Below are positions 1 through 30,179 of a DNA stretch of 30,179 nt, piece after piece. Position 1 is the first letter of the stretch; every line of letters begins with the position of its first letter. The DNA lies in IMG/VR virus record IMGVR_UViG_3300017971_002764, positions 1-30,179 of that record, one strand, 5' to 3'. The notes beneath the pieces were generated by a model. That model saw nothing but the letters and a program-made list of their open reading frames with translations. It did not search any database and was not told the DNA's origin. Source of the DNA: a virus. The translations under genes and the position numbers were made by a program.

Positions 1-9
1 ATTGGTTTG

Positions 10-243
10 TCATTGATTACCTGAATCGCTGTCTTTATCTCTTCCATAAAACTTCTCCATAGTAAAATGAGTATCCGACCTTATCACCGGATCTTGGCGA
101 AACCAATCTTTTATAAATGGTTGCTTAGGGGTATGAAAAAGAGCCCCCCAGAGCTTGCGTTCCAGGGGGCTTAAACTAGCTTTTTGCTTTTTGCTATTAC
201 GAATAAACCGAGGTTTGATTGAAATAATAGCTATCACAGTCAC
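10..243 (-). CDS. small protein, probable N-terminal membrane anchor
   Basis: This is a 77-aa protein if it starts at the GTG codon at 243. It is not recognised. Its C-terminal ~55 residues are polar and basic to mixed in charge (for example SPLERKLW and KFYGRDKDSD). The start is doubtful: the GTG has no Shine-Dalgarno site and would cut a hydrophobic stretch in half. The frame stays open to 300, and the skipped codons encode IEKLWPLIVALAG, which with the downstream VTVIAIISI makes one full membrane span. The only upstream start-like codon preceded by an AGGA is an ATT at 294, which would give 94 aa and a 16-bp overlap with the LamG-like gene. It is the last gene of the leftward group. Role unknown; an N-in, single-span membrane protein is inferred from hydropathy only. 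Confidence 0.5.
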   Translation of the reverse strand: MTVIAIISIKPRFIRNSKKQKASLSPLERKLWGALFHTPKQPFIKDWFRQDPVIRSDTHFTMEKFYGRDKDSDSGNQ

Positions 244-278
244 GCCCGCAAGCGCAACGATTAACGGCCATAATTTTT

Positions 279-2147
279 CTATGTACCCGTAAATAAGTAG
301 CTATCCTGTTTAGGTATTGAAATACTCGTATAATTGACTGTGATTTCTTCGTCGCCTTTACGATATGTTATCGTAATATTATATGTTTGTGAATGGGTCA
401 CAGTCTCTACAAGTGGTATTTCCCAACGGTTTCTGTTGTCTGAGTCTGGTCTAACTCGCTTAAGCGTCTTAGCAATATAAACATCCTCGTAATACCAAGC
501 ATTCGGGTTTTCAATAAGAACCGTTGCGGCACTAACTGCCTCACCAGCGATATCATCGATAAAGCCATATACCGTTGTAAAGTGAACTGCAGGGTCAGGT
601 AGTGCAGCTAGAACATAGGTAAAATAGAGGCTTTCGAGTTCTGGGGTCGATGATCCAGAGTCTGAATGGAGAAATGCTTTAATGCAAAGATTCACACCGC
701 CGCTAATAAGGGTCGTTAGCGTTGTTAAGTTTGCATGAATATCCGCAGCGGTTGACGCTTGAGCATATGTTCCATCGGAAGCCACCCAAGCTGCACCACT
801 CCAATAACGCTCTTCCGTTACTGGAAACCCGGTCAGGTTCGTGTAGGTCACGGTGTACTTAACTTCGTCTGAGCCAGTCTTAACCGCCGTTTCAAAGAAC
901 TCCGACAAAGAATTCATACTAATACAATTAGCCCAAATAATTGTTGGGTTATCAACATAATAGAGATCTTCTGCTGTATAATTAAAGACGTAATCGTCAA
1001 CACTATCTTGAGTATACGTATCAGTGAAATGAACCCGTCTATCAATGGTAGTTCCAGCAACAGTTAACGTAGGTAAATTTGTATTGATTGTACCTATGTC
1101 GTTAGCTTGTGCATAAGTTCCGTCAGAATTTGCCCATGCTGAACCTGTCCAATACTGATGAGTTCCGCTATTCACTGAGACCGTAAATCTAGGATTTCCA
1201 ACAACGGTACAAGTCGCGCTATCATAACTTTGGATATCACCTAAACCGGAATAAGTATCTTGGGGCAAATCAGCGTTTGAAGATTGGTAGGCATAAGGGA
1301 TTGAGTAACCCGGCGTATAGTTTGCGGTGGTTTTAACTGCGTCATAAGAAACATAATCAGCAATCGCAAAGTCAGCACTTGCACTTGATTCAAGGTTATT
1401 GGTGCCAAATCTTACACTGGTAAGTCCGGTGCTATTTCTTGTTCCTGTATTGACTCCAGTTAAATCTGATAGGAACAACGTACCGTCTACATAAACTCGA
1501 TATAGTCCGTTGGTACAATCCCAATTTATAGCGATTTCATATTCTGTTGATGCGGTCGGTGACCATGGTGTATCGATTTCGACAATTTGAGACCCTGCAT
1601 TATCATAAACTCTTAGATGCATATCGCCGTCTGGAGCGTGCCAAAAGATAAGCCGATTGACATCTGTTGCGCCGTTGTCAATGCCATAAATAAGCTGAAC
1701 TGGAGAAGGTGAGCCACTATATCCAGGGGTTAGTTTAAACTTAATCTCGCCAGTGTTATAGCCAGGCGCATTGCCAGACGAAGCCCATTTAATTTGATTA
1801 ACAGTTGCAGTTCCAGAGAAGGTTACTTTATTACTAGATACCGCTGCATCGCCGCCCAAAGTCCCTGTTAATACACCGCCACCCCAAGTCAAATCTTTGG
1901 TGTCGAAGTTAATCGCCGATACCGCATTAGCGTCACTAGGATTAAGCTTTTGCCTCATGACACCAGCTACGAATTCAACCTTGGTATTGTCATAGGTGAA
2001 GCCGGTATCAGTAGTAAAGGTTTCGGTGAAATTTAGGGGATTGGCCTCTAACTTGAGCTTTGCCTTCCCACTGGAGAGGTCAATCTTATCGGTATCGTAT
2101 GTGAAGCTAGCTGGTGTATCATAATTGAGTATCGAAGTAATCGTCAT
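279..2147 (-). CDS. LamG-like repeat protein, putative phage adhesin or appendage
   Basis: This 622-aa, beta-rich protein is rich in Thr, Ser, Asn, Tyr and Gly and has no signal peptide. N-terminal residues ~10-95 hold short repeats of the type FTYDxxKxxxxxG followed by a beta strand. Residues ~100-270 read like a LamG/concanavalin-A-like jelly roll (strands around KVTFSGTATV, RLIFWHAPDG, HLRVYDNAG, YEIAINWD, YRVYVDGTLF, VRFGTNN). Residues ~320-372 and ~430-490 are two copies of a module with YWxGxAWxxSDGTYAQA followed by an NL-T-LT stretch. The C-terminus is another beta region. Such folds in phages bind glycans or form fibre stems, so a host-binding or decorating virion protein is inferred. 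It is transcribed opposite to the virion operon, after two tiny genes. Start ATG at 2147 is preceded by AAGGGGAGT about 8 bases upstream. Confidence 0.6.
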   Translation of the reverse strand: MTITSILNYDTPASFTYDTDKIDLSSGKAKLKLEANPLNFTETFTTDTGFTYDNTKVEFVAGVMRQKLNPSDANAVSAINFDTKDLTWGGGVLTGTLGGDAAVSSNKVTFSGTATVNQIKWASSGNAPGYNTGEIKFKLTPGYSGSPSPVQLIYGIDNGATDVNRLIFWHAPDGDMHLRVYDNAGSQIVEIDTPWSPTASTEYEIAINWDCTNGLYRVYVDGTLFLSDLTGVNTGTRNSTGLTSVRFGTNNLESSASADFAIADYVSYDAVKTTANYTPGYSIPYAYQSSNADLPQDTYSGLGDIQSYDSATCTVVGNPRFTVSVNSGTHQYWTGSAWANSDGTYAQANDIGTINTNLPTLTVAGTTIDRRVHFTDTYTQDSVDDYVFNYTAEDLYYVDNPTIIWANCISMNSLSEFFETAVKTGSDEVKYTVTYTNLTGFPVTEERYWSGAAWVASDGTYAQASTAADIHANLTTLTTLISGGVNLCIKAFLHSDSGSSTPELESLYFTYVLAALPDPAVHFTTVYGFIDDIAGEAVSAATVLIENPNAWYYEDVYIAKTLKRVRPDSDNRNRWEIPLVETVTHSQTYNITITYRKGDEEITVNYTSISIPKQDSYLFTGT

Positions 2148-2196
2148 TGAAGCGACTCCCCTTAGAGTTAGACGTTCTAAAGGGAGTTTAGCAGGT

Positions 2197-2391
2197 TTAA
2201 AATTCTTCTGCTAAGACCACGGCTAAATCTATGGCTTGCTTTTCCAAATCCTTTATGGTCTTATTGATTTCCTTCAGCGTCTCCTTTTTTGCATCCTTTT
2301 CATTTTGAATCTGCCTTACTAAATAAGCTAAGCGTCTTTTGGCTTCCTCACGTTCTTCCTTTGACATTTTCACTAGCGGCTTTTGATTCAT
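2197..2391 (-). CDS. small coiled-coil protein
   Basis: This is a 64-aa, highly charged protein made almost entirely of Lys, Glu, Arg, Asn and aliphatic residues, predicted to be one long helix or coiled coil from about residue 9 to 60 (SKEEREEAKRRL through LEKQAIDLAVVL). No family is recognised. A good GGGAG Shine-Dalgarno site lies about 8 bases before the ATG at 2391, which supports translation even though the gene's start lies inside the 3' end of the preceding membrane-protein gene (44-bp overlap). It sits just upstream of the LamG-like gene in the same leftward group. A chaperone, oligomerisation or lysis-accessory role is possible, but nothing in the sequence decides it. Confidence 0.6.
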   Translation of the reverse strand: MNQKPLVKMSKEEREEAKRRLAYLVRQIQNEKDAKKETLKEINKTIKDLEKQAIDLAVVLAEEF

Positions 2392-2548
2392 TTTGGTACT
2401 CCCTCGGAATTACAAAACATTTGTTTTCTAACATTAGAATAATCAAACTTACCTTTGAATGGATTTGTGCAACCAATATCCAAGTAAGCAAAGAAAATGC
2501 TAATAAAAAGCCAATAAGCCCGTAAATGGCTAATGTTGTCCATTCCAT
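2348..2548 (-). CDS. small membrane protein
   Basis: This is a 66-aa protein with one clear N-terminal transmembrane helix at about residues 6-28 (AIYGLIGFLLAFSLLTWILV), possibly followed by a second short hydrophobic stretch (SLIILML, about 34-40), then a charged C-terminal tail. An AGGGGA Shine-Dalgarno site precedes the ATG at 2548 by about 6 bases. It overlaps the next gene, a coiled-coil protein, by 44 bp in a different frame. A sigma70-like promoter candidate lies 33-61 bp upstream of its start. A small membrane protein next to a coiled-coil protein recalls holin or spanin pairs, but the length, topology and context are not enough to name it, and the amidase-like gene is 26 kb away. Confidence 0.55.
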   Translation of the reverse strand: MEWTTLAIYGLIGFLLAFSLLTWILVAQIHSKVSLIILMLENKCFVIPREYQNESKAASENVKGRT

Positions 2549-2580
2549 AAAATTCCCCTAAAAAGAAACGAATAAGAACC

Positions 2581-2609
2581 TGTATATCTTTAATTGTAAG
2601 GCTTGTAAA
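2581..2609 (-). promoter_or_regulatory. putative leftward sigma70-type promoter
   Basis: On the minus strand TTTACA (2609-2604, five of six matches to TTGACA) is followed after exactly 17 bp by TATACA (2586-2581, four of six to TATAAT). It lies in the ~100-bp gap between the HTH gene and the small membrane-protein gene and points at the latter, so it could drive the membrane, coiled-coil, LamG-like and terminal small genes. This is a motif match only, in AT-rich DNA. Confidence 0.35.
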
Positions 2610-2648
2610 CTTTTAATACGGAGGTATGAGGCAAGCTAATTCTCACCA

Positions 2649-3035
2649 CTAATCTTCGGGTTTCGCAAAGTCCCAGAGGTTAAGGATTCCACCTAACACT
2701 TTGCCTTTCTCATCTTTTTTACCGCTTTCTTTTCTTGTACCTCCATTTTCCTTTCTGATCACTAGAAAAGCTTTCATTAGTTCGGTGGAAGCTTTTAGGC
2801 GGATTTCATCCCCAGGGGATTTTTCGCTACTAGGCATCCCGTTCTCAGCTAGTTCTGACAAGATGCCCATGGCTTTAATAGCATAGTCTCTAGCAATGAC
2901 AGCTAGCTCGTCGGTGTCCTTTCCGAGCCACTTCATAGCAGTATCAAGGTCAACGCCAGCAAAGCACGCCGCACTCTCTACCGAGTGACCCTTGTCAATA
3001 TACCTCTCAAAATCTTGCTTTGGAGTGGTCGCCAT
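2649..3035 (-). CDS. HTH protein, candidate small terminase subunit
   Basis: This is a 128-aa protein. Residues ~15-37 (GHSVESAACFAGVDLDTAMK) read as a helix-turn-helix, and residues ~75-100 include DEIRLKASTELMKAFLVIRK, which resembles the helix after the HTH in many phage small terminase subunits (pattern DPxxRLKAAxxLL). The C-terminus is Gly/Lys/Glu-rich and ends in LWDFAKPED. Small terminases bind packaging sites and present DNA to the large subunit. Length and layout fit, but the gene is on the strand opposite the large terminase and 5 kb away, so a transcriptional regulator is the main alternative. It is divergent from the capsid gene across an 80-bp gap. An AAAGGA site lies just before the ATG at 3035. 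Confidence 0.45.
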   Translation of the reverse strand: MATTPKQDFERYIDKGHSVESAACFAGVDLDTAMKWLGKDTDELAVIARDYAIKAMGILSELAENGMPSSEKSPGDEIRLKASTELMKAFLVIRKENGGTRKESGKKDEKGKVLGGILNLWDFAKPED

Positions 3036-3064
3036 ACTATCCTTTCATGTAGAACTCCGCCAAC

Positions 3065-3085
3065 AACGGCAATGGATATGCCGTT
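3065..3085. promoter_or_regulatory. perfect inverted repeat in the divergent gap
   Basis: AACGGCA (3065-3071) and TGCCGTT (3079-3085) are perfect 7-bp arms around a 7-bp spacer. The repeat sits in the 80-bp gap between the leftward HTH gene and the rightward capsid gene, 30 bp before the capsid start. It could be an operator for the HTH protein, or a 5' hairpin in the capsid mRNA. No T-tract follows, so it is not a typical terminator. Confidence 0.4.
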
Positions 3086-3115
3086 ACGACTATTAAACCA
3101 CATGGAGGTAGGTAA

Positions 3116-4399
3116 ATGGCAGGGCCAACTTTCAGCGACTTGGAAACCTTTGGGCTTCTTAAGGAGCTATACGCAGATGATGTTAAGTATCAGGAGCATA
3201 TCCAAAATAGTATTTACAACTTTGTAAAGCACGCTGATCCGGGCGAAATAGAGTTCGACGGCAACTATTTTAATATCCCTGTCCAATTTGAAATCAACGA
3301 AAGTTACGCAGCGATTAACGACGACGAAAGACTTCCTGAATCTGGAAGCTCTAAGGGCGATTTCGCTAAGTACCGAGTTAAACAAATGTACTCTGTACTT
3401 GAAGCATCTACTTTCGCCTCAACCCGTGGACACCGAAATGGTCGTCCAAACGGCAAGTACCTAGATGACTTGCTCAAAGGCACCCTCCTAAGCTTCATGT
3501 CAAACCTAGACTTTGACATTTATGGCAACGGACGTGGCCTTCGCGGCGAGATTGTTACCGCTTCTGGTGGCGCTTCAAGTTTCACCGTTGTTACCTCCAT
3601 GAAGCTTCGTCCTGGTATGAAACTAGACTGGTATGACTCCACTCTAGCAACCAAGCGCGGCTCAATTAGAATAGCAATCAAATCCGTAGACCGCTTAAAT
3701 AAGACGGTTTACATTGACTCAACCTTTGGAACTGGCGCAGTACCAACCGGTGCAGTTGCGGGCGACAAGCTAGTTGTTTACAACGCGCTTGCTCCTAATG
3801 AGCCTGCCGATGGTCGTCATATCCTTGGTTTTGACCGCATGACCGATGCTTCTTTAGCAATCGGTAGTCTAAGCCCAAGTGATTATGCAGCTTGGATGCC
3901 TGTAAATATTAACGCTTCTGGCGGTAATCCTTCTCAGGAAATCCTGCAGCAACACTGGGATAGCATGTACGTCATTTCCGGCGTTTATCCTAACCGTATG
4001 GTTTTCAACCCATCGTGGAAACGTGCTTACCTAAGCCAATTCCTAAACCAACGTCGTTTTACTTCAAACACGTTCGACACTGGCGCAACTAGCCTAACCT
4101 TCTCCCCTGTGAAAATGGGTAACGATGAGAAGAAAGCTAAGCCGGTGGCATTCGAAATGCTTGAGGATAAGAATGCTTCGCCTTCCGAAGTTCTTCTTTG
4201 GAACTACGACGCATTCTGCTTCGCTACCGATTACAGCGATACACCGCACTTGGCCGACGAAGATGGTGACGAGTTCAGATTCCGTCAAGGATACGATGCT
4301 CTAAGCGCATTCTATCGTTTCTGGGCTAACCAGGTTGTATTCCAACGTAATGCAATCGGTAAGTCATACAACTACGCGGCACCTTCAGGCACTATCTAA
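3116..4399 (+). CDS. major capsid protein
   Basis: This is a 427-aa protein without membrane segments or signal peptide. The N-terminal ~60 residues are helical with IEFDGNYFNIPVQFEIN, then a long helix (KYLDDLLKGTLLSFMSNLDF) and a central beta-rich region with GxxLVVYNA-type strands. The C-terminal half has YVISGVYPNRMVFNPSWKRA, which resembles the spine and A-domain pattern of HK97-fold coat proteins that carry a VxxPxxxxxL segment. Length fits T7/P22-class coats. A strong GGAGGT Shine-Dalgarno site precedes ATG 3116, and a weak hairpin follows the stop. It heads the rightward virion operon. The call rests on overall pattern, length and context; the scaffold-like candidate is 4 kb downstream rather than directly upstream, which is unusual. 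Confidence 0.75.
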   Translation: MAGPTFSDLETFGLLKELYADDVKYQEHIQNSIYNFVKHADPGEIEFDGNYFNIPVQFEINESYAAINDDERLPESGSSKGDFAKYRVKQMYSVLEASTFASTRGHRNGRPNGKYLDDLLKGTLLSFMSNLDFDIYGNGRGLRGEIVTASGGASSFTVVTSMKLRPGMKLDWYDSTLATKRGSIRIAIKSVDRLNKTVYIDSTFGTGAVPTGAVAGDKLVVYNALAPNEPADGRHILGFDRMTDASLAIGSLSPSDYAAWMPVNINASGGNPSQEILQQHWDSMYVISGVYPNRMVFNPSWKRAYLSQFLNQRRFTSNTFDTGATSLTFSPVKMGNDEKKAKPVAFEMLEDKNASPSEVLLWNYDAFCFATDYSDTPHLADEDGDEFRFRQGYDALSAFYRFWANQVVFQRNAIGKSYNYAAPSGTI

Positions 4400-4406
4400 A
4401 ACTAAC

Positions 4407-4426
4407 GGGGGCCTTGAGCCCCCTTT
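4407..4426 (+). terminator. short GC-rich hairpin after the capsid gene
   Basis: GGGGGC (4407-4412) and GCCCCC (4418-4423) form a perfect 6-bp stem around CTTGA and are followed by TTTACTT. It starts 7 bases after the capsid stop codon. The broken T-tract suggests partial termination or protection of the capsid mRNA 3' end, which would help set capsid levels above those of downstream genes. Confidence 0.5.
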
Positions 4427-4441
4427 ACTTCAAGGTGTGTG

Positions 4442-4759
4442 ATGGACGACGAAAACAACATTGTTACCGATGAGATGTTGCTACAGGCTATACGCAAACG
4501 TCTCATGGAAGATATTCAGCGCAAAGAGCAACAGGCAGCAATTGTCAACCAAATCTATGGTGGCGCAGCTGGTCCTGCTCGTGGCGTTATGGGTGCTCTA
4601 GGCGGAGCGCAGCAAGGCGAGGGAGTCGATCCGGGCATGTTCGACTATTTCGTAGATATCACTCGCGAAGACCTACCTGAACTCAATCCAGAAACCGGAA
4701 AACCTTTGGGCTGGAAGAAATCAGTCCACAGATACCGTAAAAAAAAAGACCAGAGATAG
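4442..4759 (+). CDS. hypothetical virion-associated protein, zero-frame product of a probable -1 frameshift
   Basis: This is a 105-aa protein from ATG 4442 (a GTG at 4439 is the alternative); an AAGGTG site lies just upstream. The N-terminus is acidic and helical (DEMLLQAIRKRLMEDIQRKEQQAAI), the middle is Gly/Ala-rich (GGAAGPARGVMGALGG), and the C-terminus is FDYFVDITREDLPELNPETG followed by a basic tail HRYRKKK. No family is recognised. Nine consecutive A at 4739-4747 encode the KKK, and the zero frame stops three codons later. Directly after the A run the -1 frame is open for 98 codons and reads as ordinary protein. A slip would give a 200-aa fusion. It follows the capsid gene, so a minor head or assembly role is likely but unproved. 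Confidence 0.65.
   Translation: MDDENNIVTDEMLLQAIRKRLMEDIQRKEQQAAIVNQIYGGAAGPARGVMGALGGAQQGEGVDPGMFDYFVDITREDLPELNPETGKPLGWKKSVHRYRKKKDQR
4739..4747 (+). other. A9 slippery site, probable -1 frameshift signal
   Basis: In the zero frame the run reads CGT AAA AAA AAA GAC CAG AGA TAG, so the heptamer A-AAA-AAA (4741-4747) can be re-paired one base back and the stop comes at once. The -1 frame continues as AGA CCA GAG ATA GAC to 5043. A 6-bp stem with one G-U pair (GGTGGC 4774-4779 with GCCGCC 4788-4793) lies 26 bases downstream, farther than usual for a stimulatory hairpin. RNA polymerase slippage on A9 would give the same product. A homopolymer miscount in the assembly is the trivial alternative. 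Confidence 0.55.
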
Positions 4760-5043
4760 ACCCTGATAATGACGGTGGCCCTGACGAGCCGCCTTCCTCA
4801 CCTTCCGGGGTTATGGCTCAAATGAATGATGATGACCTTGAGCGACAACAAATCCCCGAGGATGAATGGTATCGTCAAATCCATGGCATTAATCCTATGA
4901 AATATGCTGGGGAAGGTTGGTTTGCGACAGACGAATACGCTAGAGGGGAGGATGTTGATGACCCTTGGACTAGGGGTGAGATTGGCCGTGAAGGGGAGTA
5001 TTATCCTGGGCCAGATCTTCTCCGCCGTTGGAGAGGATACTAG
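4747..5043 (+). CDS. -1-frame extension of the preceding gene
   Basis: This is the open frame reached by slipping one base back at 4747; it encodes 98 residues up to TAG at 5041-5043. The first ~22 residues are an acidic Pro/Gly/Ser linker (RPEIDPDNDGGPDEPPSS), then MAQMNDDDLERQQIPEDEW and a Tyr/Trp/Gly-rich, acidic end (EGWFATDEYARGEDVDDPW, GEYYPGPDLLRRWRGY). An independent start at ATG 4813 (76 aa) is possible but poor: the only G-rich bases (GGGG 4807-4810) are two bases away, too close for a Shine-Dalgarno site. The linker before ATG 4813 has protein-like composition, which favours fusion over separate initiation. The last 74 bp overlap the 3' end of the antisense HNH gene. No family recognised. 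Confidence 0.5.
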   Translation, partial: RPEIDPDNDGGPDEPPSSPSGVMAQMNDDDLERQQIPEDEWYRQIHGINPMKYAGEGWFATDEYARGEDVDDPWTRGEIGREGEYYPGPDLLRRWRGY

Positions 5044-5494
5044 CATGGCGTTTTTCATTGCGTTCTTTTACATGGAGCTTTTGGTGTTCGGATCTGGACA
5101 TAATCTCAAGATTCTCCAAACGATTATCTCTCTTGTCACCATTCTTGTGGTGGACGATCTCATTAAAGCCAAGCGTTCTACCAAGATGTTCTTCCATGAT
5201 TACGCGGTGTTCTTCTCTTCTACGCCCATTACGGTCGTACACGATTTTATACGACTTCTTAGGAACTCCTCTACCTCTCGAATGTTCCGCAAAGCATTTT
5301 CGAGAGCAATAAAATTTATCTTTACGGCTTTTCTTTTTCTTAAAAGAGATCCCGCAATTAGCGCAATTGATCGAAATCTTAGTATCAAGGGAAGAAGATT
5401 TACCTTTAAGAGATCCCCAGTAACATTGATACGAACAGTATTTTGCTCCAGTTTTAAGTGGTCTCTGACAGGCTTTGCACGTTAAAATGTTCAT
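4970..5494 (-). CDS. HNH homing-type endonuclease with two N-terminal zinc ribbons
   Basis: This is a 174-aa protein from ATG 5494, the first methionine outside the neighbouring gene. Two Cys4 zinc-binding clusters come first: C6/C9/C20/C24 and C44/C47/C63/C67. The C-terminal half is an HNH nuclease of the homing type: EEHRVIMEEHLGR (H96), NEIVHHKNGDKRDN (H115, H116, N118), RLENLEIMS and EHQKLH (H137, H141). It would cut DNA using one divalent metal ion at the HNH site. The gene is antisense to the virion operon and lies between the frameshift gene and the next small gene, the usual position of a freestanding phage homing endonuclease. It overlaps the 3' end of the rightward gene by 74 bp. 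There is no Shine-Dalgarno site. The last ~20 residues look like read-through from the junction with the neighbouring gene. Confidence 0.85.
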   Translation of the reverse strand: MNILTCKACQRPLKTGAKYCSYQCYWGSLKGKSSSLDTKISINCANCGISFKKKKSRKDKFYCSRKCFAEHSRGRGVPKKSYKIVYDRNGRRREEHRVIMEEHLGRTLGFNEIVHHKNGDKRDNRLENLEIMSRSEHQKLHVKERNEKRHASILSNGGEDLAQDNTPLHGQSHP

Positions 5495-5503
5495 AGGACT
5501 GGT

Positions 5504-5530
5504 ATTAAACGACAAATAAGGAAATTTCAA
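5504..5530 (-). promoter_or_regulatory. putative promoter for the HNH gene
   Basis: On the minus strand TTGAAA (5530-5525) and TTTAAT (5509-5504), each five of six matches to consensus, are separated by 15 bp, which is two short of optimal. The predicted transcription start falls within a few bases of the HNH start codon at 5494, which has no Shine-Dalgarno site, so a leaderless mRNA is possible. Motif match only. Confidence 0.3.
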
Positions 5531-5745
5531 TGAAAAACCTAATGAAATACCTAAAAAAGATGGGTTACGACAGCATTGATGATTTAGCAGCCGCAAAAGG
5601 TGGTAGTGCAGCCGATAAGATTCACCAAAAACTTGCCGATCACCAATCTGGCAAGGACTTTCTTTATGAGTTAAGTCCTGGTGCTATGGGTAGCGATCCA
5701 GAATACCTAGAGATTCTTAAGAAGCTTTTGGGTAATGGGAAATGA
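5530..5745 (+). CDS. small helical protein with KYLxKMG N-terminus
   Basis: This is a 71-aa protein of unknown family. It begins MKNLMKYLKKMGYDSIDDL, an amphipathic basic helix, and ends with YLEILKKLLGNGK. An AAGGAAA site lies upstream of ATG 5530. The KYLxKMG motif at residues 6-12 recurs at residues 7-13 of the next gene's product, which suggests a common docking or targeting signal, or an old duplication of the N-terminus. It is the first rightward gene after the HNH insertion and lies 41 bp before the next gene. A small virion protein is inferred from position only. Confidence 0.55.
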   Translation: MKNLMKYLKKMGYDSIDDLAAAKGGSAADKIHQKLADHQSGKDFLYELSPGAMGSDPEYLEILKKLLGNGK

Positions 5746-5786
5746 AATCAGGTACGATATTGGTAGTAATTAACTAGGAGGAAATA

Positions 5787-6215
5787 ATGGGCGGTGCATT
5801 AGCAAAATATTTGCAGAAGATGGGTAAATCAGCGGGCGGCATGGCAGCTGGGGCAGGCGAAATGGCAGGCGGCGGCAAAGAAGCCTTAATGAAGCTTTTA
5901 GCTCAAGGGAAGAAAAAAGGTATGGAAGGTCTTGAAGCAGTGAAAACTGGTGGACAAAAAGGGTTAGATTATCTAGCCGAACCTTCCGATATTCCGAGGG
6001 CGTCTCAACTAGCTTTTTTAGGTGGTACAGGCATTTTGGCTAAAGAATACGGCCAGCAAAAAGCCCTTAATAAAATGATGGGTATGGAAGAGGATGAGAT
6101 TGAAGAGCTTTTAGCTGCTTTAGAGGAAGGTCGTGGATATTACGGCTCCCAAGATAAATTTGAACACCAGAGAAGCGTTGCGCCGTACATGAAAATGTAT
6201 GAAATGACTAAATAA
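5787..6215 (+). CDS. Gly/Ala/Met-rich small virion protein candidate
   Basis: This is a 142-aa protein. N-terminal MGGALAKYLQKMGK carries the KYLxKMG motif shared with the gene before it. Residues ~17-30 (GGMAAGAGEMAGGG) are a short glycine/alanine stretch, residues ~31-62 are basic and helical (KEALMKLLAQGKKKGMEGL), ~71-86 are mildly hydrophobic (RASQLAFLGGTGILAK), and the end is acidic and helical (EDEIEELLAALEEG). A strong AGGAGG site precedes ATG 5787. No family is recognised. Position between capsid and terminase, and glycine-rich composition like several later genes, suggest a minor head or DNA-ejection protein; this is inference. Confidence 0.55.
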   Translation: MGGALAKYLQKMGKSAGGMAAGAGEMAGGGKEALMKLLAQGKKKGMEGLEAVKTGGQKGLDYLAEPSDIPRASQLAFLGGTGILAKEYGQQKALNKMMGMEEDEIEELLAALEEGRGYYGSQDKFEHQRSVAPYMKMYEMTK

Positions 6216-6225
6216 GGATTAAGGT

Positions 6226-6813
6226 ATGCCTTATGACCCTAAAAAAGAAAACGACGACGCGTTCTGGAGATCGATTCGGGATGCAGCGCTTTCTGGATCT
6301 TTATCGGGCCTCGTATTGGGCGCGGGTGGTCGTTTTTTGGGTGGTGGTCGTACTCTTGCTGATCTTGCTAAAGCTGGCGCTGGAGGTGCCGCTCTATCGG
6401 GCGGAATTTCGGGTGGATCAGTCGCAGCGGGAAACATACTCATGGGACCCCCAGAAGAGGAAGAAACACAGCCTTATACACGAAGGGGTGCTCTCGGAGG
6501 ATTGGCTGGGGGAGCTTTACTTGGAGGTTTGGCTGGCGGGCTTGCTGGAGCCGGAAAGATTCCAAAAGCAGCTGGAAAGCTCAAAGGAGTCGTCCCCACC
6601 GAAAACCTCTTGTTTGAAACTCTGGCAAAGTATGGAAAAGCACCTACAGCCGGAAGAGTAGCCGCTGGTACTGGCATCGGAGCTGGTACTGGAGGAATTG
6701 GTAGCGCTTTCTTAGGCTCAGATGAGGGAATGCAGGTTGATATGATTCTTGCTGAACTTGACGAAGCTCAGAAACGCCGCCTGCTCGCAGAACTGGAGAA
6801 CAACGATGGCTGA
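6226..6813 (+). CDS. glycine-zipper protein, putative membrane-active ejection protein
   Basis: This is a 195-aa protein. Two glycine-zipper tracts dominate: residues ~23-70 (SGSLSGLVLGAGGRFLGGG, then KAGAGGAALSGGISGG) and ~88-110 (GALGGLAGGALLGGLAGGLA), with a third at ~143-165 (GRVAAGTGIGAGTGGIGSA). Repeated GxxxG spacing is typical of helices that pack tightly in membranes. The first 20 residues are charged, an acidic PPEEEE hinge separates the first two tracts, and the C-terminus is an acidic helix (ILAELDEAQKRRLLAEL). The start ATG 6226 follows AAGGATTAAGGT. It overlaps the next start by 8 bp. Stored ejection proteins that insert in the host membrane have such tracts; the role is inferred. 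A membrane protein of another kind is the alternative. Confidence 0.55.
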   Translation: MPYDPKKENDDAFWRSIRDAALSGSLSGLVLGAGGRFLGGGRTLADLAKAGAGGAALSGGISGGSVAAGNILMGPPEEEETQPYTRRGALGGLAGGALLGGLAGGLAGAGKIPKAAGKLKGVVPTENLLFETLAKYGKAPTAGRVAAGTGIGAGTGGIGSAFLGSDEGMQVDMILAELDEAQKRRLLAELENNDG

Positions 6814-7291
6814 TATCCTTAGCTTACTAACAAATCAATCAAGCTCTGAATCTAGTCGCGTTCTTGATGAACTTTTTAACAAGCTTTACAAGTTTAAGGC
6901 TGTTGATGTTGCGGCTGATTGGGGCATTAAAAAACTCACAGGCTCAAAGGATATCGACGACCTACAAAAAGAAATGCTGATGTTACAAATCGCACAAAAA
7001 CGTCAAAGCATGGGCTTACCTATGAATGACGATGACTTCGAGCGTTTGATCAATGACGCTGGTAACGATACTGCATTAGACGCATTTGCAAAGGGTGGAA
7101 CCGCTCATGGAGTAGAAGCCCTCGGTAGACAAACTAGTAAGGGTCCGGCTAAGATAGGAAAACAAATAACGCAAGGTAGCGTGTTAGATTTTCTAATGCC
7201 AAGTAAGAAAGGACTCGACTATGGCAGGATTTTTAGGGGGAGAGGCCCAGGGGTCTCAAGCGCCGTCAGCAAATTCTTTTCAATCAGGTGA
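6806..7291 (+). CDS. hypothetical helical protein
   Basis: This is a 161-aa protein from ATG 6806, chosen because GGAG lies 7 bases upstream and the start overlaps the preceding stop (ATGGCTGA); an in-frame ATG at 6749 lies inside the previous gene and lacks a site. It is helical and mixed in charge: DILSLLTNQSSSESSRVLDE at the N-terminus, KLTGSKDIDDLQKEMLMLQI in the middle, then DDDFERLINDAGNDTALDAF. The basic C-terminus (YGRIFRGRGPGVSSAVSKFF) is encoded in the 71 bp that also encode the start of the next protein in another frame. No family recognised. A minor head protein is possible from position. Confidence 0.55.
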   Translation: MADILSLLTNQSSSESSRVLDELFNKLYKFKAVDVAADWGIKKLTGSKDIDDLQKEMLMLQIAQKRQSMGLPMNDDDFERLINDAGNDTALDAFAKGGTAHGVEALGRQTSKGPAKIGKQITQGSVLDFLMPSKKGLDYGRIFRGRGPGVSSAVSKFFSIR

Positions 7292-8120
7292 CAATCAATC
7301 TACCCAACAAACGCCAACTACAGCTGATCCGGCTACTGGTGGCGGCGAAGGCCAGGCTAGCGTCCAAGACCTTATGCCTTATCTCAAAAACCTCGATTCT
7401 ACCGTCAAAAACCTCGACCAAAAATATCATGATGCAAATTCCAGAGCGACCGAAAGCCAGGAGACGTTAGACCGCCTTAAAAAGGTTTTGGTTGGTGATG
7501 AGTCTGAAGCGGAAGCGACGCCATGGTATGAGGATATGCAAGACTACTACCTCAAACAAGCTATGGAAGCAGAAAAAGAAGGCCAGGGCATTCCCCTTAC
7601 TGCGAACCTTGCTGTAAAGCTTGCTGAAGTAGCTCGTCAAAATGAAGCTTTGACCAAGCAACTTGAGGATTTAACCAAAAAGCAGCAAGTTATGGCTGAC
7701 CCCATGGTACAACTCGACAACCAAACCTATATGAATATCGACACAACTATCGAGAATCAATTAGGTAAAATCTATGGGGAAGTTCCGGCATTTCAATTTG
7801 ATGCGATAACCAAAGAACTATCTTCAACGATTAATCAAATCAAAAAAGATCATCCGCAAGCATGGGATGAGATACGTAGAAGCCCAACCAAACAACAACA
7901 ACTCGCTAATCATTTCGTCATGAAAAACGTGCCGCCAAAGGCTCGGGAAATGATGCAAAACGAGAAGATTCAAAACACTCCGATGACTCAACAGGAGCTA
8001 CTACAAGCTTTTGATGAGAGCAAGGAAATCGAAGACCCAAAACAGCGTACTCGCATCCAACAAAACATTCGCCAATCAATTCTTGAGCAAATGTTGCAGG
8101 ATAAGCGCAAGCGCTGGTAG
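7221..8120 (+). CDS. Gln-rich coiled-coil protein, candidate scaffold
   Basis: This is a 299-aa protein. Residues 1-45 are disordered and rich in Gly, Ser, Thr and Gln (SQAPSANSFQSGDNQSTQQT). Residues ~48-90 and ~128-160 are coiled-coil-like (LKNLDSTVKNLDQKYHDA, VARQNEALTKQLEDLTKKQQ). The rest is helical and charged and ends in a basic LEQMLQDKRKRW. This composition (acidic disordered start, helical body, short basic helix at the C-terminus) is typical of procapsid scaffolding proteins, whose C-terminal helix binds coat protein. AAAGGA lies 8-9 bases before ATG 7221. It overlaps the previous gene by 71 bp and ends 2 bp before terminase. A scaffold normally sits next to the coat gene, so this call is tentative. 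Confidence 0.5.
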   Translation: MAGFLGGEAQGSQAPSANSFQSGDNQSTQQTPTTADPATGGGEGQASVQDLMPYLKNLDSTVKNLDQKYHDANSRATESQETLDRLKKVLVGDESEAEATPWYEDMQDYYLKQAMEAEKEGQGIPLTANLAVKLAEVARQNEALTKQLEDLTKKQQVMADPMVQLDNQTYMNIDTTIENQLGKIYGEVPAFQFDAITKELSSTINQIKKDHPQAWDEIRRSPTKQQQLANHFVMKNVPPKAREMMQNEKIQNTPMTQQELLQAFDESKEIEDPKQRTRIQQNIRQSILEQMLQDKRKRW

Positions 8121-8122
8121 CT

Positions 8123-9445
8123 ATGATAGACCTTCGTAGTCTAAAGCCTGTGCAATCCATGGTGGCGTCGCTTTTGTTTAGAAAGCGGCGTCTACTTGTG
8201 TCTTTGCCTCGCCAGGAAGGTAAGACAGAGCTAGGCGTTCGCCTTATTAAAGATTTGATAACCCCAGAAGAAACCCGCACCGCATTATTCTTGGCCAAGA
8301 ACAAATTAGCTGCTAAAAAGGCTGCATATGAAAAATTTATGCGCTTATTTCCCAAGACTAACTTTGAGGTTAACACCGAGCAGGTTTACAACAAAGGGCA
8401 TGTTACTGCGCGTTGTTACGTTGACAGCGTGGATAAAGACCCGGACCGTATCCGTGGGGGTACATACCACTTTATCCATTGGTCAGAGGTTGCGTTCTCC
8501 CAATTCGAGAAGGGAGTTACGGTTTTCGACGTTGTTGACAAAATTCTCAAGCCAACCCTTCGAAAAACAAATGGATATGCCTATCTCGAATCAACGAATA
8601 ACGGGCTTAACGGTTGGCATGAGCTATGGCATCAAGCGGAAGATTATGGGTTTTCTACCTTTTCCCTATCTTTATCCGACCTTGTCTACATGGGCCTTGT
8701 CTCAGCCGAAGAATACGAAAGACTTAAATCAGATACCCACCCCGATGTTTTTCGACAAGAGTATGAATGCGAGTGGGTCACCTTCCAGGGTAAGGTCTAC
8801 AATGAATTCGAGCCCCAGAAACACGTCAAAGATATTCCCTACCCAGAATCCTGGCAGCGAGTAATTGCCGGAATCGATTGGGGATACGAGGACGCAACGT
8901 GCGTTCTATTCGCCTATGTTAAAGATGGTGTCACTCATGTATTCGATGAGATCTACTTGCGCCAGAAGACCTTAGAAGAGGTTTTAACGGCTATATTCGA
9001 GCACTACACTAAGGTTTGGCATTGCTCTAGTCTTGCCGCAGCCGCAGACCACGAGCCTGCACGTAACGAAGAGCTAATCCGGCGAGGTATCCCTTGTGCC
9101 CCAGCAAAAAAAGCCAACGTTCTGGGTAACAGACTAGAAATTAAAGAAAAGTTTTGGCGAGATGAGATTTTGATTCATCCTCGCTGCAAATATCTCCTTA
9201 GAGATCTACAGGCCGCCGTTTGGGATGCCAAGAAAACCAATGAAATCGACGAATCCCAATGTACTTGGGGCCATTTCGACGCCGAGGCAGCTTTAAGGTA
9301 TCTTATTAGAGAGCTATCAGCCTTTGAGGAAGAGGAACCAACGATAGACCCTAATAAGTTTACCGACAATGTCTCGTCAACGGCTTGGAAGATGAGAAAA
9401 ATGAGGGAGATGGAAATCAATGGCGATTACAGTAGGGGAGATTGA
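8123..9445 (+). CDS. terL: terminase large subunit
   Basis: This is a 440-aa DNA-packaging motor. The ATPase domain carries a Walker A motif PRQEGKT (residues 29-35), a Walker B region YHFIHWSE (E122 as catalytic glutamate, Ser in place of the usual Asp) and a coupling motif LESTNNG (155-161). The RNase H-like nuclease domain has its three acidic positions: D252 in AGIDWGYEDATC, D309 in AAADHEPARNEEL and D386 in GHFDAEAALRYLIREL. It pumps DNA through the portal into the procapsid and cuts concatemers. The size is at the compact end for the family and both domains are complete. ATG 8123 lies 2 bp after the previous stop with no clear Shine-Dalgarno site, so translation probably depends on reinitiation. 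It overlaps the adaptor gene by 26 bp. Confidence 0.93.
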   Translation: MIDLRSLKPVQSMVASLLFRKRRLLVSLPRQEGKTELGVRLIKDLITPEETRTALFLAKNKLAAKKAAYEKFMRLFPKTNFEVNTEQVYNKGHVTARCYVDSVDKDPDRIRGGTYHFIHWSEVAFSQFEKGVTVFDVVDKILKPTLRKTNGYAYLESTNNGLNGWHELWHQAEDYGFSTFSLSLSDLVYMGLVSAEEYERLKSDTHPDVFRQEYECEWVTFQGKVYNEFEPQKHVKDIPYPESWQRVIAGIDWGYEDATCVLFAYVKDGVTHVFDEIYLRQKTLEEVLTAIFEHYTKVWHCSSLAAAADHEPARNEELIRRGIPCAPAKKANVLGNRLEIKEKFWRDEILIHPRCKYLLRDLQAAVWDAKKTNEIDESQCTWGHFDAEAALRYLIRELSAFEEEEPTIDPNKFTDNVSSTAWKMRKMREMEINGDYSRGD

Positions 9446-10070
9446 AAGTGATGTTCTCCACATGCTCCAAAAGAGTCCGGGATACCAGGGAATCTACACT
9501 GAAGAAAAGATTAAAATGGCAATCCAAGACTCGATCGACTATATCGCGGTCGAACAAATGCTCGGCGACGACTCTTGGAATAGTAAAATCGTATATTTGC
9601 CCGTTGAAGAGGGAAAGCATTCGACTCCGATCCCTGGTTATGTGGGCATGATCCATGAGGTCAGATATAAGGTAGTTTCCGAATATCTCCCGCTCTTATA
9701 CGACACGCACGCAATGGCCGCTCAATACACTAGAGATTCTGGCTACACCCAATACCCTAGCCGTTATAGGATTGTAGACAATGAGTTCTACTTTAATCCA
9801 ATTCCCTCAATCACCGCTGATGATGCTATCCAGCTTGAATATCATGGCTACCCAGAAAGAATCCTAGAGTCTGGTCAGCAATTAGAGCGAAATTTCGATT
9901 TTGCCATGCGCCATTACATTAAATACCGCGCTGCTTCCATTCTCGCATCGATGACAGGGCGGGAAGTTAAGGAGTGGACTAAGTACGAGGAGCAATGGCA
10001 ATATAGGCTTAATCAGCTGCTTAATAGAAGAGTTAAAACGACCGTTTATGTAAAGGATTTTGATCCGTGA
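9420..10070 (+). CDS. head-to-tail adaptor protein (T7 gp11/P22 gp4 type)
   Basis: This is a 216-aa protein. It begins with helices (VGEIESDVLHMLQKS, EEKIKMAIQDSIDYIAVEQM), followed by a beta region with YLPVEEGKHSTPIPGYVGMI, PSRYRIVDNEFYFNPIPS and AIQLEYHGYPERI, and ends with a helical C-terminus (AMRHYIKYRAASILASMTG, WQYRLNQLLNRR). The order helix pair, beta core with an extended YFNPIP-type loop, then helix is that of short-tail adaptors that dock a ring on the portal and carry the nozzle. GGGAG lies 12 bases before ATG 9420, and the start overlaps terminase by 26 bp. The nozzle-like gene lies three genes downstream. The call is by pattern and context. Confidence 0.55.
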   Translation: MAITVGEIESDVLHMLQKSPGYQGIYTEEKIKMAIQDSIDYIAVEQMLGDDSWNSKIVYLPVEEGKHSTPIPGYVGMIHEVRYKVVSEYLPLLYDTHAMAAQYTRDSGYTQYPSRYRIVDNEFYFNPIPSITADDAIQLEYHGYPERILESGQQLERNFDFAMRHYIKYRAASILASMTGREVKEWTKYEEQWQYRLNQLLNRRVKTTVYVKDFDP

Positions 10071-10507
10071 CTTATGTAAGTTCTTTTTGTTCTAAGTATC
10101 ACCCATGGTTTATGGAGATGGGTTATCCTCTCTTAGATATTATCGAGTACGAAGATGGCGAGTGGAGCATCATTGAAATGGAGCACATGCCTATCATCCC
10201 CGCCGAAACAAAGTGGAAGCATATCCTTACTGGGATGAGAAATATCGAGATATCTAAGGCTTTTATCAGAAAATACATAGACCAAATCGATACTTGCAAG
10301 AAAGCCTTTTGGGATAGAGAAGAGATGGAAACCGAGAAGGTTAACATGCAAGAGGAAGAGCGCGAGAAGCACAGGGAAGAGTTCTCGGACAAGGCTTTTG
10401 AAGCAATTAGAGGAAATCCGTGGCTAATGGATCGAATAGTCAAAAATGGGCTGGGAGAAATCAACCTAGACCGGATCATGAAACATATACCACGAGCACG
10501 CTTGTAA
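10067..10507 (+). CDS. hypothetical charged protein
   Basis: This is a 146-aa protein. It starts at GTG 10067, which overlaps the previous stop (GTGA) and has AAGGA about 9 bases upstream. The N-terminal 60 residues are mixed with aromatic residues (CSKYHPWFMEMGYPLLDIIE). The rest is strongly helical and charged (AFIRKYIDQIDTCKKAFWDR, EMETEKVNMQEEEREKHREE), ending with DRIVKNGLGEINLDRIMKHI. No family is recognised. Lying between adaptor and nozzle genes it may be an assembly chaperone or minor connector protein, but this is position only. Confidence 0.55.
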   Translation: MTYVSSFCSKYHPWFMEMGYPLLDIIEYEDGEWSIIEMEHMPIIPAETKWKHILTGMRNIEISKAFIRKYIDQIDTCKKAFWDREEMETEKVNMQEEEREKHREEFSDKAFEAIRGNPWLMDRIVKNGLGEINLDRIMKHIPRARL

Positions 10508-10568
10508 CCAAGGATGGAAGAGTGGCCAGGGATGGCCTACTAATGCCAAGATTTAAGGGAGTAAATCA

Positions 10569-11180
10569 ATGAAGTATCTAGTAACTATGTCGCCGCTTGC
10601 CAAAGTATTCCAGCCGCGCCTACAAAAAGAATTGATGGAAAAGCCTGATAGGATTTGGAAGAAAGAAGAGTTCAACGTGATCGTTAGGCGTATGTGTGGA
10701 CTCGACGAAATCTTTATTTCTGGTAAACCAAAAGCGGTTGAAGATCCAAACCTCATCCATTGGTTATCGGGTGGGACAGAAGGCAACCTTTGCCAAGAAA
10801 CGGATAACTCTGGGATTGTTATTCTAAACGTTAGCTTCGATGCAATCGGTGCGCTTCACGATATGATTGCTATGACAACCCTTCCAAAGACAGAGCAAGA
10901 AAAAGAAGTACGCAAGGTTAATAAAGATATCCGCGGTCAGATTAAAGACGCTTATGAAGCTGCAAGAAAGCTCTCGGAAGAGCGTGTAATGCGCGAAATT
11001 CGTAGGGTGCATGAATGCCTTAAGCGCCAATACGAAATCAATAGCGAGGCAGGTATGGGGAAATATCAACCTTCTCTTTCTGAGTTCCTTTGCGCTTATG
11101 TTCTTAAGAAAGAGGAAGCGGAAACAATCGAACGACAAAAAGAAATCACTTCTCAATTCAGTAAGCTTATGGGGATGTAA
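10569..11180 (+). CDS. hypothetical helical protein
   Basis: This is a 203-aa protein with AAGGGAG 8 bases before ATG 10569. Residues ~1-75 are mixed (SPLAKVFQPRLQKELMEKPD, NLIHWLSGG), a central stretch GIVILNVSFDAIGALHDMIA is hydrophobic, and the C-terminal ~100 residues are long charged helices (QEKEVRKVNKDIRGQIKDAY, RVMREIRRVHECLKRQYEIN, KEEAETIERQKEI). No family recognised. It is the only gene in this stretch preceded by a 61-bp gap, which contains a short GGCCA/TGGCC hairpin (10524-10537) without T-tract. Position suggests tail assembly. Confidence 0.55.
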   Translation: MKYLVTMSPLAKVFQPRLQKELMEKPDRIWKKEEFNVIVRRMCGLDEIFISGKPKAVEDPNLIHWLSGGTEGNLCQETDNSGIVILNVSFDAIGALHDMIAMTTLPKTEQEKEVRKVNKDIRGQIKDAYEAARKLSEERVMREIRRVHECLKRQYEINSEAGMGKYQPSLSEFLCAYVLKKEEAETIERQKEITSQFSKLMGM

Positions 11181-11182
11181 TC

Positions 11183-14100
11183 ATGGCTGAGAATAATCAC
11201 GTTTGGCCAGTAGAAATACTAAACAAGGGTATTACGACGTATCGCCGTGATATCTCAAACGTGTTTGATCTTGATAAAAATACCAAGAATATCTCTATGG
11301 GGAGAGCTGAAGGATATGCGCCCAGGTACGGAATGGCTCCTATACCTGGGCAGTCTCACACAGAAGGTTCAGCTAGTGACCCACTTGGGCTTCGAGCTTC
11401 TGAGCAAGCTAGTGGCCCGGCTTATACTGATAGAGAAAAAGTCTTTGCTATCATTCCAATTAATTTGGGTGGTTACGCCGATTTAAATGCCAAAAAAACC
11501 TATTACGTCTGCGTAACCGCTGCGGATGATTCTGGCACGTCTCGATTTGATATCAATCTTTTGAGTGATTTATCAAGTGGTGATTTTCGTCACCAACCAG
11601 ATATCTTCTATGGCTTACCAGAACAAGCTTACAGTGCAATTACAGGAGCAACCTATCAACAGACTGAGCCTATGGCTGTTAACGTCTATGGTTCTCAATC
11701 TACGGTGCAGCAAGCTTTAAAGGACTATTTAGAGAATACTGGAAATAAAAATTATCTGTCTTGGGCTGTATTCTCAAATTCAGGCAAAGTTTATCCGCTT
11801 CAATGGGTTTACGGGAAGTCTTTTGGAGATGGGTCAGCCACAAAAGCATCTAGCGCAAATATGTTTGCTCAAGGTCTTTCCGCAGTTCCTGGTGGCGTTC
11901 CTACTCCGTATCAGCTACGCAACTTAAGTACCGAAAGCCGTCTGGTTGAAATGCACCAAATTATCGGTGACTCTCTCAATCACACGATGAAATATACGCT
12001 TAATGATACAACGGTTGACACTACATATAACGATCATTTCAATCAGATTGTAACTTCCGCTGCTAAACACTTAGACCCTCCAAGTTCAGGCGCTTCTCAG
12101 GTTGGGCGGTTAGACGCTGCGGCTATCTCATATTCCATTCAGCACGTTGTTATAGATGACTCAGAAATGAAAATGGACAGTTCCTATAAATCCATTTTTA
12201 TTGCTGCAAAGAAACCCATAATGGCAATCGTCCAAGAGTGGCAAAGAAACACTAACGGGACTGCGATACAGTACTACGATTTAACGAAAGATAAATACAA
12301 ACCAAAAGACAGAAATACCACAAACTATACCGAGCAAGGGATTCCTAAAAGGACGTGTTGGTCTCATTGGCCTAGCTTCACTGAAGGTACTGCTTTAGCT
12401 AAAGATTCGGCGACAAGCTACAATTTCCAACAACAGGTTACTTTAGGCGAAGCTGATAGCGGAGTTCTGCGAAAAGATACCGTTTATGAAATCACGTTTT
12501 CTATATTCAATAAACAGTACGGCTTTGAAACCAATGTAGGTACTCCAGTTCGAATTCAAACCGATGCTGACGATAACGTTGCGCTTTCCCTATTCCGCCA
12601 AGAATCTTCTACTCCCGCAGTATGGCCTTTCGTTCCTTCTACAAGTTTGCAGCGTATCGCGAATTTTTCTGGGTATGGCCCAATACAAATAAACTACCAA
12701 TACGGCGGTAATGCGCCGCATCATGGCAATTATCTTGAGCTTAGATTTTACTATAGGGCTTTAGGTACGTTTGAGTGGTTGCCAGCCGGTAACATTGATT
12801 TTATGGACTATTTTGGTAACCCGAACAAAGTTATTTTCTGGATTTGTAAGGGCGCTGTAGCTTCATTGCCTGGCGGTCAACCAGGCGGTTTCAACGACTA
12901 TTCACCACTGCCTATTGATGACTGGGATGATGTGAAAGTCTTTCAAAACAGAGTCTTTTGGTCATCTAAAAAGTCAGTTAACTTTAGTTATGCCGACAAC
13001 CCTTTTGCCTACCCGGTTAGAAATGTAGTGCCAGTTCAAACGGGTGAATACCGAGGAATGACTGTTCATCTATTCCCAGGGCAATCCGATCAAGCTGGTA
13101 GGATTATTTTTTGGGGATCTGATGCTATGTATGAAGGCTCCTTTTCCGGGGTCCTTACTCAACAACCTATCCTCATTTCTCCTAATGCAACGGGGACCTT
13201 TGCTGTAGAAGGCTCTGATTTTGTCGTTGATGAAAGGACAACTAACACAGCATTTTCCCATCGTTCTGCGGTTGTAGCGGATGGGATTCTTTATTATTGG
13301 GGTCCTAAAGGTATCTACATGGACGATGGGGTAAACTTCCCTGTTAAGATATCCGGTGCTCTCGAACCCGAACTATCAACTTGGTATGATTCTAATAAGA
13401 TTGATGAGATTCATTGCTCTTATAATGAAGCGACCAAAGAAATAACTTGGTTCTATCCCCCTACTAGTGGAGACGGGACTAAAACCGCAACGCTTGTACT
13501 CCATAAGCCTACTGGTGAATTTTTCCCAGGTGAAATAAACGGCAAAGTCGATTGGGCTCAACCAATTCTTTTAGAAGATAACGACACTGGGTACGAGTTT
13601 GCAGGTAAGCGCACTATTCTTGGTATAAGAGAAGACGATAGCGAAGTTATTCAAAGGGCAGTGTTTTATGACGACAAATGCAAAGCCGGGGACTTTCTCA
13701 TCAAAAATGAGTACCTGGTTAAGAGCGTGGCTTTGGTTAGTGGAAGCACCTATCGTCTTACTCTTGCTAGCGGTTATGATGCCACCAATTTTGGCGCTTT
13801 GTCTGTTGGCGATAATTTCACGATAGATGCAGGCTCCAAATATTCAAATGATTCTGATGTTAAAGATCTATTAGCCAAGATTACGGCTAAAGGTGCCGGG
13901 ACTATCGATTTTACGCTTCCTAGCGAACTAAGCAGCTTCTACACTGGCTCGCTTACTCAGGGGAGATACTTCCCAATCTGGGTACCCAACAACGCTATCG
14001 ATTACAAGATGAAAACGACGCTATGGACGCCAGGAGGGCTCAACTATTGGGCTTTATGGAAATGGCTCCATATGGCTTTTAGAGTCAATCTCTTGCCCTC

Positions 14101-14362
14101 TGACAATGCTCAGACGGTTAACCTTATATATAACTCACTTATCTCGTCCTTGAGTGAGTCAAATACGATTACCCTGACGGATAACTCCATAGGTCACTGT
14201 CAACGGTGGACGCATCTTAAGATTGGTCGCGAGAGCACTCAGGGGCAAGGGATACAACTAGACCTATCAGGCTCGCACAATGGCAGCGAATGGGTGCTAC
14301 AATACCTTTGTGCTTATAGTGACCCAATGGACACAGAAAACCTAATGCACTTTGAGGGTTAA
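11183..14362 (+). CDS. putative tail nozzle protein (T7 gp12/tail tubular B-like role)
   Basis: This is a 1059-aa, beta-rich protein without signal peptide, the largest gene in the window. Aromatic-rich beta strands recur, with a central stretch around residues 575-600 (DWDDVKVFQNRVFWSS, VNFSYADNPFAYP) followed by GRIIFWGSDAMYEGSF and, near 692-716, HRSAVVADGILYYWGPKGIY. A V-x-x-F-x-x-R-x-x-F segment followed by an FSxxxNP segment and repeated Trp-Gly blades is the pattern of the beta-propeller nozzles that cap short tails. The size is above T7 gp12 (~800 aa). ATG 11183 follows GGGGATG, and the gene starts 2 bp after the previous one. It follows the adaptor candidate, as in short-tailed phages. 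A large tail fibre or spike is the alternative. Confidence 0.6.
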   Translation: MAENNHVWPVEILNKGITTYRRDISNVFDLDKNTKNISMGRAEGYAPRYGMAPIPGQSHTEGSASDPLGLRASEQASGPAYTDREKVFAIIPINLGGYADLNAKKTYYVCVTAADDSGTSRFDINLLSDLSSGDFRHQPDIFYGLPEQAYSAITGATYQQTEPMAVNVYGSQSTVQQALKDYLENTGNKNYLSWAVFSNSGKVYPLQWVYGKSFGDGSATKASSANMFAQGLSAVPGGVPTPYQLRNLSTESRLVEMHQIIGDSLNHTMKYTLNDTTVDTTYNDHFNQIVTSAAKHLDPPSSGASQVGRLDAAAISYSIQHVVIDDSEMKMDSSYKSIFIAAKKPIMAIVQEWQRNTNGTAIQYYDLTKDKYKPKDRNTTNYTEQGIPKRTCWSHWPSFTEGTALAKDSATSYNFQQQVTLGEADSGVLRKDTVYEITFSIFNKQYGFETNVGTPVRIQTDADDNVALSLFRQESSTPAVWPFVPSTSLQRIANFSGYGPIQINYQYGGNAPHHGNYLELRFYYRALGTFEWLPAGNIDFMDYFGNPNKVIFWICKGAVASLPGGQPGGFNDYSPLPIDDWDDVKVFQNRVFWSSKKSVNFSYADNPFAYPVRNVVPVQTGEYRGMTVHLFPGQSDQAGRIIFWGSDAMYEGSFSGVLTQQPILISPNATGTFAVEGSDFVVDERTTNTAFSHRSAVVADGILYYWGPKGIYMDDGVNFPVKISGALEPELSTWYDSNKIDEIHCSYNEATKEITWFYPPTSGDGTKTATLVLHKPTGEFFPGEINGKVDWAQPILLEDNDTGYEFAGKRTILGIREDDSEVIQRAVFYDDKCKAGDFLIKNEYLVKSVALVSGSTYRLTLASGYDATNFGALSVGDNFTIDAGSKYSNDSDVKDLLAKITAKGAGTIDFTLPSELSSFYTGSLTQGRYFPIWVPNNAIDYKMKTTLWTPGGLNYWALWKWLHMAFRVNLLPSDNAQTVNLIYNSLISSLSESNTITLTDNSIGHCQRWTHLKIGRESTQGQGIQLDLSGSHNGSEWVLQYLCAYSDPMDTENLMHFEG

Positions 14363-14367
14363 ACGAT

Positions 14368-15744
14368 ATGGCTATCAGTTTTAGCGGAGGTTCTGCGCTC
14401 AACCCATCTAGTTGGGGCGATAAGCTTGCTTCTGGTGAAAAGAAAGTTCGTAAAACATTTGGATTTGACGAGTCAGAGCAAAGACAAAAAGAATCTGAAA
14501 TGAGGGCTCAGGCTCAGGAAGAATATGGCCAGCAAGAAATTCTTCGCGGTCAGATGGGGCGTACAGGCCAAAAATATATCCAAGATGTTCGCAGGCAATA
14601 CGAAGGATATAAGCCGCAGGCTGCGCAGATTCAAAAAGACTTGGATCTATACAACCAGCAAAGACAAAACGATATTTTTGCTGTTGAGAGTGAATTTCAA
14701 AATAACCTTGATACCTTAAAAAGGCAGACGGAACAGCAAGCGACTGATGCTCGCCAGACTTATACCAATGACATTCAACCTAAGCAAAAAGAGCTAATGG
14801 AACGCTCAATGCAAAACGCTTCTCAGGCTATGAGTCTACAAGATGCAATGAGCATGGATAACCAAGTCACTCAGGCTTATGAGAGATTGGCAGGTGGTGA
14901 GAGGCAACGCGGGCTAGCTGATTTTGGCGTGCTTTCAGCTCTTGGAGCGCAAGCTATGGCTGGTCAGATGCGCGGGCCTATGACGGTAGGTCAGCAACAG
15001 GCAATGCAAGCCGTAGGTCAACAGCAAGCATCACAAGCCTTCTCTAGAACTCAGCGCCGCATGGATGAGCTTAGACAGCAAGGTTTAGAAGCTTCTCGCG
15101 GCTGGTATGAGACGGGGCAAAGAGCTCAAGATAGAGCCGCAGGGCGTATAGGTGAATACGAAGCCGGAGGTAGACGAGCAAGGGACGAACAAACTGGATA
15201 TCGTGGCGAAATAGGCGCATACGATCAAGCTAGACGCGGATCAAGGGATTACGCATCGGCTGAAAAATACGGGTTACAGCGTGAATCTGCGGGGCGTAGG
15301 GGGCAAACTCTCGCAGAACAGCAAGCAGCCGAACAGGGTTTGCTTGGAATGCAATATGATCTAGACATGCAAAACCGATTACAAGAACAGCAGAATATCT
15401 CTCAACGTTATGGGCAACAAAGAGCTATTGACGTTGGGACGCTTCAAAGATTAGGCGGGCAGGCCGCAGGTGGTAGACAGATGCTTGGCTCTTTGATTGG
15501 AGCTGGAGCAACCCTTGGCGCTGGGGCTATGGGCGGCAGTGCTGGCAGTGGCGGCATGGGTCAGGCTGTAGCTGGTGGTTTTGCTCAAGGCATTGGCCAA
15601 GGTATGGCTAGCAACCAAGGTGCATATTCAGCTGGTCCATCTTACCAACAACCACCTGGATACAACCAACCACAACCTAGATCGATGGGCTATCAGCCTA
15701 GATATGGTGGCGTTCAAGGCCGCATGGGGTATCAATACGCATGA
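14368..15744 (+). CDS. Gln-rich coiled-coil protein with C-terminal glycine zipper, putative ejection protein
   Basis: This is a 458-aa protein. Residues ~30-180 are coiled-coil-like and very rich in Gln, Glu and Arg (ESEQRQKESEMRAQAQEEYG, DLYNQQRQND). Residues ~195-350 hold Gln/Arg/Gly-rich repeats (GRIGEYEAGGRRARDEQTG). Residues ~370-412 are a glycine zipper (MLGSLIGAGATLGAGAMGG, VAGGFAQGIGQG). The tail is Pro/Gln/Tyr/Gly-rich (SYQQPPGYNQPQPRSMGYQP). Proteins of this kind placed directly after the nozzle gene are internal virion proteins of short-tailed phages, such as T7 gp14, which enter the host and form a channel. GAGGG lies 8 bases before ATG 14368. Role inferred from composition and position, not from homology. 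Confidence 0.55.
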   Translation: MAISFSGGSALNPSSWGDKLASGEKKVRKTFGFDESEQRQKESEMRAQAQEEYGQQEILRGQMGRTGQKYIQDVRRQYEGYKPQAAQIQKDLDLYNQQRQNDIFAVESEFQNNLDTLKRQTEQQATDARQTYTNDIQPKQKELMERSMQNASQAMSLQDAMSMDNQVTQAYERLAGGERQRGLADFGVLSALGAQAMAGQMRGPMTVGQQQAMQAVGQQQASQAFSRTQRRMDELRQQGLEASRGWYETGQRAQDRAAGRIGEYEAGGRRARDEQTGYRGEIGAYDQARRGSRDYASAEKYGLQRESAGRRGQTLAEQQAAEQGLLGMQYDLDMQNRLQEQQNISQRYGQQRAIDVGTLQRLGGQAAGGRQMLGSLIGAGATLGAGAMGGSAGSGGMGQAVAGGFAQGIGQGMASNQGAYSAGPSYQQPPGYNQPQPRSMGYQPRYGGVQGRMGYQYA

Positions 15745-16193
15745 CCATTTATGCTAAAAGACGATTCAGCGCAGCTATGGGAAAAACTAATATCACCCTT
15801 AGAAGAGCGACTGATATCAAAGATATTATGTGGGGCGTGAAGTATTCCAAACCACAAACTTTAACTACTGATAGACAAGTGGGGAGTACTTATGTCATTC
15901 CTGCTAGTGGTTCTAAAGTTCTTGACGAGCCTTTTGATTATCTGGATATTGACCGCCTTATCATTATGCTCCGTACCAACGGCATTTTAAGACTTACGGT
16001 AAGATCACCGGACCATTCAGCAAGCAAGGTTTTACTAAAGGGAACTGCCGACGTTGCGGGCCAGTATATCTTCACCGACACGATTAAAAGCATTACGGTG
16101 GAGAACCCAACCACAGATGATGCAGAGCTTATCTATATGGCTTTCCAGCTTCCTGATATTGATGATTCTGATAATTTCTGGGGGAGAACATAA
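15741..16193 (+). CDS. hypothetical beta-rich virion protein
   Basis: This is a 150-aa protein that starts in an ATGA overlap with the previous stop. The N-terminus is basic (YAKRRFSAAMGKTNITLRRA). From ~residue 40 it is beta-rich (STYVIPASGSKVLDEPFDYL, DRLIIMLRTNGILRLTV, VAGQYIFTDTIKSITVENPT) and ends in acidic PDIDDSDNFWGRT. The strand pattern matches the small beta-sandwich modules found in phage virion proteins, also seen at the C-terminus of the repeat protein at 24432-25808. No family recognised. It forms a translationally coupled pair with the next gene, also beta-rich and similar in size. Confidence 0.5.
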   Translation: MTIYAKRRFSAAMGKTNITLRRATDIKDIMWGVKYSKPQTLTTDRQVGSTYVIPASGSKVLDEPFDYLDIDRLIIMLRTNGILRLTVRSPDHSASKVLLKGTADVAGQYIFTDTIKSITVENPTTDDAELIYMAFQLPDIDDSDNFWGRT

Positions 16194-16194
16194 A

Positions 16195-16632
16195 GTGAGT
16201 TACACACTTTTCCCAACCAATATGATGCACGTTTACGAGGGGGATGTTGATGACCCTATCTATGGCTCTTTACTTAATTCTATCAGCTACGATGATCGCT
16301 ATGACGTTCTCGCTTTCTCTACTGATGAGTTCACGCTCGGCGCGGGCGATACGAGAACGATCCCAATCCCGAACAATTACGCATCGTCGGAGTGGCAGTA
16401 CCTCTATATCATCGTCGAAGGCGAAGTGAACATAGAAACGACCGCTTTAGATTATGACAACGTGACTTCTATCAAGGGACGCATGATTGGCTATGGTAAT
16501 TCTGACTGGCCAGGGCATAATCAACTTACTACCTACAATGTTTCAGAGATTGAGATTGAAGGTGTTTCATCTAGTAACCGGGTTAGACTGCTTTGGGCAG
16601 TTATCGTAGAACCCGACGACGTTAGGCTTTAA
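16195..16632 (+). CDS. hypothetical beta-rich virion protein
   Basis: This is a 145-aa protein starting at GTG 16195, chosen because GGGGGAG lies 8 bases upstream and just one base separates it from the previous stop; in-frame ATGs farther upstream are inside the previous gene. It is beta-rich and acidic: FSTDEFTLGAGDTRTIPIPN, WQYLYIIVEGEVNIETTALD, YNVSEIEIEGVSSSNRVRLL. No signal peptide or membrane segment is visible. It pairs with the preceding gene of similar size and fold class. A minor tail or decoration protein is inferred from place and strand content. Confidence 0.5.
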   Translation: MSYTLFPTNMMHVYEGDVDDPIYGSLLNSISYDDRYDVLAFSTDEFTLGAGDTRTIPIPNNYASSEWQYLYIIVEGEVNIETTALDYDNVTSIKGRMIGYGNSDWPGHNQLTTYNVSEIEIEGVSSSNRVRLLWAVIVEPDDVRL

Positions 16633-16643
16633 TAGGAGATTTT

Positions 16644-17072
16644 ATGAACTATCGTGTAGGCGTCAAAAGAAAGTGGTTTCCAGGATTTAGAAAGTTTCAC
16701 GTGAAACGTCATGAGGTGCAAACCTATATCCATAGGCCAGAATTAAAGGGCACTCCCCAAGAATTTGTTACAATCGAGCCTAGGCTGATTCTTACTCTCG
16801 TGGATGATTCCATAGTAGTTATCGGTGGAATTATGTTTCATGATTTTAAGATTTATCCAGAGTTTCATATTCAAGAAAGAGAGCGACAAGCTGAAATAGC
16901 TTTTCAGGAAGCGCAGCGGGAAAAGCAAAACGAACAAGCTCGGAAAGCTCAGGAAATAGCTGCAAAAGCTGCGATGGCAGATCAGATTATTGCTCAACAA
17001 AAAGCAGCTCAACAAATGCCTCCACCTCCACCGCAAAATGCGGCTGAATTCGTGGAGAGCGTACCACACTAG
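16644..17072 (+). CDS. hypothetical protein with N-terminal beta domain and Ala/Gln coiled coil
   Basis: This is a 142-aa protein with TAGGAGA before ATG 16644. Residues 1-75 are a compact, basic, beta-rich domain (YRVGVKRKWFPGFRKFHVKR, EPRLILTLVDDSIVVIGGIM, FHDFKIYPEFHI). Residues ~78-125 are a long Gln/Ala/Glu/Lys helix (ERERQAEIAFQEAQREKQNE) and the end is MPPPPPQNAAEFVESVPH. The Gln/Ala-rich helix resembles the neighbouring ejection-type proteins. No family recognised. Confidence 0.5.
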   Translation: MNYRVGVKRKWFPGFRKFHVKRHEVQTYIHRPELKGTPQEFVTIEPRLILTLVDDSIVVIGGIMFHDFKIYPEFHIQERERQAEIAFQEAQREKQNEQARKAQEIAAKAAMADQIIAQQKAAQQMPPPPPQNAAEFVESVPH

Positions 17073-17083
17073 GAGTCTAGGAG

Positions 17084-18493
17084 ATGGGTATTCGTATTCC
17101 ACGATTTGATGCTTCCCCGTACCAAGAAAGCAGACGCCTTGCTGAAGAGGCTCACCGAGAAAAGGTGGGTCAATTCGGTAGGGCTGGTGATGTTATGGCA
17201 GAAAGCGCTTATGGTGCTGGGGCTGGTCTAGCTCAAGCTTTGGATAAAGGAATGTCAGGTTGGGAGCGTGGTACTGAAATGGCTCGCCGTGGTAGAGCTG
17301 AAGAACGCCAACAACGCGCAGAGGACCGACAAACCAGAGCGGAAAAGAGGGCTGAAGAGGAATTTGCGCAGCAACAGAAAATACGCGAAAAGCAAATTGC
17401 TCAAATGGAGCGTAAAGAGCAGTTTCTAGGCGGTGAAGCCGAAGGGCTTGCGGGTGCTCAACCCGGGGAAAGTCGTGAGGAATACGAGTGGCGAACTGCT
17501 ATGCAAACTCCAGCTATGCAGCAAAAGGCCATGCAAACGCAGCAACAAATTGCACAGCAACAATTAGAGGTTGGTCGTCGTCAGCTTAAAGCTCAGGAAA
17601 CCCAAGGCCGCATCAATGAAGCCACCAATGCTTTAGCGATTGCGATGCGTTCGGGCAATCAAGCTCAAGCTCAAGCCATTATTAATCAGTCGGCTGCTGA
17701 TCTAACTCCTGGTCAGATGGCAACCGTTATCAACACCGCTCAGGTTAACGAGCAAGAGCGGTGGGCTATGCAGCAGTATGCGAAATCCCTTAATCCTCAA
17801 TACGGGGAAGCCATTGAGCTAGAATCAGAGATTAGGAAGAATGCTGGGTATTTTGCCGAACTTCAAACATTAGCCACACAATACGAGGACCAGAAAAAAT
17901 GGTATGCCATTGGCGATGTAGGTGAAGGCCAGGCTGCAGAAAACACCGCTGAACAAATAGCCGTTACACTCGACAAAATGGGTGAGCCAGCTCTTGCACA
18001 AGAAGTCAGACAAGAATGGTCGGTAGGCGATCCAACCACGAGATCGGATCGCATTAAGGATGCTATGACACGGGCTATGGGTCGTATCGAAAAGGGCTTA
18101 GTTGTTCGTAAAGATGCTCTAGGGTATTTAGCGGATAGTCCTAGTATGCAAGCGGCCTATAATCAAATGAAACAAGTTCAACTTACTCCCTTAGAAGGCC
18201 CCAGAAAAGGTGAGTTCAATATTCTCACTGGCGGCGTACCTCAAGCTCAGGGAGCGCAGGGCACTAATCAAATGCAACTTCAAGTTCCTGGGATGGGCCA
18301 AGTTCCCATGCAAATGCAACCTGGAGTGCAACAGCCACAGCAACCACCCATGGGAGCGCCAGGTGGACAAATGATCTATACTGGAACCGTACCCGGTGGG
18401 CAGCCACCACCCCAAAACCCTCGAATGTTCTTCCAAGGGGTAATGAGACCTAAGAATGTCCCGGCACAAGGCACAGCCATTAGGAGGCAATAA
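17084..18493 (+). CDS. Gln/Ala-rich helical protein, putative internal virion protein
   Basis: This is a 469-aa protein. Residues ~15-120 are charged coiled coil (ESRRLAEEAHREKVGQFGRA, GRAEERQQRAEDRQTRAEKR), broken by a small AYGAGAGLAQAL stretch near 42-53. The middle is helical with many Gln (MQQKAMQTQQQIAQQQLEVG). The C-terminal ~80 residues are low-complexity Pro/Gln/Gly/Met (QLQVPGMGQVPMQMQPGVQQ). AGGAG lies 8 bases before ATG 17084, and the stop overlaps the next start as TAATG. Its place between two glycine-zipper proteins suggests it belongs to the set of stored ejection proteins. No homology claimed. Confidence 0.5.
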   Translation: MGIRIPRFDASPYQESRRLAEEAHREKVGQFGRAGDVMAESAYGAGAGLAQALDKGMSGWERGTEMARRGRAEERQQRAEDRQTRAEKRAEEEFAQQQKIREKQIAQMERKEQFLGGEAEGLAGAQPGESREEYEWRTAMQTPAMQQKAMQTQQQIAQQQLEVGRRQLKAQETQGRINEATNALAIAMRSGNQAQAQAIINQSAADLTPGQMATVINTAQVNEQERWAMQQYAKSLNPQYGEAIELESEIRKNAGYFAELQTLATQYEDQKKWYAIGDVGEGQAAENTAEQIAVTLDKMGEPALAQEVRQEWSVGDPTTRSDRIKDAMTRAMGRIEKGLVVRKDALGYLADSPSMQAAYNQMKQVQLTPLEGPRKGEFNILTGGVPQAQGAQGTNQMQLQVPGMGQVPMQMQPGVQQPQQPPMGAPGGQMIYTGTVPGGQPPPQNPRMFFQGVMRPKNVPAQGTAIRRQ

Positions 18494-20124
18494 TGCCAGG
18501 TGAAAACCTCGATATAACAATCCAAAGTCCAGATGGCCAAGAAGTTGTGGTTACTGATCGTTCGGTCATGCAAAACCTGCAAGAAGCTGGAATGAATCCT
18601 GTTGGCATATCCGCCGATGGGAATACAATCGAATTCGCTGATCCGGAGGGACAATTTGAAGTCGATACTATTGATGTTCTTCGTAGCTATGGCTATAACG
18701 TCATCGGCATTAAGCCTGCTATGCCCAACGAAAACACTGTTGACCTTGGACTTCGAGCCGCTGTTACAAAGCTCCCAGACGACGACGCAAAACAAGCCTA
18801 TATTGAATCTAAACTTCGCAAAGCCGGTTTCGACGAGCCTAGAGTTATTGGGCAAGGACGGGACTGGCATTTTTACAACCCACACGACGGCGAATGGCAA
18901 GCACTTACTAACCGGCAAGATTGGGATATTTCTGATCTTGTTGAGGTTGGTATGCAAGCCCCCGCAGTACTTGGGGGCGTTGCCGGTGGTGCTCTGGGCG
19001 GTGTTACCGGAGCCGGTGTTGGGGCAATACCTGGAGCCGCCTTAGGTGGGGGAGTAGGGGAATCCCTAACCCGCAGCGCTGTTGCAGCTCTAGACCCAGA
19101 GTTTGCAGACGCTACAACCTTCCAGGAGCAAGCTGGAGAAGTCGCTAAAGAAGTCGGCTTAGGCTTAGCTACGATGGGAGTCTTAAAAGGAGCTGGAAAG
19201 CTCGGTAGCGCAGCTATGGGAAAAGCAATGCCTTTGGCAAAAGCTCCAATTCCAAGAGGGCCGATATCAAGCGCACTTACCGGGGTAGGCATGACAGGTC
19301 AAGCCGCTGGCGCGGTAGCTAGAAAAGGGTTTGGTACCTTAGCTAAACCCCTTCCTACCGATGTTGCTCAATTCATGGTGCCTGGTGTTGGCCAGGTTGC
19401 TGAAGCTGGTTTTTTAGCCGAGCTCCCTAAATATGCTACTCGTGGTCTACCAAAGGCTATGAATTGGGTTAGCCAAAAAACGGGACTTTCTAAATTAGGA
19501 AATATCGCCGAAGAGCTCGCAACTTCCCGTGGCATCCAAAGACCGCTTTATGAGCGCGTAGGTAAAACATTAGCGCAAGAAGCCGATGAACCATTCGAAG
19601 CTAGCTCCCGTGAGATCATGGGTAACATTATGGAGAGAATGGGAGCACCATTAGGACGAATGCAACGTGAGCGAATCATCAAAGGCATAGATGATGATCT
19701 ACTTCAAAAATACCTATCGAGGGAATTAAGTGAAGAGCAACTTTCTGCGCTTAACCGCGAGCTTTCTCGTGCGGTTGGAGCCCCTATGGAAATGGGAGCA
19801 CGATTTGGGCGCATGGGAGAGAAGGCAGGTGAATTTGTTGAACAGCTTGGACGTGTTGGAGAGGCTACGACAAGAGCTACCAGGGGAATTACCAGAGGAC
19901 TTTTTCGCGCTGGCGAAGGCATGGGAAGAGCTGCTGAAGAAACCGGACGAGGACTTAGAGCGGCGGGGTCTATTGGAGGACCCTTGGAATCGTATGGTCT
20001 TACAAGGGAGGCATTACGGACTGGGGGAGATGCTCTTCGCAACAGATACAAAGAACCAGAACTCCCTCCATACTTGAGACAAAAACAACAACCTAACTAT
20101 TTGAAATGGGCTTACGAGCCTTGA
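18493..20124 (+). CDS. large glycine-zipper protein, putative ejection/internal virion protein
   Basis: This is a 543-aa protein. Residues 1-75 are a small alpha/beta domain (LDITIQSPDGQEVVVTDRSV, YGYNVIGIKPAM). Residues ~80-150 (DLGLRAAVTKLPDDDAKQAY, RDWHFYNPHDGEWQALTN) lead into a strong glycine zipper at ~157-189 (APAVLGGVAGGALGGVTGAG, PGAALGGGVGES). The rest is helical with further Gly/Ala patches and an arginine-rich region near 440-510 (GEATTRATRGITRGLFRAGE). This order, small domain then D-W-x-F/Y-x-P linker then glycine zipper, is known to me from phage internal proteins, but I cannot name a family. AGGAGG before ATG 18493, in a TAATG overlap. It ends the ejection-type cluster and is followed by a hairpin. 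Confidence 0.5.
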   Translation: MPGENLDITIQSPDGQEVVVTDRSVMQNLQEAGMNPVGISADGNTIEFADPEGQFEVDTIDVLRSYGYNVIGIKPAMPNENTVDLGLRAAVTKLPDDDAKQAYIESKLRKAGFDEPRVIGQGRDWHFYNPHDGEWQALTNRQDWDISDLVEVGMQAPAVLGGVAGGALGGVTGAGVGAIPGAALGGGVGESLTRSAVAALDPEFADATTFQEQAGEVAKEVGLGLATMGVLKGAGKLGSAAMGKAMPLAKAPIPRGPISSALTGVGMTGQAAGAVARKGFGTLAKPLPTDVAQFMVPGVGQVAEAGFLAELPKYATRGLPKAMNWVSQKTGLSKLGNIAEELATSRGIQRPLYERVGKTLAQEADEPFEASSREIMGNIMERMGAPLGRMQRERIIKGIDDDLLQKYLSRELSEEQLSALNRELSRAVGAPMEMGARFGRMGEKAGEFVEQLGRVGEATTRATRGITRGLFRAGEGMGRAAEETGRGLRAAGSIGGPLESYGLTREALRTGGDALRNRYKEPELPPYLRQKQQPNYLKWAYEP

Positions 20125-20134
20125 AAATATGGTA

Positions 20135-20155
20135 ATAGCGACTAGTTGTTGCTAT
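20135..20155 (+). terminator. hairpin after the ejection-type cluster
   Basis: ATAGCGAC (20135-20142) and GTTGCTAT (20148-20155) form an 8-bp stem with one G-U pair around TAGTT, followed by GCTTTT. It starts 10 bases after the stop of the 543-aa gene. The stem is AT-rich and the T-tract short, so it may attenuate, protect the mRNA or serve as a binding site rather than fully terminate. Confidence 0.35.
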
Positions 20156-20181
20156 GCTTTTGATTGAATTTCAGCCATTAA

Positions 20182-20191
20182 CCTAGCTAGG
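20182..20191 (+). promoter_or_regulatory. 10-bp palindrome overlapping the Shine-Dalgarno site
   Basis: CCTAGCTAGG is a perfect 10-bp palindrome whose last bases are part of the AGGAGG Shine-Dalgarno site of the 147-aa gene at 20203. It could be a protein-binding site, or tie up the ribosome site through mRNA dimer contacts. It may also be chance. Confidence 0.25.
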
Positions 20192-20202
20192 AGGATAATC
20201 AC

Positions 20203-20646
20203 ATGGCTTTTGCAGTTACCGATTATAAGGCTTACGGGGTTGATATCTCCGAGCCGGTTACAAAACGCGCTGTTCAACACTTAGAAATGACAATTACTGG
20301 TCTTGCTGCTGATGTTGATATGGACATTGGCGACCAATCAGGAGCATTTTGGACTGCTGCGGAAGCCGATGGCACTTACGGTGCTACTGCTACTGCATGT
20401 AAAGCAGTTATCGCCGATATCGAAACTAAGGCAGCTCACCGCATTTCTTTCTTCCTTAAGGGCGTTACCGATCTTAAGAAGCTAATCGAAGATGGCGGAA
20501 CAACCGCAGGTGATGACTACTACCTATCAGGTACAACCGTTATGCCTGAAATCACTATTCATACTGCTGAAGGTTTAACTTCTTACAAGTTACACCTAGC
20601 AGTTGCTTTGGATGACGAAGAAAGAGCTGTACGCGCTGGATTCTAA
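20203..20646 (+). CDS. putative abundant virion protein (decoration/head protein candidate)
   Basis: This is a 147-aa acidic protein with no membrane segment. It alternates short helices and strands (AVQHLEMTITGLAADVDMDI, TATACKAVIADIETKAAHRI, SFFLKGVTDLKKLIEDGG, MPEITIHTAEGLTSYKLHLA). No family is recognised. The expression setting is striking: a 78-bp gap upstream with a hairpin, a perfect AGGAGG site 8 bases before ATG 20203, and a textbook Rho-independent terminator directly after it. In this gap-free operon such isolation suggests high or separately tuned expression, as for capsid decoration or cement proteins. The functional call is inference. Confidence 0.55.
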   Translation: MAFAVTDYKAYGVDISEPVTKRAVQHLEMTITGLAADVDMDIGDQSGAFWTAAEADGTYGATATACKAVIADIETKAAHRISFFLKGVTDLKKLIEDGGTTAGDDYYLSGTTVMPEITIHTAEGLTSYKLHLAVALDDEERAVRAGF

Positions 20647-20675
20647 TTCCAAACTGGCCAATTTTAGCTAAAATG

Positions 20676-20703
20676 AACCCAGTCTATCCGGCTGGGTTTT
20701 TTT
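20676..20703 (+). terminator. Rho-independent terminator
   Basis: AACCCAG (20676-20682) pairs perfectly with CTGGGTT (20692-20698) around a 9-base loop and runs into seven T (20697-20703). It lies 30 bp after the stop of the 147-aa gene and just before the next Shine-Dalgarno site. It is the clearest terminator in the window. Confidence 0.85.
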
Positions 20704-20728
20704 CTATGTAATGTTTTTAGGAGGTTTT

Positions 20729-20983
20729 ATGCACCCGCAAACTAAGATTTACGTGGCTTCTATGCTTGGGATGATCCGCCAAGCCTGTGATGGGATTGAA
20801 CTTGCCCTTGGTACCGATGATAGAGCTTCCGTAAATGGTACACTAAAGGACATGACTCCCAACTTTGGGAAAGTCGATGAAAAAGCCTCTTATTTGACTA
20901 AGGAAGAGGACGACAAAGTGGGAGAAATGTTAGGATTGGTTGCAGAACAACCTTTAGAGGAAGAAACTAATGCCAGTGAGTAA
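20729..20983 (+). CDS. small hypothetical protein before portal
   Basis: This is an 84-aa protein from ATG 20729, chosen because AGGAGG lies 5-6 bases upstream; an in-frame ATG at 20711 precedes that site and is unlikely. The N-terminal half is helical (QTKIYVASMLGMIRQACDGI), followed by a polar stretch and an acidic C-terminal helix (TKEEDDKVGEMLGLVAEQPL, EEETNASE). It overlaps the portal start by 14 bp, so the two are probably translated together. No family recognised; a small partner of portal assembly is possible. Confidence 0.55.
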   Translation: MHPQTKIYVASMLGMIRQACDGIELALGTDDRASVNGTLKDMTPNFGKVDEKASYLTKEEDDKVGEMLGLVAEQPLEEETNASE

Positions 20984-23420
20984 TTTCCAGAAGGCCAAGA
21001 TTTTTAGCCCCGATTTACCATGGTGCCAAGATGAGCCGGAATTACTCGGCCCAAAGATAATGGAGTTTATATATAACCAGGAAGCCTACGTGAGACGTTG
21101 GGCCCAGCGTTGGTTTGAAAACTTCAATTTTATCTACGGCAATCAAAACGTCCGGTGGTCTAGAAGGTACGATTTCGCGGTAGACGTAGACTTCCTTAGG
21201 CGAGAATCCCCACTACAACAAAGAACCCAAACAAACTTAGCCAGAACAATCGCGGAAGCTTTAGCTTCTATGGTCTATGCTTCTGTCCCGCAGTGGGAAA
21301 CGGATTCGGCTGAATCATCTAGCCTTAAGGGAAAGCGCTTTTCTACTATTAGCCAAAAGCTCCTTGATGCCTATATGGAACGGTTGTTGATGGATGATGA
21401 GTTTGCTACTGCGGCGATGATGTATGTCACTTATGGTCAGTGTGCTGCAAAGGTAAAATGGAATCGCAAAGCTGGCCAGCTACTTGAAATACCTAAATTC
21501 GAGAAAGTTCGTGCTCCTGTTTATTCTACCTTTATGGGACAGAATGAGTTTTTAAATGGACTATTAGAAACGGCTGTCCAGGTTAGGGACTCTATGGGCC
21601 AACCTATATTCCAAGATAAATGGGAGCCTGTACTTGATGTTCAAGGAAGGCAAGTAATCAACAAAGTTCATGCGGGCGACGTTGATTTAGAGATGCTTAC
21701 GCCGTTTCAATATATGGTTGAGCCTGGTAGTCATGGGATGCACAGAACTAAATATATCGATGAAATTAGGCTTCTCGACTATGACGACTGGCTTAGCGAA
21801 TACGGAGAATTAGACGGACAAACAAAAGATTTTGACTCAGTAGGGCCTAACGAACAAGGCGGGCTTCTTTATGCTTTTGCTGTTCGCCATTTAATGCGTA
21901 TGCGCTTTGTTACCCCTCCTAATATGACGGATACTTTCCGCAGAATTGGTCAAACTCTCAAAGGAAATATATTTAAACACAAGGTTTTGGTTGTTGAACA
22001 TTGGGACAAACCAAACGATGAGAAATGGCCAAAAGGACGCCGCGTTATCGTAGCTAACGGCAAGTGTACTCATATCACTAAGCCGGAATTCTCCACTAAC
22101 AAGAAAGACGGATGGCACCCATACGTTGAGGCTCAATGGATGAAAGTGGCACCGTCTTCTATTGCTACGGGGCCAATGAATGACGTTATCCAAAAAAACA
22201 GGGAAGTTAATGTATCTGACTCCCTCACCTCGACTGCTCTTAGACGAAATTTGGGCTCAATGTTGCTTGTTAAAACTGGAGCCGGACTTGATCGTGGGAA
22301 AATCACAGGTGAGCCTGGTCAAATCCATGAAGTTAGTGATATTGACGGGGCAAGATGGGTACACGATGCAAATCCAATTCCCCCAGTTATCCAAGCCCTT
22401 CGAGATTCCTACAAACAAGATGTATACGAAGTTTCAGGAGCTATGGACGCACTCAGGGGAGACCGCAGCAAGGGAGTATCTTCGGGGTACGCTCTTAGAC
22501 AGCTTGAAGAACGTGAGCAAAAGCGCCTTACTCCAGCTAGAAGGCAATTCGAAAAATTCGCCGGTGGAATCGGAGAAAAAATCATAGCCTGCTTACAGCA
22601 AAACGTTTCGCAGCTAGACGACAACGTTATGGGCTATATGACTCGCAAAGCTTCAGGTGAATTTCAGCCACACGATATTGTGGCATTTTTGTCACACCCC
22701 ATCGATTTCGGGGTAGATATCAAAGTTAAGTCTGGGTCTATGGCTATGCGCTCTAAGGCAACCGAGCAAGCTACTTACCTAGATCTTGCCAAAGGCCCGG
22801 CACAACAGCGATTGCAGCAAGACGCTAAGGTTCTCGATGACTTCCTTAAATTCTTTGATGCCGATCACCTTAGAGATGCCTCTGCGGCTCACAGAGATCG
22901 ATCTAATCGTGAGAACGAAGTATTTATGGATATGGCAAGGCTTGGGCCTGATATGGAAGGTATCACGGCTCCAGTGGTCATTTTCGAGGACGACGACGAT
23001 ATCCATATCGCCGAGCACACGGATTTCATGATTAAGCATTCTGATGAGATTATGGGTAATGATACGCTTCTAAGGGCTGTTATCCTCCATTTAGAACAAC
23101 ACAGAATCCAGAAACAAGAAAAGATGGGTCAGATGATGCCAGGCACGCAATTAGCTCTTCCAGGCATGATGCAGGCCATGAAACCTCAACAGCCAGCAAT
23201 CCCGATGATTTACCAGTATAATCAACAAAAGCAGGCTCAGGAGCTTCAGAAGATGCAACAGGCCGAAAACGTGAAGTTTGACGCTATGCAGCAAGGGAAA
23301 AACCCACAAGCTCCCAAACCTCCCCAGCCTTCTGGGCAGCCTGGGCCGGGAGAGATTGACGCTAATGCACCAAGTCAAAACACGCCAATGGGCGCAACCC
23401 AGGGAGGGGCACCACAATGA
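20970..23420 (+). CDS. portal protein
   Basis: This is an 816-aa protein, in the size range of large P22-type portals. It has a helical N-terminus with aromatic residues (EAYVRRWAQRWFENFNFIYG), then QTNLARTIAEALASMVYASV, a common portal segment. The middle contains LEMLTPFQYMVEPGS, YVEAQWMKVAPSSIATGPMN and REVNVSDSLTSTALRRNLGS, matching the portal clip/wing pattern in which a P-x-S-I/P-x-G loop precedes a long helix. SGAMDALRGDRSKGVSSGYA followed by a long charged helix is the typical stem/crown transition. Residues ~719-816 form a Met/Gln/Pro-rich low-complexity tail. It would be the dodecameric DNA gate at the capsid vertex. GAGGAAG lies 8 bases before ATG 20970. It is unusual that it lies 11.5 kb after terminase. 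Confidence 0.8.
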   Translation: MPVSNFQKAKIFSPDLPWCQDEPELLGPKIMEFIYNQEAYVRRWAQRWFENFNFIYGNQNVRWSRRYDFAVDVDFLRRESPLQQRTQTNLARTIAEALASMVYASVPQWETDSAESSSLKGKRFSTISQKLLDAYMERLLMDDEFATAAMMYVTYGQCAAKVKWNRKAGQLLEIPKFEKVRAPVYSTFMGQNEFLNGLLETAVQVRDSMGQPIFQDKWEPVLDVQGRQVINKVHAGDVDLEMLTPFQYMVEPGSHGMHRTKYIDEIRLLDYDDWLSEYGELDGQTKDFDSVGPNEQGGLLYAFAVRHLMRMRFVTPPNMTDTFRRIGQTLKGNIFKHKVLVVEHWDKPNDEKWPKGRRVIVANGKCTHITKPEFSTNKKDGWHPYVEAQWMKVAPSSIATGPMNDVIQKNREVNVSDSLTSTALRRNLGSMLLVKTGAGLDRGKITGEPGQIHEVSDIDGARWVHDANPIPPVIQALRDSYKQDVYEVSGAMDALRGDRSKGVSSGYALRQLEEREQKRLTPARRQFEKFAGGIGEKIIACLQQNVSQLDDNVMGYMTRKASGEFQPHDIVAFLSHPIDFGVDIKVKSGSMAMRSKATEQATYLDLAKGPAQQRLQQDAKVLDDFLKFFDADHLRDASAAHRDRSNRENEVFMDMARLGPDMEGITAPVVIFEDDDDIHIAEHTDFMIKHSDEIMGNDTLLRAVILHLEQHRIQKQEKMGQMMPGTQLALPGMMQAMKPQQPAIPMIYQYNQQKQAQELQKMQQAENVKFDAMQQGKNPQAPKPPQPSGQPGPGEIDANAPSQNTPMGATQGGAPQ

Positions 23421-23746
23421 TGAGTAGAGAGCAACTTTTACAGATTTTTGGCAGCTTAGATACTGATTCTCTTATCGATATGCTTGCTGTCAAAGGCATT
23501 AATATCAACCGTGACCCCGAAATGGGTGAAGTGGGATATGAAGAGCCAGAATCTAAAATCGAATCCTGGAATGATGTTAGAATCAAGGGCGGAAAAGACT
23601 CTCGACCTGATTTGATTTCACGTCAGCCGGAAGTCGTAGATGTTCCCCCTCCTACTCGCAAAAGAGAACCTGAGTTTATGGAAGCCATGGAGGAAGAGAG
23701 CATGGACAGTCTAGACGACTACGCAATGGAGGGAGCTGGTTATTAA
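23417..23746 (+). CDS. small acidic hypothetical protein
   Basis: This is a 109-aa protein starting in an ATGA overlap with the portal stop. The N-terminal ~30 residues are helical (SREQLLQIFGSLDTDSLIDM); the rest is polar, Pro- and Glu-rich and probably disordered (EVVDVPPPTRKREPEFMEAM, EEESMDSLDDYAMEGAGY). No family recognised. Coupling to portal suggests a head-assembly accessory role. Confidence 0.5.
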   Translation: MMSREQLLQIFGSLDTDSLIDMLAVKGININRDPEMGEVGYEEPESKIESWNDVRIKGGKDSRPDLISRQPEVVDVPPPTRKREPEFMEAMEEESMDSLDDYAMEGAGY

Positions 23747-23765
23747 ACGCGGTATATTAGAACTC

Positions 23766-23963
23766 ATGCAAGAAGATAGGCTTGAAGCCCTTGAGCGACC
23801 TAAGCTCGAAGAGGTATTAGGTCGCGGCATGGATACTGATGTTGATACCTATATGCTTCAAGCGAAACGTAAAAAAGTCGGAAGACTTCTTAACCAATAT
23901 CTTAGAAAACAAAACCCAGAACTAGCGAAGCATTTCTCGTTTAAAAAGGGAGAAGGGGAATAA
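23766..23963 (+). CDS. small charged hypothetical protein
   Basis: This is a 65-aa protein from ATG 23766, basic to mixed charge and helical (ALERPKLEEVLGRGMDTDVD, AKRKKVGRLLNQYLRKQNPE). The ATG lacks a Shine-Dalgarno site. An unusual alternative is an ATT codon at 23742, which shares a base with the stop of the preceding gene and has GGAGGGAG 6 bases upstream; that would add MKRGILEL to the N-terminus. It ends one base before the next gene's start. No family recognised. Confidence 0.5.
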   Translation: MQEDRLEALERPKLEEVLGRGMDTDVDTYMLQAKRKKVGRLLNQYLRKQNPELAKHFSFKKGEGE

Positions 23964-23964
23964 A

Positions 23965-24426
23965 ATGGCGGATTCATGGTCTGGAATTAGTTTAACGGCT
24001 GGAGCCAGTACGGGCGATCTAAAGCAGCTTTTCCCGACTTGGTTTGGGACGGGTGATGCTACCAACAATACTGGCGATCTTAAACGTAAGGCAGTAGAGG
24101 GCACTCTCTTTTATGCTCAAGTCGAAACCGATAGTACTAATGGTGGGGTTATTGAAATATGGGATCTAAACGGCGAGGAAGCGGGCGCAAACATTAATAC
24201 TGCTGATGCAGTTACCAATGCGCAACTCGTAACGTTACAAGGCCGTGGTAGAGCCAAGCTTCTTTGGAGCCAGGATTTCACAGCTTCAGCCGGTGCGACT
24301 ACTGCTTCCGGCTTTAGTATTCCAGTTATGTTCGGATTAGCTGCGAGATTTGTCGGTGCCGCTGGTACTTGTAGCCTTAATATGAAAGTTAGTGGCTGCG
24401 CTAGAAAACAACCAATTTCGGGGTAA
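23965..24426 (+). CDS. beta-rich hypothetical virion protein
   Basis: This is a 153-aa protein rich in Gly, Ala, Thr and Asn. Beta strands alternate with small loops (EGTLFYAQVETDSTNGGVIE, WDLNGEEAGANINTADAV, AKLLWSQDFTASAGATTASG), and TGDLK occurs twice (residues ~16-20 and ~36-40). GGGAGAAGGGGA lies before ATG 23965. It opens the fibre-type block and is followed 5 bp later by a repeat protein, so a tail-fibre base or virion surface protein is likely. No family recognised. Confidence 0.5.
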   Translation: MADSWSGISLTAGASTGDLKQLFPTWFGTGDATNNTGDLKRKAVEGTLFYAQVETDSTNGGVIEIWDLNGEEAGANINTADAVTNAQLVTLQGRGRAKLLWSQDFTASAGATTASGFSIPVMFGLAARFVGAAGTCSLNMKVSGCARKQPISG

Positions 24427-24431
24427 ACTAA

Positions 24432-25808
24432 ATGGCTCTTACCGCATGGGCTAGTTTAACTTCAGCCCTTAAAAGAAGACTTCCACCTGTTGCTCTTTTT
24501 ATGAAGGGGATAGGTGTTGATGAATATTATCCGGTAGAGGTAAACACCACTACTGGTGCCATTCCCGTATCACTTGGCGGGGATGTTGATTTCGGAGCAA
24601 CAACTAACGCAACTCGTGTAGCTGCGGTTATTGGTAATACCACTGGCCAGGCTGATTTTGGTTCTGGGGCAGCGAGCGGTCAAACGCTTCGGACGATGCC
24701 CGCAACGGACGCAGTACATTTACTTAATACACGCCACGAAGCCGTAGGAACGCCATTATCTGTGAGGATAAGTGATGGATCGTCTACGTTTGGCGCTTTT
24801 GGTTACGGGGTTAATAGCGCTGCACTCCGTGTGGCTGCTTTACTCGGAAACGCTACTGGAGCTTTGGATTACGGTTCTGGCGCGGCTTCTGCCCAAACCC
24901 TAAGGGCAATATTAGCAACGGATCAACAGGCTATACCGATTACAGACGGTGGCGGTTCTATCACTGTTGATGGAATAGTTGTGGCTATGCAATCAGGCGC
25001 TTGGAATATAAATAATATCTCTGGAACCGTTTCTTTACCTACTGGAGCGGCAACAGAAGCAACCCTAGCCACTATCGATACTGACACTGGGAATATTGCT
25101 ACTAGCGTTGCCAGTATTGATACAAAAGCGGTGCAGCAAGCTTTAAACTTTGGCGTAGTTACTGGCGCTATTAGAACAGCTGCTTTACTCGGTAATGCTT
25201 CTGGTATTGCAGATTTTGGAAGCGGTGCGGTTAGTGCTCAGACCATTAGAACTACTCCTGCTAGTGACTCACCGCATTTACTTGCTACTCGCCACGAAAC
25301 AAACACTACTCCACTTGCTGTAAGGCTATCAACTGGTAGTGGGTGGACTGGAAATCAAACCATAACTGGCAATGTTCAATTCGGCCTATCTGGCGCAGGC
25401 ACTCATGATTGGCAAGGCACTATTGCAGCTGTCATGGGTTGGGACGGCACGCAGCATAGAGAGATCGCAACGGATAGTTCTGGCCGAGTTAAAACGACAG
25501 AAGTTGTCGGTCGCAATAAAGTGGAGTTAGTTCGAAATGATTACACGTCGGTTTCGGTCACTACTGCCGCATATACTCAACTTATTGCTTCGACTAGTAG
25601 CGATATTAATCGGCTTCACATTTTTGATAGCTCTGGCGAAACTCTCGTCTTGGCTACTGGGGCAGCCGCTTCCGAAGTAGACCAGTTTTATATTCCTCCT
25701 GGTGGTATCGAAATAGATCTAAATATTGCCTCTGGAACTCGTTTATCAATCAAAGCTATTAGCGCAGACGCTACAAGCGGCGAAATCAATATCACTGCCC
25801 TTAGTTAG
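24432..25808 (+). CDS. repeat-bearing fibre-type virion protein
   Basis: This is a 458-aa protein, Gly/Ala/Thr/Ser-rich and poor in charge. Three copies of one module occur: residues ~60-113, ~131-165 (shortened) and ~246-299. Each carries R-x-AA-x-x-GN-x-TG/SG followed by D-F/Y-GSGA-x-S-x-QT-x-R; copies one and three also end in HLL-x-TRHE and TPL-x-VR. Residues ~365-458 form a beta sandwich (INRLHIFDSSGETLVLATGA, QFYIPPGGIEIDLNIASGTR) of a kind common at the C-terminus of phage surface proteins. The fold suggests a beta-helical or trimeric stalk with a cap. GGGG lies 8 bases before ATG 24432. A tail fibre or head fibre is inferred; receptor binding is unproved. Confidence 0.6.
   Translation: MALTAWASLTSALKRRLPPVALFMKGIGVDEYYPVEVNTTTGAIPVSLGGDVDFGATTNATRVAAVIGNTTGQADFGSGAASGQTLRTMPATDAVHLLNTRHEAVGTPLSVRISDGSSTFGAFGYGVNSAALRVAALLGNATGALDYGSGAASAQTLRAILATDQQAIPITDGGGSITVDGIVVAMQSGAWNINNISGTVSLPTGAATEATLATIDTDTGNIATSVASIDTKAVQQALNFGVVTGAIRTAALLGNASGIADFGSGAVSAQTIRTTPASDSPHLLATRHETNTTPLAVRLSTGSGWTGNQTITGNVQFGLSGAGTHDWQGTIAAVMGWDGTQHREIATDSSGRVKTTEVVGRNKVELVRNDYTSVSVTTAAYTQLIASTSSDINRLHIFDSSGETLVLATGAAASEVDQFYIPPGGIEIDLNIASGTRLSIKAISADATSGEINITALS
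24609..25328 (+). repeat. three imperfect coding repeats
   Basis: The three module copies of the fibre-type protein lie at 24609-24770, 24822-24926 and 25167-25328. They are similar at protein level but well diverged in DNA, so the duplication is old. The middle copy lacks the HLLxTRHE to VR segment. Confidence 0.65.
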
Positions 25809-25831
25809 GGTATTTCCGTAAGGAATTGGTA

Positions 25832-27835
25832 ATGGCTAATCCGAGTATTATTTTTAAAGGCGTTCGGTCGTTTCTTTTAACGGCTAAAGGTCTTTTGCTT
25901 AAAGATGGTCACAAGATCGATAACGACGGCTATCGCACTTATATCCGAAACCAATACCCAGCAAATACGTCTGATACCGATGGTTGGGCAACTTATGCAG
26001 ATGCAGCCGGAACTGACCCTGTAGACGGTACTGGTGGTTCTCCAAACTCTACGCTGACGGCTTCTAGCTCAAATCCTCTTGCTTCTGATTATCATTTCAG
26101 ATTTACCAAAAACTCTGGAGCATCAAGACAAGGTGAGGGATTTAGTTATGATTTCACAATTCAAAACGCCGACAAAGCCAGAGTCATCGAAATCGAGCTT
26201 AATTACTCGGTTTCTGCCAATTTTGATTATGGCACGATGGGTGACACGAGCGACCCTAGTGATATTGTCTGGTGGATTTATGACGTTACTAATTCTAGCC
26301 TCATTCAGCCCTCAGCATCTCAGTGGATGGATGGTGGAGGCGTGCATAAACTCACTTTTCAGTCTGCCTCTGATAGTACTTCTTACCGTCTTATTGGACA
26401 TATTGGTGTTACTACGACCCTAGCTTGGACATTTGATTGGGATATCGAATACTGCGGAAGGCAGAGGAAGAATATTGGGTATTCTGCAAGCGATATCCAA
26501 GTTATTTCTGCGCCTACGATTAACGGCGATACTTCAGACCCAACAAAAGGAACTACTAGTGAAGATGAATTGCAGTGGAATTTAGATGGGCAATTCATGC
26601 ACATAAAATATGAATTTTCTCAGACTGGAGCTGGTGCAGCTGGTTCCGGAGGGTATTACTTAACTATTCCTGGTGGCTATTCTGGAGATGCCAATCATAT
26701 ATCGGCAACAACAATAACTAACAATCGAGGTTCGGCTGTCATTTATGACGGAACGACTTTGCATCCGGCTATGCTATCGCTTGATCCAGCGAATCCTACA
26801 AGACTCTATATCTACGCAACGGACACTAATAACACATGGGGCAGCGGTTTAGGTGCCTTATCTAACGCTACTGTTCGTATTTCCTTGGATGCTTGGATTC
26901 CGATAGCAGGCAGGTCATCCAACACCCTAGTTTCCAGCGATGCTGATACTCGTACTGTAGCTGCTAAAATTTATAAATCATCAGCAGCTAACCATACTAG
27001 TTCTGGTAGCCATCAAGACATAGCATTTGAAACAGCAGAAATTGATACTCATGCTAGTTTCGATAATGCTAATGATTATTGGGTATGTCCTGTTGCTGGT
27101 AAATATAGAATTTCCGTATCTGCTGGTTTAGGCTCTGCTGCTAGCGGTGTTATGGAAACAGCAATAAAGAAAAATGGAAGTATTATCGCATATGGGCCAT
27201 TAATTTTATTAAATGCTACATACGGAACTAGGTCAGTCGGTTCTACTGTAGTTGAATTAAACGTTGGCGATTATATAGGGGCATCGGCATTTCAAACAAG
27301 TGGTGGGAGTTTGGCATACGCCGCTTCTGCACTTGAAACATATATTGCCATCGAAAAGGTTTCAGGCCCGGCGCAGATTGCTGCGAGTGAGGTTGTCGCA
27401 GTCAGATATAATTCTAATGCTGGTCAGTCGATACCAAACAACTCGCCTACAACCCTTGTGCATGAAGATTTGGTATTTAACAGCCATGAGGGTTCTTACA
27501 ATATTTCTACCGGTGTTTTTACGGCCCCTATTGCAGGGCCATATCTAATTGGTTGTCATTTAAGGTTTGGCAACTCTATTTCATGGGCAACCACTGAGTT
27601 TGCTTATCTTCGGGCGAATAAGAATTCTGGAAGTGAGTATGCTTATCTTGGTTATAATACTCAATTTGATTCTTCTAACACTTATATGAGTGTTGGCGGC
27701 TTCACTATGATTTGGCTAAATGTCGGTGATACAGTTGAGATGGAAGCAGCTCATAACGAAGGCGGGTCTTTGGCTCTAGATGGTGACGCAAATTATAATT
27801 ATGTAACTTTCGCCCGCCTTGGCGGCGTAATGTAA
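25832..27835 (+). CDS. tail-fibre or receptor-binding protein with tandem C1q-like domains
   Basis: This is a 667-aa protein from ATG 25832 (AAGGA 7 bases upstream; the in-frame TTG at 25826 is less likely). Residues ~84-209 form a carbohydrate-binding-module-like jelly roll (RVIEIELNYSVSANFDYG, IVWWIYDVTNSSLIQPS). Residues ~255-357 are another beta domain. Residues ~374-510 and ~519-667 are two C1q/TNF-like domains, each with the core pattern of a strand, PVAGKYRI or FTAPIAGPYLIG, an I/L-x-x-NxxG segment, and L-NVGDY or LNVGDTV followed by GGSL and a last aromatic strand (TYIAIEKV, YVTFARLGG). C1q-like domains form trimers and bind ligands. It is the last fibre gene before lysis genes, the usual place of a receptor-binding protein. 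Confidence 0.7.
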   Translation: MANPSIIFKGVRSFLLTAKGLLLKDGHKIDNDGYRTYIRNQYPANTSDTDGWATYADAAGTDPVDGTGGSPNSTLTASSSNPLASDYHFRFTKNSGASRQGEGFSYDFTIQNADKARVIEIELNYSVSANFDYGTMGDTSDPSDIVWWIYDVTNSSLIQPSASQWMDGGGVHKLTFQSASDSTSYRLIGHIGVTTTLAWTFDWDIEYCGRQRKNIGYSASDIQVISAPTINGDTSDPTKGTTSEDELQWNLDGQFMHIKYEFSQTGAGAAGSGGYYLTIPGGYSGDANHISATTITNNRGSAVIYDGTTLHPAMLSLDPANPTRLYIYATDTNNTWGSGLGALSNATVRISLDAWIPIAGRSSNTLVSSDADTRTVAAKIYKSSAANHTSSGSHQDIAFETAEIDTHASFDNANDYWVCPVAGKYRISVSAGLGSAASGVMETAIKKNGSIIAYGPLILLNATYGTRSVGSTVVELNVGDYIGASAFQTSGGSLAYAASALETYIAIEKVSGPAQIAASEVVAVRYNSNAGQSIPNNSPTTLVHEDLVFNSHEGSYNISTGVFTAPIAGPYLIGCHLRFGNSISWATTEFAYLRANKNSGSEYAYLGYNTQFDSSNTYMSVGGFTMIWLNVGDTVEMEAAHNEGGSLALDGDANYNYVTFARLGGVM

Positions 27836-27867
27836 ACACTTGTAAAACCTTATAAAGGAGCTTAGTC

Positions 27868-28218
27868 ATGGTAGGAATTGAGAATTTAAAAATGGCTATT
27901 GTCGGAGCTGCGAAGGGCTCTAGCGCAATTTTTGAGATTATGGAAGACGGCTCGGTTGGGCTTAGTGACCTTGGTTCTTTGCCTGATATATTTACTGCTC
28001 TTAGACAACTCGCTGGGGTCGAATGGTCTGCAATAGATGATGAGCTAAAAGATATCGACGACGCGGAAAAAGATGAGTTAGCCGCTATATTCGAAGAGAA
28101 TTTCGATATAGAAGCGGATGATAGAGAGGCTTTAATAGAACAAGGATTTGCCTTAGTTCTAATGGCTGCTCAAGCTATCATGGCGTTTATGACAGTCGGA
28201 GCGCAGGTTAAAAAGTAA
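27868..28218 (+). CDS. small protein with hydrophobic C-terminus upstream of the lysin-like gene
   Basis: This is a 116-aa protein with AAAGGAG 8 bases before ATG 27868. The N-terminus is a mild amphipathic helix (IENLKMAIVGAAKGSSAIFE), the centre is very acidic (DDELKDIDDAEKDELAAIFE), and residues ~92-112 are hydrophobic (GFALVLMAAQAIMAFMTVGA) ending in KK. A single C-terminal hydrophobic helix beside an amidase-like gene recalls a holin or a lysis regulator, but the acidic core is not typical of holins, so this remains a suggestion. Confidence 0.55.
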   Translation: MVGIENLKMAIVGAAKGSSAIFEIMEDGSVGLSDLGSLPDIFTALRQLAGVEWSAIDDELKDIDDAEKDELAAIFEENFDIEADDREALIEQGFALVLMAAQAIMAFMTVGAQVKK

Positions 28219-28229
28219 CGCGAGGGTAT

Positions 28230-28898
28230 ATGAGAAAGATCAAACCAACCGGGGTACTCCTTATCCCGGCCTATGGCCATTCAGATGACAATGGTTTCTT
28301 TACGACGGGGCCGTCGCTTCCTAATCTTTGGGGAAGCACTATGGTTGATGAATATCTCACCGCATTACATGAAGAGCTTGAAGCAGCAAACGTTAGATCT
28401 TTCATCATGAAAACTAGAAGCAGACCAGGTATCAAAGAAAGCGATAGAGTCAATAAAATTGACATAGGCCAACTCACAATCGACTGCGCTATAGGTTGGT
28501 CTAAGGCTAAAAAATCCCCTTCTCAACACACCACAGTTTACTACGGAACTTCTCAATCAAAACGATTTGCCGATATTATGTTTGAATGCTTAGAGGAATG
28601 GTCAAAGATCATTATGGGCAATAAGTATGTCCAAGGTAAAGTAAAGAGAGTTAGAGATCCGCTGCTAGGTCGTGAGGATATCATTTCAGTAAGAATTGAA
28701 CCGTTTAATCTCAACGCTTCCAATATTGAAGATTTCTGGAAGTTTAGAGAAAAGATTGGAAGGTCTTTAGGCTCGTATGTCGCTGATTATCTGCATGAGA
28801 TAAACAAAGGTGCCTTTAGAACGATTTATAGCAACCGTGGGCGCATTAAGGCCCCGGATAAGGCCCAGGTATTAAATAGCGGCGTCGTAAACGTCTGA
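28230..28898 (+). CDS. divergent N-acetylmuramoyl-L-alanine amidase-like protein (putative endolysin)
   Basis: This is a 222-aa protein with GAGGG before ATG 28230. The order of segments matches the Amidase_3 fold: a first strand and histidine (VLLIPAYGHSDDNG, H17), a helix with acidic residues (MVDEYLTALHEELEAANVRS), an arginine strand (FIMKTRSRPG, R63), then HTTVYYGTSQSKRFADIMFE and finally RIEPFNLNASNIEDFWKFR (E157 at the place of the catalytic Glu) with a closing helix. That family cuts the bond between MurNAc and the peptide stem. The usual SxHxN zinc-ligand strand is not present: the matching place reads TIDCAIGWSK. So it may be inactive, use another ligand (H100), or be a different fold. 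Its stop overlaps the convergent SSB-like gene by 27 bp. Confidence 0.5.
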   Translation: MRKIKPTGVLLIPAYGHSDDNGFFTTGPSLPNLWGSTMVDEYLTALHEELEAANVRSFIMKTRSRPGIKESDRVNKIDIGQLTIDCAIGWSKAKKSPSQHTTVYYGTSQSKRFADIMFECLEEWSKIIMGNKYVQGKVKRVRDPLLGREDIISVRIEPFNLNASNIEDFWKFREKIGRSLGSYVADYLHEINKGAFRTIYSNRGRIKAPDKAQVLNSGVVNV

Positions 28899-29165
28899 GA
28901 GGAATATAACCTCATTCACTTCCATATGGTGTTTCTTGTTGTACTGTCCCAGGTCGCCGACTAGCGAGATGATCTGTCCCTCTTCCAACTGTTCCTCCCC
29001 CAATTCTGCGAGGCTTCCCCATAGCGTACACCATAGTAGGAGATGATTCCCGCTTCTCGGGTTGATCACTTCTATCCTCATCCCCAGCCGGTTCTTGCCG
29101 TTTCTCGTCTGGTTTATCTTGTCCTTGTATACGATCTTTCCCATTACGTGCAGCTTTGCGAACAC
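28872..29165 (-). CDS. SSB-like OB-fold protein
   Basis: This is a 97-aa protein from GTG 29165, chosen because GGAG lies 7 bases upstream and the residues after it (FAKLHVMGKIVYKDKINQTR) match the first OB strand of single-strand binding proteins. A TTG at 29195 is the alternative. NGKNRLGMRIEVIN, LLLWCTLWGSLAEL, EEGQIISLVGDLGQY and HHMEVNEVIFLSD follow in the order and spacing of the SSB pattern (K-NGK, strand, W-x-x-WG-LAE, KG-x-V-x-V-x-G). It lacks an acidic C-terminal tail. It would coat single-stranded DNA and fits the RecT gene upstream. Most of it lies inside the 142-aa frame at 28912-29340, and its 3' end overlaps the amidase-like gene by 27 bp tail to tail. Confidence 0.7.
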   Translation of the reverse strand: MFAKLHVMGKIVYKDKINQTRNGKNRLGMRIEVINPRSGNHLLLWCTLWGSLAELGEEQLEEGQIISLVGDLGQYNKKHHMEVNEVIFLSDVYDAAI

Positions 29166-29340
29166 AGTACGACTCCACTCTTTTCTGCATTTCAAATCTC
29201 ATTGTATCGACTGCATAGATAGCGGCGTCGCGGTCTTGGACACCATTAACGGGAAGGATTTCTCTATCGAGCTGACTTAGTAGCTCTTCGAAGCAAGAGC
29301 GGATAATTGAGTCTATGGTTTCTCTGTCCTCTGTATCCAT
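28912..29340 (-). CDS. hypothetical protein overprinted by the SSB-like gene
   Basis: This is a 142-aa frame with a very strong GAGGGGGGAG site directly before ATG 29340, so translation starts here with confidence. Residues 1-~65 look like a real helical protein (TEDRETIDSIIRSCFEELLS, DRDAAIYAVDTMRFEMQKRV). From ~residue 60 the frame runs over the SSB-like gene and turns into Lys/Arg/Asp/Gly-rich sequence (KPDEKRQEPAGDEDRSDQ, GGGTVGRGTDH) that reads like an out-of-frame copy or a disordered tail. Either this tail is genuinely translated or the real gene is shorter and a frame error hides its stop. No family recognised. Confidence 0.5.
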   Translation of the reverse strand: MDTEDRETIDSIIRSCFEELLSQLDREILPVNGVQDRDAAIYAVDTMRFEMQKRVESYCVRKAARNGKDRIQGQDKPDEKRQEPAGDEDRSDQPEKRESSPTMVYAMGKPRRIGGGTVGRGTDHLASRRPGTVQQETPYGSE

Positions 29341-29495
29341 TCTCCCCCCTCGCTCATTTCTTCCACAAATCTATCATGAGTCATGAGCACGGATTCTTGA
29401 ATTGCCTCGTCTTCTTCTTCAAGCTCGCTTAGGAGATAATCACGATACTCGTCCATTTTGTCTTTGATTTTAGACCATTCCACGTACATTGTCAT
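29313..29495 (-). CDS. small acidic helical protein
   Basis: This is a 60-aa acidic protein with AAGGGGA 5 bases before ATG 29495. It is predicted to be helical throughout (EWSKIKDKMDEYRDYLLSEL, EEEDEAIQESVLM). Its start overlaps the stop of the zinc-ribbon gene (ATGA) and its end overlaps the next gene by 28 bp, so it is a member of a tightly packed leftward operon. No family recognised. Confidence 0.6.
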   Translation of the reverse strand: MTMYVEWSKIKDKMDEYRDYLLSELEEEDEAIQESVLMTHDRFVEEMSEGGEWIQRTEKP

Positions 29496-29611
29496 TCTAG
29501 TCCCCTTTCATCCCATTCTTCATTAAGTTTATAATCGCATTTGGAGCATATTCCGCCGAATTCTTCCCATTCTCTGTCTTCTATTTCTTTGTTGCAGCGT
29601 TCACAAATCAT
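29492..29611 (-). CDS. 39-aa zinc-ribbon protein
   Basis: This is a very short gene from ATG 29611 with AAGGAAGGTGA about 7 bases upstream. The protein carries two CxxC knuckles, C3/C6 (ICERC) and C22/C25 (ICSKC), 15 residues apart, then an acidic helix (LNEEWDERG). That is a minimal Cys4 zinc ribbon. It overlaps the next start as ATGA and lies 7 bp after the RecT stop. Small zinc ribbons of this kind are common in phage early operons, where they may bind nucleic acid or a host protein; the role here is unknown. Confidence 0.7.
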   Translation of the reverse strand: MICERCNKEIEDREWEEFGGICSKCDYKLNEEWDERGLE

Positions 29612-29618
29612 CGGTTAA

Positions 29619-30179
29619 TCACCTTCCTTGCACAGCATTAAAAATCATTTCAATCTTTTTATTGTCCATCATATCTAGTGATAGAAGATCTATATTCAAA
29701 GTTTTGGCACGCTTTTCATCACAGTTATCGCGAATAACCTGGATCATTTTAGACCTACGGTCGTCATCCAACTCAGCCTGCGCCTTATCTCCAAGGTCTT
29801 TGATATCGATAACTTGATCTGGGTCTGACTCATAATCTGTCGTATAGCTTGGGTCCAACAATCTTCTATTTCCTTGGGGCTTAGAACTGTCAATTTCGGA
29901 ATCGAGTCGCATGGTTTCTTGCATTTCAATGCTAACAGGAAGGTATTTAAACAATCTTCTGACGGCTGTTTTTCTTGCCATTTCGTCGAAATGTTCTTTC
30001 CAAACTGGATTTTCGTAGCGCGCCATATCTTTAATGCGGTTAACCTCGTCAATATCCATAACTTCAAACTGAGTGCCACCATCCATAAGTTTAGCAACAG
30101 CATAAACATAGATTGTTTCTCCCCTATCTTTGCGAGCTGGTCTATGTCTTAGTTCTTCATTCAAACCGAGTTCATATTC
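29619..30179 (-). CDS. recT: RecT-family single-strand annealing protein, C-terminal part
   Basis: The frame is open through the right edge of the window, so only the last ~186 residues are seen (a TTG at 30164 is not the true start). It contains RGETIYVYAVAKLMDGGTQF, FEVMDIDEVNRIKDMARYEN, PVWKEHFDEMARKTAVRRLF and KYLPVSIEM, in the exact order of the conserved C-terminal half of RecT: the G-x-Y/A-x-A-K strand, the EEV-x-x-R helix, P-W-x-x-x-x-x-EM-x-KT-x-x-R and LP-x-S. The acidic C-terminal ~100 residues follow. RecT anneals complementary single strands during phage recombination and replication and normally works with an exonuclease encoded nearby. It heads the visible part of the leftward operon with the SSB-like gene. 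Confidence 0.9.
   Translation of the reverse strand, partial: EYELGLNEELRHRPARKDRGETIYVYAVAKLMDGGTQFEVMDIDEVNRIKDMARYENPVWKEHFDEMARKTAVRRLFKYLPVSIEMQETMRLDSEIDSSKPQGNRRLLDPSYTTDYESDPDQVIDIKDLGDKAQAELDDDRRSKMIQVIRDNCDEKRAKTLNIDLLSLDMMDNKKIEMIFNAVQGR

What the first reader, a model, noticed from the sequence alone, without database searches (positions are those of the whole stretch)
4442..5043. Probable programmed -1 frameshift on A9 just after the capsid gene
Nine A at 4739-4747 end three codons before the zero-frame stop, and the -1 frame is open from there for 98 codons with protein-like content, including a Pro/acid linker that lies upstream of the only possible independent start (ATG 4813), which lacks a usable ribosome site. 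The result would be a 105-aa and a 200-aa product from one gene, sharing 102 residues. Frameshifts are known in tail-chaperone genes and in the T7 capsid gene, but this gene belongs to neither by sequence.
Basis: partly seen in the sequence, partly recalled or inferred. Interest (0 to 1): 0.65.

Follow-up and report, generated by a model that had tools for sequence, protein, structure and literature searches.

The report
Conserved A-run frameshift fuses phage genes
Just after its capsid gene this phage carries a run of nine A that most likely makes the cell slip by one base, so that one gene yields both a short protein and a longer fused protein; six related phages keep the same run and the same frame shift, which supports a real, selected mechanism rather than a sequencing error.

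Summary
In detail: A9 at 4739-4747, gene A (105 aa) stopping at 4757-4759, and a -1 frame (gene B) open for 98 codons to 5043, giving a 200-aa fusion. Eleven related phage genomes settle much of the interpretation. All have A and one B right after the same capsid gene. Seven of the twelve (window included) end A in 9 or 10 A with B in the -1 frame, although the 21 bases on either side of the run are no more alike than chance. Three have no ATG, GTG or TTG before B's conserved core, a fourth only an ATG inside it, so slippage is the only evident route to B there. The other five have no run; B has its own ATG overlapping A's stop. No genome has a continuous A-B frame, so a homopolymer error is excluded as a general explanation. 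Recoding is well supported. Whether RNA polymerase or the ribosome slips is not shown; runs always of 9-10 A and no shared stimulators favour the polymerase. In this window ATG 4813/4822 could also start B alone. Functions of A and B are unknown. A new instance of a known kind of recoding.

The parts
3116..4399 (+). major capsid protein gene (context)
   Evidence: phrog_14242 major head protein E 1.4e-22; 51-67% identical in 11 related genomes
4442..4759 (+). gene A, zero-frame product of 105 aa: predicted N-terminal helix, Gly-rich linker, conserved 'DYFVDI.RED....GW.K.VHRY' hairpin, Lys-rich end
   Evidence: present after the capsid gene in all 12 genomes, 30-49% identical; AF2 helix 4-37 and strands 67-77, 91-101, pLDDT 67
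4739..4747 (+). A9 slippage site, zero-frame AAA AAA AAA (contains A_AAA_AAA)
   Evidence: run of 9-10 A in the same place and frame relation in 7 genomes; flanks 0.27-0.30 identical = chance
4757..4759 (+). zero-frame stop TAG of gene A
4741..5043 (+). gene B, -1 frame extension: acidic/Pro linker then conserved core 'E.W......INPMKYAGEGWFATDEYAR..D......GE.GREGEYYPGP'
   Evidence: core conserved in all 12 genomes, single copy in each of the 11 relatives; no start codon before the core in L008, L016, L021
4748..4812 (+). linker RPEIDPDNDGGPDEPPSSPSGV, stop-free in the -1 frame, upstream of any possible start of B
   Evidence: sequence; Pro-rich linkers of similar kind in L009 and L021
4813..4815 (+). 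possible independent start of B (ATG), with a second ATG at 4822-4824; weak ribosome site

Best explanation
Genes A and B are a neighbouring pair of small head-region proteins. In this phage and its nearest kin they are joined by recoding at the A run: most mRNA/ribosomes give A alone (105 aa); a fraction gains one A (RNA polymerase slippage) or shifts -1 on A_AAA_AAA (ribosome), passes the stop and gives the 200-aa A-B fusion. Shown by sequence comparison: the run, the -1 relation and B's core are kept, and in three relatives no start codon precedes the core, so slippage is the only evident way to B there. Inferred: that it happens in this phage, that polymerase slippage is the main route (about 0.6 against 0.4 for the ribosome, given that recoding occurs), and that the ratio of A to A-B matters for building the head. 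In relatives without the run A and B are separate, stop-start-coupled proteins, so A and B probably bind one another or act at the same place.
For: Seven of 12 genomes have A9/A10 at the end of A, always with B in the -1 frame; the other five have B's ATG overlapping A's stop with a strong Shine-Dalgarno site (-8.4 to -9.3 kcal/mol where computed). In L008, L016 and L021 no ATG/GTG/TTG stands before the core; L009 has only an ATG inside it. A stop codon closes the -1 frame directly 5' of the run in six of seven, so the frame can only be entered within the run, and the +1 frame closes within 14 codons in all. Flanks of the run are at chance identity while the run stays. AAA choice in the run given each genome's Lys codons: about 3e-5, not corrected for shared descent. 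On the capsid tree the run forms one clade with one exception, L010. For polymerase slippage: all runs are 9 or 10 long although 7 A suffice for A_AAA_AAA; bacterial RNA polymerase slips efficiently on 9 A (PMC5009743), A8+ is used in known cases (PMC3711429), A9 and A11 in tssM genes (PMC4256274); no significant 3' structure (z -1.45 to +1.34) and no consistent upstream Shine-Dalgarno site.
Against: No RNA, protein or reporter data. In the window B has ATG 4813/4822 with a weak but not hopeless ribosome site, and L004 and ctKpZ937 have an ATG right before the core; L004's has a good site formed by the GGGG after the run. All seven run genomes share descent. A Lys-rich tail of A could by itself favour A runs. 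Two sites (L004, L016) are A_AAA_AAG, the best ribosomal slip site in E. coli (PMC5009743), which argues for the ribosome there.
Confidence: 0.85

Rival explanations
1. Programmed -1 ribosomal frameshifting on A_AAA_AAA/A_AAA_AAG is the main route, without polymerase slippage (a sub-case of recoding at the same run).
For: Slippery heptamer in the right phase in all seven; A_AAA_AAG in L004 and L016 with the stop one or no codon later; Shine-Dalgarno-like stretch upstream in L004 (-5.6) and, weaker, ctKpZ937 (-4.3).
Against: Runs never shorter than 9; in E. coli A_AAA_AAA is much less shift-prone than A_AAA_AAG (PMC5009743); no significant or shared downstream structure, no consistent upstream site.
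Confidence: 0.34
2. B is a separate gene started at ATG 4813 or 4822 by re-initiation after A's stop; the A run is a relic or coding noise.
For: ATG 4813/4822 exist; separate B with own ATG is the rule in five relatives; L004 and ctKpZ937 have an ATG just before the core.
Against: 53 bases between A's stop and ATG 4813, weak site; the stretch before it is stop-free in the -1 frame; relatives L008, L016, L021 have no start before the core; run kept while flanks are at chance identity.
Confidence: 0.12
3. Homopolymer sequencing or assembly error; the true gene is one continuous A-B frame.
For: A9 runs are error-prone in some technologies.
Against: Seven independent records from different sources, with 9 or 10 A, all in the same -1 relation; no record shows a continuous frame; in five others A and B are separate genes.
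Confidence: 0.02
4. Phase variation: replication slippage changes the run length so that part of the phage population has A and B fused in frame.
For: Runs of this length are prone to replication slippage, and length differs (9 or 10) between species.
Against: Every genome has the out-of-frame length although 9 and 10 both occur with compensating flanks; a phase-variable locus should be caught in frame sometimes (0 of 7).
Confidence: 0.04

Closest known systems
Poly-A transcriptional slippage in tssM1 of Citrobacter rodentium (A11) and tssM3 of Yersinia pseudotuberculosis (A9) (PMC4256274); Thermus dnaX (PMC5009743)
   Same: A run of 9-11 in the reading frame, short and extended product from one gene, no ribosomal stimulators noted for tssM1
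   Different: Cellular genes; here a phage head-region gene pair, and relatives keep the second part as a separate gene
-1 frameshift in tail assembly chaperones, lambda gpG/gpGT (PMC5009743)
   Same: Short product plus low-frequency -1 fusion to a second domain in a phage morphogenesis region
   Different: A and B match no chaperone family and lie next to the capsid gene; slip site here is a long A run
Capsid protein frameshifts in T7/T3 gene 10, Lactobacillus phage A2, Listeria phages (PMC5009743)
   Same: Two virion-region products sharing an N-terminus through recoding
   Different: There the capsid protein itself is extended, often with an Ig-like domain; here the gene after it, and B has no Ig-like or other recognised domain
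GeneTack clusters of poly-A frame transitions (PMC3711429)
   Same: Adjacent ORFs joined at A-rich heptamers or A8+; the paper also separates start-stop overlaps as coupled gene pairs
   Different: Whether this family is among its clusters was not checked; here both solutions occur within one gene family

Membership tests
Recoded (-1) gene pair at a homopolymer | Slip site near the end of the zero frame, -1 frame open across it, fusion longer than zero-frame product | tested here: met
Recoded (-1) gene pair at a homopolymer | Slip site and both frames conserved in diverged homologues | tested here: met
   7 genomes, flanks at chance identity, B 40-53% identical to the window in the six run relatives
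Recoded (-1) gene pair at a homopolymer | No independent start for the second frame | tested here: inconclusive
   met in L008, L016, L021; L009 only inside the core; not met in window, L004, ctKpZ937
Programmed transcriptional slippage | Uninterrupted A or T run of about 8-9 or more | tested here: met
   9 or 10 in all seven
Programmed transcriptional slippage | mRNA population with extra or missing A | not testable with these tools
   no transcript data
Programmed -1 ribosomal frameshift | X_XXY_YYZ heptamer in phase | tested here: met
   A_AAA_AAA or A_AAA_AAG in all seven
Programmed -1 ribosomal frameshift | Stimulatory downstream structure or upstream Shine-Dalgarno site | tested here: not met
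   80-nt folds z -1.45 to +1.34; no consistent upstream site. Pseudoknots and long-range elements not tested; not every known case has a stimulator
Tail assembly chaperone G/GT | Sequence family and position before the tape measure gene | tested here: not met
   no family match for A or B; next to the capsid gene
Capsid frameshift (T7 gene 10 type) | The extended protein is the major capsid protein | tested here: not met
   capsid gene ends at 4399, gene A is separate

The most novel reading that the evidence does not exclude
A phage family in which one head-region gene pair switches, over evolution, between two ways of setting a product ratio: stop-start coupled separate proteins, and a poly-A transcriptional slip that makes a covalent fusion, with L004 (run plus ATG plus ribosome site made by the same A10GGGG) as the intermediate. 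It would be a natural series for how programmed transcriptional slippage arises in a virion gene.
Probability: 0.4. Interest if true: 0.65.

Novelty: new member of a known kind. Interest (0 to 1): 0.55.

Why it matters
Recoding in phage morphogenesis is known mostly from tail chaperones and capsid proteins. This adds an uncharacterised gene pair beside the capsid gene, with strong comparative support, and with relatives that do the same job without recoding, so that the gain and loss of a slip site can be followed. Standard annotation misses it: in the GenBank record MW202458 B is called from its ATG and no feature is listed under A.

Tried and rejected
Family searches of A and B in PHROGs and Pfam: nothing. 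AF2 of A gave a helix and a hairpin at pLDDT 67, pTM 0.28; of B no confident fold (pLDDT 57, pTM 0.21); no fold search was run on such models. Downstream RNA structure as a stimulator: not significant in any of seven. Upstream Shine-Dalgarno: only L004 (-5.6) and perhaps ctKpZ937 (-4.3). Armatimonadota genomes as hosts: only the one MAG contig matched among 291, so no host is claimed. Plasmids: none. First search with the capsid protein alone found no relative; alignments found them. L019 and L020 carry only distant capsid relatives (21-22%) without A or B after them and were left out.

Full report
Observation. The sequence is as described. Gene A runs from ATG 4442 to TAG 4757-4759, 105 codons, and carries A9 at 4739-4747 in phase as AAA AAA AAA, three codons before its stop. 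The -1 frame is closed by TAA directly 5' of the run and then open to 5043. The gene before it is a capsid gene of PHROG 14242. The window is a 30-kb virus record. It also has a large terminase (8123) and a portal-like protein (20970), so it is a tailed phage.

Relatives. One phage record, MW202458 (ctKpZ937), and ten further contigs carry the same capsid gene, gene A and gene B. B occurs once in each of the eleven. Its core is conserved in all, with 33-53% identity to the window over the compared stretch. The last two scans of the viral collection brought no new members.

Two arrangements. In seven genomes A ends in A9 or A10 and B lies in the -1 frame: window A9, L009 A9, L021 A9, L004 A10, ctKpZ937 A10, L008 A10, L016 A10. 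In five there is no run and B starts at an ATG overlapping A's stop: ATGA in L003, TGATG in L010, ATGCGTGA in L013, L014 and L018, with good ribosome sites. In L008, L016 and L021 no ATG, GTG or TTG stands in B's frame before its core (the first are a GTG at the conserved V-D-P in L016 and L021). In L009 the only ATG lies just inside the core, after the REEF motif. In these genomes B, a conserved protein, can hardly be made other than by slippage at the run.

Not chance, not error. About one A9 per strand is expected in a window of this composition (0.76), so the run alone means little. But the 21 bases on either side of it are 30% and 27% identical between genomes, the level of unrelated sequence, while run and frame relation stay. 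The run is 9 in some and 10 in others, with the surroundings adjusted so that B is always in the -1 frame. A sequencing error would not give this seven times, and no genome shows a continuous frame. On the capsid tree the run group is one clade apart from L010, which needs two changes: one gain and one loss is the simple reading.

Which machine slips. A ribosomal -1 shift needs A_AAA_AAA or A_AAA_AAG, seven A; these are in phase in all. Yet all runs have nine or ten. RNA polymerase slips with high efficiency on nine A in vivo (PMC5009743), and A8 or longer is a usual signal of programmed transcriptional realignment (PMC3711429); A9 and A11 in tssM genes work so (PMC4256274). Ribosomal sites usually need stimulators. 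I found no significant downstream structure in 80 nt and no consistent upstream Shine-Dalgarno site. I therefore favour polymerase slippage, adding one A, at about 0.6 to 0.4, and mark it as inference. Both may act together. The third frame ends within 14 codons in all seven, so stray products would be short.

In this genome. B could also start at ATG 4813 or 4822, shortly after A's stop. The sites are weak, but no weaker than those of gene A and the terminase in this window. The -1 linker before ATG 4813 (RPEIDPDNDGGPDEPPSSPSGV) resembles the Pro-rich linkers of L009 and L021, which have no start codon before them. That, and the kept run, make the fusion the likelier product here.

Function. 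A is predicted as a long helix, a Gly-rich linker and a hairpin, at modest confidence; B has no confident fold and looks like a short acidic, aromatic binding segment. Position beside the capsid gene suggests a head or head-completion role. That the same two proteins are separate in some phages and fused in others suggests that they act together. This is inference.

Status. The recoding is a new instance of a known kind. What is less usual is the pair of alternative arrangements within one family, with L004 holding run, ATG and a ribosome site (GGGG after the run) at once. I found no paper on this gene pair in the library searched, which does not cover most subscription journals.

Noticed in passing
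4973-5494 minus strand (longer frame 4970-5596): HNH endonuclease gene (PF13392 HNH_3, E 5e-14) on the opposite strand directly after gene B, its end overlapping the end of B antisense. In relatives L003, L004 and ctKpZ937 the next small gene follows B directly, so it looks like an inserted mobile gene.
   Followed up: partly
5530-6813: A series of small Gly/Ala-rich proteins with glycine-zipper-like stretches follows B, as in relatives, in changing number.
   Followed up: no
L008 2820, 6417 and 8532: Three further A9 runs in this AT-richer relative; not examined for frame changes.
   Followed up: no
L010 7314-7808: Within the run clade, but gene A has a long C-terminal extension and a TGATG overlap with B: a secondary loss of the run.
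   Followed up: partly
L005 (MW202458.1) 7-339: Gene A is not annotated in the public record (no feature under the match), B is annotated from ATG 351.
   Followed up: yes
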